From Cliona cf. orientalis (Eukaryota > Porifera > Demospongiae > Clionaida > Clionaidae), in contig OZ005690.1 in assembly GCA_963930775.1 (NCBI GenBank), positions 5,502,225 through 5,566,224 of the forward strand: a DNA stretch of 64,000 bases. The letters are read 5' to 3'. Shown piece by piece: positions 1-64,000 of this stretch. The position numbers were made by a program, and so were the translations under genes. The notes beneath the pieces are model-generated. The model saw only the letters and a program-made list of their open reading frames with translations, was not told the DNA's origin and ran no database searches. Each line of letters begins with the position of its first letter. Position 1 is the first letter of the stretch.

Positions 1-431
1 GGGCACGCCTACATCGGACACGCCCACCTAGTACTTCATGAAGTCTATTGCGCATGCTCGAGCTATTCCACTATTTCTGGGGAGTCTACTGCGCATGCTC
101 AAGCTGCTCTACAGCATGCTTCTAGCACAAATTAATGTTATATGTGATCGTGGATCTCAGAAGGGAACGAAAAAGTTCAAGAGTAGCAAGAGATCCAAGG
201 AAGCTAGAAATTGTGCGAGTATGTCGGACACGCCTTCATCGATATCGGACATGCCCACCTAGCACCTCATGAAGTCTATTGCGTATGCTCGAGCTGCTCT
301 GCCATGGGAGTCTACTGTGCATGCTATAGCTAGAGCTGCTCTACAGCATACTTCTAGCACAAAATTAATGTCATTTGTGATCATGGCTCTCAGAAGGGAA
401 CGAAAAAGTTCATGAGTAGCAAGAGACTAAA
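1..431. repeat. Two-copy tandem repeat, about 220 bp unit
   Basis: Two diverged head-to-tail copies, about 1-215 and 222-431. Both run through the same blocks: a GGACAYGCC stretch, CATGAAGTCTATTGCG, a CAGCAT stretch, CTAGCACAAA and AGAAGGGAACGAAAAAGTTCA. The left copy may continue beyond the window. No coding signal is seen. Confidence 0.75.
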
Positions 432-998
432 CCATGTAAACTTCAAAGAACAGAGGTCTCAGGCATGGCCATGGGGGAGATTGCAATGGCACGCGGGGTA
501 TGTGCTCTATGAGCTCTAGTTAATGAATGTAATAATAATTATCAGTATGGGTATGTCTAACCTGTGCTGCCAGATTGACCTTCATTTTGGAGTATGGAGT
601 GAGCCATATGTGTTCACGACGGAGTTTAGGACACAAACGAACCCCAGGTACGTTAGTTTCTGATTCCAGTGGATATAGTGCCTCCATATGTTTCCAACTA
701 ATTATTTGACCATTTTTCTGCATGTGTACATAACAAAATTGTGTGTATTGTGTGCATGTGTGTATGTATTGCGTGTGTGTATGTACGTGTGTGCATTGTA
801 TGGGTGTATGTGTATACGTGTGTGCATGTGTGTGTGTATTGTGTGGGTGTGTGGGTGTACACGTGCATGATTTGGTCACCATTAATACGTACCGGTTAGC
901 TATGATTACTTGTAACTCTCTGGATCGCTTATGAGTGAATGAGTTGCTGAAACAGTTTCTGGTGGTCTTTACTAAGTGGTAGATCACAAAAAAAGTAG
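432..998. other. No gene seen; TG-rich simple sequence
   Basis: About 740-870 is an imperfect (TG)n/(TGTA)n microsatellite. Cys/Val/Tyr-rich or His/Thr-rich frames on both strands are by-products of the repeat. Nothing else is recognised. Confidence 0.7.
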
Positions 999-2723
999 CT
1001 ACATATCTCGATCAGTGTATGGATTTTTGGTTCTGAAAGGGACAGAACCTCGCCGCTTCTTTTCACAGCAGATGCAGTAAAATCGCCGGTTAGGAGCTTG
1101 AGATGCTCCATCAGCAGTAACTGCAACAATTGGAAAGTTGTCAAGTTCCAGGGCCTCAATGACTTCCCATACCATGAGGAATAGTTGACCTCCTTTCAAA
1201 TCTGTTGTAGGAAAAGATGCTAGCTACTGGGAACGATAGTGAGGGTTTGAATACCGGCCTTATCATAAATGCCACCATTTTCTTGGCCAGAAAAGGGAGG
1301 AGAGGTGGATTGGATGACATCAAGTTGTCAATATCATTATTAGCACTTCCTAGGTCTGAGAATCCAACAAGCTCTCCAGTACTCTTGCCAAAAACTAGTC
1401 CAGTTTTCACCTTCATTTCATCCAATAGCAAAATGTACTGTTTCTGATCATCAGTTTTTATCCCTTCCTGATCTGAAATCTTTTTTTGCTTGTTGTAGAT
1501 ATTCAAAATTTACACTATTTTTAGTTGTGCACCAGTGGGAATAATCCCTAAGCGTGCGCTCAGAGGGAAGGGACAAAAAACCACTCCTCGTTACCATGTG
1601 GTAAGCTGCTCTGGAAGAGTATTGGAGACTAAGAGCAAAGCGAATAATCAGAGGGTGCCAGCGCATTTGTGTCTTGGTTTCATGACCTGCTCCTTCCACA
1701 GCATATACTGGGGGGAGTCCTTGTCAAATTTATTCTCAACATGGGGAGTCAGTTCGTTCATCAATCTGTGCATGTCTTCATTGTCTTTGTCAATCATCTT
1801 CACTCTTTGCTTCTTGATTAGTTTCTTGATTTGTGCATCCCGGTAATAACATTTTGACTTGAGTAATCTTTTTCTTTTTGACAGCTCTTCAATCTCTCCA
1901 TAATTCCTCTCTCGGCATGTGAGCATATAGTAGTGTGGCTGTCATAAGCCACACTTATCTGCTCATCGTGACATTTCTCACGATGATGTCTCACCCGCAG
2001 TTGGGATCTATATCTTATGCATGCAGTAGCTATACCTTGTTGTCCTGTCGCTGGAACTCGAATCCCAGAGGACATAGCTAGCAATCAGTCGCTCTGATAG
2101 TTTTATCAATTGTACGTCCATTTATTGTAAATTCATTTTTATCGAGTGATGCAACAACCTTTCCATCTACGGATTTGAGTTCACCACCTTCTTTCTCTAT
2201 AAGCTCAATAAATTCACAGTGAGGATTTCCAGTACAGAGTGAGTAGGATTGTACACACTGAAGTAGTGTGGTGAGTTGATCGAATGAAGAGATTTGTTGA
2301 GGTAGATCACTAAGGGTGGGTGTTGAAGATGTCAACTGCCTACCACATACACAGACGTACCAAGATAAGTCATTGTTGACTATCACTGTTCTCCCAACGC
2401 ATGGCTCAGTTGTCAACATTGTTTGCTCAATTGTGTATACAGCTTGATGGTATCATCCGATAACATCGTCTGCCAAACTGGCTCGCACATAGCTGAAACC
2501 TGCTCACTCAAAAGAGCAAAGGTGGCATTAGGGTGATGCCTATAGTAGCATCAGGTTGCTGTACATCCACATTAGGTGAATTAGGGGTCGGAATGATATT
2601 TATCCTCCTATTCTCACGTGGAGAGTGAGACTGAGCTAATTCAGCTTGTATAGCTTGTCGCTTCCTGACATGGTTACGCCTCCGGTCAAAAAAATTTCTG
2701 TATGACCTCTTTCTCCTTCCCAT
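999..2723 (-). pseudogene. P-element/THAP9-like transposase, decayed
   Basis: Read right to left, the pieces follow the order of a P-element-type transposase: a basic N-terminal piece (2723-2508), a piece with an LCTGNPHCEFIEL motif (2419-2078), a Lys/Arg-rich coiled-coil-like piece (1926-1648), a piece with MRWHPL and LPSERTLRDY (1699-1451), and an RNase H-like piece with LLLDEMKVKTGLVF and STGELVGFSDLG (1506-1156), continuing with ELDNFPIVAVTADGAS (1199-999). Adjacent pieces lie in different frames, with shifts near 1660, 1490 and 1200, so no full protein can be read. An N-terminal THAP finger is not seen. MRWHPL and the ELVGF block are typical of P-element-like transposases in animals. TIRs were not found. 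It is a dead copy or remnant. Confidence 0.75.
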
Positions 2724-3168
2724 ATCTAGAAAAGTATATTGAGGGTATTTTGATTATATTTAGTATGCCAAATGTGGTGCACCCAGTAGAGCAAGATGTA
2801 AGCTTACTGCTAATGGTTGAATAATGTTCATACCATTTCTATTCAGGGAGTTAATCCAGCACAACCAATACCCATTTTTTCACATTATTTAATCAAGTTA
2901 AGGGGCCTTACAATCTTGGAGTAGCTTTCAACTCAAAAATATGCTGTGCATCCGGTAGAATAAGACTAGAGCTTACTATTAGTAGTGTGTAAAACCCTAT
3001 GAGATGTTGTCTCTCAAAGATAATCCAAACTCCCCCATTGGATTTGGTCATGATTGAACTTAAACTGGCTAACTTTTCTTACATAGTCCTGTTTTGTTGT
3101 TTATATATGTTTCTCATTAAACTTTATTGTGGTTTCATTGCCATTTTTGTCATAATATGAACCCTTGA
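2724..3168. other. AT-rich spacer, nothing recognised
   Basis: No ORF, TIR or RNA gene is recognised between the transposase remnant and the composite repeat. Confidence 0.6.
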
Positions 3169-3733
3169 CCATCTCCCCAGTAGCTGCACAGTATAATGGT
3201 GCATGTGGTAAAAGGTCGTCAATAGAATGCGTACACATCGATCGATGCTGGCCCCAGAAATCATGGAGATGGCGTCAAAGATCCACTCTCAACCTTGATA
3301 GCGACAAGTTTCGATGCTTCAATTACAGAGACGAACTCGACAGCACAGTATTCCTTCCGAATTTCAGGTTGGTCACGCTGCTGCAGTCGCCGTGCGGGCC
3401 AGCCCCTTGTAGTGATGTGTGCTATATATAGCGCAAGGCTAGCTTTATTTATCCACGGCATTACGTAAGCCAAGGAAACACGTGAAGTTCAACCAACAAT
3501 ACTTCTCAGAGAAAGTAGCGCTCAGCTTGTAATGTATTCGCTGGATACGCGCGTAAGATACTCTACATATTAAATTTACTGATTTTCAAGTCCCAGAAAG
3601 GCTCCAGCGAGGCCCTGGATTTTCTCATAATTACCTCATAGATTACCTAAGAGATTACACCATAGGTTTCATCATACATTACACCACAATTACCTCATAA
3701 CCACAGAAAAGTAAATTTCTACTGGGGAGATAA
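3169..3733. repeat. TIR element, subtype C, copy 1
   Basis: The ends are inverted repeats: CATCTCCCCAGTAG at the left and CTACTGGGGAGAT at the right. Before the right end lies a short-period block of ATTACCTCATA and TTTCATCATA. The same element recurs at 30110-30614 and 45977-46531, always followed on the right by a subtype A or B unit. Length is about 560 bp. No credible ORF, so a non-autonomous (MITE-like) element. Confidence 0.75.
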
Positions 3734-3748
3734 TGAAAAACTTAGAGA

Positions 3749-4140
3749 CTACGTCCAGAGTCCCTCACGAGTACGCCGCCATAAATTCGAACTAGGACAC
3801 ATCGACAAACTGCGCATGCTCCGTATACGCGTACAATATCGGGGCGCACGGCTTGAGCCGGTTGACCTTCACCTCGACTGAATAGGGAAATCCCCCCGAG
3901 TGCGAGCTCGCCAAAGAAAGCGAACCGAGAAAATCGCCATATCTCATCGATAGTCCACGATGTCTTCTACGCTAGGTTCGAATTCTGGGTCCCAATACCC
4001 TATCATGTGAGCTAAACATTTTGAAACAGTTTCACAGCAATTACATCATAGGTTTCATCATAAATTTCATCATCATTTCATCATAATTTCATCATAGCGA
4101 GAGCGGAATTCTTTGTTTCTAATTGGGACTCTGGACGTAA
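3749..4140. repeat. TIR element, subtype A, solitary copy
   Basis: Inverted ends TACGTCCAGAGTCCC (left) and GGGACTCTGGACGTAA (right). The interior includes the block GGTTCGAATTCTGGGTCCCA and a TTTCATCATAA minisatellite near the right end. It is the same unit as the A units of the array at 46547-49006. It joins subtype C on its left with about 15 bp between. Confidence 0.8.
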
Positions 4141-4233
4141 CGTAACGTAATTATTAACAAAACGGAAATATGTATTTTGTAATAGGGCGGCGCGCGCGTT
4201 TCCAGTCCACCTGAAAGATAATAATCCCTGATT

Positions 4234-4609
4234 ATGCTATTAAAGAGAAAGATGTCCGATAACTTTTCAATTAGCGAAGTTTGCCGTCTTCTGGAGACGC
4301 TCGATAAGTGGGAGGAGGTGGCGCTACACCTCGGCCTCTCAGACAAGACTGTCCAGGAGATTCGCGAGCTTTCTGGCGGGAACAGCTTGCGTAGAGAGGT
4401 CATGGTGTCAAGGTGGGTTCAGCGTGAGGATCTGGAGCCTAGCTGGAGCAAGCTAGAGGAGGCGCTGGTTAGCGCCAACCAAGAGCCTCACGCCGCCAAG
4501 ATAAGGGCTAGGCAACGCACTCCTACGAACCCAGCGATTACCGCCGCCACCACCACCACCACGAGCTCGGACGACCTGAAGGAAGCGAGCGATCATGACA
4601 GTGAAAAAG
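4234..4609 (+). CDS. Death-domain protein, first exon
   Basis: The exon reads from ATG (4234, or the second ATG at 4252, beginning MSDNFSISEV) to a donor in AAAAAG|GTAAAG at 4609/4610. Residues about 10-85 look like a six-helix death domain: LLETLDKWEEVALHLGLSD, then IRELSGG, then VSRWVQREDLEPSW. A Thr/Ala-rich tail (TTTTTSSDD) follows. Death domains assemble signalling complexes by homotypic binding, and an N-terminal one followed by a linker is common in sponge NLR-like and kinase-like proteins. No matching downstream exon was found: a TIR transposon begins 117 bp after the donor. It may be the start of a long-intron gene or an orphan exon. Confidence 0.6.
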
Positions 4610-4725
4610 GTAAAGAAACGTGTCTAAAATTCTGTACTGATTAATAATATTTAATTATGTGTGGCTGTATATACCCTACACGATTAACATAATTAGGCCA
4701 GGTAAACTATGAGCGGCACTATGAT

Positions 4726-5397
4726 TAGTCTCGTGCCCAGACCCCACCCCCAAAAGGAGGGAAAGGGTCTGGCGCACTTCGAGCCATTTCTTGTATTTGC
4801 TGACTCTGCAGATCAGGTGATTTTGGAACGTCGATCACGTGCGCAAAGCAGAATTCCAATTAAAAAAAGCCGCTAAACAGGTGGGAAATTGTCGAATACT
4901 AAAGAAACGCAGGTAAAACACAGAGTCTGACTTTTGCCATTCCCGGTGGGCAGAGATATGAATACATCGCGCCCACTTACAAACTTCTGAAGAACCTCTG
5001 CTTGATCATCAGTCGGTTGATTGTATCCAAGTTCTTTAACGCTCTGGGTAATAGCTTGCTGAACTGAAACAAGGGTCACAGTAAGCTTCAAACGACAACG
5101 AGGAACAAATACGGTCGCGACGTCCTGCACCTGGTTCATCTCCGCTAGCCGCGCTACACGCAAGTGCTCCAGTTAGCTTCGTGCACATGCCTATCATGTA
5201 TATATACGTATATTATTTGTCATTAAAATTATATTACTTTAAGTGTACGCACGTTAGTCTACAAGTCACATGACAAAATCACACGCCTGTAATCTAGTCC
5301 AGGATCCTGAACTGTCGAGTCAGCAAATACAAGAAATGGCTCGAAGTGCGCCAGACCCTTTCCCTCTTTTTGGGGGTGGGGTCTGGGCACGAGACTA
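4726..5397. mobile_element. Non-autonomous TAGTCTC-family TIR transposon, 9-bp TSD
   Basis: The left end TAGTCTCGTGCCCAGACCCC is mirrored by GGGGTCTGGGCACGAGACTA. The inverted repeat continues for roughly 75 bp, through the GCGCACTTCGAGCCATTTCT block. The element is flanked by a perfect 9-bp direct repeat CACTATGAT (4717-4725, 5398-5406). A 9-bp TSD fits Mutator-like elements, but no transposase is present. It carries a helicase-like ORF fragment on the minus strand. Related elements lie at 7056-7667 and 36992-37313. Confidence 0.85.
4873..5163 (-). pseudogene. RecQ-like helicase fragment inside a transposon
   Basis: A 96-residue minus-strand frame lies wholly inside the TIR element. Residues about 45-80 resemble the start of a RecQ/SF2 helicase core: a Q-motif-like LGYNQPTDDQAEVLQKF, then VSGRDVFISLPTGNGKS with a Walker A variant (GNGKS). 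The frame stops shortly after, so motifs Ia-VI (including DEAH) are missing. It is a truncated helicase segment, either captured from a host gene or left from a larger transposon. It is not expected to be an active helicase. Confidence 0.65.
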
Positions 5398-5406
5398 CAC
5401 TATGAT

Positions 5407-6117
5407 TATATTGCATTCTTGAGGTCAGTATTTGGTGCCACACCCCTTGAATTCAAGCCAAATCAGCTTTAAGTGGGAAGACTGAGCAGCATGCGGGCAC
5501 TGATGCTAAATTATGAATATAGTTTTCATGGCCTTAAAGGTGCTCTCAAACAGAAGTCAAACTGCCCGCCTACATTTTTGAATTCCTGACCCGGTTTCAA
5601 GCTCAAACCTGATTGGTCAATCCACTGTCATCGCGAAGGCGTAACCAAGCGATTTTTTCATGCGTTCGCACTTGTGCTCAAGAGGTAAGATGCACGACAT
5701 AAGCAATCGATCGATTCACGAGGTGAAAGGTAGAAAAGATAGCTCACGATCCTGCTGTCATCGACATCAAGAGGGTGGTAGGCGTCCAGGAGCTGGCGTT
5801 GTGTTGGCAAACTTTTAACACTTCGATAATAATTATGCAACGCACCGTGCATGCGTCACGCATTGTTTGATTACGTAATGACTTCTATTTCATTGTATAC
5901 CCAGGGCAGTATGGTAAACTGTTGAGTAATTTCTGCACCCTTTGCATCAATTGACACATTTGACGGAATATAGTCACATAAAGCTATCTTCAGTTAGCTT
6001 GATCGTCCATCAATCTTATCCACAACAACACCGAGTCATTGCAATAGAGCACAAGTAGATGCATAAAGATAATAAATAGCGTACCAATTCTGAACTGCAG
6101 ATAGTGTTAACAGTGTA
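5407..6117. other. Intergenic, nothing recognised
   Basis: Short frames only, with no protein similarity I recognise and no TIRs apart from those of the neighbouring elements. Confidence 0.6.
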
Positions 6118-6800
6118 CTACTCAGGTCAGTTAAGGCAGGATCAGATGGTGTCTACACCACCAAAATGGTCAAACATGCTGGTACAAGAGTTAAAACTGA
6201 AGAGAAGTACAAAGTTATAGCAAGACAAACACACATTTACAAGTTTGCATGATGAACAAAGTTTATTAAAAACATCTGTTACCATGGCAATAATTAACTA
6301 AATAGGTGGGGGTCAAAGTTCGGCTTCCTTAAAATACATTTTCTCGTTTTCCGGGTACAAAAATGCTTGAATATGGCATCGAAAGTGGGATCAGCTATGT
6401 CCTAACTGTGTAAAGAATGCAATACTGCCTGGAAACGCTGCACAGAATAAAGCGCGTTGGAACTAGGCAAAGAAATGCGCACTTTGAGGCTACAAAAACG
6501 AGCTAATTACGTATTCATGAACATACTGTTGGCGCATGATTGATACAGGACACCATTTACACTCTCCACCACGTTCTCTATCCATGGTAGAGCTTAGATG
6601 TCTAAGAAAGGTCCTGGTCTAGTGCCAATTTTGTACCCAGAAGATCGATCATAGCGTCTGCACTCCATTGCACACGGCAGCTTCTATACAAAGTATGGGA
6701 GGTCACTCGAGATTCATGGCCATATTATAATTGGTTGTAATTGGCTGATACAAGCTGATAAGACTAAGCTGGCTGTTTCTGCCTTAACCGTCCTGAGTAG
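6118..6800. mobile_element. Non-autonomous TIR element, 22-bp ends
   Basis: The left end CTACTCAGGTCAGTTAAGGCAG and the right end, read inverted as CTACTCAGGACGGTTAAGGC, match over about 22 bp with two or three differences. Flanks are GTGTA on the left and GTATA on the right, compatible with a TA target. No coding capacity is evident. Confidence 0.7.
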
Positions 6801-7055
6801 GTATACCAGTTCATGTAGACGCTTCTCCTAACCCCTATGATAATTATTGTTATAGCCTACATGCATGCATGTACATGCAGACACTCAGCATCCTGGTCAG
6901 TCCGTAAACCTCAACTATTCTTATTTCATATACAGAAACTGAAGCACTTCTCTCTACCACCGACAACAAGACTCTTAGTAAGACCTATCATTAAAGATTG
7001 CTGTACATCTAAACACTAATTCATCTCCCCTCTGTCATCCCTTCCATGTGCATAC

Positions 7056-7667
7056 TATAGTCTCGCGAGCCAGCCCCTCCTACGCAAAGGGAGATAGTGA
7101 ATGAACCTACTTCCGTTTGTTCCTATTATAGGAACTGCCAATGAGATTATAGACTCGTATCATGTGACCAATTAATATAATATGCACAAGGGGTATAATT
7201 CTCGCACGCATAAGACTATTTTATTCTATGCTGTCCATAGGCCACTGAGCCAGTTATCGAGCGCTAGCATGCCCACTGTGTCTGCTGACTAGGGTACACC
7301 GACCATAGATGCACCAACTAAGGAGAAGATGATCTTATATTTTGTACAGTGACCAACAGAGTGTTTTTGCCTACCTGGTGTTCGAGAGTCTGCTCATACC
7401 AAGGCTATCTTTTCAAGTATCATAATTTATGGGCCATTTTTGGCCATTGCTGCTCGTCCTCAGTGTCCTCCATTACAGCGATTTTGAATTTCTTCTGCTG
7501 ATCGAGATCGCACAGAAAACGCACTTTTATTATCATCGCGAAGTGCCTTGCAGTTAGGTGTACGTCACATAAACTGATGTAATGTACTTTGCAATGGAAC
7601 AAACGGAAGTAGGTTCATTCACCAGACCCTCTCTCTCTTTGCATAGGAGGGCTGGCTAGCAAGACTA
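7056..7667. mobile_element. TAGTCTC-family TIR element, second lineage
   Basis: The left end (TA)TAGTCTCGCGAGCCAGCCC pairs with the right end GGGCTGGCTAGCAAGACTA. The inverted repeat extends about 65 bp, including GAACCTACTTCCGTTTGTTC. The 9-bp sequence TGTGCATAC flanks both sides (7047-7055, 7668-7676), which is likely the target duplication. The 60-residue minus-strand frame at 7420-7602 is unrecognised. Terminal TAGTCTCG is shared with the elements at 4726 and 36992. Confidence 0.75.
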
Positions 7668-8086
7668 TGTGCATACATACACATATATGCAGGGTTTATT
7701 TTCGGGGAGGGGCTTGGCATCCTTTCCGTAGTTATACTGGAAATACCAAACCCCCCCCCTCCCTCCCGTGTGGCTTTGAGATCGCTGGTGAATTAAAGGA
7801 AGCACTAATAGTTGACTTAACTTTCAAGTAGCCATGTTTTCTAAAGAGCCGTATACAAATGTAGCTGAACATACAGTAAGACTAGGTCTGTGTCTACCTA
7901 TAGTAGGCATATTACATCAAAATTTTAGATTATTCCTTACACTTTCTTTACCACACATAATAATAAAGGAGGCTTCACGATACAATTTAGTCTTTGTTCC
8001 GTAAAATTTCATTGAGTGGTTGCGGAGATATGGCTGTTTTAATATTTCTATACATCACAATTTTTCTACCAAGTGTGTGTGTACTA
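7668..8086. other. Intergenic, nothing recognised
   Basis: AT-rich spacer with a short poly-C run near 7750. No gene seen. Confidence 0.6.
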
Positions 8087-8516
8087 CCGTAGACTCTGGT
8101 TAATAAGCGCATGCGCCTATAGCGGTAAGCGGAATGACAGTATGCGCTTAATAAAGGATATGCGCTTATATGGCACATAACCACGCCCACAAACGTTTGG
8201 GCACGTGATGGATGTGAGGTCCGCTAGCACCAGCGCTCGCTCGATCGAGCATTTTAGCGTCCACAGTTGCCGCTCAAGATGACGAGTGCTGACGATTTGT
8301 CGATCTTCTTGCATGATAACGTTATTCGTGGCCATCATTTCTCCAAAGATACCTGACTCCAAATACTTTCCAGCCGGTCAAGGTCAGGTTCATAGAACGC
8401 CACGCCTATTAAGCGCATGCGCTTAATAAACAATAGCTTATGACAAGAAGAGGGCATGCGCTTAATAAATAATGTGTGCTTAATAGCGAGGTGCGCTTAA
8501 TAACCAGAGTTTACGG
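8087..8516. mobile_element. MITE family 1, 430 bp, TA target, copy 1
   Basis: The left end CCGTAGACTCTGGTTAATAA is mirrored by TTATTAACCAGAGTTTACGG, and TA flanks both sides. The interior is rich in GCGCTTAATAA and GCATGCGC motifs. A copy of exactly the same length lies at 27281-27710 with few differences. TA duplication and terminal repeats fit a non-autonomous Tc1/mariner-type element. Frames inside are not credible genes. Confidence 0.85.
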
Positions 8517-9668
8517 TATTCCAATAGGGGAATGGCACGTAACATGTTGATTGCTTTAAAGGCCTATGACTCAAAAACTACACTACTGATTGCATCCAAA
8601 CTTGAAATATAGCATGTAAGTACCTCTCTACTTATTCTACTGATGAATTTAACATGCCTTAATGAATAAAAAAATTTACCTGTTTGGCTGCTACTGTAGC
8701 TAACACTTCACTGCCTCAGAATTCCAGAAGCTGACTTCATGCATGATTTTTTGAATTACTAGTTTAAACGTCCACTCAAACACATACATAAGCTTTCATA
8801 GTGGTACACACACATGTTCACGCGTGTATATGCTCATATGCACATATTAATATTGTTTTCTGAAGTGGAATCTATTCTTAAAGTGTAAGATGAGCCCTGA
8901 GTTCTTCAGAAGCAACAAAGAGTTTAAAGTGCGTGCACTTTCTATGTATCATATTTTTTGACAGAAATAGTCTAGCTAGGGGTAGTTTGAGCCACATATT
9001 TCATTTTTCATATTTTCAACACATTTTCTCGTATGTGCACGTATTATTTTACACAAAGTAAAATGCTTGTTGAGCTCTTTTCAACCGAACACTTCAAAAA
9101 TGGTTGAAACTACTAAAAAATTTGAAATCAGCACCTTGAGTTACCCCTAGAAGCATGAAATGCTCTGGAGAAGTGAGCAACATAGAGCAAGTTGAAGTTA
9201 CCCATTAGCAATAATTGTGTGCCACAGTAGTTGAGTATGTGATATTTAAGGAGTTTCCCTGAAGCTCTGCAATGCCGGAAGTGGTTACAACCCAACACTT
9301 TGGATACTGTAGTGTAGTGCTATCTTTGCTGAAGCCTGTGGTGCAGGTTTGGTGTTCATAGCACATTGTAGTGAGTAGTTATGATCCCTGAAATTTTGTA
9401 ATATTTATATGTGTACAAGTTTTTTATCGGCAATTTTTTGGGGTTCTGACATGCCTACCTATAGTAACTTTGTAGATAATATAAGACAAAGAGCTCTACT
9501 TACTATGGATGGACTTGAAATGGCAATGGTTTGTAGGTACATGTAAGTATGCTTTTAGCTAGAAATATATAGCATATGTAGCAAATTACTGACTACAAAG
9601 GCTATAGAACATGTGAGTGAAACAATAGCTATTACAACAATTAAATTTTCTTTCAGTGAATACAGGTA
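8517..9668. other. AT-rich intergenic, nothing recognised
   Basis: No extended frame, RNA gene or inverted repeat was recognised over about 1.15 kb. Confidence 0.6.
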
Positions 9669-10062
9669 CCATATTTATTCCAATAGAAGCCGTACCCCGA
9701 TTAATAGCCGCCCTCGAATAGTAGCCGCACATGGAGCTCTGCAAAAGAAATAGTAGCTGCCCTCAAATAATAACCGCACACATGCGCAAACACAATTAAA
9801 TGGGTATGGCTACAATTACAAGCCATGAATGACAGTTAGTTCGAGGCAAAAACATGACAGAAAATGTCCTTGGCTTGGTTCTGCTGCTTATTTATCAATA
9901 ATCTATCTCGAATATTCAAAAATCAGTCCTGAAAATCGAGTCTATTGTGTCAATGTCAATAAGAGGTGTTGCTCCAAATTAATAAAGCTGCCCTCGTTTA
10001 GTAGCCGCACTCCCGCAAGGCTGAAATTAATAGTAGCCGCAGCTAGTATTAGAATAAATATG
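9669..10062. mobile_element. MITE with CATATTTATTC ends
   Basis: The left end CATATTTATTCCAATA pairs with the right end TATTAGAATAAATATG. Interior motifs AATAGTAGCCGC and TAATAGCCGC recur in both halves. Length about 390 bp. The frame at 9829-10065 falls entirely within it and is not a gene. Confidence 0.7.
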
Positions 10063-10484
10063 TGACCCGGATTTGCGAAAACCCTCCGTAAGGGATCTGC
10101 GTACGATTCGCGCAATGCACGTTTTTAGTAGCTCAGGTCGGAATTTGTCAAAGTCCAGGTTTTGTCATATACATGTCGAACAACCCTTCTTCTAACTGTT
10201 GCCGTCGTCTACGGAGGCTAGTCGTGCTATACAAAGGCGAAATAAGCCTTCATTTTGACCCACCTAGTTGGCACAGCTGCCGTACACGGAGCCCGTTGCT
10301 ATGGGCGCTAATTAGGCCAGTGGGCTATCTAGATACAGCTAGATTCATCGAACTACTGTAAATTTGCTCACCTTTTAAGCTTCTTGGGCATCGAAGAACA
10401 ATCAGTAGTCGTTTTGGATGACGAAATTCGACCCTTGCTCGATCTTTATGTTCATTTCATACGGTCCTGCCCAGGGCCATTTAA

Positions 10485-11566
10485 TTGATCTCCGGTTCAC
10501 GCGTAGTATGTCCTCAAAAAGAATCTTGGGAGCAGGCACCGCCAACTCTGCCATCCTCATCTATCCCGAAGAGCAGTCTGTTACCTGTCAGCTCTGTTGT
10601 GCATAACTATGCTGATCTGGTTGGAAAGGAGGGGAAAATGACAACTCTAGCAGTAGCTCTTGCCAGAGAAGCCTTCTTTGGGGAGGAGGTGATGGCTCAG
10701 TGTACGGCAAAGGGGTATGGTGGCAAACCACTCAGGAGCATTAAGGACTGTCCACACTGATAAAGCTTGTACATGGCTCGTTTGCGGTAACCGCACCCGC
10801 CAGCGCGGCGCCCTCCGCTAATTTTTGCATTATGCCTATGTGGGTTAAAGATCAATTGCTCTGCTGACTCGGCAGAAATGGCTCTTACAATGGAGAAAGA
10901 CAGTGTCTGGAGAGGCGGTCAGGAAAACGGTACTTTTACGTTATCTTAAGAGTCTAGAGAGTTTTATCGTGATGTAAATAGCTGATCTGCCGGGTTGCTT
11001 CTTCTGAAATAATCCAGGCTACTATTTATGAGCGTGTATAGTCCGTACTTAAGCTAGTCAAAACCATGTTTTTTTGTTGTATCTATCTTTGTATGCTAGC
11101 TATCCAAAAGTAATCCGATGAAAAGTTAATATAGCTTATTGAGAAAGTATAGATGGCGTTAAGGCTGGCTAACAACGCATGGAAGTAGACCGCCTCCTTG
11201 AGGTTACCTCGCCAGAGTATAATCGTTTAGGAAGCCACCAAGGTGTCTGTGACGTCATTCGGAGGGCTTGGTCACCATCTTTGTGTAGTACAAGGGTAGT
11301 AGTTTCTGTTGGTACTTCTACTTAATCTATATGTCATTCAGAAGTGAAGAAATCAACATCTAAAGTTACCCTACTTTTACGTGCATTTTACTCTTCCCAG
11401 TCCTTAATGCACCTGAGCAGGACTACCACAGAAAGAATTGATGGCGTTGAAAGAGGAGATTCGAAGACTGTTCCCAAACTATTGGAATAGTCCACTGGTA
11501 TTCGAAGAAAAATGGAACAAAATTAATGCTCTGAGCAAATCAGCCAGGCTTCCAATAGAGTAAGAG
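10485..11566 (+). pseudogene. BEN-domain gene remnant (split)
   Basis: Two pieces together make a BEN domain, a helical DNA- or protein-binding module of chromatin factors. The first half is near 10590-10735 (NYADLVGKEGKM, LAVALAREAFFGEEVMAQC, GYGGKP). The second half is near 11418-11566 (LPQKELMALKEEIRRLFPNY, then WNSPLVFEEKW, ending LPIE and a stop). The spacing of conserved residues (FFGEEVM, then about 20 residues, then LKEEIRRLFPNYW) is characteristic. No clean donor follows GYGGKP, and a 680-bp non-coding gap separates the halves. Either there is an intron with a non-obvious donor or the gene is broken. The upstream start is unclear. Confidence 0.55.
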
Positions 11567-11739
11567 CCAAGAGGGGGAAGAAGGGTCTTAACACTAACAC
11601 TGACTAAAGTTAATACTTTAAGATATGCAGATTTACTAAAGTGTACATATTAGTATCGAAATTACTTGTCATGTACATGGAACCAAGTATAATATTATTA
11701 TTATACAAACAGAAAGATGGGATGGCAATCTTACTTAAT

Positions 11740-13330
11740 TTAGTTTGAGTACACACAAATAATTGAATAAGAGAGTATGGGATGCATGGTAGTAGTGTTT
11801 GGATGGTCCAAGTTAATACCCAGTAGCAGCTCCTTCTGATTTGATGCATGAGGTGTGAGGGGCAAAGTGGGCGGAGGATGACGTGGTGCACAGGGAGTGT
11901 AGGCCAGAGTGGGTGGAGGATGATGTGGTGGCTGGGCGATCTTGGGAATAGGGTGAGGTCTATTGTCAAGAAGTGGCAATGGAGGTGGCAGTGGTGGTGA
12001 GCTTGTTTCCAATCTGGGAAGTGGGGGAGTTGGGAGATCCTTGGGTGGACGGTCAGTGGACCAAAGTGGGCAAGTGCTTTTTTACTGAAATTTAAGCAAA
12101 ATCTGCATTTCTGTTATAAAAGAAATTTATAGCAATTTTGTGATTCAGTAAATCAAGAATTGAGAATTTGCTTATGTTGGACCAAAGTGGCCAACTGACT
12201 TCCCAATCTCACCCAGCAGAATCATCAAAATCCACTAGGTTGGACCAAAGTGGCCAAATGATACTTCTGCCTCACCTAGCTGAATTTCTGATTTCAACAG
12301 GTTGGACCAAGTGGCTACTGATTTTTGTTGTCTGCTTAGCTGAATTTCAAAATGTACTGTGTTGGACCAAAGTGCATGGCCAATTGACATTCTTAATTTT
12401 ACCTGGCTAATTTATTTAAAATATTTTATCGACTACATAATAATTGACACATTGATTCCATGAAATTATTATATTATGTACACATACATTATCATGTATT
12501 AATTAAATAATTGAGCTGGTAATATTCGTACGGACCAGGAAAATATCCAAACTTACATATGTACCTCCCCCCACACAGGTCCACTTACGCTTTTTCACAC
12601 AAAACATATTCACGGTAAACTTGTCCAGCCTTGAAGTGAAGTCAGTTGGCCACTTTGGTCCAACACAGTGTATTTTGAAATTCAGCTAGGCAGACAACAA
12701 AAATCAGTTGGCCACTTCGATCCCACCAGTTGAAATCTGAAATTTAGCTACGTAGGTGAGGCAGAAGTATCATTTGGCCACTTTGGTCCAACCTAGTGGA
12801 TTTTGAGATTCTGCTGAGTGAGATAGGGAAGTCAGTTGGCCACTTTGGTCCAACATACGCAAATTCTTAATTCTTGGTTTCTAAACCTACTGAATCACAA
12901 AATTGCTATAAATCTCTTGATAGAAATGTAAATTTTGGTTAAATTTCAGCAAAAAAAGCACTTGGCCACTTTGGTCCACTGACCGTGGACCCCCAGCCTC
13001 AGTTGACACTGAATTCAGCTGTGGAGGAGGAATATCCTTGGGTGGGATGGCAGGCAGGTGAAGGGAAGTCTCCAGTCTATCAGAGGATGTCACTAAATTT
13101 GGCAGCCCAGGAGGAATACCCTTGGGTGGAATGGGAGGGGGAATGAGCAGTTGCTGTTCTGCACAGCTGTCTCCAGTCTAGCCACTATTGCCTCCAACTC
13201 TCTTAGTCTCTTGGATTTGTCTACATAAACCAATTTGGCAATAATACATCAATGTAGTACTGTCCTGCTGCCTGTAGCTTGACAACCTCTGCCTCAAGAT
13301 ATTTCAAGCGTTAGAGTTGTTATCCACTGT
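11740..13330 (-). pseudogene. Proline-rich coiled-coil coding remnant, interrupted by a TIR element
   Basis: Minus-strand coding-like pieces run from about 13330 down to 11740. A helical piece (RLKYLEAEVVKLQAAG) and another (RLRELEAIVARLETAVQ) precede Pro-rich repeats built on IPPKGIPP, AIPPKDIPPP and RPPKDLPTPP, each near an RLETS motif. The reading continues on both sides of the 934-bp inverted-repeat element at 12051-12984, which splits the Pro-rich part. Stops lie between some pieces, so introns or decay are present. I do not recognise the family. Similar coiled-coil peptides occur next to BEN domains, and a BEN remnant lies just upstream on the other strand. Confidence 0.4.
12051..12984. 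mobile_element. Foldback element with about 380-bp inverted repeats and 6-bp TSD
   Basis: Termini are GGTCAGTGGACCAAAG (left) and CTTTGGTCCACTGACC (right), flanked by a perfect GTGGAC direct repeat (12045-12050, 12985-12990). Each arm is about 380 bp, and the motif TTGGACCAAAGTGGCCAA recurs four or five times per arm at roughly 60-120-bp intervals. The central 200 bp is AT-rich and unique. No transposase. Each arm is therefore a tandem array of short palindromic cassettes. Confidence 0.85.
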
Positions 13331-13965
13331 CAAGTTTAGTAGCAGATCACCTGTAAAATCAATGATAGAGGTTGATCACTAATCACGCACAGTAAAGAAT
13401 ATGGTACATGTATGCACATGTACATGTACTTAGACTATGGTATGCATAATATGCTTTGATCTTTTGAATTTAATGAGGTATCTAAAATAGTGTAGATACT
13501 CAGAATGGAGTAGTTAAATTTCGTTAGAAGACCTGTCATGAATTTGAAACAAAATGCATCAAAAAGGAAGAAATAGGCAGAAATTGAGTTTTAATTATTG
13601 TCTGCATGATTAATTTTCAGATTGATGGTAAAATTTGCAGCTCTATCAAGGTTTAAATTAGCAAAAACCTTGCTTTCTGGCAAAATTCAAATGGGGACTG
13701 AGCTGAGCCCACTGACACGCAGCACGAGTGCTAGTACTGGTGGCTCTTTTGAGCGCCATGTAGTCTCTCCTACCACTAAAAACTGTTGTGAGACGAGTCT
13801 CGCATGCGTAGAAGGGGGTGTCGCACGAGACCCGGCTGAGACAGTTGCTCCTCAGCTGCTTCAAGCATAGAATCACCTTCATTCCCAGCGCAGTCCAGAA
13901 TGCAACATCCCTCGATCGGGTTTCTAAAACGCCGTAGAGCCTCGGCTTAGGGCAATGACCTATAC
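13331..13965. other. Intergenic, nothing recognised
   Basis: The 82-residue plus frame (13622-13870) has no family resemblance and overlaps an equally long minus frame. I do not call either. Confidence 0.55.
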
Positions 13966-14200
13966 CAAGGGCTTATAGACCCCAAAGGGGGAGAGGGCGT
14001 GTAACTGCCATACATGATAGTGTACCTAGCAAAGTTCAAATCAGACAGTGGTTTGTAACTAATTATAGTAACAGCTGCTGTCTGGACTGCATTAGTGCTA
14101 TGGACTGATAATGTGGATTTACTATTTTTAGCCTATGCATTTGAAGTTTGCCAGGTGCCAGTTACATGCCCTCTCCCCCTTTGGGGTCTATAAGCCCTTG
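13966..14200. mobile_element. 235-bp MITE with 7-bp TSD
   Basis: Inverted ends CAAGGGCTTATAGACCCCAA (left) and TTGGGGTCTATAAGCCCTTG (right) extend about 40 bp inward with one mismatch visible. The perfect 7-bp direct repeat CCTATAC flanks it (13959-13965, 14201-14207). No coding capacity. Confidence 0.85.
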
Positions 14201-14293
14201 CCTATACATATACATATGCACCTGTAGAAGAAACGTGAGTGTGTCTAGTGCACTGATACACACACGTAATCTTATCATTGTCACTATCTTCCT

Positions 14294-15153
14294 TCATTCT
14301 TCCTTGTCGCCTTGTCCTTCCTCTTGTGAGCAATTATGTGGATCATCTCGTGGGCTGTCAGCATGGATTAGAGAAACTCTGTTGGCTTGTAGCTGCTCTA
14401 GGGAGGGTTGAACTAGTTCGAGGGGTGCTGTGGAGTTAAAAGTCTGTGCTTTGGAGAGAGAATTGGAGGTTTCCAGCGTGGATACTTGTTCTGGTGGATC
14501 ACTCTGTTTCTCACTGGGTGTTTTACCATCACTAGCTGTATCAGACTGCTCTGCTTGACTTGGAGAAGTGGATATTTGTTCTGATGGATCACTCAGTTTC
14601 TCACTGGGTGTTTTACCATCACCACTCACTATGATAATTCTGCCCTTCTTCGTGGTAGATGTACCCTTCCCTTGGCCAGAACGCATGGTAGATGTATCCT
14701 TCCCTTGGCCAGAACGTTGTGTACGATTCTCTTTTCCACCTCTGTTTTTTTGGGTGGCTCAGTTTTAGCTTTCTTCTTGGGGGTGGACGGGATTCATCAT
14801 CCTTTTCTTCTACTTGCATGTCATTCATGACTGCCTTCACTTCACCTTCAGTTCCTACTGCAACCACTTTACATGGGTACTTCTCCGCAGAAAGTGTCTG
14901 GAGCCAAATCATCAGGCTTGGGGATCACAATCTTCTTCACAGCCACAACTGACAGGGAGTCTCCCTCTTCAGGCCAGCAGACTAGACAGTGAGTAGAGTG
15001 GGGACTTTGTTCTTTGGGCCTCTGTGTGTGAGAGTACACCAGGTCATCCTTGAGTAGCTTCTCTATCTTGTCTGGATCTGATAAGGTGGCTGAGTGAATA
15101 GTTTCTTTGCCTTGAAATGTGGTCTGGATCTGATAAATTAGCCATGGAGCCAT
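14294..15153 (-). pseudogene. BEN-associated N-terminal region gene, frameshifted
   Basis: From an ATG at 15153 the minus strand reads MAPWLIYQIQTTF, then LSDPDKIEKLLKDD, HCLVCWPEEGDSLSVV and KKIVIPKPDDLAPDTFCG. This is followed in another frame by YPCKVVAVGTEGEVKAVMND and a basic stretch (RRKLKLSHPKKQRWK), then a tandem peptide duplication (FWPREGYIYH twice), then in a third frame a Ser/Glu/Pro-rich linker with two copies of DGKTPSEKxSDPxEQ. Two single-base frame changes, near 14880 and 14690, are needed to read through. The order (small N-terminal domain, acidic/basic linker) resembles proteins that end in a BEN domain, but no BEN half is found downstream on this strand. Confidence 0.45.
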
Positions 15154-15497
15154 AGCTGTTTATATACAGAACATTCTGCACTTTGACTGCTAGACAGTGC
15201 CAAGCGGTAATTGATGAATAACTGAACTGCGGTGCCACCCACCATTCAATTACCGTTTCAGGAAATGGAATGGACTGTTTCTTACCACTGGAACGGGCGT
15301 TCCATTTCCGTTCCCATGGAACGGAACAGAACGAAAACGTCACCGTTTTTTTTTTACTCCTACTGTATGGTATGTCATCCACAATCCATGTGTAATCAAT
15401 TAATATGGGGCTTGCCTTCCCCTCATGACTACACATTACCCCCCTCATTAGCAAAAATAACCGCTGCATAGTTGTACAGATTCCCTTTCCCCTATAG

Positions 15498-15954
15498 AGA
15501 AGGATGACTGGAATGTCGTGTCTGTTGAGTGTGGCTCACTAGCTGCCAAGTGGGAGCAGCTCAGTGCCTGTCTTGGTCTTGCTAAAGCCGACATTGATAG
15601 GATAAGGGAAAGCCATCCCAGGGACATCGCTGGATGCTGGAGTGAGGCCCTCAGCCAATGGATTAAGCAGAACTACTCTACTCAGCGATTTGGTTTACCA
15701 TCGTGGAGGTCTCTACTAAAAGCAGTGGCTACGGTGGACAGATGTCTTTGCAAGGATCTGGCCACTAAACATCCATTAGGTACGACTTCACACAATTAAC
15801 ATGATGTAAACTGATCCTAGCATAAAGTTACATTAATTTGACTGAATTAAGCTAGTATAATAATAATTATTATTATTGTTTGTTTTGTTAGATATCCTAC
15901 AAGTACCTTCTGCTGTTGTCCAACCACCAGCCAGCCCTGAGAAGAGACAAAAAA
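15498..15954 (+). CDS. Death-domain gene fragment, two exons
   Basis: Exon 1 (15498-15779) has acceptor CCTATAG|AGAAGG and donor ATTAG|GTACG. It encodes a death domain: SLAAKWEQLSACLGLAKADI, RESHPRDIAGCWSEALSQWI, then FGLPSWRSLLKAV with the conserved Trp of helices 5-6. Exon 2 (15892-15954) joins in phase 1 and reads DILQVPSAVVQPPASPEKRQ before a GTAAGT donor. The protein is incomplete at both ends: no start codon upstream, and no further exon recognised in the next 1.7 kb. The death domain implies a signalling adaptor or receptor role. The rest of the architecture is unknown. Confidence 0.65.
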
Positions 15955-17715
15955 GTAAGTTTATAATAGCTGCTATTTTCTTTTAGAATTCAGCACCCCT
16001 AATTTTAACCCTTTGCACATGCGCGAGGCTTATGGTAGTCATTCTGTCTGTCTGTATGTCTGTTTAATTCTAAGCTAACTGCTATATACCTCATTTGTGA
16101 GTCCAAAGTGCAGGTTTGTAAAGTTCCTTACGGCATTCCAAACACATGTACACATGTATTGTGTGGATTTTGCTGAAAATGCTGTTCTTCGGTTTTGCTA
16201 TCATTTGCTTTTTTAGCTAGTAGTAGAATGACTTTATGTTATAGTTAATGCGTGCGCGGAGTGCAGTACGCGATTTACAGCACGAGAGGAGTGGTCGAGT
16301 GGCTGATAAAGCACGAGGCGAAGCCGAGTGCTTTATCAGACACGAGACCACTCCTCGAGTGCTGTAAATCGTGTACTGCACGACCAAGCGCACGCATTAA
16401 CTGGCTTATTGTATGACACTCCGATGTGGACCGCCATGACAGCCTACTGGTAAGTTTACATACAGGGCCGCCTGTATACCCGTTGATCCGTCACTTTTTA
16501 AAAATTTATTTTTGTGAAAAACGGTCAAATAAAGCTTTAAATTATTTTCAAAAGTAGCAAGGCATAGCTACGTACGCAGATCAGTGCTCTCTGACTTGGA
16601 CAGTTTGTACGTAGCTAGCTCTAGTAGCTAAATCTTAGTCAACCCAGGCTTGAAGGCTATCTAACACAAAAAATACTGACCTTTGACAATTTGAAAGCTT
16701 CTTTGTGACAACTGTTCAGTCTAGAAGTTAGTCTGAACAGTATCAAGGCGAATACTTGCTTCTTCATGTGCTTTTAGACTTTCAAAAACTTAAATTTCTA
16801 ATTAAAGCCCGCTAGCGTGCTTTATGGCCAATAATGTCCGTGCAATATTGGCCATATTGAGCACGCTCTACGTGTACCGGATATAAAGCACGGGCGGTGC
16901 CTTTGATGTTATATGGCTTCATACAATAAGTATAATTATTTCTGTTCGCATGATTTTCAACCAATCAGATGCATTGAAAAGTGTGCATTAAATCACGAAT
17001 TGCACACTTAAGTGTGCATTAAATGGATATTGCACAGTTTGAATGTAGCTAGCTTTGAAATAAGTCTAAACGAGTCAGAACAAGTCACCAACCAAAAGCG
17101 CTTGAGTGTAGAAGCGCGTGAACCAACAATCGTGTAAGTTTGGTTGAAAGTCACTTTGGCCAGAAACAAAATCTTTAGAACACACTTACCTGGCACTGCA
17201 TGATTTAATGTGGTGCACTCGGCACGTCCGTTTTGTCTGGATACTTAATGGTTAATTAGATCGCGCGTGCGTATTTACGATAGCTAATTTGAATATTCAA
17301 ATGAGGTATGACAACTTGCCAATTCTCGGGGGGGGGGGGGGGTTTAGTCCCATGTCCCCCCACAACAATCGAGCTCCAAACCCCCTGAAATGCTGCCAGT
17401 CCCCCCACAAATTCCAGTACATCACCCAGGAAACCACTGCGCAGCAACTGCAAAAAATCTGCAGTAGTGCGCAGCCATTATTGAGCACCTGCATCCTTTC
17501 ACTTCGTTGGTTTCTGGCTAACCGCTTACTCTCAACTCGCCACCACCGGTCAGTAGAAGCGCTTCACCACAGGAAAGAGAGGTCAGAAGATAGTTGGATG
17601 ATTACTTTAAGTAACATAAGTAGTAGCTAGCAGCTTCTATTTTTTCATGCATGTAAATCCTCTCCCAAAATTCACTAAAAAATTACATATAAAAAAATAC
17701 AATAACTCTACGTAG
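15955..17715. other. Non-coding stretch with a foldback repeat
   Basis: Apart from the hairpin at 16244-16401 and a 15-base G run near 17328-17342, I see no gene. The 113-residue plus frame at 17289-17630 reads across the G run and lacks any family signal. Confidence 0.55.
16244..16401. repeat. Imperfect 158-bp palindrome (foldback MITE)
   Basis: Starts GTTAATGCGTGCGC and ends GCGCACGCATTAAC. Arms pair through GCAGTACGCGATTTACAGCA and the AAAGCACGAGGCGAAGCC centre. It would form a long hairpin. A shorter hairpin of similar design is at 25544-25622. Confidence 0.75.
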
Positions 17716-20700
17716 ATGGAATTCCACTTGGAACAGCTTGGCAGGCACTGCAGAGTTTGTGGTGGGATACTTGCCAAGGCTAAAGGAAAGCTAGTCACCT
17801 ATACTTGCAGGGACTATGCTGAACAACTCCAAGCCAGTTTCTCCTTTAGTACCAGCCAAGATGATCCTGAGATACACCCTTCACAGTTTTGCCACTCATG
17901 TTATTGTAGCATGAAACGGTTCTCCAAGGCAGCCAGAGATGGAGTGTCTTTCTGTTGCTCCACAGTTGTCTATGAGTGGAGAGAGCACTGTGAAGACTGC
18001 TCAGTAAGAATTTAAAAACTCTAAAAACATATAGGAATACTCTACTACAATGCTGTACACAAACATACCAGGTGTGTGATCATTTTTGGTGGTGGTCAAA
18101 ATCGCAAGGCCAGGAAGAATAGAGGCCGGCGAGCAGATGTCATCACCAGCACCCTTGAGCACCTCCACACAACAGCACCACCATCGATGTTTCCTGCTCA
18201 CAACCATCCCGAATACGAGACAACAGCAGTATCCACGGATCTGTCCTGTCCCATCTGCGCAGCTGTTTTGGAGCGACCCCTGCAGTTAGCATGTGGTAAT
18301 ATTAATTGCCATAGTTGCTGCTACAGGTGGATAAGTACAGCTATGAGTGGCCCAATATCCTGCCCATGCTGCTACAATCACCAGCTTGACAGCACCACCA
18401 TTCACCCACCCCCACCCATGGTCACCAGCTTACTCTCCGATCTTCTTGTAACTTGTAGCAAGAACTGTGGCAGGCTGGTGAGAGCTGGCCAGTACACCAA
18501 ACACTTGGATAGCAAGTGCACAGAGCACTTCCACATCCAAGTGAATTCTCCATCCAGGATGACCCTTAGGGATGTTCTATCCAAGCCAGCTGCAGTCCCT
18601 CCAACACCAGCAGAGAAGAAGGTGGCCAACCATCTCGTCAAGCGCCTCCTCAACAACTACCCAGAGCAGGTTATAAGAGTCGCCTCAAGTCGTGGTCAGG
18701 TTAGCAGAGTCCTGTTAGACATCAGAGAGAATTAATGAATAAATTAATATAAAATTAATAGCCCCTCACCTTGGTTCCCATAACTGGAAGCCATGTCTCA
18801 AGTGGCAGTGCTTCCAAGAAGACTCTTCAGTGACGATCACAGCAGATCAGCCAAGCTCGCAAGGTCGTTAGTGGTGGAGATGCTTCCTCCCAGCTGCAAG
18901 CAGAAGTGAAGTTGCTGCCAGAAGACCAAAGGAAACAGTTACTTGGTGAGATAGGCTTGCCAGTTGTCATACCAACGGACCATGCCCTGGCAATTAAAGC
19001 GGACCTTGCTCTACCTTGGACCAAGCTGCGGGTATTGAGAAGGTAGGGTCAATCATCCTACATAATAATTAACAATTAATAATCAAGGTGGCTGACTTCA
19101 CTGAATGTTAGCCTGGCTAGTGAGGCAAAACAGAGGGTGCTGGCAAAAAGGATAGTGGGTGACAATATCACAGCAGGAAAGGGAGCCTTTACCTTCTCCA
19201 TGGACAAGGGAGGTGAAGAAATCAAGGAAGTCCCTTTGTTTACCGACCCAATTTGATCACCACTGTATCTGATTATGTGGAGAAACACAAGTAAAATTAA
19301 TAATCACACATACTTAATAATTTAACTAACTTAATTCTGTTGATCAGATCGGAAGGTAACCTCACATGGCATGGTGGAACCATTCCCAGCGATGAGCTGT
19401 GGATCAAGCTGGGTGGGGACAAAGGCAGGGGGAGCTTCAAGTTCAACCTCCAGCTATGCAATGTGCAGCATCCTAACTCCTTGAAGAACACCATCTTAGT
19501 GTCTGTGTTCAAGGCAGGTGACAGCACCATAAACCTTCACACTGCACTGGACATGTACAAGGAGCATGTGACAGAACTGCAAGGGATGCCCCTAAAGTAT
19601 GGTCTTCTGAGTGTATTTTAGAAATCTCCCCACTATGTAATGACTACACAGAGAGAGGAAGATCAAAGTCTTCTTTTCTGGAGACTATGAGTACTTGTAC
19701 CGGATGTATGGGCTATCTGGTGCTAGTGGTAAGACACAAGTGCCTAATTTAGTGATGGCTTACCATCAAATCTTACTTCAGGGCGTCACTGTTGTCTGTG
19801 GTGCACTATTCCCAGCAGCAAACTCAAGATACCTCTTGCACAGAGAGGGCGGTTCCCACTCAGATCCCTGGAGACACTCGAGTCCGAATATAGCAGGTTT
19901 GTGTCAACTGGAAGTGACCTCAGACGGACCAAGGAGTGCAACAATATCATCGGGGAGTACATTCTTGATATCCCCCTAGAAAATGTATGGCTTAGTATTA
20001 CTGTTTACATATGTACAGGGTTTTATACAGGAATTTTCATCAGAGGGGGGAAATCATAGCGTGCGGCAATATACTCAAACTAGGGGGGTCTGGGGGCATG
20101 CTCCCCCAGGAAGATTTTGAAATTTATGACCTCTGAGACTGCTTCTGGTGGCTTCTGAGACTACTTTCACAAGCAAAAAGATTGATTGTTGGATAAAAGT
20201 TACAAGTATTATTATGATAGTTGGCAAATTTCAGGGGGGGGAAATGCCAGTCAGGGGGGGGATATCCCCTGGTTCCCCCCCCTCTAAATAAATCACTGTA
20301 TGTATCATAAGCATGCTTAATGTAGGTTTGCATACCTGGACTCCATCTCTCCCTTGGCATCTAAAATCGTCTGTGGTCACTTCTTGTGGATGCTTGCAAC
20401 AAGCTTAATCTGAAGCTGGCGGATGGAGGAGGCAGAGCCGGGGGAGCAAGCTTCATTCAGTACTCGTCCCTTCTCACTCAACGGCCACAGCTGAATACCC
20501 GGCTCACAACTCAAGAGTCACAGGCAACCATGTTGGAACAGTTGACCACCTTCATGGCACTCAGCCTGCCAGATCCAGAGTCCAATCCAACCCTGAGTGC
20601 ATTCAGACATGAAGCATCAGTAGCCCGTCAACTTGCTGACAGTATGGTAAGATATGATAATATGACACTGAACTCCACCTTACCCATATTTTGTCTCAGT

Positions 20701-21517
20701 CCTCTGAACTCTCTTCCCTTGACGATCAGATCAAGCGGAAATTTAGCCCCAAGGATGGCCCTTTCTACCAGTCACTCGAAAAGAGTTTGAGTGATCTGAA
20801 TGTAGTGAGGCAAGCCTACCATGGAGGATCTTTTGTCGGGAACCATGTTCACAAATTGTTGAAGGTGCATAAGGTGCATAAAATTTAATAACACACACTG
20901 GGGAATGTACATAAAATACGTACATGTACACTGTAGTAACAAAAGTACTATGACTAAAATTCAAACTGCAGTCTAGTAGCACCAAGGTCCTATGTCAAAA
21001 CTTGGTATCAGTGGCAAGCTCTCCAACACTCAAGCGAGTGAGTGAAACCTTTTCCCAGGCATTTCAACTGTTTGCCAAGTGCCACATGGGATACAATGCC
21101 AATGTAGTCACCGACACAGATATGAAGCAAACAGGTGAAGAATCGACTCAAATTGTCACATTGCTAATCATAAAATTAATTATTATTACAAAATTCACAG
21201 AACAAGATTTTGCCACCTTCCTGGAGTACTATCGGCGCACATTTCCTGATGCCACCATCCTGTCGAAAATGCACATCATGGAAGACCACATCATCCCATG
21301 GTTGAAGCGATGGCACACCGGAGCTGGACTTATGGGGGAGCAAGGGGCAGAGTCGATTCATGCTCACTTTATGAAGTTGGAGACACGATACCAGACCATA
21401 GCTAACCCTGTTGACCGGCTAAAATACATCTTCTCCCAACAGATTCTGGATAGTGAACCTTCTCTTGTTGCGCTAAGGCCTCCCCCACAGAAAAGGATCA
21501 AAACTAGCGAGGAATAG
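17716..21517 (+). pseudogene. RAG1 N-terminal-like zinc/RING region fused to an unclassified transposase-like region, about 11 exons
   Basis: Exons by splice phase: 17716-18003, 18072-about 18697, about 18843-19042, 19088-19290, 19348-19596, 19652-19728, 19782-19984, 20326-20646, 20700-20864, 20972-21134, 21201-21517. Exon 1 has CRVCGG, IHPSQFCHSCYCSMKRF and EWREHCEDC, the zinc-ligand order of the RAG1 region before its RING. Exon 2 has a RING (CPIC, CGNINCHSCC, CPCC) followed by a C2H2-like CSKNCGRLVRAGQYTKH, again the RAG1 order. The rest is not the RAG1 core: GGDKGRGSFKFNLQ, FFSGDYEYLYRMYGLSGASG, GRHCCLWC, IIGEYILDIP and GEQGAESIHAHF. Candidate acidic residues are D (19418-19420), D (19683-19685) and E (21338-21340 or 21350-21352). 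Breaks: a T-run frameshift near 18079, a C-run frameshift near 19250, and TAA at 20362-20364. All other exon joins keep phase. It is either a young pseudogene or a gene with assembly errors. Confidence 0.75.
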
Positions 21518-22000
21518 CCACCTCTTCAAGCCTTCTCATCGCTACTTCAGACCTTTTTATTATCTTGTATTGCTTGTTTGTAGCCGTAGGTTAATAACAT
21601 GCCTGATAATGGGCCCATTTTACATGCCATCATACACCACTAAAAAAAAAAAGAAGCACCAAGGTGCACATACCACTTGTAACAAAGCCGCGCAGTCTAT
21701 TGATGCGGCAAGCAGGCAGATGGTAACTTTAGCTGACTTAGACTCACTTCTTATTCAAAACTCTCTCAATACATATGCATGTACACCTTATTATACAAAA
21801 TTAAGTATGATGTGGCACAAAATACTTCAGCAGTTTTCGAGACGTGACCAAGTACAAAATAATAAGTGATACCTAGGACCTAGTACCTTAAATCACAAGT
21901 CAAAGTATAAGTGACCTAATACCTAATAAAGGATTGCACAACAAACATGTAAACAAGCAGCAAATGTCCATTTATGGTAATCTTCCACATTCCTCCCTCC

Positions 22001-23065
22001 TTACGATAACAAAGGGGGATTTGTTCCATCAAAGTCTTTCTTTGGTATCTCGAGTGTGGGAATTGATCCTCGAGAAAGACCATCGGCATTAGCATTGTCC
22101 ACTCCTTTCCGACGTTTTAGGCTGAAATTAAAGGGTTGCAATGCAAGGGCCCAATGAATCAGCCTTGAATTGGTATTCTTCATTCTGTATAGCCACGAAA
22201 AAGGTTGGTGATCTGTCTCAACGGTAAAGCTCTGGGCATACAGGTAAGTGTAAAAGAATCTGAGGGCCCGTACAATAGCTAGGCACTCCTTCTCTATAGT
22301 GGCATAGTTGACTTCCCTTGGTAGAAGCTTTTGACTCGCATACGCCACAGGGTGCTCGTTTCCATCGTCATCCTTCTGACTCAGAACAGCTCCAAGTCCT
22401 ACTTCTGAAGCATCTATTTGCAACATGAACGGCTTAGAGGGATCTGCTACTTTTAGAACAGTTGCTTGTACCATGGCTGTCTTCAGCTCTCGAAACGCTT
22501 TGTCACAATCGGGTGTCCAGGTGACTTGCTTTGGATGAGATTTTCTCGTGAGATTGGTTAGTGGTACTGCGATTGTAGCAAAATTAGGAATGAAGCGGCG
22601 GTAGTAACCGACAAGTCCTAAAAACGCTCACACATCTTTCTTAGTCTTGGGCTCTGGGTACTCCATCACTGCTTTCACTTTCTCTGGATCAGGTTGTACT
22701 TTCCCTTCTCCGATGATGTGGCCCAGGTAGTGTGCCCTCCTTCGGCCAAATTGACACTTCTTCACCTTCACAGTTAGACCTGCTCGCTGGATCTTCTCGA
22801 ATACTTCACTCAGATGTTGCAGATGTTCTCCCCAGGACTGACTGTAAATTACAGCATCATCGATGTACGCTCCTGCAAACTGCTCGCATCCTCTCAAGAT
22901 GTGGTTCATCGTCCGTTGGAAGGTGGCAGGGGCACTATATAATCCAAAGGGCATAACCTCGAACTTGTAAAGTCCACTCGGTGTTATAATGGCTGTTTTC
23001 TCCTTGGCGTCTTCAGAAAGGGGAATCTGCCAATAGCCCTTAGCAAGATCAAGAGTAGATATCAC
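22001..23065 (-). pseudogene. Retroelement reverse transcriptase and RNase H, with one internal stop
   Basis: The reverse transcriptase part (23065-22628) shows STLDLAKGYWQIPL, FEVMPFGLYSAPATFQR and the catalytic box as YIDDAV, a variant of YxDD with I at the second position, followed by YLGHIIGEGKV. A TGA at about 22629 interrupts KTKKDV before AFLGLVGYYRRFIPN. The RNase H part (22474-22001) shows QIDASEVGLGAVLSQ, SQKLLPREVNYATIEKECLA and TDHQPFSWLY and ends in a stop 12 bases after a DGTNPP motif. RNase H is the last domain, which confirms that no integrase follows it. Confidence 0.8.
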
Positions 23066-23215
23066 TTTTGCAGAGCCAATACTTTCAGGACTTCCTCGAT
23101 TCGTGGCATTGGGTAAGCATCAAATTTTGTCACACTGTTCACTTTTCAATAATCCACGCAAAATCTGACTGTTCCGTCCTTTTTTTCCACCAGCACGATT
23201 GGGGACGCCCAAGGG

Positions 23216-25084
23216 CTACAGGATGGATGGATAACTTTGGCTTCTAACATCTTCTACACTTCTTCTTCTACAACTTCCCTCCTGGAGTAAGGTAAGCGAT
23301 ATGGTTTCTGACGAATAGGGGGTCATCTCAGCTACATGAATGTGATGTTCTGAAACACTGGTCCTTCCAGGATTGGCGTTAAAGACGTCTTGGAAGCTCT
23401 TCACAACTTCTGCTAACACTTGCTTCTGAGTAGGTGTCAAATCAGGCATTTCTACACTGTCAATTGTTTCCATTGTTTCTTCTGAAGTCCATTCAAACAG
23501 ATCCAGGTCAAATTCGCTGTCTTCTTCTGACTGCTCTGGATCGATCGTAGCTAAAAGAGCTGAGGCAGAACGCTCTGGGGCTGGATTCCATTTTTTTAGC
23601 AAGTTGATATGATAAACCACCTTCTCCTGGCGTTTTCCAGATGTCTCGACCTCATAATCAACTGGAGTTACTTGCTGTGTCACTTGAAAAGGTCCAACCC
23701 ACTCAAGCTTCAACATGTTTGATTGCTTTGGCAACAGCACTAGCACTTTGTCTCCGCACTCTAGCTTTCGATTCTTTGCTCCTCGATCATAGTACTTTCT
23801 CTGACGATTCTGTGCTTGTTCTGCATTCTGCTGAACTAGATCTGCCATCTCAGCCATCCGTTCACGAATTTCCACTATGTGAGTGATTGTAGGGACTTCA
23901 TCCTCCTGCTCACCAGTCCAGCTCTCCCTCAGGACATCCAGAGGTCCTCGCACTCTGCGTCCATACAGCATCTCGAATGGAGAGAATCCAGTGGACTCTT
24001 GCGGCACTTCACGATAGGCAAACAGAAGGTATGGCAAATACTCGTCCCAGTCCTTCTTGTTCTTCCTTGTGAACTTCTTGATCATGGATTTGAAAGTTCC
24101 ATTGAATCTCTCTACCAACCCATCTATCTGTGGGTGGTAGGGGGTTGTGCGGATCCTCTTGATCTGCAATATACGGTAGATCTCTCCTAACAGACCAGAC
24201 ATGAAGTTTGTGCCCTGATCCATCAGCACCTCCTCTGGAACTCCTACTCGGGTGAATATCTTCAACAGCTCCTTCGCAATTCGAGGGGCCTCAGTGCTCG
24301 GCAGCGGGATTGCCTCCAGGTATCTGGTGGCATAATCACAAATGGTGAGAATGAATCTATTACCATTCTTACTCCTTGGACGCGGTCCCACCAGATCCAT
24401 TGTTATTCTCTGAAATAGCTTCTGGACGAGGGGCATGGGTACCATCTGAGCTCTAGCAGATCGTTTGACTTGACTTTTCTGACACACCTCGCAAGTCTTG
24501 CAGTAGTCTGACACATCTTTGAAGACGCCAGGCCAAAAGTATCTCTGCAAAACTCTTTTTGTGGTCTTTGTCACCCCAAGATGTCCAGCCATGGGTATGT
24601 CATGAGCCAGCTGAAGAACGGTTTGGCGACAACATTCAAGCAAAACTAACTGCTCGCAAGCCTGCACTCCATCGCCTGTTTGATGTCTGGGGTGCCAATG
24701 CTGGTAGAGCAGGCCTCCTCTCCGATAAAACCACGCTCCACCGCTCAATTCCTGGCCAATAGCCTCTCTGGCAGCTTGTAGAGTGGGATCCTGTTCTTGC
24801 CACTCTTGGATTTTCTTTGGTGTGGCTTGCAGAACAGCCACTGGAGTCAATTGTTGGGGTGGATTGTTAGTTTCCTCCTCCCTCCTTGGCTCCTCACCAT
24901 ATTCAGCGACACTGGCTGCTGCACGATACTGCTTCTTGTTCCTGCGTTTCTGAGCCCTACTCAATCTGGCTCGTTCCTGTGAGTTAGAAAACAAATCATT
25001 ATCAAAATTCATTCCAGGCTCCAACTGAGAGTGGTGCTCAGGTACACTAAGGCATGGGAGTACAATTTCGCGTATATTGGCCAT
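23216..25084 (-). CDS. Retroelement polyprotein part: integrase and linker into the reverse transcriptase region
   Basis: A 622-residue frame. Residues about 160-205 hold the integrase zinc finger (H..H in [12 protein letters not shown], then CKTCEVC). Residues about 215-370 hold the catalytic core, with a TMDLVGP aspartate, an MDQGTNF aspartate and a glutamate in [11 protein letters not shown]. Residues about 440-495 hold a GPY/F-like module ([21 protein letters not shown]). An acidic linker then runs without a stop into [20 protein letters not shown], the region that normally precedes reverse transcriptase. The frame breaks near 23290; reverse transcriptase N-terminal blocks continue in other frames with stops down to about 23065. 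The start methionine is uncertain; an upstream gag or protease part is not seen. Confidence 0.8.
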
Positions 25085-26088
25085 TTCCGCTCATGAATAT
25101 CATTTGCATCTAATTTGCATATCATTAATGAGCGTGCACGTGCTCGCTCTCCATATGTTTTGTATTGAGCGGTGAGGCAGCTAGCAGCCAAGAAGCTACT
25201 GATCGATTTCCGGAACAGAAGACGATAGTTTTTGGCTGTAAAAAGCGACTCATCAGAACGTTAGATACCTCTGCTTCATAGATTCATCTGGGAGAAGTGG
25301 ATCTGATTGCTTGTAGGTGAGCGGTAACAAGAAATACATGAACTAGCAGTGGATTTTGGTGCTTGTTGAGCGCACAAGTCAACACCTCGCTCGAGAACAA
25401 GCCTTTTATCCTTCCTCCTAGATAGTTTGAGATACTCCAGCATCTATTTAACTACCTTACGAAGGTCATACGCGTGTGTAAAATTTTTGGGGGTGTGTTT
25501 AAGTGTCCACGTGCAGTATTATGACGAAACGGCTGTGTCAGATGATGCAATAACGTTCGAGGTGGTGTAATGCACTAAGAGGCTAGTGCATTACACCACC
25601 TCGAGCGTTATTGCATCATCCTCGTGCACACATTAAATCACTTAATCCCAGGTAAGTGTGTTATAAATATTACATAGAACACAGTATATTGCTTGTTATA
25701 TACCTTGACACATGAGCTTTAGGCACATGCACATGGTTGCACCACCATGTACTGCCTTCTAGAGCTCAGCTCACTGGCGAGTTTTCCACGGATAAAGCCG
25801 GTGATAGTGGCTTCTTTTCAATTCTAAGGGTATGTATGTTTAGCTACCATGCCATGTGAATTCTTGTGGTATCCTTTGACTCTCTGGCTATCTAAACTTG
25901 TATGCATGCATGCATGCAGTGCTTGGACCCAAGTGAGCAACTTGCAGCGATACTAGTGGACATGCAATACTGCTTAATGTACTTCAGTCTTGCACCAAGG
26001 TTTTGCATCATGCATAGTCCTTCAAGATGTTTTGAGGAAGCTCTAGCTGCTATTATATTGTCCCCAAGAATTGGAGACTATAATAATA
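25085..26088. other. Intergenic with one hairpin
   Basis: Contains the palindrome at 25544-25622. No gene recognised. Confidence 0.6.
25544..25622. repeat. Near-perfect 79-bp palindrome
   Basis: Arms GATGATGCAATAACGTTCGA and GGTGGTGTAATGCACTA are mirrored by TAGTGCATTACACCACC and TCGAGCGTTATTGCATCATC around a short AGAGGC centre. It resembles a foldback MITE. Confidence 0.75.
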
Positions 26089-26525
26089 CTGTAAAATCTG
26101 TATAGAGTGAAGTTTTAGCCATGCCCACTGCCAGCACGTTCGAGCGCTCAATCACAAAGCTAGCTAGTTATGAACACAGTGATTATTGGAATAAACTCGG
26201 TAATAGTTATGATCGGAAGTCATCACTGGAAGAAAACTGGAAAGATATCCAATTTTTTTGGTGAGAGTTGCTTCGAAGTCAAGGTCAAGAGTTCAAACCC
26301 GTCTCAGTGGAACATCGCAGTGTTGAGTATAGCGTAGCTGGCTATCTGAAAATAGGTTGGTATACTAGTTCTAGCCATGTAGAGCTCTTGATCGAACGGT
26401 GAAATTACTGTCGTCTTTTTTGGGCGCATGCGCTTATTAGATAATACTTAACAACAGGAAGGAAGTATGCACTAAATATGCACTTAATATAATAAGCATG
26501 TGAGCTTATTTACCAGACTTCGTGA
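26089..26525. mobile_element. MITE family 2, degenerate copy
   Basis: It begins CTGTAAAATCTG (compare CCGTAAAGTCTG) and ends in ACCAGACTTCGTGATA. The interior shares AGAGTGAAGTTTT and CCCACTGCCAGCACGTTCGA with the intact copies at 54832-55359 and 59574-60105. Part of the left end is deleted. Confidence 0.75.
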
Positions 26526-27280
26526 TAATATAAGTGAGGGAAGTGGACTTGATGTCAGCACTGCAGTACTAGTGCGGAGCCAGTATTATAATAATGCAAC
26601 ATACTAGGGTGTAGCAAATGCCATGCAACGTGCCGAGGATTTTGTGCTCAAGAGAGCTCTAGTTGATGACTATTTTGGTTGTTATCACGTGTATACATGT
26701 ATGTAAGCAGATTAGCATCATTAGAATACAAGTATATATGTTTAATGTCACAATCATGGGATAATGTGGCTAGCATGCATGACCATGTATTTAATAACAG
26801 TACATGCTCACAAACATAACCCATTTATACCGTGCGTATGCGCAGAGGGAAGGGGTTGCAGAGGCCACACCCCTCCAACTAAGTGTGCGATGGCGACGTT
26901 CTCGCTCCGCTCGAAAAGACTACTAACAGGTATGACAAAGAACAGACCTTGCCTCTCGCTTCGCTCGAAGCTCTGTGGCTAGCGCCAGTGCCTGCTTAGC
27001 AGGCCGGCCGCTCGAAACGCACGGCGCTTTCGTACCGATCGTTCGATCGACAAAATTCGTCTCTAGCTGTAGCTATGGCCCGAGACATTAAGGCCACTCT
27101 TCTTTGTGCACACGGCCCTACAGTTCTGACCAATCCTGAGCCTTGTAGTGCGGACTTTCTCTCCGCCCGCGCCGCGCGTTCATAGCAACCGGGCGCTTCC
27201 AAGATGCGTATCCATGTCCTCATGTAATGACACGGACTATAAAGAAAATTTTCGCTCTGAAAAATATTTTTTGTGGTATA
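26526..27280. other. Intergenic, nothing recognised
   Basis: Short frames only; GC-rich around 26880-27200. No gene called. Confidence 0.55.
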
Positions 27281-27710
27281 CCGTAGACTCTGGTTAATAA
27301 GCGCATGCGCCTATAGCGGTAAGCGGAATGACAGTATGCGCTTAATAAAGGATATGCGCTTATATGGCACATAACCACGCCCACAAACGTTTGGGCACGT
27401 GATGGATACGAGGCCAGCTAGCACTAGCGCTCGCTCGATCGAGCACTTTAGCGTTTACAGTTGCCGCTCAAGATGACGAGTGCTGGCGATTTGTCGATCT
27501 TCTTGCATGATAACGGTATTCGTGGCCATCATTTCTCCAAAGATACCTGACTCCAAATACTTTCCAGCCGGTCAAGGTCAGGTTCATAGAATGCCACGCC
27601 TATTAAGCGCATGCGCTTAATAAACAATAGCTTATGACTAGAAGAGGGCATGCGCTTAATAAATAATGTGCGCTTAATAGCGAGGTGCGCTTAATAACCA
27701 GAGTTTACGG
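27281..27710. mobile_element. MITE family 1, 430 bp, copy 2
   Basis: Same length and ends as the copy at 8087-8516, with TA on both sides (27279-27280, 27711-27712). The few differences include single substitutions in the GAGGCCAGCTAGC region. It lies about 120 bp upstream of the first recognised ankyrin-gene exon. Confidence 0.85.
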
Positions 27711-27836
27711 TATAGTATTAAGAGGCTTAAGCATTATTATCTTTGTGCTGAATTTTTGAAGCAATTGTATCGTATCTGTAATACACAATGCATTCATAAG
27801 TGTATAAGGTGATGTTGCAACTGTGCAGGTGTGGAA

Positions 27837-30800
27837 ATGATTCGCTCTAATGTGGAAGAGATAAAAGCAATTTTTTCCTCTCTTGTACTCCAAGTCCAGT
27901 CAGCTTTCCAGTCTCAGAGTGATACCAGCACCTTGAGGGACTTTTTAATCACTTTCTTCAAGTGTGATTTTCCTGAGACATCCGATGTGAAGAAATTATT
28001 TGCTGCTGTCACTCTCAATGATCTGTGGGATTATCATCATTTCAGCCCTTTGGAGCGACTGGTCAACCAGTTTCTGCCAAATAACCAAAACGTGGGGAGC
28101 CTTCTAAAAGCGTACAAGGCCTGTCTCTCTGGATTCTACCTCACAACAAAGCTTATCGATTATATCGAGTACCAGAATTTGTCCGCGGATGATTCTGATG
28201 AGGAATGTGATCAACCTTCTCCAAAGCTCACTACAAAGCAATACAAGAAGATCAAGGTGGTGCTTCAGCTTGAGCGAAAGATATCACAGGTTTCGTTAGA
28301 CTACGTTGTGAAGCTGTGGCAGTCATTTGCCGAGGAGTACGAGATTCCCTCTCTGACTGCAGTCATTGATAGGATAGTTGCTGGGAGCCTGGAGGTTACA
28401 TGGACAGTGCCACAACACATAGCCGACGCCATTCGTCCAAGATCGAAGTTCTTCCGAAGCCATGGGATAGTCCTCGTCTCTATTGATGATATCATCATCT
28501 ATGATGAGAAACAAATGGTGACTACAGTAATATTGTACTCAGTTAATATAGCGAGAAATTTCAACGGATATAGATCAGTGGGACGTTAGGAAAATGTTTA
28601 AGTGCTGTATTAGCATTATAAAATTTAATGCTAGATAAAAAAATATTGTGGTGTACATGGCTATATCCATTTCAATATCCACAGGCTGCTAAAGAGGAGA
28701 GATTTTTGGACCTCTATTATGATGGCACTGCAGACATCAGAGATTTCTCGTCTCTCCTAGCCCAGGGGGTGGAGCCTGATATCTATGACAATGTAAGGTG
28801 CCACTGCATGGCAATAGACAAATATCTGTGTTGATATGATCTGATGTGTATGTTAGCATGGCAAACATCCCCTCTGGTGCGTCAGCTATCATGGGAGACA
28901 AGACCTGGTTGAATTATTCCTCGTGTATCATGCTGATATTGACATGGCAACAAAGGTGAGATATATAAATTAGCTATTGCATTTACCCACCATAGAAAAG
29001 TCATTTGAGATTGAATTAGCTCCTGTCTTTAATGATCATCTTTTATAGGATAACTTCGGGGACACAGCTTTGGTGGTGGCAGTGGACTATGGTCACCTCC
29101 ATGTTGCTGAGATTTTAGTGAAGAATGGGGCAGATGTGAACTACAGAAATAAGGTGAGAGCATTGATCCCTGTAACACAAGTATGCATAATTTGGCCAAT
29201 GATAAGGCATGGTATTATATAGTGAACCAGTGGGATGTGAAAGGTATGAGTAATAAACATGCAGCATGTGCTGTTCATAGCAGACATGCACACATCGTGG
29301 TTCCTTCCTTTGACGCTAATAAAAGTACTCTCTCCTTGTCTAGTCATAGATTTCCATTAATAACTGGTGAATTTTGTACATACTGTGTTTGGGTTTTCCT
29401 GTGAGGACAACTTTTGCCAGCACTAGCTAGTTTATGTCATAGTGAGGGAGTGGTCATTATTCAGCTCCCTAGCTCTCCCCACTGTTCACATTCAATCACT
29501 GTCCACTAGTGTCTCACTCTAAAACTCTCCTTCACATGTTACAGAAAGGACTATCAATTATTTGGAAAGCAAGCTTTGAAGGACTTACTGAAATAGTTCT
29601 TTTGCTCCTGTGTCACCATGCTGCAGTGGATTTGCCCAATGATGTGAGATACAATAACACTGTACATAGTAGACATAGTAGATATTGATACTCGTACTTG
29701 CTATAGTCATTGCTAGTCATTGACAGTAGAATGCCTATGATATCATCTTTGGTCACACATTTGTAGCTCCAACAGCAACAGTATGGTTGCTTGGAAAGCT
29801 GAGCAATAGTTAAATGATTACTGATCTCCCAGTGCAATTCAAGAATGTGTGTGGCAATTCCATAATTTATTGTGTGTGTGCTCCACATGTTGTGAGTGGG
29901 TGGAGCTGTAGTTGGTGAGCCTTTAGATTTCCATGTACAACCTGCTCATTTGTCTCAACTCACACAGGATGAACATGGAGATACAGCCCTATTTGCTGCC
30001 TGCCAGGAAGGTCATTATGATCCAGCAGCTCTACTCATCGACCACGGGGCTGATGTGAACTACCTTAGTATGGTGAGACCATCACATGTACATTACTATG
30101 AAAACTTGATTACATCCCTAGTAGCTGCATAGTTCTCATGGTGTATAATACAGTAATGGTCAATAATATAGTGCATGCACAGTCTACAAGCCATATTGAT
30201 TCTGGCGCCTCAATCGTAGAGATGGAGTATGAGACCGACTCTCGATCTCGATAGTGACAAGTTTCGATGCTTCAACCACAGGAGATGAACTCGGTAGCGC
30301 CATACAGCTTCCGAATGTCGTGTTGGTTGCGGCATGGCACGCAGCATGCGTACTATATCATAGCACAAGGCTAGCTTTATTTATCCATGGGATTACATCA
30401 GCAAAGACAACGCATGAACTTCGGCCAACGGTACTTGTCGGAGAGAGTAGCACTCAGCTTTTAATCTGTTCACTGGATACAGGAATCAGATACTCTACAT
30501 ACTGGCTGATTTTCAAGTCTCAGAAAGGCTCCATGGAGGCCCTGAATTTTCCTCATAGATTACCTAAAAGGTACCTCATAACCACAGAAAATTAAATTGC
30601 TACTGGGGATGTAATGAAAAATTTAGACTACATCCCTCGTCCTTCACGAAAAGTATTACACAACGCTACTGTATGCCGGCATAATTCGAACTGGGACACC
30701 TCGACAAGCTGCGCATGCTCCGTGTACGTGTATATTGGGGCGCGCGGCTTGAGCCGGTTGACCCGGATGTGACCTCCACCTGCCATGTGCTTGACTGAAT

Positions 30801-33550
30801 AGGGAAATTCCCCAGAGAGCGAGCTCGCTAAAGATAGCGAACTGAGAGAATCACCATACATCATCGTTAGTCCATGATCTCTTCTACGCTAGGTTTGAAT
30901 TCTGGGTCCCAACACCCTGTCATGCGAACTAAACATTTTGAAGCAGTGTTCACAGCAATTACATCATAAGTTTCATCATAGGTTTCATCATAATTTCATC
31001 ATCATTTCATCATCATTTCATCATGGGTTGGCCGAATTTTTTTTTTTGTTGATTGGGACTCGGGATGTGATAATAGTGGAACCTCTGTAGATCACTTGTG
31101 GTCACTCCTGGGACAGCTGAGAATATCCTGATTAGCGAGGTACCCTTATTTAAGGGGATAGTTTTGTACAACACTCTATCTAGCATGGACCCTAGACAGT
31201 GTCTTGAATAAAGAGGTGTCCTCATTTCAGTGTGTGTCCTTGTATAGCGGTTTCACTGTAATACATGCAGTGGGAGGGGTTTATTGGATTTGCCTTACCC
31301 TGGATATACTATTATTTTTGATGCAGGATGGGTTCACACCAATGCACTTTGCTTCCAAGCACAACCACCCGAAGCTAGTGGAAGTGCTCCTGGCCCATGG
31401 GGCGGACATCAACAAGGTACAGCACTGTGTAATATAAAGGTGCATGCAGTGGAGCAGCACAGTACATCTCAAGCTAGCATGTGGATGGCTTCATCATTCT
31501 TTTGGAGGTCATGTGACACTCCACTGTTCTCTCTTTCTCTCTAAAGGGAAAAATTTCCCCCTTATATGTATCCTGTCAAGTAGGCAATATTGAGACAGTC
31601 CAGCTTCTGGTTCATCATCATGCAGCCATCGACCAGCCGTGTGATGTGAGTATTGCGCTATAGAGTAGCACTATAGTCTCAGTTTATTTTTGTGTATTGT
31701 TCACTGAATCCCCAGCATAGCTACTCAGTGTTATTCACAACTTCACTATTATCATGTTCATCACAGGATGAGTTTGCTGCTACTCCAGTGATGGCTGCTT
31801 CTAGTAACAATCACATTGAGGTGGCAAGATTCCTAATTGAACATGGGGCAAGCATTAATTGTCAGAATCAGGTTTTTTGATAACCATTTTTTGTTTTCTA
31901 ATTTGCTTATTATGCCACATTCTTGTATTCCTCCACAGCACGGCTACTCATCTCTTCACGCTGCATGTGTCTGTGGCAACACGGATATCGTGAAGTTACT
32001 AATCCAATCCAATGCAAACATTGAACTCAAGAATCAAGTTGGTTTTGTCACGAAAACAATTATACATCATTTATGATATTAATACTGTGACAATATTATA
32101 CAGGAAGGGAGAACAGGACTAATGATTGCTGCCTGGATAGGTCATTCATCAATAGTGGCAGAGCTGGTCAGAGCTGGGGCTCAAATTGATGCCCAGGACC
32201 AGGTATACATGTAACCATGACATTGTGTACTTCGTTTTTTGGTAACCCAAGATTAGGTTAATTATACTAACTTATTATGACATTGTACATTTGTGCATGT
32301 GCCTTCTTGGAACACTGAGTCTCCGTAAATATCGGCACGAAGCTTCATGGGTCCATGCTGAAGGAGAGGGGGGATGTTTACATGTCCTCAATCACATCTG
32401 ACATTAAATTTTGCTTATAGAATGGATTGACAGCGTATGATATTGCTAGCAGTGAGTCAGTGTGTCAGCTATTGGAGAAGTATGGTTACGAGGTATAGTG
32501 TAATAATAATATCATGTGTATATATAGCTAAGGGTCCTTGTCCAAAGTCCTAGTGGAAAAATTAACATCATTATGACGTTCACATTTTACCCCCCCCCCC
32601 CTCTCTTAACATCACAGCATTTCAGAATAGAGTCAACACTGAAACTCTGACTCTGCTCCATTTAGCCTACACATTCAGTATTCACTTGTATTCTACAGTG
32701 CTAGCTATGTCTTTGTGGATTCATTGCATACCTGTGCTTCTTTAACAGTTTCTTACTTGCCTGTATCTGCTAAGTGCAAACTTTTAGCTATGTAGTTCTG
32801 CTGTCACAACTAGAGCTCTCTATAGCCCAAACCCTCGATGCGTTGTATGGCACTTATCTTATACGTAAAGTCACATAACGTTCTATTTATATGTAAAGTC
32901 ATAGCAGAGTGCTGGGCAGAAGGAAGTCAAGAAGCTTAGAAGCAAATGACGCCAAAACTGGCCAACAAAGCATTTTCTACGAAATCCATACAAATCATGC
33001 GTTTGGAACGCCATAAGGAACACTGCAGGTTGGACTGGCAAACGAGGTATGTAGCAGTTAGCGTGGTAATAGACAGACAGACAGACACACAGAACGACTA
33101 CAATAACTGTCGCGCATGCGCCGAGGGTTAAAAATACAAATTCTGACACTGCTGGAGGTGTTTCTAGACTTGTTCGACCAAAGAATGCATAATCACAACT
33201 AAAGCTAAATCTGCTGACAATGCAGTTGTAAAACATCATGGACCAAGACACCCCCCCCCCCCCCCCCCCATATCATAATGATATTAATTTTTCCACAAGG
33301 ACTTTGGACAAGCCCCCTAACTAACATTGTAATGATGCCATTACTATACTGTTTTATCTCACAGCCGAGTCACCTTGTGCCAGCCCCTCTCCAGTCAACT
33401 AGCCATCATGACCCAATCACAAGCTTACAGACTTTCAGGGATATCTTAGAGCATGGGCGAGAGTTATCTGCCACTCCTACTAAACACCAAGAAGGTCATA
33501 CCGCTCTTGAACCAAAAGACTCATATAATGATGAAACTGATCATAGGTAG
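27837..33550 (+). CDS. Ankyrin-repeat protein with helical N-terminal domain, 13 exons
   Basis: Exons: 27837-28517, 28685-28792, 28857-28955, 29049-29153, 29545-29643, 29968-30072, 31327-31416, 31547-31645, 31767-31871, 31939-32037, 32104-32202, 32421-32492, 33365-33550. Exon 1 gives a helical domain of about 227 residues (LNDLWDYHHFSPLERLVNQF, KLTTKQYKKIKVVLQLE, AGSLEVTWTVP) of a type often placed before ankyrin repeats in sponges and cnidarians. The next 11 exons encode about 10-11 ankyrin repeats, mostly one per exon and phase 0 (DTALVVAVDYGHLHVAEIL, DGFTPMHFASKHNHPKLVEV, HGYSSLHAACVCGNTDIVKL). The last exon is a short polar tail ending in TAG. No frame breaks. A splice acceptor at 27829 means a 5' exon may exist. 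Likely a cytoplasmic binding scaffold; partner unknown. Confidence 0.85.
30110..30614. repeat. TIR element, subtype C, copy 2
   Basis: Ends TTACATCCCTAGTAGC and GCTACTGGGGATGTAA, with an interior diverged from the copies at 3169 and 45977 (shared GACAAGTTTCGATGCTTCAA). It sits in an intron of the ankyrin gene. Confidence 0.75.
30628..31070. repeat. TIR element, subtype B-like, solitary copy
   Basis: Left end TACATCCCTCGTCC and right end GGGACTCGGGATGTGA, with the same interior order as the array units (TGCGCATGCTCCGT, GCGCGCGGCTTGAGCC, TTCTACGCTAGGTT). It directly follows subtype C, in the same intron. Confidence 0.75.
32532..33316. mobile_element. TIR element in the last ankyrin-gene intron
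   Basis: Left end CCTTGTCCAAAGTCC plus AGTGGAAAAATTAA is mirrored by TTAATTTTTCCACAAGGACT and TTGGACAAG at the right. CTAA flanks both ends. Poly-C runs sit just inside both ends (12 and 19 bases). No coding capacity recognised. Confidence 0.7.
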
Positions 33551-33634
33551 CTAGAGAATTAACTTTTAGCTATAACAGCCCTGTCAACGGTAGTATTATC
33601 AACAGTAGTATGTATAATTAATATAATAATAATA

Positions 33635-33841
33635 CCGCATAGCGGGAAATTTTCGAGGGAGAAATCTTTCACGGATCGGTAGGAATTCGAGCATTTCGCG
33701 GAGAAAACTTTCGTGGAATGCTAACACTGGTCGCATAATGGGTGTGGCATGCCCAGAATTTCATGGAAAAAACTTTCGTGGATGGCTGAAAAATCGCGAA
33801 ATTCGTGAAAGTTTTCTCCCTCAAAAATTTCCCGCTATCGG
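33635..33841. mobile_element. 207-bp MITE, TA target
   Basis: Left end CCGCATAGCGGGAAATTTTC pairs with the right end AAATTTCCCGCTATCGG, with TA on both sides. GAGGGAGAAA and TTTCTCCCTC continue the arms. It lies 85 bp after the ankyrin-gene stop codon. Confidence 0.8.
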
Positions 33842-34512
33842 TATTGACAGTAGAGTATGTATAATTAGCTAAATCAAATGCTTTACTAGCATCCATGAAG
33901 GTATTAGCAAAGACCGGGGTGTTTCTATACGCGAAATTTTAATACAGGTTATACCCAGACGCTGTATCTGCTGTCGTTCCGCCATCATCTTTAAACTCAG
34001 TTTACGGTTTCGTGACCCGCAGCACACGTATCCCATATCCCGCGCACATTCGCAAGGCCCCGGGGTTCAATCTGCGCGCGAGAAAGAGGGGGTGGCTTTC
34101 AAGCCTATAATATTATTATAACACCCACCCACGGGGGGGGGGGGGGGGGGGGGGGGGGTCCCCGCGTGCATGCGCAAGGGGTAAAGTGGCACGAATTATA
34201 GACTGCATATTACGTAGCATTGGTACCTGTGATAATCGCGACATTGCATGGATCAGTTGAAGAGGTAGGTGACAGTATTGAGCGTTAAAACTTACATTAT
34301 TAATATTATTATTATAGCTACTATGGTCTTATTTATAGCTACTATGGTCATACTAGTTCAGTATTGCGATAGCTACCGTATAGCCAATCACACTATTTCA
34401 GATATTAAAACATACATTCTTGGGGCCTAGAGGCTCCAATTAGCTAATTGATCTTGGGTACCAATAGCAGTGAGTTAGTTCCTAGCTGAAGGACTAGCTA
34501 TTTGTCCCTCAG
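33842..34512. other. Spacer with a 26-base G run
   Basis: Poly-G occupies 34133-34158. No gene recognised. Confidence 0.6.
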
Positions 34513-36304
34513 GTTGAAGTGAATGGTCTGGTACGTGCTGGAAAGAAGATTCGTGATGTTCTCATTGATGCTGCTAATGTTGGAGTGGAAAATGTTGCTG
34601 GCTTGAGTACGTGCAAGAATGTCAGCTGATGTCTGACCTTTGTCTCCCCAACATCACACTGTTCCTGGGTGTGTGTTTCCTTCCCGATTGCCAACTCCCT
34701 GTGCTACTGATGGAGAGACTATAGATGGGAATCTTGATGATTTACTTGAGACAGTCCCCAGTATCCCTCTTGTATTGAAGTGATCCATTCTGGAGGATGT
34801 ATCCAGGGCCTCCTCTACCTACACAAGCACACTCCTCAAATCATCCACAGGGACCTAACAGCGAAGAATGACGTGTTATTGGCCGCTTCTTTTGTCGCCA
34901 AAATCACTGATCTGGGGAACTCTCGTATCTAGAACCTCAGCTAGCTAGGACACTATCTTGATTACCTGGCACAATGCTGTACATGCCTCCCGAAGCTATG
35001 GAAGCATCATCTCGCTATAATATGGTCCCAGCCTTGATGTCTTCTCATTTGGTCATCTTACCCTCTTTGTTGGACTTTAGGTATATAGCTAATATCTCTT
35101 CACTTAGTCTAGTAGTAGCTAGCTAATTTAGACTAGATCTTGGGGGGGGGGGGGGGGGGGGGGGGGAGGGTTTAGCCATGAAGTTTGGGAATGCCAGGCC
35201 AAGTTTAGCTATATTGTAATACTATAGCAAATTCATGCATGAGTGTTTATATAGTGCTGCTAAACTAAATTTAATAGGAGGAAGCTACAAGAGCGATGGC
35301 AGATATCCGACAAAAAAATGTTGTGATTCAGCGAAAAGATGCCCAACTAGAGTAGAATATCACTACAGTCCATCAGCTGACCAGTAAACTGAGGGAGAGG
35401 GAGGCTATAGACTTAGACAGAGAGAGGAAGAGCTGCAACAGAAAAATACTCAGCTAAAACAAAAGGATGAAGAAGTTCAATAAAGGAATGCTGACATCAG
35501 TAGACTACAGAAAGAAATACAATGATTGCAGGTTGGAATAAAAGTCTTATATCATAGGTATAGGAACCATAGGAGCTACATGCAGGGACTGCCTTCCCCA
35601 GAATCTTATCATTATGCCAAAATAAACACACTAGAATTCACCTAACGAGCCCCCTTTATCAATTATTTAAATCATGTTCCCAAGAGCTATACAATGTCAT
35701 GCTTATAAATTTTCCAATGCACAATGCAATGTCCTGTTAATTATTGTAATTATTGCCGAAACACTGCATGTGACATAATAAAGTTTTTAATCGTTCTTGT
35801 AGTTAGCTACATTTAGCTATCACTGGTCTTTGTTTAGCACCATGCAGAATGCAAGGATTCTTGAATATCTAATTAATACAGATACCACTGTCAGAGCTGA
35901 ATTCCCCGCTAAAATTAAAAAGGAAGAGAGGGAATGACTGGCCTTTTGGAATGTGGGGATACCCAAAATTGGTGGTGTTCAATGAGAAGTTGTACATTGG
36001 AGGAGGATGGGCGTCAGACAGGGCAGAACAAACAGTGATGGTATACAGGACTCCTATGATTCACTACCTCCATAATAACATTATACATACAAAACATTCT
36101 CTATGGCTATCGTCAACAACCAGCTGGTACTAGTCAGTCGGTGGAAGGGATGTGCAATCTGGCAAGGTGACCAATAATTTGGGAGTGTGGAATGAATGGT
36201 CAAAAAGATGGATTCATCCATTGCCACCAATGGCCACAGCATGCACCTCACCCTTAGTAGCTACCCACAACAACAGGTGGCTGGTGGTGATGGGAGGTAA
36301 TTGT
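34513..36304 (+). pseudogene. Tyrosine-kinase-like, coiled-coil, kelch gene, decayed and truncated
   Basis: Exon-like pieces in order: VEVNGLVRAGKKIRDVLID (N-lobe, 34513 on), LMSDLCLPNITLFLGVCFLP, then IQGLLYLHKHTPQIIHRDLT with catalytic HRDLTAKN, KITDLGNS (DFG replaced by DLG), LPGTMLYMPPEA (34970 on), a coiled-coil piece (ATRAMADIRQKNVVIQRKDA, 35290 on), and kelch-like pieces (PKLVVFNEKLYIGGGWAS near 35960, NNQLVLV and RWIHPLPPMATACTS near 36110-36250). Stops (for example after MERL and after DAQLE) and frame changes interrupt it. It ends abruptly in a kelch blade (WLVVMGG) at about 36304, where SCYL2-like sequence begins. The same layout ends in the kelch gene at 63466-64000, so the two are probably paralogues. 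Confidence 0.65.
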
Positions 36305-37756
36305 GATAAAACTCGTCTCTCAAGAATTGATAGTGTCTGTGGGTTAAAACCACCAGAACCTCCAGTCTGCATTCCGCTAAACAAAGAGCCAGATGTTGAC
36401 ACTGAGCTTGTATTGTTGTTACCTCCCATCATGCTCAGACCAGACTGAGGTTTAGTAGGCTGGAGCATCCAACTCCCTCCTCCTCCTCCGCTGCCAAATC
36501 CAGTCTGACTCGTTTGTCCAGTTCCACCAGTAAGCAGACCGAAATCGCCAAGTCCCGAGCCACCACCACTACCGCTCATACTCCCAGTTTGCTGGGACCT
36601 CACTGTGGGTGGAGTATATCCCGATCGTACACCCATAGCTACCTCCAGACAGATTGGACGATGTTGCCTGTTTGGGAGCTGGAGGAGCATATTTTTGATG
36701 GCTGCAGTGTCGAGCCTGAGCTCAGTGTAGCAGATGGAGGTGTTGGTTGGAGAGTAGGGGGGCTGAAGGGTAGTCGGCTGTAGACGTTGCTGCTGCTGCC
36801 GCTGTGGGGATGACGATGTTTGTTGAAATCCCCCTGGTCTTGAGAACTGTGGGCTTGGAGTGTTGTTGGAGGTGGAAGATGATAGTCCCATTCCGAAATT
36901 CGAGTTGGATGGTCCCATTCCCATTCCAACAGCTGGAGAAGCGGCGCTCTTGTTGGTGGTGGAGGTGTGGCTGAGGAGGCTGACAGTGTATTAGTCTCGT
37001 TTCCAGACCCCACCCCCAAAAGGAGGAAAGGGTCTGGTACACATCAAGCGCTTTTTGGGTCTTGCTGACTTGGCATGTCTGAATTCTGTCGCACCAATCA
37101 GAGTCGTGCCATGTGGCTTACGTGTGATTATCATGTGATACTGCACCATAGCTCGCTATTGCTGCTCATGAGAGCGGTTGATGCGTTGCTATGCCAAAAT
37201 GATGCGTTGTCATGACAGTCACATGACGAGCTGCATCCTCTGCGCCCAAGAAAGCACTCGATGTGTACCAGACCTTTTCCTCGCGTACATGGTGGGGTCT
37301 GGGAATGAGACTAACAGTGTAGAGGCCATATTATTGATAGTGAGCCCACTCAATAGGTCAGAGGTACAGAGTGCATAATGGAATGATGTTCAAGACTAAA
37401 ATATTATGTGTACATATACACTGCACTTTCACAGTGGACATTACATGTGTGATGGAATGACATGCAAAATACATGCAATTTTCTAAATATGTACCTTAAC
37501 AGCACCTTATAATTAGCACGTAGCAAATACACGTAGCTAATTTAATATTCTCACTGTTGACTCCTAGCACAATAGCACTATCACTGTGTACACCTACCTC
37601 TTGTTTCTTGGGGTTCCCCCAGCTGTTGATGGTAGTAGGGGAAGTCCCCCTGCGAGGGCCGGTTGCAGGGGATTCCCAGAACATCTGCTCCAGTTTGTTG
37701 ACAGTGCCATCCATAGCATTGGCCTCCGATACCTCATGAGCAAACTCAACCATAGA
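36305..37756 (-). pseudogene. Partial copy of the SCYL2-like C-terminal exons
   Basis: Two segments match the gene at 53198-55595 in the same orientation: 36305-about 37370 copies part of the Gln/Gly-rich last exon, and 37596-37756 copies the exon with LEQMF and GPRRGTSPTTIN. The last-exon acceptor is destroyed: the parent reads ATTATGCAG|TCTGG, this copy ATTATGCACTCTG. Several indels shift the frame (TLQPPYSPTNTS replaces the parent reading), and a TIR element interrupts it at 36992-37313. The left edge is a sharp junction inside a kelch pseudogene. Introns were copied too, so this is a genomic duplication, not a retrocopy. Confidence 0.8.
36992..37313. mobile_element. TAGTCTC-family TIR element, 322 bp, with empty-site evidence
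   Basis: Left end TAGTCTCGTTTCCAGACCCC, right end GGGGTCTGGGAATGAGACTA. The flanking direct repeat is ACAGTGTA(T/G) (36983-36991, 37314-37322). The parental SCYL2-like copy reads GACAGTGTAGAGGCC without interruption near 54585, which fixes both element boundaries and an 8-9-bp target duplication. Confidence 0.9.
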
Positions 37757-38215
37757 CCTGCACAGGAAATATTGTAATGAAATAGAGTGTGCATGGTCCG
37801 GAAATCATAAGATCCTCAATCTCACATTGGAGTGGCCGAGGTGGGTACACACTGCTAGAGAAAGTGACTTGTTGTGTTACCATTGACAATCGCCCATTGT
37901 TGTTTGGGCACACCCCACTTTCTGCCTCCTGGCTATCATCCAATGATTCCCTCTCCGTCTGCAAATCGTTGCCCATCAGGATATATGTAGTATACAAATT
38001 GGAGGTCACTAACTTAAATATTATTATGTACCATACTAATAACTAGGGACTTCCTTGCTGAAGTTTTATCTGGGGAGCATGAGCAAAATTAATTGTGGCA
38101 TTGTAAGGTGATAGCATAGCATAAATGTAATTAGGATATTCACACTGAAATAACCAATACAAAGATAATTATATTATGGTAGCAAAATTCATTTACATAT
38201 TATAGGTTTGAATGA
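37757..38215. other. Duplicated intergenic DNA
   Basis: No gene. About 38070-38190 matches the right arm and flank of the palindrome at 50937-51262 (GCATGAGCAAAATTAATTGT, GGTGATAGCATA, GATATTCACACT). Confidence 0.6.
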
Positions 38216-38545
38216 TAACTGTAAAGAAATAATAACATTAATGCTTACTAGGCAAAGCTTGGACTCTGAGTTGGAGTGTAGCAAAAGAAGAGCTCCCTCG
38301 ACTGTCGTTTGGAGTCCACTCAAGCCACTCAGATATGATATAGCAGGGCCCTCATCATCAGACAGCTCTGAGGAATTTACTAATGAACAGAATCGGTTGA
38401 TCTTGAATGTCATAATCACCCGATAAGATCCCAGCTTGTAATAACAGTGCCTCTTCTTCACCACATTAACAGACTAGTGCAGGCTTTCGACTCGAACTGT
38501 AGTAGGTTTGTGATTAACATCACTGAGACACCTCAACTGCCAGCA
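38216..38545 (-). pseudogene. Death-domain exon fragment, copy of the GTPase gene 3' end
   Basis: Minus-strand match to the last exon of the Roc-COR-like gene (40984-42897): the blocks CTTGGAGTGTAGCAAAAGAA, CTCGACTGTCGTTTGGAG and CCACTCAAGCCACTC are shared, followed by an internally deleted, diverged remainder. No open frame spans it. A second such fragment lies at 51961-52310; the two fragments are closer to each other than to the parent over CACCTCAACTGCCAGCAATG. Confidence 0.75.
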
Positions 38546-38732
38546 ATGTTTAGCCTAAGCATAAAACAAAAAAATCATTGTAAACATGTACACATAATTT
38601 GGGGATTGATTCCTTACTCCTTGCTAGGCACCCTCCCCCCAACCATGTACAAAGTAATACGTAAAGAGTGAACCACCTATAATATTACACTGTTCAACTT
38701 GAGTTGAGTGCACACATCAGATTTCTGTGGCC

Positions 38733-40796
38733 TTACTTTGTGTCGTTGTGTCCGTCAGCCACGGCTGAGGCCTCTGAGGTGATCTCATCTCTCTTCTCAC
38801 TCTCACTCACAAAATAAGAGGCAAATATATTCATCTCCTCAGCCATACCAGCCTGCACAGGGGAGGAAGAAATGCACAGCAACAATATTATTGTACTCGT
38901 ACATGTTGTAGGCATGAGAAGCCACAAGGGGGAAGGGCACACACACAAAATTTTGAGCCATGTGACTACTAAAGCAAAGGCAACTGTAGGGCAAGAAATG
39001 CATATAAACTGTCAGCAACACCACTTCCCCCACAGGTGCAATGTCTAGCCTGATCTGATCGGAGAGCTTTCCCCTGGCAGCCTCTGGGTGCCTAAGAAAC
39101 TTGACAAAGTCAGCAGTTGTCCTCCCTCCATCGTACTGGAAGAGAATGGACGTACATGTAGCATCACCAGTTGTACACACGATAATAATATTTTATTATA
39201 GCTACCAATAACCTAGGCTAGCACTTACGCTCTCTCCTTCCTTGTTGGTCTTGGGAAAGAATTTGATAGTTGGGAATCCAGACACACCATACCAGGCTAC
39301 TCGTACACAGCGTACAATGTCAAACACAGTGAGTAGCTATCAGTTCAGAGAGTGCTTAAGCGACGCCAACTCACTTGGATCCTAGATCCCTATGCCCATC
39401 AGCATCCACCTTAGCAATGACAACCTGAGAGTGTATGTGCGTGTGTAGAGGGATAAGTGCTTGTGACGACCACTACCAGACAAACGACTTTGCTGACTCA
39501 GCAGAGTGTGGATTTGGCACTCCAAATCCGTATGCTCTGCTATCTTCTGAGACCTGTCTTGTCAGTGATATCTACTGGTTCCCCTCCCTATTAATACAGT
39601 ATGCTTCCTCCCACGCGGAGCACGAAGCTGAAAATAATTTGTGTTAAAAAGGAGCAAAAAAGTTCCTATTTCGACACTTTTGCCATTTGATCAAACTTCT
39701 TATATTGTGTATATGGTTTGTGGCAATTCTCAAGGGGGAGGGGGGCAGCCAGCTTCCAAGGGGTGGCGAGTGCCCCCCCCCCCCCCCCCCCGCCCCTCAC
39801 CAAATGAAACCCTGAGTTCAACCACATGACTGGGATCCTCACACGACCTTGACTATCAGCCTTGCCGTTGATGAAGTTGACGATGTCATCCGCTGAACGA
39901 CCTCCATTGTAACTGGAAACATAATAAGATTATGATATTATGGGTGACTCATGTAGGAAGAAGGGAGGGAGGAAAAGAAGAAAAGGGAGTGTTGGAGGAG
40001 GAAGGGAGTGAAAGAAAGAGGGGGAGTGGAGAGCGGGAGAGAGAGAGAGAGAGAGAAGAAAGAAAGAGAGAGAGGGAGGGGGAAGAGAGAGAAAGATGTC
40101 TTACTCGTCAGGTTCAGTGCTTCCCTTTGGAAAGAACTTGAGTGTGGGGAACCCTCAGACATCAAACCTGCTTCCTAGATCTCTCTCACTGTCAGTGTCC
40201 ACTTTGGCAATGAGAACAGATTCTACATTGTCAAACACTCTCCCCACCTCCTCATAGGCTGGGGCCAGGCTCTTGCAGTGACCACACCCTGAGGCCATGT
40301 GCATGTACATGTTATTATTATGGCTGGGAAAATAATGGAAGATTATGACTAGTCTCACGAGCTAACCCTCCTTGCCCCATCAGGATCTGATGAAAATGTA
40401 AAGATTACTACTAGCTTTATCACGTTTTATGTAAGAGGGGCTAGTTTAATTGCAATGTACACTGACCGACTGACAAGGCACACATTTAAAGTAAGATTTC
40501 AGATAAAAATTACTAGTACACATTGATCAAGATCCTGATATTAAATCTGTTGAACAGAGTGAAACTCCATGGTGCATAGAACTCCACGAAGGCGTGCTTA
40601 TCACCATTTACATAGCTAGCTACTAGCTACACGTGGATATAGTTATAGAGTAAACATACATTATATTGAAGTCACAGAGGATTTCTATCACAAAAATAGC
40701 TACCTGATCAAAATTTGACTTGTCTAAATCTATGACGACTCCAGTGACTGCAGGCAGTAGCAGAGCTGATATCAACAGCAAACAAATACCAGACAT
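38733..40796 (-). pseudogene. Protein disulfide isomerase (two-thioredoxin-domain type), broken
   Basis: Exon 1 (40796-40704) encodes a signal peptide (MSGICLLLISALLLPAVTGV) and the start of a thioredoxin domain. Near 40600 comes KHAFVEFYAPW. Exon 3 (40288-40105) has the active site CGHCKSLAPAYEEV. Further pieces give YNGGRSADDIVNFINGKA (39912-39843), VVIAKVDADGHRDLG (39424-39375), GVSGFPTIKFFPKTN (39297-39231), YDGGRTTADFVKFL (about 39132) and a helical tail (38854-38733). Lesions: the donor after FYAPW is GA instead of GT; TGA replaces an expected Arg before GFPTLKFFP (40155-40157); the exon for the second CGHC active site is missing between 39424 and 39843; the tail ends DTK with no KDEL-type signal. 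Intact relatives fold disulphide-bonded proteins in the ER. Confidence 0.75.
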
Positions 40797-40983
40797 GATA
40801 GAAAGGAGGTAATCAACACGAGGTTAATAGTACACGAATAACATAAAAATGAATTGCGCATTAATTGACAATGATTGTGTGATAAGATTGATAATAGAAA
40901 CGTTTAGCAATTACAATACTGATCCATGACTCAGTTCTATGCAAAAGCAAATTACACTGTACAACATAATAAGACTAAAGGTA

Positions 40984-43900
40984 TTATAGAGTAGAAGCAG
41001 TTGCTCCAAGTCCACTTCTACTGAGAGCATCCTTAAGAGCTTGGAGTGTAGCAAAAGAAGAGTTCCCTCGACTGTCGTTTGGAGCCCACTCAAGCCACTC
41101 GGATAACATGGCCCTCAGCCAGCTTTGAGGCGATCCTTGCAATAGGAGTGCTCTAGCTTGAATGTTATCGAGTTCAGTTTGTTGAAAGCCAAGATGTGTA
41201 GCGATATCTCTCCACTGGTGTGCGTGGCGATCAAGCCTATCATAAAGAGCTATCATATCAGATTCTGTGAGTCGTTTGGTATCACTGTTAATTGAAGCAC
41301 TGCTGAGCCAGGACAGCTGATGTGATGTCAGTCTACCACGCTTCCTCTTAGGACACGACCAGAATCCAGTCTCAATATTACCAGCTGCAATGTGAGCCTC
41401 TCCTTCTCCACATCGGCAGACTAATGCAGCTTTTGGACTCGAACTGTAATAGTGCAGATTGACCGAGGCTTTGTGTAATCCTTTGAAGATGGACTGTCGT
41501 ATTTGAGGGATGATTTTGGGGTAAAGATCATCAACAAATTCCTCGCCAACGTCAATGTGAAGCTCAAAGTGAGTGTACATATCGATCAGTGTAATGACTG
41601 CTAGAGAATCAGACAAATCGAACTGGATGCAGTTGCGATAGAGACAGATTGGTGCACCAATTTCATCAACGGAAATTGACCATTTGTACGAGGAGACATT
41701 CTCAGGGGATGGTAGCCAGCACAAGAGAGCACAAAAGATGCCCTTCCTTGGTCCCCCGTCTGGAAATTGTATCGCAAACGAAGGCAGAGCAGAGCTAGAA
41801 GTGCGATGCTTATCAACCTCCTCCTTATCGAGATCTTTAAGGAGAGCAGGGACAAACAGCTCAGTGGCACTGAAGCGAGCAAAGATTAGCAGCTTTGTGA
41901 AAAGATGGACAAGATCGTTGATCTCAAACACTCCCGGTACATAGTGCTTACTGAACTCTTTCTGTGACAGAAACTCTAGCGTTACTAAAGCAAACTCGTA
42001 GAACTTCCTCCAATTATCACCTTTACCTGCGTTATTACATCTTTGGAAAAAAGCAATGACCAGCTCCGTGACCTTATCGATTATGACCTGAGGGTCAGCA
42101 AAGATGACCTCTGGAAGAATGTGAGGATAGTGGAAGAGAACAGAGAGCTCATCGAGATACTGAATGGTGGCATCGAACTCTGCAGCATCATCTTCAAAAT
42201 GAAGCTTTTCAACTGCTGCATTGAAGCAAACTTGTCGACTGATAACACCTTGCTTAAGAGCCTGTGCCATCTCCTCCAAAAGAATCTCAAGGGCAAACCA
42301 CTTGAGAGGAATGTTGACGGGTTGGAAGACACCTTCATCCAGCAACACCTTTCGGACCTGCTCAATAGTAACCTTCTCATGGCCTCCTGGTTTCTTAGCA
42401 TTGAATGCATAAATCATATCTTTTGTGTTTACATCACGGTACACAATCTGCTTCCTCAAGGCAGGTAGCAGGAGCTTAAGAATGGTTGCATTTTTCTGCT
42501 CTCTTGTCTCACTCGATCTCTTCTCCTGGTCTAGGTGAGTGCCAATGATCATGATTTGTGGGCACTCACCTTCACTGCCAGGGGATGACCTGTGAGAGTG
42601 CATGGTTCGAGCACAGTGCTGGAGGAGCTGCTCAATCGTTTGACTGGAAGTGAAAGATTGACCGACTAGTTTCCCATCAACATAGTACTCCACTTGAGGC
42701 CGGCTGGACAGGTCATCGCAAAGCCGAAACACAAAGACATAAAAGTAAAGCCGTCGCAAAAAGATGGGCAAGATTTCGTGAAACTGGGGCTGACCTCCAG
42801 AATCAATGATCTGAAGTATCCTAAAGGCAGCTTGTGGAGATACATTTCGTGATAGCTCATCCATCATCGTAACAAGCTCCTCATCTGTAGAGATGGACTG
42901 GAGAATGCTATATATCTACCTTTGAATCAATGTCACTAGCTTCACCTGAGGAGAGTGATTCCAAAGAATCTGATCGGGAAGGGTGTGCCAAGGCTGAAGT
43001 AGTAGTAGGAGGAGGCGTGCTCTGGGCAGCTGATGACTGCTCCTTAGATTTAATCTGAAGCTCAGCTACAACAGTGGAGACTGGCTCACTGACACTAGCG
43101 GAGGCTTCTGCATACTGAGCCTTAAGCAGATCTAGCTACTACTAGATCAGGATCAATGTTGACCATTGCTTTGGCCAGGAACATTTTCTTCTCTTCTAGT
43201 GTTGTGAGCTTGGCAAACTCCTTGCCCTCGAGGCTCACTCGGTAGACTATGGTAGGCCTCATTGCTAGTGGAGTGCTTTCCCTGTATGCAGGAGGTGGGT
43301 TGCCTACAATCATCTCCTTGATAGAGGTTTTGCCAGAGCCTGCTGCTCCATACATGAGGAGCTTAGACAGCCAGGCTCTGACGTGACCTCTCTGCATTGC
43401 CTCTGTGAACTGACGACGATTCTCTGCCGTACCTGTACATGTATATATGTAAGATTGGATAGGATAACCTTTATGATTGTCATTATCCAAAAGTACTGTC
43501 TAGCCATCGATCAACCCATAGCATACACCTGGTCATATGCATCATGTGATCCATAATAATAATATTATAATGCTCAAGCTCAGCGCCTCAACTAAAACAT
43601 AGTCATGCAATCTATTCGGACATGACCTCAAATGCATAGAAGCAGATGAACTGGCTTCACTTACTCTCTGCTGTACTCCATTCGTACATACATGTACCTG
43701 CATGCACACTATAATGTGTTGTCATAGATAGGGCTGCAAAAGGGCAGACTATGCTGAAAATGTAAGGTATAGTGATTATGCAAACAGCAGCAGCACTTAT
43801 AATTATATTTTTTTATACATGTACAAGTAACTGTAGCCCACTACATAAAATGTTAGTATAATATTCTGTAGGTAGTGTTTATCAATCCCAATTTTAAGGT

Positions 43901-46698
43901 GCAACCATCCCCTTGCCAACTCAGGAAAATGTAATCCCTGCAAAAGGCAGAGCCATGGCATTTTAAGGTGCCTAGCCATGAGAACCAGGTGGTTAAGTAA
44001 TTAAATTTTGTTCTATTGAAACCGTGGCTCATAGACACGGACAGTACACACACGACCATAATTATGCATTCAGGGAAGCTTACCTTCTCTTCCGGACACG
44101 ACCCCATCTCGGCCCAACACAAAAAAGCAGAGTGGTGCCAGAGTTCTCACTAACAAGGAGTGCCTGGATTTATAAAGGTGAGGAAAAAACAAGAAGAAAA
44201 AGAGAAACGTAAATTGGAAAGGGAGAAAAAGAAAGAACGGGAAAAGGAAATGCAAAGAAAAGTAGAAGCACGAGCACAAAAAGCGGCAGCGGAGAAAGCA
44301 AAGAAGCAGGCTGAAAAGGAGAAGAACGTCCGAGAGAAAATTGCGGAGAGGCTGAAAAAGACTCAAGAGAAGGCAGCTAGGGTACCAGCGACTCATAAAA
44401 GAGCAAGATCTATAGCATCTTCAACTAAAGAAAGGGCATTAGACAAGGAACCGAGGTCAAAAGCACCAAAAACAACTGATGACACCATAGATTTTGACAA
44501 GTGTTGTCACGCGGCCTGCTTTGGATTGTATGTACATGATGCTGGCGCTGACCGTGAGTGGATTGAGTGTTCATACAGCCGGTGGATCCATGAAGAATGC
44601 GTAGAGATGATGTCAACGGCAAGGAATTACTCTGCCCTGTGTGTTTGTCGTTAGTGTAGTATTTCTAGTGGTTTCAAAAAGACACATTATGATCCTTTAT
44701 GTACCATTGATTTTATGCTTAATAGTCGTCTATTGTATTACTGTAAGTAATAATGACTGCTCCTTACCCAATTTCGTGCGCATTTATATTGCGCTGTCCA
44801 AAAATGTGCGTTTTGGTCGATAATATTATTGATGTATGGAAATCTATGGGCGGCCGATGGATGGTACCCGTGGTCGATAATCAATATTCGCGAGAAAGAT
44901 TCTGCTGAGTTCGCGATCGCGAACGATATGAGCTATTCGAACGGGACCTTCGCCAAGTTGTAGAGGACACTTGTCTCTATCGATCAGTGGCAAAACAGTC
45001 GTTGAAGTCCTTCCATGAGGTGAGTTATTCTTTGGGGACAAAAGTATGGCCGATAAATGGCATCTTACGCTATAGCATTGAGTTTTGAGTAAAGTATGTT
45101 GAGCCAGAGCCCAATGCTCCACCACCGCCTGCTGTCTCCAACATTGACATTCTCCAGTAGTGTTGTGAGGTTAGTGAGGGAGAGTGAGGGCTCTAAAAAG
45201 AATACACAGTAGCTACCACAGTAACAAGCCATTCATTTAATACATTGTGAATCATGCAATCAAAAGTGGTTGATCACAATTTGTACTGTAGCTATTCTAG
45301 TACAATAAAATAAATTATTGAGAGGCAGGCTGTAAACAATGTTATGCTCTATTATTATTATACTGTTTTTGTACTCACATACTGGCAGTTAATGTATTAG
45401 GCAGAATCAGTATGCTGAGTGAGTGTAGTAGCAACATCAATGGAAAAGTTTGAAGTATGATGATATCTTACCAGGTGTAATGAATGCCCTGGCTGCTTCC
45501 ACTGCTGCAGGTTGATCATTGCAATACAGTCTACTGGTCAAGTCACTCCAGCCCGCCCGGTGGGAGTACTTGATGAAATAGTCAGTCTGTAGTCAGCAGT
45601 GGTAGAGCTCTGCTGTCGGAACTCCTCCCTCTTACTCTCTGGCACATCAAGAACAACTCCCAATTTATCTTCTCCAAGTGTGGCGACCACCTTGGAGATG
45701 ATGTCACTAGTCATGGTGGGCTCTAGGGAGACAAAGAATAGATAGCTATTAGTTACACCAAGAGCATAAAATAATGCACACACTATAATAATTACTATCA
45801 ATAGCATACTAATTACAATTAGCATACACACGGTATGATATTGTGGGAGCTGTGCACCCTATTATACAACATGCTGCACAAACGTATGCATTGCAGATAC
45901 ATGTGGAAGTTTTCACTAAAAAAATTTCATCAAATATCTTATCACTCAATTTTTTTGTCCTATAATGAACCCTTGACCATCTCCCCAGTAGCTGCACAGT
46001 GTAATGGTGCATGTGGTAAAAGGTCGTCAATAGAATGCGTACACATCGATCGATGCTGGCCCCAGAAATCATGGAGATGGCGTCTAAGATCGACTCTCAA
46101 CCTTGATAGCGACAAGTTTCGATGCTTCAATCACAGAGACGAATTCGACAACACAGTATTCCTTCCGAACTTCAGGTTGGTCACGCTGCTGCAGTCGCGC
46201 GCGGGCCAGCCCCTTGTGGCAGTGATGCGTGCTATCATATAGCGCAAGGCTAGCTTTATTTATCCATGGCATTACGTAAGCCAAGAAAACACGTGAAGTT
46301 CAACCAACAGTACTTCTCAGAGAAAGTAGCGCTCAGGTTGTAATCTATTCGCTGGATACACGCGTAAGATACTCTACTGTACATATTTACTGATTTTCAA
46401 GTCTCAGAAAGGCTCCAGCGAGGCCCTGAATTTTCTCATAATTACCTCATAGATTACACCATAGGTTTCATCATAATTACACTATAATTACCTCATAACC
46501 ACTGAAAAGTAAATTGCTACTGGGGAGATAATGAAAAACTTAGAGACTACGTCCAGAGTCCCTCATGAATACGCCGCCATAACTTCGAACTAGGACACAT
46601 CGACAAACTGCGCATGCTCCGTATACGTGTACAATATTGGGGCGCGCGGCTTGAGCCGGTTGACCTTCACCCGCCATGTGCTCGACTGAATAGGGAAA

Positions 46699-46734
<36 letters not shown>

Positions 46735-49700
46735 AGTGCGAGCTCGCCAAAGAAAGCGAACCGAGAAAATCGCCATATCTCATCGATAGTCCACGATGTC
46801 TTCTACGCTAGGTTCGAATTCTGGGTCCCAACAACCTTTCATGCGCGCTAAACATTTTGAAACAGTTTCACAGGAATTACATCATAAGTTTCATCGTAGG
46901 TTTCATCATAATTTCATCATAGCGAGAGCCGAATTCTTTGTTTCTAATTGGGACTCTGGACGTAATGAACAACTAAGAGACTACATCCCGAGTCCCTCAT
47001 GAAAAGTAGCCGCCATAAACTCGAACTAGGACACGTCGACAAACTGCGCATGCTCCGTACACGCGTATATTGGGGTGCGCGGCTTGAGCCTGTGCTCGAC
47101 TGAATAGGGAAATCCCCCTGCCCTGAAAGCGAGCTCGCTAGAGAAAGCGAACTGAGAAAAACGCCATAAGGATATCATCGGATAGTCTACGATCTCTTCT
47201 ACGCTAGGTTCGAATTCTGGGTCCCAACGACCTTTCATGCGCGCTAAACATTTTGAAGCAGTATTCAGAGCAATTACATCATAAGTTTCATCATAGGTTT
47301 CATCATCATTTATCATATTTCATCATAATTTCATCATAGCGAGGGCCGAATTCTTTTTTGCGAATTGGGACTCGGGATATAATGAACAACCTAGAGACTA
47401 CGTCCAGCAGGGGCGGATACAGGGGGAGGGCTAAGGGGGCTGTAGCCCTCCCCCTCAACCCCAAATATAGGCCGTATTTAATATAAAACTGAACTGTAGC
47501 CCCCCCTCTAGCCCCCAATCGTAGACTTACCATGAAACTGACAATAAAAATGCACCAAAAACGTTGAAAACTAGCCTTACTGTAGCCGTTTGTGTTCGTT
47601 TACGGCCGTTTTGTGGGCGTGGTCATTGAAAGTGGGCGTGGCCTAATTTTCCCGCGCGCTTCGCGCGCGATTCTAGCCCCCTCCCTCACAAATACTTGTA
47701 TCCGCCCCTGTCCAGAGTCCCTCACGAATACGCCGCCATAAATTCGAACTAGGACACATCGACAAACTGCGCATGCTCCGTATACGTGTACAATATTGGG
47801 GCGCGCGGCTTGAGCCGGTTGACCTTCACCTGCCATGTGCTCGACTGAATAGGGAAATCCCCCAGCCCTGAAAGCGAGCTCGCTAGAGAAAGCGAACTGA
47901 AAGAAACGCCATAAGGATATCATCGGATAGTCCACGATCTCTTCTACGCTAGGTTCGAATTCTGGGTCCCAACAATCTTTCATGCGCGCTAAACATTTTG
48001 AAACAGTTTCACAGCAATTACATCATAGGTTTCATCATCAATTACTCATCATTACTCATCAATTACTCATCGCGCGGCCGAATTGTTTTTTTTTTTTGCG
48101 AATTGGGACTCTGGACGTAATGAACAATTAAGAGACTACATCCCGAGTCCCTCATGAAAAGTAGCCGCCATAAATTCGAACTAGGACACGTCGACAAACT
48201 GCGCATGCTCCGTACACGCGTATATTAGGGCGCGCGGCTTGAGCCGGTTGACCTTCACCCGCCATGTGCTCGACTGAATAGGGAAATCCCCCTGCCCTGA
48301 ACGCGAGCTCGCTAGAGAAAGCGAACTGAGAGAAACGCCATAAGGATATCATCGGATAGTCCACGATCTCTTCTACGCTAGGTTCGAATTCTGGGTCCCA
48401 ACAACCTTTTATGCGCGCTAAACATTTTGAAGCAGTATTCAGAGCAATTACATCATAAGTTTCATCATAGGTTTCATCATCATTTCATCATATTTCATCA
48501 TAATTTCATCATAGCGAGGGCCGAATTCTTTTTTGCGAATTGGGACTCGGGATGTAATGAACAACCTAGAGACTACGTCCAGAGTCCCTCACGAATACGC
48601 CGCCATAAATTCGAACTAGGACACATCGACAAACTGCGCATGCTCCGTATACGCGTACAATATTGGGGCGCGCGGCTTGAGCCGGTTGACCTTCACCTGC
48701 CATGTGCTCGACTGAATAGGGAAATCCCCCTGCCCTGAAAGCGAGCTCGCTAGAGAAAGCGAACTGAGAGAAACGCCATAAGGATATCATCGGATAGTCC
48801 ACGATCTCTTCTACGCTAGGTTCGAATTCTGGGTCCCAACAACCTTTCATGCGCGCTAAACATTTTGAAACAGTTTCACAGCAATTACATCATAGGTTTC
48901 ATCATAGGTTTCATCATAGGTTTCATCATCATTTCATCGTAATTTCATCATAATTACCTCATCGCGAGGCCGAATTCTTTTTTGCGAATTGGGACTCTGG
49001 ACGTAATGAACAGTTTAGAGACTACATCCCGAGTCCCTCATAAGTATTGCACCGCGCTTACTGTACGCCGCCATAATTCTAACTTGGACACATTGACAAA
49101 CTGCGCATGCTCCGTATACGTGTATGTTGGGGCGCGCGGCTTGAGCCGGTTGACCCAGATGTGACCTCCATCTGCCATGTGCTAGACTGAACAGGGAAAT
49201 CCCCCCGAGTGCGAGCTCGCCAAAGAAAGCGAACTGAGAAAATCGCCGTATCTCATCGATAGTCCACGATGTCTTCTACGCTAGGTTTGAATTCTGGGTC
49301 CCAAAACCCTGTCATGCGCGCTAAATATTTTGAAGCAGTGTTCACAGCAATTACATCATGAATTTTATCATAAATTTCGTCATTTCAATCTCATCATATT
49401 TCATCATTACTTTCGTCATCAATTACTCATCGCGCGGCCGAATTGTTTTTTGCGAATTGGGACTCGGGATGTAATAATAATAATAATAATAATATTATAA
49501 TGATTACATAGCTCTAGGATATGGCGACCTTTACCGCATTGGCAAAATGTATTCCACCAAAAGCTTCTGCACTACAAAGGTAAAACTTTTATATCCAGCA
49601 AAAATTTCCAAATATACAGTACATAATGTATTGGCACTCACAAATGTAAATGTAGAGCTATAGTACACAATTTGATGCACGATGGAAGCTGGTCTTCATG

Positions 49701-51714
49701 CATACTATAACATGGACACTCAGTGCCTAGTACAATGAACTACCCAACATACCAGTCAATTTCTCAGCATATCCACGTATTTGGTCAGCTACTGCATATT
49801 CCTCCTCCCATTCAAATCGAGTAATGAACATCCTCCATGATGCATATGGACAGTTCCATAGCCAGTATTTGACTCCTTCTCTCTTGCGTTCAGTCTCTCC
49901 AGCATACTTTCCCTCGATCTTACGCAGCTGAGAGTCAGGGAGTAGCAGGATACCCCGCCGCAGTGTTCTCCACTTCACTTGTTTGAGTTCCTTTAGAATA
50001 TTATCCACAGTGAGAGCTGTGGTGGAGAGAAGACACACCTCAATACACTGACCGGTATAGAAGTTCAGTCATTACTGAAACTCCATAATAATTAAATTTT
50101 TTCAATAAGGTACTGTATATAGTGGAATATTTGGTTGGTTATTAGGTCTGCATGCCTACATAATATAATTGTGAGGAAGCATTGGATGCCTTTAATCCAG
50201 ATTCTCTGAAGGAAGGCCAATCTCAACTCACCGTGCTGCTGTTTACGTATCGCTGTTTTATGTTTCCTCTTAGTCCTGGTGGAGTGACCTATCTTGCCAG
50301 TGCCACTGCCGCCGTCTTCCCCAGTCCTGGTGGAGTGACCTGTCCTACTGCCATCTTCACCTAGCTTAGCCACCAATGCTTTAGGCCGCTGTCCTCTGGG
50401 CTCTGTGGTAGATACAAGGATCGCTGTTAACGTTAAATCCGTCTCCACACGTAGTGGCACCTGAGACTGTTCAGTAACTTCTAACGTTTTTATTTCATCC
50501 TGATCTGATATCTCTTTGGGCTTGGCCACACTTGAAGCTGTGGCTGTTGACGTTGGTGAGTGTAGCTAGTTGGCCTTGATCGAGAGGCCTATATGTGTGT
50601 GGCTCTAAAGTAATTGGTCCAGTGGTGGGTGGTGTCACTGAGCGCGTATTCTCCATGGTTGGTGACTGCTGGTACGAGTCGTTTCTTCTTCCCTCGGTCT
50701 TCTTCAAAAACTGCAGACGGTTCCCCATTTTGTCCAAGAAAGTGGGATGAACGATTAGGGAAACACCCTTACAATATCACATGGCATGCAGGATTGGGGG
50801 GGGGGGGGGGGGGGTTAACGGGGATTCCCTGATCATCTGATTTCCTTCGCGCTCATGTATCAGCTAGGATAGTAATTAAAGTTCATGTATTATTAACGGT
50901 TAATAGGCAAATTAGATATCACATGTACACTATAATAATAATAATATTATTATTGTTTTTGTATTAGTGTGAATATCATAATTACATGTACATGTGTATG
51001 CTATCACCTTAAAATGCCACAATTAATTTTTGCTCATGCTTCAGAGAGGAAGCCTCTAGTCATTATTAAAAATTTAATATTGACTAGAGGCTTCCTCTCT
51101 GAAGCATGAGCAAAAATTAATTGTGGCATTTAATAATGACTAGAGGCTTCCTCTCTGAAGCATGAGCAAAAATTAATTGTGGCATTTTAAGGTGATAGCA
51201 TACACATGTACATGTAATTATGATATTCACACTAATACAAAAACAATAATATTATTATTATGGCAGCAAATTCATTTACATGGTAGATTAATGACAACTG
51301 TTAACCGATTATAGGCCAAGAGGTCATGACGTCATACATAATGCCAACGCCGAATTGTATTCAAGAAAGTATAGTGACACAAATAAAGTGTCTTGTACAG
51401 CATAGCAGCACAGCCACACAGGCAGTACAGGCCTTCATGATATGTAAGACAGGTAGCTGCTACTTTATAGTACGCCGCTAGGGCGCTACTATACATACTA
51501 TAAGCTACAAACATACACAAAAGCTTATAAGCTTACTTACCTCCATAATGGCCGCCGTCTTCGAGTCGCTCCCAGGTAAGCGCTTGGCTCTGTTGAAAAG
51601 CTCGTCATATTTGTGTAGGTATAGACCTAGTCTAGCTATATACTTAGCGACAGAGCTGTACCTCCTGCCCTGTGGTAGAAAACGTACCGCTCTCGTACCC
51701 GGATCGATCGCCAT
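40984..51714 (-). CDS. Roc-COR-like GTPase with three death domains, six exons
   Basis: Exons on the minus strand: 51714-51541, 50710-50232, 50016-49753, 45722-45472, 43432-42920, 42897-40984. Exon 1 begins MAIDPGTRAVRFLPQG; exon 2 is a Ser/Thr/Pro-rich linker. Exon 3 is a death domain (ALTVDNILKELKQVKWRTL, GETERKREGVKYWLW, ASWRMFI). Exon 4 is a second (SDIISKVVATLGEDKLGVVL). Exon 5 has the P-loop (LLMYGAAGSGKTS). Exon 6 has switch II (IIDSGGQPQFHEILP), a G4-like IIGTHLD, a COR-like region (DEGVFQPVNIPLKWFALEIL, ILPEVIFADPQVIIDKV), and a final death domain (HQWRDIATHLGFQQTELDNI, WLRAMLSEWLEW). All junction phases match, but exons 2, 4 and 5 each carry a one-base length error (near 50560, 45575 and 43130). 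It is a recent pseudogene, or a gene with assembly indels. Roc-COR GTPases with death domains act as signalling scaffolds. Confidence 0.75.
44160..44654 (+). pseudogene. Coiled-coil plus PHD-like zinc finger, transposase C-terminal remnant
   Basis: Lies antisense in an intron of the Roc-COR-like gene. A highly charged Lys/Glu coiled coil (KRKLEREKKKEREKEMQRK) is followed by a zinc-binding piece: CCHAACFGLY, DREWIECSYSRWIHEECV, ending SALCVCR. The C-terminal order (WIxC, WIHxxC) resembles the finger at the end of pogo/jerky-type DDE transposases and of some MULE proteins. The frame lacks a DDE core, and one expected Cys is Ser-Tyr-Ser-Arg. No TIRs recognised. Probably a transposon tail, though an exonised host gene is possible. 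Confidence 0.4.
45977..49474. repeat. Array of small TIR elements, order C-A-B-A-B-A-B
   Basis: Seven units in an intron of the Roc-COR-like gene: C 45977-46531; A 46547-46965; B 46981-47382; A 47398-48120 (with an insertion); B 48137-48557; A 48573-49006; B 49022-49474. A units start TACGTCCAGAGTCCC and end GGGACTCTGGACGTAA. B units start TACATCCCGAGTCCC and end GGGACTCGGGATGTAA (the first ends GATATAA). Each unit has matching ends and A strictly alternates with B, so the duplicating block was an A-B pair of about 850 bp. Interiors share CTGCGCATGCTCCGTA, GGCTTGAGCC, CGAGCTCGC, TTCTACGCTAGGTTCGAATT and a TTTCATCATAA minisatellite. A 34-base C run lies at 46700-46733. Confidence 0.85.
47408..47710. 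mobile_element. 303-bp hAT-like MITE inserted in the second A unit
   Basis: Perfect 14-bp ends CAGGGGCGGATACA and TGTATCCGCCCCTG, flanked by direct repeat TCCAG (47403-47407, 47711-47715). The uninterrupted A units read TACGTCCAGAGTCCC at this point, giving the empty site. CAGGGGCGG-type ends are typical of hAT elements. A 5-bp duplication is shorter than the usual 8 bp and may indicate a distinct hAT lineage. Confidence 0.9.
50937..51262. repeat. 326-bp palindrome with about 130-bp arms
   Basis: The left arm (50937-51069) and right arm (51129-51262) are nearly perfect reverse complements (AATATCATAATTACATGTAC with its mirror, GCTCATGCTTCAGAGAGGAA with its mirror). The 60-bp centre is itself a second copy of the inner part of the right arm (GACTAGAGGCTTCCTCTCTG), so the right side carries a tandem duplication. 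It lies in intron 1 of the Roc-COR-like gene. Confidence 0.85.
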
Positions 51715-51956
51715 TATCGTCGATCTTCACAAAAACATTTTTAGAAGCGAGCGGTGGGTTGGGCCAACCGTGACCTCACGCCACAGGTATGCAAGGGAGG
51801 CCCCCTAGTAGTCATAGACAGGAAGCCAAAGCTATGGCTTCTCGTTCTTTGGAATGTAGGCGGTGCCATAGCGCTAATATAGCTATACTGGCTCGATTTC
51901 GCGCCTATGGCGGTTCGCGTGCATGACACGAAATCGCGCCTATGGCGTATAATCGG
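51305..51956. mobile_element. TTAA-flanked TIR insert carrying exon 1 of the GTPase gene
   Basis: TTAA occurs at 51301-51304 and 51957-51960; the enclosed segment begins CCGATTATA and ends TATAATCGG. Flanks join to match the duplicated DNA near 38215-38240 (ACTGTAAAGAAATAATAACA), which lacks the insert. Inside lies the exon 51714-51541 with a GTAAGT donor, and a repeated CGCGCCTATGGCG motif near the right end. TTAA duplications are typical of piggyBac- and Kolobok-type elements. No transposase is present. Confidence 0.6.
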
Positions 51957-51960
51957 TTAA

Positions 51961-52310
51961 TTAGAAACAACAACATTAATGTTTATTAGGCAAAGCTTGG
52001 ACTCTGAGTTCGAGTGCAGTAAAGAAAAGCTCCCTTGATTGCCGTTTGCACTAAAGCCACTCGGATAATAATATTTTTATGGTCCTCAGCCAGCTTCAAG
52101 GAGCATACATAATGAACGAAATCGGTTTATCTCGAATGTCACAATCTCCAGATCTGTATATACTAGCTTGATGACTCATGCAATAACAGCACCTCTTCTT
52201 CACCACAATGACAGACTAGTGCAGGCTCTGGACTCGAACTGTAGTAGGTTTGTGATTAACATCACAGAGACACCTCAACTGCCAGCAATGGTTAGCCTGA
52301 GCACAAATTC
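51961..52310 (-). pseudogene. Death-domain exon fragment, second copy
   Basis: Shares ATTAGGCAAAGCTTGGACTC, CACCTCTTCTTCACCACA, GACTCGAACTGTAGTAGG and CACCTCAACTGCCAGCAATG with 38216-38545, and the GTCCTCAGCCAGCTT block with the parent exon near 41110. No open frame. With the 38-kb copy it brackets the complete GTPase gene. Confidence 0.7.
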
Positions 52311-53197
52311 ACACACTAAGTAATTACGTATACACACTAAGATAAAAGAATTTCCATATGAGTAATGTAATGTAAATAAAATAATTCTTGGGGTGTATGG
52401 AACGATAATAATTATGCAATAATTTTTATATGCAGGTGAAGAATAGAAGAAATAAAGAAAATGAAATGTATCAAAACTTTGAATTTCACTTTCACATCTG
52501 AGAAAACTCTGTATTTGTTGTGTTAGAGCCGTGGGGAAAGCCCCTGTTTGTACATAATATGACATTGTGCGTAGTGCCAGTACATTTTCGATTGCATGCT
52601 ATATATGACGTTTCCGCATATGGTATAACGCCCACCTAAATTGAAAACAAACACTGCCATCACTGTCATCACTAGGAACACTGTACTATAACTAATGAAT
52701 TAATTATGGGATAATTATGTGTAATAATGATGTCATCAAAGGAACTGATACATACAGAATCTACCTACCCCTAGCCAGAGCCGAGATATTCCCGATTTAC
52801 TGGAGACCCTTATTATGTCTATCTCATTCACGTAGTTCATACCCGTTTATACGTGGGGCTCGCCCTAATTATACAATGAAGCTACTGTTGGGATGTGGTA
52901 ATTGTTTCGTATGGAATCAATTGTGGACAGGCGCTTGCATGCAGAGATATAATATTATTATTAAAATTACTACTTCAAGCAATCTGCAGGACTTGCTTAT
53001 TATAATGATTAGCTATAGCTATGAGGTTGGACTCGAGTATTACCAATTTCAAGGGGTCCTCAAAAGTTTATGTCACAGGAGCATTGTGTTATGTGTACCA
53101 AGTCTTGCCCCCCCCCCCCCCCCCCCCCCCCATCTTGATTATGTTAATTATGTCATAAAACTTCTTTCAAAAAAAATCAAAAAAAACTATTATTGAT
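52311..53197. other. Intergenic, 24-base C run
   Basis: No gene recognised; the 159-residue plus frame 52717-53196 reads through the poly-C run (53108-53131) and has no family features. Confidence 0.55.
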
Positions 53198-56100
53198 CTA
53201 GGCAAGAAAACTCAAATCAGCGAAGGGGTTAGCACCAGGTGCTGGTTTGTTTGGTGCTGCAGTCTGTTGCTGCTGAGGCTGTGGCATTAGAGGTTGTCCT
53301 GCTCCCCCTCCCATCATGAGGCTAGCTGCAGTTGGAGGAAGACTAGAGCCACCTTGAAATGCTACACCAGTGTTAGCACCACCTCCAGATATGTTAGTCG
53401 ACCACGATGCACCTCCTCCCATTGCTCCCTGTCCCATTCCCATTCCACTTTGCATTTGGGTGGGTCCCATTCCAGTCTGCATTGGTTGCATTCCCATTCC
53501 ACCCATGTTCTGTCCACTTCCAGCAATACCAGTAGATCCTAAACTCATATTCGAACTTCCAGCAATATTGGATGACCAACCCCCAGCAGTCTGACTCTGA
53601 GACTGCTGTACTCCACCACCATACAAAGTCTGTCCTGAGCTTTGTGCGCTAATGTTTGACGACCATCCGGTACTAGCGTTTCCAATGGGCTGTCCACTGC
53701 TAGGCTGTGGCTGTTGCTGTTGTTGTGTAGGTACCATTGGTTGCAGTAGCCCTCCACCACCAACCCCAGATCCACCCATACCTCCCTGCATCGACTGGTT
53801 TGAAAATTGCTGCTGCTGCTGTTGTGTATTGTTCGTTCGCATTCCACTAAAGAGTCCACTAGTGTCACCAGTTCCGCTCATAGTACCACTGCTGCCTGGA
53901 TAGGATGGATTCAACGTTGATCTATTGCCCTGTGTCTGTTGGTTAAAACCACCAGTACCTCCAGTCTGAGTCTGCATTCCACTAAACAAAGAGCCAGATG
54001 TTGACACTGAACTTGTATTGTTGCTAACTCCCATCATGCTCAGACCAGACTGAGGTTTTGTAGGCTGGAGCATCCCACTCCCTCCTCCTCCTCCGCTGCC
54101 AAATCCAGTCTGACTCGTTTGTCCAGTTCGTCCAGTAAGCAGACCAAAATCGCCAAGTCCCGAGCCACCGCCACTACCACTCATAGTCCCAGTTTGCTGG
54201 GACCTCACTGTGGGTGGAGTATATCCCGATTGTACATCCATACCTCCAGACAGATTGGACAATGTCGCCTGTTTGGGAGCTAGAGGAGCATATTTTGATG
54301 GCTGCAGTGTCGAGCCTGAGCTTGGTGTAGCAGATGGAGGTGTTGGTTGGAGAGTAGGGGGCTGAAGGGTAGTCGGCTGGAGACGTTGCTGCTGCTGTGG
54401 GGATAATGATGCTTGTTGAAATCCCCCTGGTCTTGGGAATTGTGGGCTTGGAGTGTTGTTGGAGGTAGAAGATGATAGTCCCATTCCGAAATTAGAATTG
54501 GATGGTCCCATTCCCATTCCAACAGCTGGAGAGGCGCTCTTGTTGGCAGTGGGAGGTGTGGCCGAGGAGGCTGACAGTGTAGAGGCCATGTCATTGACAG
54601 TGAGCCCACTCAATAGGTCAGAGGTACCAGACTGCATAATGGTACAACGTTCAAGATTATGTACAATGTATGTCAGTGGATATAGTATATTATTACATGA
54701 CATTGTGTGATGGAATGACATGCCAACTACATGCAATTTTCTAAGCAAAATTATTATATGTACTGTACTTTAACAGCACCTTATAGCATGCAGCAAACAG
54801 CTAATTTACAGATTGTACATGTATAATAATACCGTAAAGTCTGGTTAATAAGCGCATGCGCTTATCGCTCTCGGTGGTAAGGAATATGCGCCTATTAGGC
54901 GATGTGCGCTTAATAGAGAGTGAAGTTTTGGCCCCGCCCACTGCCAGCACGTTCGAGCGCTCAATGATAAAGCAAGCATGAACACAGCATTTCTTGGACT
55001 AAGCTCTGTATTAAATAGTTCATGGGAGTATGATCGGAAGCCATCGCTGGAAGAAAACTGTGGAAAAATTAATAGCCGATTTCTTTGGCGCTCGCTTCGG
55101 TCAAGGCAGAGGTCAAGAGTCCGAACCCGAAGTGTTGAGTATAGCCGATCTCATGCAGCTGGCAATCCGAAAATAGATTGGTAAATTAGTTATAGCCATG
55201 TAGAGCATGGAACCCTCTTGATCGAACGATGACTATTACTGTCGTCTTTTATTGGGCACATGCGCTTATTAGACAATACTTTATAACAGGAAGGAAGCAT
55301 GCGCTTATTAAAAAATATGCGCTTAATAAGCATGTGCGCTTATTAACCAGACTTTACGGTATTTCTCAGAGGAAACTGGTGACTCCTAGCTAGCATAATA
55401 GATGCTCTGTCGTACATGTATGCACCTACCTCTTGTTTCTTGGGGTTCCCCCAGTTGATGGTAGTAGGGGAAGTCCCCCTGCGAGGGCCGGATGCAGGGG
55501 ATTCCCCACCCCCAGAGAACATCTGTTCCAGTTTGTTGACAGTGTCGTCCATAGCCTTGGCCTCCGATACCTCACGAGCAAACTCAACCGTAGACCTGGA
55601 CAGGCAATATTATAAAGTCGAGATCACAAGAAAATAGGTACACTGTTTGTAACAATACTAGGTCTATGCCCCTAAATATACTCAGCGGAATGGATGCAAC
55701 GAACATTTTCTAAATGCTTGAGTCTTACAGATTTAGCAAAAATTCATAAATGCTTATATAAACACATAAACCTTAGTTAAATCTTCCAAAAACAGCTAGG
55801 TCATTAACATGGGAAGTTTATATAAATAATATTATGCAAAATTATCGTCATGTATTGATTAGATATCACCCCACCTGAGATCGTAATTGTACTTACTTTG
55901 TTTGCTCCTCCATCTTTGATAGCTGGTCAAGGTGAGCCTGCTGCTCCATCTCCACCTTATGAAGCATCTCACGAATCACCTTCATGAACTGGTTGAACTG
56001 TTGTGCATGTATATCACATGATATCATGAAATACATTTACAAGGGGTGGGATATTAATACAGTAATGTTAGTGTAGCAGGTTGGCATGACATGGTTAGTG

Positions 56101-59100
56101 TACGTAGCTACAATAAGCACAATTGTCCAACGGCAACATTTGACCACTAAAGTATATATACATGTATATATTATATTATTATGGCGAATTATAGATTTAC
56201 AATTTGGAAGTAATAAAAAAATTAAATGTACTAGCCTTATTTTCAGATTCCTCCTAGTTTTCAGTACTACCGTAGTGTTCTGGGTTTATGCCCATGGGAG
56301 CTTAAACGTATACACAATTTGAGCCTGCATGGGTGCTTACCTGTATAGAAGCTACTACATTGATCCCTTGAAATGAGGTACATGTACATGAGCGCTTACC
56401 CGGGAGTGGGCGCTTGCCTGAGACACTATGGTACATGCAGAAAAACAAGAGAGCTACACATGTATATAAACCTTCAAGAAGTTTCACACGACCTACGTAC
56501 TCACATGCAGGAGCACAACAGCCATCACTGAGGTGATTAGCTATCACATCTTGAACCTCCAGTCAAACTACTACTCAGCACACATTTGCCAACAAAATTA
56601 ATGACAATTTAGGAAGTGCCAGAGCCTGAAGACACATGAGGCTACTAACTTAAAAACGGTGGTTAGTACATGTACATGTACATGCAGGCGTTGATCCTGA
56701 AATTTTGCAAGGAAGGTGGCTGATGGGGTGGCTACGCATAGTAAACCATATACTGGTGCAAGGGGGGTGGTTGGTTAATAATGGTGGACGTCCGCTTCAA
56801 TACTATGTTGCATACTGAAACAACTAGTGAAGAGGGGTGGCTAGCCACCCTATCCACCCCTGCTGGATCAGCCACTGCATGTACACGCCAGTACACTGCA
56901 TAATTATGTATATAGGTTGGTAGTCACAAAAAGTACATCATATACCGGTAATACTATAATATTACATAATTCAAAAATCCAGCAACATGTACATGGGATC
57001 CAGTACACGTATGGTCAGCATTACGTGAACATTCTGAGAAGTCATCGACTCAAATAAGGAGTATGAATTAATGAAACTTGTTATAAGCTCAATAGCTACT
57101 GAACTATTAAGAATTCATAGTCATGTGAATGGTAAGAACATTGTAATTAAGCAATGAATGTAAGTATCTTTGCTACTGTGGGAGGTACACAAGACACACA
57201 GATACATGTATGTATATGTATTATAGGTGAACTGCATGACTATGGCTGATCTGCAAGGATTAGGAGGCTATGAGTGTGAATTTGTTGATGTCATTCCTGT
57301 TGAAGTTCAGACAGAATGTCCCATATGCCTGTATACACTGAAGGATCCTCATTTGGTGGACTGCTGCGGCCATCGATTTTGTCAAGTCTGTATTGAAACT
57401 CATATGTTGGCAAATGACAGCTGTCCCCTGTGCTAACAGGAGAGTCCAAGTGTTGTAATTGACAAGCAGCTTGCCAGGATATTAGGTCAAAAGGAAGTAA
57501 GGTGCACTCATAAGGAAGCAGGGTGTAAATGGACAGGTGAGCTCCGTCTACTTGAAGGTCATCTATTAAGTCCTAATGAGCGTCTGAAAGGGTGCCAATT
57601 TCAAGAACTAAAGTGCAGCTTTTGTAATAGCCCATTCCAACGAAGGCAAATGGAAAACCACAAACTGGAATGTCCTAGAAGGGTAATCATTTGTGAATAT
57701 TGCCACTTTAAATATCCGCTAGAAGAATTGGAAAAGCATTGGCAAAACTGTGACTATTATCCCGTAGACTGCCCAAAAGGCTGTGGAGAAAAAATAAAAC
57801 GTGCGAGAGCAAGTGAACACATAGAGAAACGGTGCAGTTTAACACTTATAGAGTGTCGGTTTGCTCATGTGGGATGCACAGCTCAAAGACTTCGCAAGAA
57901 CATGAGCGACCATTTGAAGGAGTCGATGGAGGATCATCTCTCCATGCTGGAAGATAAATACTCGGAATTAGAGAAAGAGAATGAACATAAAAAACGTGAA
58001 ATGGAAATGTTCATAGAATTTGTACAATTGCAGAATGCACAAAGAGAAACAGTTGAGCAGAAAGATCAAGTATTTGTGGAGAATTTGTCATTTGGGACAA
58101 CTGAGCAAATGCCACGAAGTTTGTTCGGTCAATTTGGTCGACTTCATTCCGTCAAGTTCTATAGCGAGAGTATGAATGCATTGCTCAAGTACCAAGATGA
58201 TGACTCAATACAAAATCTCTTTAGACAATACAACTCGAGAGGTATCAAGCTCCGTGGATCTCAGCTTAAATGTGCCCACCTTTGTTATTGACACATATTT
58301 TATAGAGCATGGTGTTTCTTCCTTTTGGCTTGCTTTTAAACTTAAAATTTTCCAGACACAGGTACATCTTTAGCTTTGAATATTAAATTTGTTGTATATA
58401 TAATTATTATCATACACCAAGTATAAAATTAAATTTTGGGTTTCAGTTTTGATCTATATATCATCATTTTCCCAAGCATACCATGTGCTCATAGCAGTAA
58501 GGAAAATGTTACATGTACATGCTTAACAGGAAGCAATCGTGCATAATGAGAGCTAATAATATTATAATAATATTATATGAATTTTGAACTAATTAAAGAA
58601 TTGTGAACAGAGAGGGTGTTTCTCAAGTAGCGACTAGCAGACCTTCAGTCTCAGCAGCTACATGTACATGCATGTGCCTAACAGACAAGGAAAGCCCACA
58701 CAAATGACACACTTATTAATGATAAAATCATGTGTTGTATACAATGTAGCAAGCTGTGCTTAGTGACATCATCTATAGTAAGATTAGTAACACACCGTGG
58801 ACATTACCTGTTTCAGATTAAGTGCTGGTTCCAGTGTCAATGGAATGAGGAATGGAAGAACACGGCATGCAAGCATCTGCTTGTCAATACCCAGCTTCTT
58901 ATGAGTTAGTGTTTGATGATAAATACCTATAAATAAGGGATAACATGCTGAGAGAGAGAGAGAGAAGGTGGGGGGGGGGGGAAGGGAGGGCCGGTGGAGA
59001 GAGACTAGCTTACCAAGTACAGCCATGAGTACACCAGGCTCCCTGGTTGGTATCTGCTCCAAGATTGGTAATATGTGATCGAGGACAATATGCTTATCGA

Positions 59101-62100
59101 GGATGTCCAGCATCTGACCAAGACAGACTAGGCACTTGATTTGCAGCTGAATAGAAAAATATATATGTCAATGCATACATTGTACGTACCCTGAATCATG
59201 ATAGTGTGATTCATATGGCTCGCCAAGTACACACATTATTGCCTCAAATATCGGCCTATCCATGCAACCCCCACCCCAGTCATGAGGTTTTTGTGGGGTG
59301 GGTTCACAGATGAAGGAGGAAATAATATTATAGAGTGCAATAGCATGCATTCTTCAATTAGGAGCGTGGAGGCATGCTCCTCTATAGGTACATGTGTACA
59401 AATGGAAATTAATCCACAATATCTGAGATTGCTTCTGGCAGCTCATGAGACCATAGTCAATACGTACAACAAGTCACGGGAGAAATTCAAGTGGATCCCC
59501 CCTCCTCCTCCTCCCCCCCCCCCCCCCCCCCCCCCCCCACACACACACAATAATCTGGGCCTGTCTGCGATTACCGTAAAGTCTGGTTAATAAGCGCACA
59601 TGCTTATTAAGCGCATATTTTTTAATAAGCGCATGCTTCCTTCCTGTTATTAAGCATCGTCTAATAAGCGCATGGGCCCAATAAAGACGACAGTAATATT
59701 CACCGTTCGATCAAGAGTGTTCCATGGAAGAAGTATTTTACCAATCTATTTTCGATAACCAGCTGCACGAGATCGGCTATACTCCTCAACACTGCGATGT
59801 TCCACTGAGACGGGTTCGGACTCTTGACCTCGATTTCAAAGCAAGTCTTACCAAAGTAGGCGGCTATTTTTCCACGATTTTCTTCCAGCGATGGCTTCCG
59901 ATCATACTCCCATGAACTATTACGGAGCTTATTCCAAGAATCGCTGTGTTCATAACTTGCTAGCTTTGTGACTGAGTGCTCGAACGTGCTGGCAGTGGGC
60001 GGGGCCAAAACTTCACTCTCTATTAAGCGCACATCGTCTAATAGGCGCATGTTTCCTTACCACCGAGAGTGATAAGTGCATGCGCTTATTAACCAGACTT
60101 TACGGTAATTGTATATGCTACCTTCTTGCACAGACTGATACGGGCATCATTATTACTAGCACAACTCACAGATGTCTCTCTTGAAGATGCACAGAGAGCA
60201 GTGATCCGAGGTATGATGGAGTGCTTCATGCTGGAGTAGTCCATCATACTGGCAAATGTGGGAAGGATGTTCACACACAACTCCTGCAAGGTTAATAATC
60301 AGAGCCCCAAACGTTATAGCTACACGTACATGTGTATCTATTTCATAGTACAGTTTTAAAATTAATGGCATAGAAATCATTGGTAATTGGCAGCAGGCAG
60401 AATACAAGTACACAGTACATGTAAGTGCATACAAAAATCATGTACAGTGCACATGCATGTACATGTACATGTATATTGTACTACACATACATGTACATGC
60501 ATTGTACTGTACATTACATGTACTAGTTCCTGCATACAAAAATCATGTACAGTGCACATGCATGTACATGTACATGTATATCGTACTACACATACATGTA
60601 CATGCATTGTACTGTACATTACATGTACTAGTTCCTCTGTACCTGTACTTGTCTATTCTCTGTCTCTAATGATGCCAGAATCATTGGCAGGACGTGACCC
60701 TTGACCTCATCCTGGGGAGTCTTCTTCAAAAGAAGATCCATCTTTTGCAGGAAGATCAATGGGATCTGTGTATGTACATGTACATAAGTAACAGTAATAC
60801 AATACTACCATATAGCCAAAAAATTTTACCAAGCCCAGCCACACGTACATATACCTTTGGTGGAATAAACTCAGTCGTCATATCTTTGTGTATTAATCAA
60901 TAAAACTATTCATGGATTAAAATTTTGCATAGTGAAATTGGAAAGACCCGGAAAATGTAGTCCCCCCTCCGAGGAGTGCAGTAATCAGTTCATGTAAAAT
61001 TAATATCAATGACACGAAGCTTTTGTACTATATGATGTCAAAAAGGAGGATGGAATAATATACTCTTGGTGTAACACTATACAGCTGTAGATATGCTCTG
61101 CTGTTACAAGGTATTGTAAGTGTAGCCAGGTGTACACAAAGTGGTTGTAGTGGTTGTACAACAATCCAACTGGTCAGCGAACCATAGCAAAAGTAACTTC
61201 CCTGGGATTTTCCCTAATAAGCATCCACATCTATAATAGAATTACACCCCCTACATGCATAAATTTGAATTACCAGCTCTGTAGATCTAGAACAGCTCAG
61301 CAACATTTTAATAGTTTTCTTCTAGAGAAATGGTGTCGTATAGTGTCTTGTTGGAAGACTATGGTCTCAGTTTGGCCTTCTCTGTGAGTTATATCTGCCT
61401 GTTCATTGTCCTAACAGTCTACAAGTATGAAGTGATGTTCAGAACCGGAGTCCTAATAGTGGCAGCCATTGGACTATTCTTCCCAATACTCTATGGACTA
61501 CCCTACATGTTCATCGTATGGAGAGTATTTGTGGGACTGAATGTTGCTACTGATCAGAAGCTCTTCATAGGGAGGCACATAGGGCACGGCAACAAATCAA
61601 TAGAGCAAAATGACATGGATAAAGCTGATTTTTCCGGATTTACAACGCTCAATCACTGGGTAGTTGTGATACAGGATGGAGCTCGCTACATATACACACA
61701 TGCTGTGGGAGCAGTGGTGTCGGGAAAGGGAGAAAAGAAGCCGTTCAGGGCCATATCAAAGGACCAGCTCCACGAAAGATATCAGCTAAATCACATTGGG
61801 TTTGTCACGCGAAAGCAGAGAGACAGGAAACTGACGGAAGTGGTGGACTTTGAACCCATGGTGTCTGGTAATAGTTGCCAGGAGTATGCAGTGGACATCG
61901 CATTTCAACTCTCCAGCTCTCGCACGTACACGTTCGTCAAGACGATGGCCTTGCCTAGGCTTCGAAACACTGTCTTCTATATTGCAGTGATACTATCAAC
62001 TTCCCTGGCGGTACTAGGCTATTCCCATGCTTACTTGCTGAACCCGCTTATCTTGACCAACTTTTTCGCTGCTTGGGAGCTGTCTCGCATTGGTATCCAC

Positions 62101-62914
62101 AACCAGGCTCAGGGAGCTTATCTTCCAGTCATTCGGGCCTACATTAGGTATCCGACCAAAGGAAATTTTTTGGTGCTCCTGATGATTTTCGTGTCCATGG
62201 TCTACCTCTACAAGAGACTGGGCATTGAGGAGTGTATTGTGATAGCTAGTGTTTTATTTGTAATTATCCTTGCCCTACTGAGGTGATTTAGAAACTTGTA
62301 ATGGCTAAAACATATTCTTGAACTGATTGAAATGTATGAATTATGTATAATACATGTAATTCCATACAAATTCCGGATATCCTTTCCATATTGTTATTGA
62401 TTTTGCTGATCTTGCAGAAGATAATATTATTACATGTATACATTTTAGTTATCGTAGTGTCCCAGGTACACTGTACATAACTCGTGATTTTGGTGCTTAC
62501 CTAGGATTTGGTATGCAAAATTTTGCTTGTGTGCTTTCAATACAATGTACATGACAGTAGGGATCTGGCCTGGGTATATACTTGGTTATAGGGAAGTGGG
62601 CACTCACCATTCATGTACATGCAGCTAAAACAAGCATCTAGGCACTTACCACATTATGCATACACATGCACGTACACATGCATAATGTCAAGCATATGCA
62701 GATGTACACATACATGTACATTTATATGTACGTGTACCTGTATGGGATCCTGCATGTGCAGTGCTGGTGTTATGACAGGCATGATGAGTGTGCAGTAGTC
62801 CTGTAGGGTGCAGTCCTCGGCAATCAGCAGCACCAATGGGAGAACAAATGGAATCATCTTGTTATTTCGAAACTCACTGCTCAGTGCAGGAAGCACACGC
62901 TGCTGGACAATGCG
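53198..62914 (-). CDS. SCYL2: SCYL2-like protein, HEAT-repeat and C-terminal half (eight exons seen)
   Basis: Exons: 62914-62738, 60762-60643, 60283-60122, 59146-59014, 58926-58808, 55997-55897, 55595-55430, 54631-53198. The first five encode HEAT-like repeats in the order known for SCYL2: VQQRVLPALSSEFRNNKMIP, PLIFLQKMDLLLKKTPQDEV, ELCVNILPTFASMMDYSSMK, LDILDKHIVLDHILPILEQI, LTHKKLGIDKQMLACRVLPF. Then come coiled-coil pieces and a Gln/Gly/Ser/Met-rich tail of about 478 residues ending NPFADLSFLA, with an NPF motif of the kind that binds EH-domain endocytic proteins. SCYL2 is a clathrin-associated pseudokinase of trafficking. No kinase-like N-terminus is present before 62914; a kelch gene on the same strand begins within 550 bp. 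So upstream exons lie beyond the window (making the kelch gene nested), or the gene is 5'-truncated. Confidence 0.8.
54832..55359. mobile_element. MITE family 2, 528 bp, TA target, copy in SCYL2-like intron
   Basis: Ends CCGTAAAGTCTGGTTAATAA and TTATTAACCAGACTTTACGG with TA at both sides. The interior has AGCGCATGCGCTTAT motifs and the block GCCAGCACGTTCGAGCGCTC. Inverted in orientation relative to the copy at 59574-60105. Confidence 0.85.
57236..58291 (+). pseudogene. RING, TRAF-type zinc finger, coiled coil and RRM-like protein with internal stop
   Basis: Antisense in an intron of the SCYL2-like gene. From ATG 57236 (an acceptor at 57226 suggests a 5'UTR intron): RING (CPICLYTL, DCCGHRFCQVCIETH, CPLC), then TAA at 57434-57436, after which the same frame continues without a break: VRCTHKEAGCKWTGELRLLE, CSFCNSPFQRRQMENHKLEC, CEYCHFKY, CPKGCGEKIKRARASEHI (TRAF-type fingers), a Glu/Lys coiled coil (EDKYSELEKENEHKKREMEM), then an RRM-like C-terminus: VFVENLS as RNP2, TTEQMPRSLFGQFGRLHSVK, NALLKYQDDDSIQNLF. 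There is no MATH (TRAF-C) domain. RING-TRAF proteins are ubiquitin ligases in TNF/TLR-type signalling. Only the single stop prevents full reading; readthrough, an error or a recent loss are all possible. Confidence 0.7.
59574..60105. mobile_element. MITE family 2, 532 bp, TA target
   Basis: Ends CCGTAAAGTCTGGTTAATAA and TTATTAACCAGACTTTACGG with TA on both sides; high similarity, in reverse orientation, to 54832-55359. Directly preceded by a 26-base C run (59513-59538) and lying 16 bp from the donor of a SCYL2-like exon. Confidence 0.85.
60425..60638. repeat. Tandem duplication, two 107-bp units rich in TACATG
   Basis: The unit TGCATACAAAAATCATGTAC ... ACATGTACTAGTTCC occurs twice almost unchanged (60425-60531, 60532-60638), immediately next to the donor of the SCYL2-like exon at 60643. 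Both units consist mainly of CATGTACATG palindromes. Confidence 0.85.
61330..62286 (+). CDS. Four-pass membrane protein with a possible LRAT/NlpC-P60-like domain
   Basis: A single 318-residue frame from ATG 61330 (acceptor CTTCTAG at 61325), antisense in a SCYL2-like intron. Hydrophobic segments lie at about residues 12-32, 40-68, 213-250 and 268-315. Between them is a soluble loop of about 140 residues with LNHWVVVIQDG (His109), NHIGFVTRK (about 154-162) and GNSCQEYAVDIAFQL (Cys183). A His before a later Cys, with the Cys at the start of a helix, is the arrangement of circularly permuted papain-fold enzymes (LRAT, H-REV107, PPPDE), where His follows the strand and Cys starts NCEHF-like helices. 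Function is unknown. If the resemblance holds, it could be an acyltransferase- or thiol-peptidase-like enzyme in an internal membrane. The gene is intact. Confidence 0.65.
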   Translation: MVSYSVLLEDYGLSLAFSVSYICLFIVLTVYKYEVMFRTGVLIVAAIGLFFPILYGLPYMFIVWRVFVGLNVATDQKLFIGRHIGHGNKSIEQNDMDKADFSGFTTLNHWVVVIQDGARYIYTHAVGAVVSGKGEKKPFRAISKDQLHERYQLNHIGFVTRKQRDRKLTEVVDFEPMVSGNSCQEYAVDIAFQLSSSRTYTFVKTMALPRLRNTVFYIAVILSTSLAVLGYSHAYLLNPLILTNFFAAWELSRIGIHNQAQGAYLPVIRAYIRYPTKGNFLVLLMIFVSMVYLYKRLGIEECIVIASVLFVIILALLR

Positions 62915-63465
62915 CTGTGGGGACATAACAAACAACAGAATAATATTATGTACAAACTTGTAAGAGTATACTAAGGTCTGACTAAATTGGTTCCCATTGT
63001 ATGGCATGCACTGACAAGGCCATGCAAAGCTTGGATCCGATTGGTCCACATGTATATGGCTGCGTGAGGACAAGATCACAATTGGCAGTTAAATAAACCT
63101 TGAATCTGATTGGTCAGAGCAATTGTATAGCTTGTACAGCAAGTATAGCAATATTGCATTTCTGCGGTAAGCTTTTCATATGATATATGACTGCCAAATC
63201 TGTGATCTCATTGACACGTGGAAATTCCTCAGTGCAGGCCCAAGGATTCTGTGGCTCTATGTCTAAAATTTATGTCAAAGGTGTTAGTGGTATACATGTA
63301 AAACACAGGTTTCAGTACTTTGTCAGTATACCGAGTTCAGTCATGCAGTGCTATGCATGGATATCTATAGAGTATACATGTACATTACTAAGGAAAGAAC
63401 GTCAATGGAACATAATATTTTTTATATTATTTTGCACATGATACAAAATAAACATTTAAATTATT
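62915..63465. other. Spacer or intron, nothing recognised
   Basis: No SCYL2-like exon and no RNA gene recognised between the first visible SCYL2-like exon and the kelch gene stop. Confidence 0.5.
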
Positions 63466-64000
63466 TCAGCACAAATGATCAAACTCAACTAAATTAGAGG
63501 TAGTCCATTTATTGCCAATTTTAGTCTGCCCTCCCACTACCATTAGTTGGTTATCGGGAAGAACGGCAGCAAAGGGTCGCTTTCTTGCTGTTGTCATGTG
63601 CCTAATGATATTCCAGGAGTTAGTAACTTGGTTGTATAAGTAAACAGCAGTGGTGGGTTTGCGATCAGCATCTTCCCCACAAACTGCAAGTAGCTGTCCA
63701 TCAAAGGTCACACAGGTTGACTCTGTAACTGGAAGATCAGGGAGTTTACTCCATACACCTGTACGGGCACTGCTGCTGCTGCTATTGGATAGTGATAGGG
63801 CACGTTTAAAGCTTCCTACCAGCGATTTATGAGTGCAAGTCTGGAGGAGAGCACTCACTGAACAGGTATAAACTGATTTGGTTGGTGCACAATCGTGTGC
63901 TCCCCCCAGCATGTAGAGCTGATCACCACAAACTGTCATTGAATGATACTGCAATGGATGTGGTAGATCAATAGCAGTAGACCATTGACAACTCTCAATA
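63466..64000 (-). CDS. Kelch-repeat protein, C-terminal part, cut by the window edge
   Basis: The minus-strand frame enters at 64000 (WSTAIDLPHPLQYHSMTVCG) and ends at a stop at 63466. Three kelch blades are visible: CGDQLYMLGGAHD, TFDGQLLAVCGEDA and LPDNQLMVVGGQTK, each with the double-Gly or Cys-Gly turn, and conserved Trp/Leu spacing (WSKLPDLPVTES, WNIIRHMTTARKR). A low-complexity Ser stretch (LSNSSSSSART) lies between blades 1 and 2. The blades match the kelch part of the pseudogene at 34513-36304, so the missing N-terminus is probably a tyrosine-kinase-like domain plus coiled coil. That is an inference. Frame intact within the window. Confidence 0.7.
   Translation of the reverse strand, partial: IESCQWSTAIDLPHPLQYHSMTVCGDQLYMLGGAHDCAPTKSVYTCSVSALLQTCTHKSLVGSFKRALSLSNSSSSSARTGVWSKLPDLPVTESTCVTFDGQLLAVCGEDADRKPTTAVYLYNQVTNSWNIIRHMTTARKRPFAAVLPDNQLMVVGGQTKIGNKWTTSNLVEFDHLC

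Follow-up and report, generated by a model that had tools for sequence, protein, structure and literature searches.

The DNA analysed here, a stretch of 64,000 nucleotides from a sponge (hereafter the window, whose numbering is used throughout), contains at 17716-21517 on the plus strand zinc motifs that run in the order of those of RAG1, the enzyme by which antibody genes are put together, followed by exons that look like part of a transposase. This raises the question of whether the two halves belong to one mobile element and, if so, whether the downstream half is a relative of the RAG1 core or an enzyme of separate origin. On the evidence set out below, we are highly confident that the locus is a defunct copy of an autonomous, cut-and-paste DNA transposon from the Chapaev group, in the CMCT assemblage, in which a RAG1-type N-domain and a RING-like finger precede a DDE core.

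The gene at 17716-21517 can be read as eleven exons, all on the plus strand. Splice sites were set by eye and then checked, and all ten introns of the model start with GT and end with AG, with the joined exons 5-7 forming a single open frame. Exon 1 (17716-18003) holds CRVCGG, IHPSQFCHSCYCSM and WREHCEDC and corresponds to the RAG1 N-domain, a zinc region of the 'Chapa' type. Exon 2 (18072-18699) holds the RING-like finger (18247-18372), which is without the canonical His, and 3' of it a second zinc finger of the form C..C..H..C (CSKNCG...H; 18454-18519) that lies within the RAG1-aligned stretch. Exons 3 (18843-19042) and 4 (19088-19290) are followed by the exons that carry the putative catalytic and zinc residues: the first Asp in GGDKG of exon 5 (19348-19596; codon 19418-19420), the second Asp in SGDYEYL of exon 6 (19652-19728; codon 19683-19685), the C(2)C pair CLWC in exon 7 (19782-19984; 19793-19804) and, beyond exons 8 (20326-20646), 9 (20700-20864) and 10 (20972-21134), the H(4)H pair (21272-21289) and the Glu of GEQGAES (21350-21352) in exon 11 (21201-21517). 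The codons in exons 5, 6, 7 and 11 were confirmed.

The preliminary description of the locus had reported the zinc motifs of exons 1-2 in RAG1 order, and they are present as described. Exon 1 matched the Pfam family RAG1_imp_bd (7.7e-9, 36 bits against a cut-off of 23.3), and its five PDB matches at E<=10 included three at E<=0.01, all of which were RAG1 (best 2.7e-5). Searched alone as a single sequence, exon 2 ranked BRCA1 RINGs (3.4e-6) level with RAG1 (4.1e-6); BRCA1, TRIM and RAG1 RINGs score level among the best 60 of its 93 matches, and among the matches listed the alignments of RAG1, LNX2, TRAF6, RNF125 and RNF168 extend past the RING. A profile of the front half, A2, was built from five of 19 aligned rows picked for readable fronts, one of which (L031) starts after most of the RAG1_imp_bd domain; scanned singly, three of the five reads matched RAG1_imp_bd. 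Against the PDB, this profile retrieved full-length RAG1 (6oem) at 2.7e-15, the 13 top distinct sequences were all RAG1, and the first match that was not RAG1 was LNX2 at 1.5e-9. The alignment, to one full-length chain, takes in positions 26-243 of the 292 in the profile, passing in order through the greater part of the N-domain, the RING and the finger that follows. RAG1 is the top match for the front, as had been anticipated, and generic RING proteins, whose better match would have pointed away from RAG1, rank behind it in the profile search and tie with it for exon 2 alone. Judged on these comparisons, the motifs are not due to chance.

The RING-like finger departs from the canonical pattern in its zinc site. 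The canonical RING His, which is a His in RAG1, is absent in 13 of the 14 copies that can be read at this site, and the sole copy that has it (L030) has a degenerate frame in that stretch. Near the last RING Cys pair, a Cys is found in 12 of 15 copies and a His in 11 of 15. As several copies are near-duplicates of each other, these RING residue counts are not independent. AlphaFold models from single sequences were of low confidence (mean pLDDT 49.5 for exon 1 and 38.9 for exon 2) and were set aside.

The downstream exons had been likened to a DDE-type enzyme, which is borne out by a Pfam match and by the order of conserved residues. Exon 5 matched DUF1280 (PF06918) at 3.6e-13 (50.1 bits against a cut-off of 25, with 65 of 220 profile positions covered), and all six core reads in the core profile A1, which comprises six of the 19 rows, matched this family as well. 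Conservation was counted over these 19 rows, consisting of the window copy and 18 of 20 loci from the genome (L028 and L037 were left out as too short). This revealed Asp at the first catalytic position in 15 of the 16 copies with a letter there (L040 has an Asn in its place), Asp at the second in 14 of 17, the two Cys of the C(2)C pair in 17/19 and 19/19, the two His of the H(4)H pair in 19/19 and 18/18, and Glu at the catalytic position in 15/19. The core thus carries the signature by which CMCT (CACTA/EnSpm-Mirage-Chapaev-Transib) transposases are described, namely a D-D-E triad whose second D and E enclose the pairs C(2)C and H(3-4)H (PMC12730594), and a signature of the type D..D-C(2)C..H(4)H..E is common to Chapaev, Transib and RAG1 (PMC12730594). 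A survey published in 2014 on RNase H-like proteins gives DUF1280 as putative Chapaev transposases and groups it with RAG1 in RNase H clade II (PMC3985635), which suggests that the core would adopt an RNase H fold.

The local spacing of these residues is similar to that of RAG1, with 19 residues between the second Asp and the first Cys in the spliced window copy, the same as in RAG1, and 21 between the second His and the Glu versus 20 in RAG1. RAG1 numbering follows a sequence checked against the PDB; we take D600, D708 and E962 to be its catalytic residues and the C/H pairs, including H937/H942, to be its zinc residues. Direct scores did not reach significance. Profile A1 retrieved no RAG1 chain from the PDB, even at E<=10, and hhalign of the core against one RAG1 core sequence gave E 0.79 with a score of 12.8, which is exceeded both by the top-scoring one of 60 shuffles (23.8) and by reversed RAG1 (15.3). 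That non-significant alignment pairs GNHVHKLL with GNFARKLM and GAES with GNES. When blocks around 11 conserved acidic columns were scanned against RAG1 at three widths, the D533 block, which corresponds to the Asp of exon 6, was placed best at RAG1 707, adjoining D708, at all three widths, the E876 block at 958 (E880 on E962) at two of three, and the E857 block at 940 (its His pair on H937/H942) at one of three. The scan lends little support, because the D462 block misses D600 (rank 7-13), shuffle P values for the D533 and E876 blocks are non-significant (0.14-0.85), and four other blocks reach lower values (0.007-0.02) at RAG1 sites with no known counterpart, including S685/E686, E649 and C656. 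A scan of the genome with PF12940 (RAG1 core) gave no match, but the controls were silent too, so that absence is not demonstrated, and a protein search for a RAG1 core in the genome gave three weak matches (E 0.3-0.7). As no direct score is significant, homology of the core with that of RAG1 rests on the signature, the spacing and the literature.

The preliminary description had also held that the downstream exons do not resemble the RAG1/Transib core. That no direct score is significant speaks in its favour, but the claim is not supported, as the DUF1280/Chapaev identity and the shared signature, with its residues in RAG1 order and at similar local spacing, leave 'unrelated to the RAG1/Transib core' unsupported.

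The genome (217 Mb in 149 contigs, the window lying on contig C2) was searched with the last exon, which gave 26 matches, with a single copy contributing two pieces in some cases. Twenty regions were taken, accounting for 24 of the 26 matches, the other two being the window itself and C1:21898738. At 17 of the 20 loci the front and back halves are collinear, with the match to the gene model starting ahead of position 100 and extending past 900, and this includes divergent copies. The exceptions are L024, L028 and L037, and L026 is counted among the 17 but is internally deleted. RAG1_imp_bd was found at at least 18 places in the genome and DUF1280 at at least 20, and 12 of 18 RAG1_imp_bd places are followed, 1.5-2.0 kb further on and in the same orientation, by DUF1280. 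The genome harbours several divergent subfamilies of RING-bearing Chapaevs. The best RAG1_imp_bd place, on contig C13, is without DUF1280 nearby; rather than a separate gene, it seems to be an L040-type relative with an internal deletion.

The first alternative to be weighed takes its cue from N-RAG-TP of Aplysia, which is described as made up entirely of RAG1 N-like sequence (PMC8355894, 2021) and from which the RAG1 N-half is derived in that paper and in a 2026 review (PMC13337447). Here, a RAG1 N-half would have been fused, at a late stage, with a DDE enzyme of unrelated origin, the N-half moving independently of the core. The clear RAG1 N-half and the lack of significant RAG1-core similarity downstream in both HMMER and hhalign are what such a history would leave, but we consider it improbable. 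The back half is identified as DUF1280/Chapaev, whose published RNase H clade contains RAG1 (PMC3985635), it has the C(2)C/H(4)H signature in common with RAG1, and the halves lie in order at 17 of 20 loci, in divergent copies too. In addition, Kapitonov and Koonin (2015; PMC4411706) inferred that Chapa and RING were already united with the core in an ancestor shared by Chapaevs, Transibs and the RAG precursor. The proposal of separate travel for N-half and core is therefore not upheld, as the halves stay together and the fusion is placed in that ancestor. We accordingly retain the reading of one Chapaev-group transposon.

If the locus is such a transposon, its copies should share ends. An end motif was scanned on both sides of the gene and pairs were chosen by end similarity, which revealed inverted repeats of the CAC type, flanked by an exact target site duplication (TSD) of 4 bp, at 11 of the 20 loci (L022, L023, L025, L027, L029, L031, L032, L033, L035, L036 and L040). 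At L030, L034 and L039 the TSD matches at three of four bases, and no convincing end pair with a TSD was found at L021, L024, L026, L028, L037 or L038. Under a blind rule (CAC...GTG, at least 10/13 complementary, TSD of 4), 10 of 20 loci were recovered versus 19 of 380 swapped-locus controls. This rule misses L022 and L035, whose right ends have ATC and ATG in place of GTG, and L037 is among the ten, but its ends are unlike those of the family. The window copy spans 17223-25537, with a 15-bp left terminal inverted repeat, CACGTCCGTTTTGTC (17223-17237, plus strand), that starts with CAC and is complementary at 12 of 15 positions to the right one, GACGAAACGGCTGTG (25523-25537, plus strand). Its flanks, TCGG (17219-17222) and TCAG (25538-25541), are identical at three of four bases and constitute a putative 4-bp TSD. 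Left ends like that of the window copy occur at L022, L044, L045 and L046, in addition to pattern matches.

These ends fit the proposed class. Transib ends and V(D)J signals likewise begin with CAC, and a TSD of 4 bp, a trait of Chapaev, is what the copies have, the window copy at three of four bases only. The ends also agree with the CMCT termini, given as 5'-CA..TG-3' with a TSD of 2-5 bp. Taken together, the collinear halves at 17/20 loci and the inverted repeats with exact TSDs at 11/20 support what had been proposed from the window, that a RAG1 N-half and a transposase sit on a multi-copy mobile element, and the suggested genome search for copies with shared terminal repeats has supplied them.

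The window copy itself has decayed. L021 and L022, its sister copies, share 93-94% identity with it over aligned stretches, and relative to both the window copy has lost 14 bp where exon 2 begins, which breaks the frame, and is frameshifted by 1 bp in exon 4. Exon 8 contains an in-frame stop (20362-20364). Small deletions are found in exon 1 of the sister copies too. Intron 7 holds an insertion (20013-20299) that is absent in both sisters and pieces of which recur at other loci, and a foreign block downstream of the gene (21678-25461, minus strand, right edge approximate) is an incomplete retroelement of the LTR type, encoding RT-RNase H and integrase domains, that replaces about 270 bp of L022; no LTR pair was found for this minus-strand retroelement inside the element. 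With exons 2, 4 and 8 damaged in these ways, the window copy is unlikely to yield a full protein.

A host gene domesticated from such a transposon would also combine these domains, and the window copy is still recognisable as an eleven-exon gene with GT/AG introns. We nevertheless give this explanation next to no credence, as exons 2, 4 and 8 are broken, other repeats interrupt the locus, and near-identical as well as divergent copies lie elsewhere, many with terminal repeats and TSDs. Equally far-fetched is a generic RING gene joined to a nearby transposase by chance or by annotation, for which the level ranking of BRCA1 and RAG1 by exon 2 alone could be cited, but against which stand the preference of the profile search for RAG1 over RING proteins, the restriction of exon 1 matches at E<=0.01 to RAG1, and the same order of the halves at 17 of 20 loci.

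Within the Chapaev group, the element would be placed by Pfam and by published accounts, known Chapaevs having been compared by description. The N-terminal zinc region of Chapaevs, which is of RAG1 type, goes by the name of Chapa; in two subgroups of Chapaev it precedes a RING, as in RAG1, and Chapaev is placed within the Transib superfamily (PMC4411706, which cites Repbase reports of 2007 and 2008 on Chapaevs). The order Chapa then RING is what we find, though the RING His is absent in all but one of the copies that can be scored. As Chapaevs with Chapa and RING were already described in 2015 (PMC4411706), the present element is a new example and not a new kind. It resembles those RING-bearing Chapaevs, as described, in its RAG1-type N-domain, RING, DUF1280 match and DDE core distantly related to Transib, and differs from them in the missing His ligand of the RING. 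No sponge is named among the Chapaevs in the excerpt of PMC4411706 used here, and no sponge Chapaev is described in the titles and abstract openings of the open-access literature searched, in which PMC4298943 uses both words.

Compared with RAG1, the N-domain, RING and second finger are alike, and the order of acidic and zinc residues is the same as in RAG1, Transib and TransibSU, as are the CAC ends; core similarity to RAG1, in contrast, is below significance, and the TSD is 4 bp here versus 5 bp in Transibs (PMC4411706). N-RAG-TP, compared by its description (PMC8355894), is likewise mobile with a RAG1 N-like protein but is said to consist entirely of such sequence, whereas the present element also has a transposase core.

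By analogy with RAG1 and Transib, the intact transposase would bind and pair the CAC...GTG ends through an RNase H core with the C(2)C/H(4)H zinc site, the DDE site would cut both ends, and these would be joined elsewhere to a target cut with a stagger of 4 bp, giving rise to the 4-bp duplications. The N-terminal zinc region and the RING-like finger would probably serve in dimerisation, in contacting DNA or a partner and in regulation, as in RAG1; regulation through ubiquitin-ligase activity of the RING-like finger is a less certain role.

If sponge Chapaev-type transposons do have the joint architecture, a later fusion of N-RAG-TP to Transib would not be needed to explain the RAG1 N-half. We put this forward tentatively, as a possibility that we do not favour over its opposite: RAG1-N, RING-like finger and DDE core would already be present together in Chapaev-type transposons of an early-branching animal lineage, in several divergent subfamilies, such that the RAG1 N-half need not have come from a later N-RAG-TP fusion to Transib, and the altered RING zinc site, with no canonical His and an extra Cys and His nearby, may mean dimerisation and not ligase function. 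The present data fit the published joint travel of N-domain, RING and core better than a separate assembly. They add to the record on the origin of the RAG1 N-half a genome in which RING-bearing Chapaevs fall into several divergent subfamilies, and the copies with defined ends form a set for comparing N-domain and core trees.

Two other collections were scanned for relatives outside this genome. Two peptide patterns found no intronless relative in a viral contig collection, and a genome contig collection gave one, a last-exon remnant with 35% identity, which is the sole relative found outside the genome in the two collections. This remnant fits, without proving, a sponge family of such elements, as its contig comes from the symbiont assembly of a poecilosclerid sponge.

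The Chapaev-group transposon carries a second element within it. A partial LTR-type retroelement, with RT-RNase H and integrase domains, is nested on the minus strand at window 21678-25461; an LTR pair was looked for around this retroelement and none was found. In one of the two sister copies, which are 93-94% identical to the window element over the aligned stretches, the corresponding site holds approximately 270 bp. The right end of the transposon is adjoined by an inverted repeat with 37-nt arms that are 97% complementary (window 25541-25620), and a further 43-nt inverted repeat, whose arms are 84% complementary, lies immediately outside both transposon ends (window 17170-17212 and 25629-25671); the transposon may have landed within another repeat.

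Among the copies with a letter at column 167 of the alignment, where the RING finger of RAG1 has its canonical histidine, 13 of 14 have N, A, S, or R instead. At locus L052 (G000:C13:4161200-4162000, in the genome holding the window), the N-domain and the start of the RING are closely followed by residues resembling the last ones of the transposase, and this locus is apparently an internally deleted relative. A relative of the last exon was also found on a contig (L051) within the assembly of a bacterial symbiont, Cycloclasticus from a poecilosclerid sponge; this contig is probably host DNA.

Elsewhere in G000, the RAG1 core gave weak matches (E 0.3-0.7) at C4:7309994-7310872, C1:13680790-13681131, and C1:28845727-28845924, two of which are contained in long open frames of 544 and 801 aa. 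These matches on contigs C4 and C1 are possibly Transib-type transposases. Within the window itself, Death-domain matches slightly below the Pfam cut-off were observed at 15461-15799 and 40984-42915 (minus strand), and a TRAF-type zinc finger at 57437-58291.
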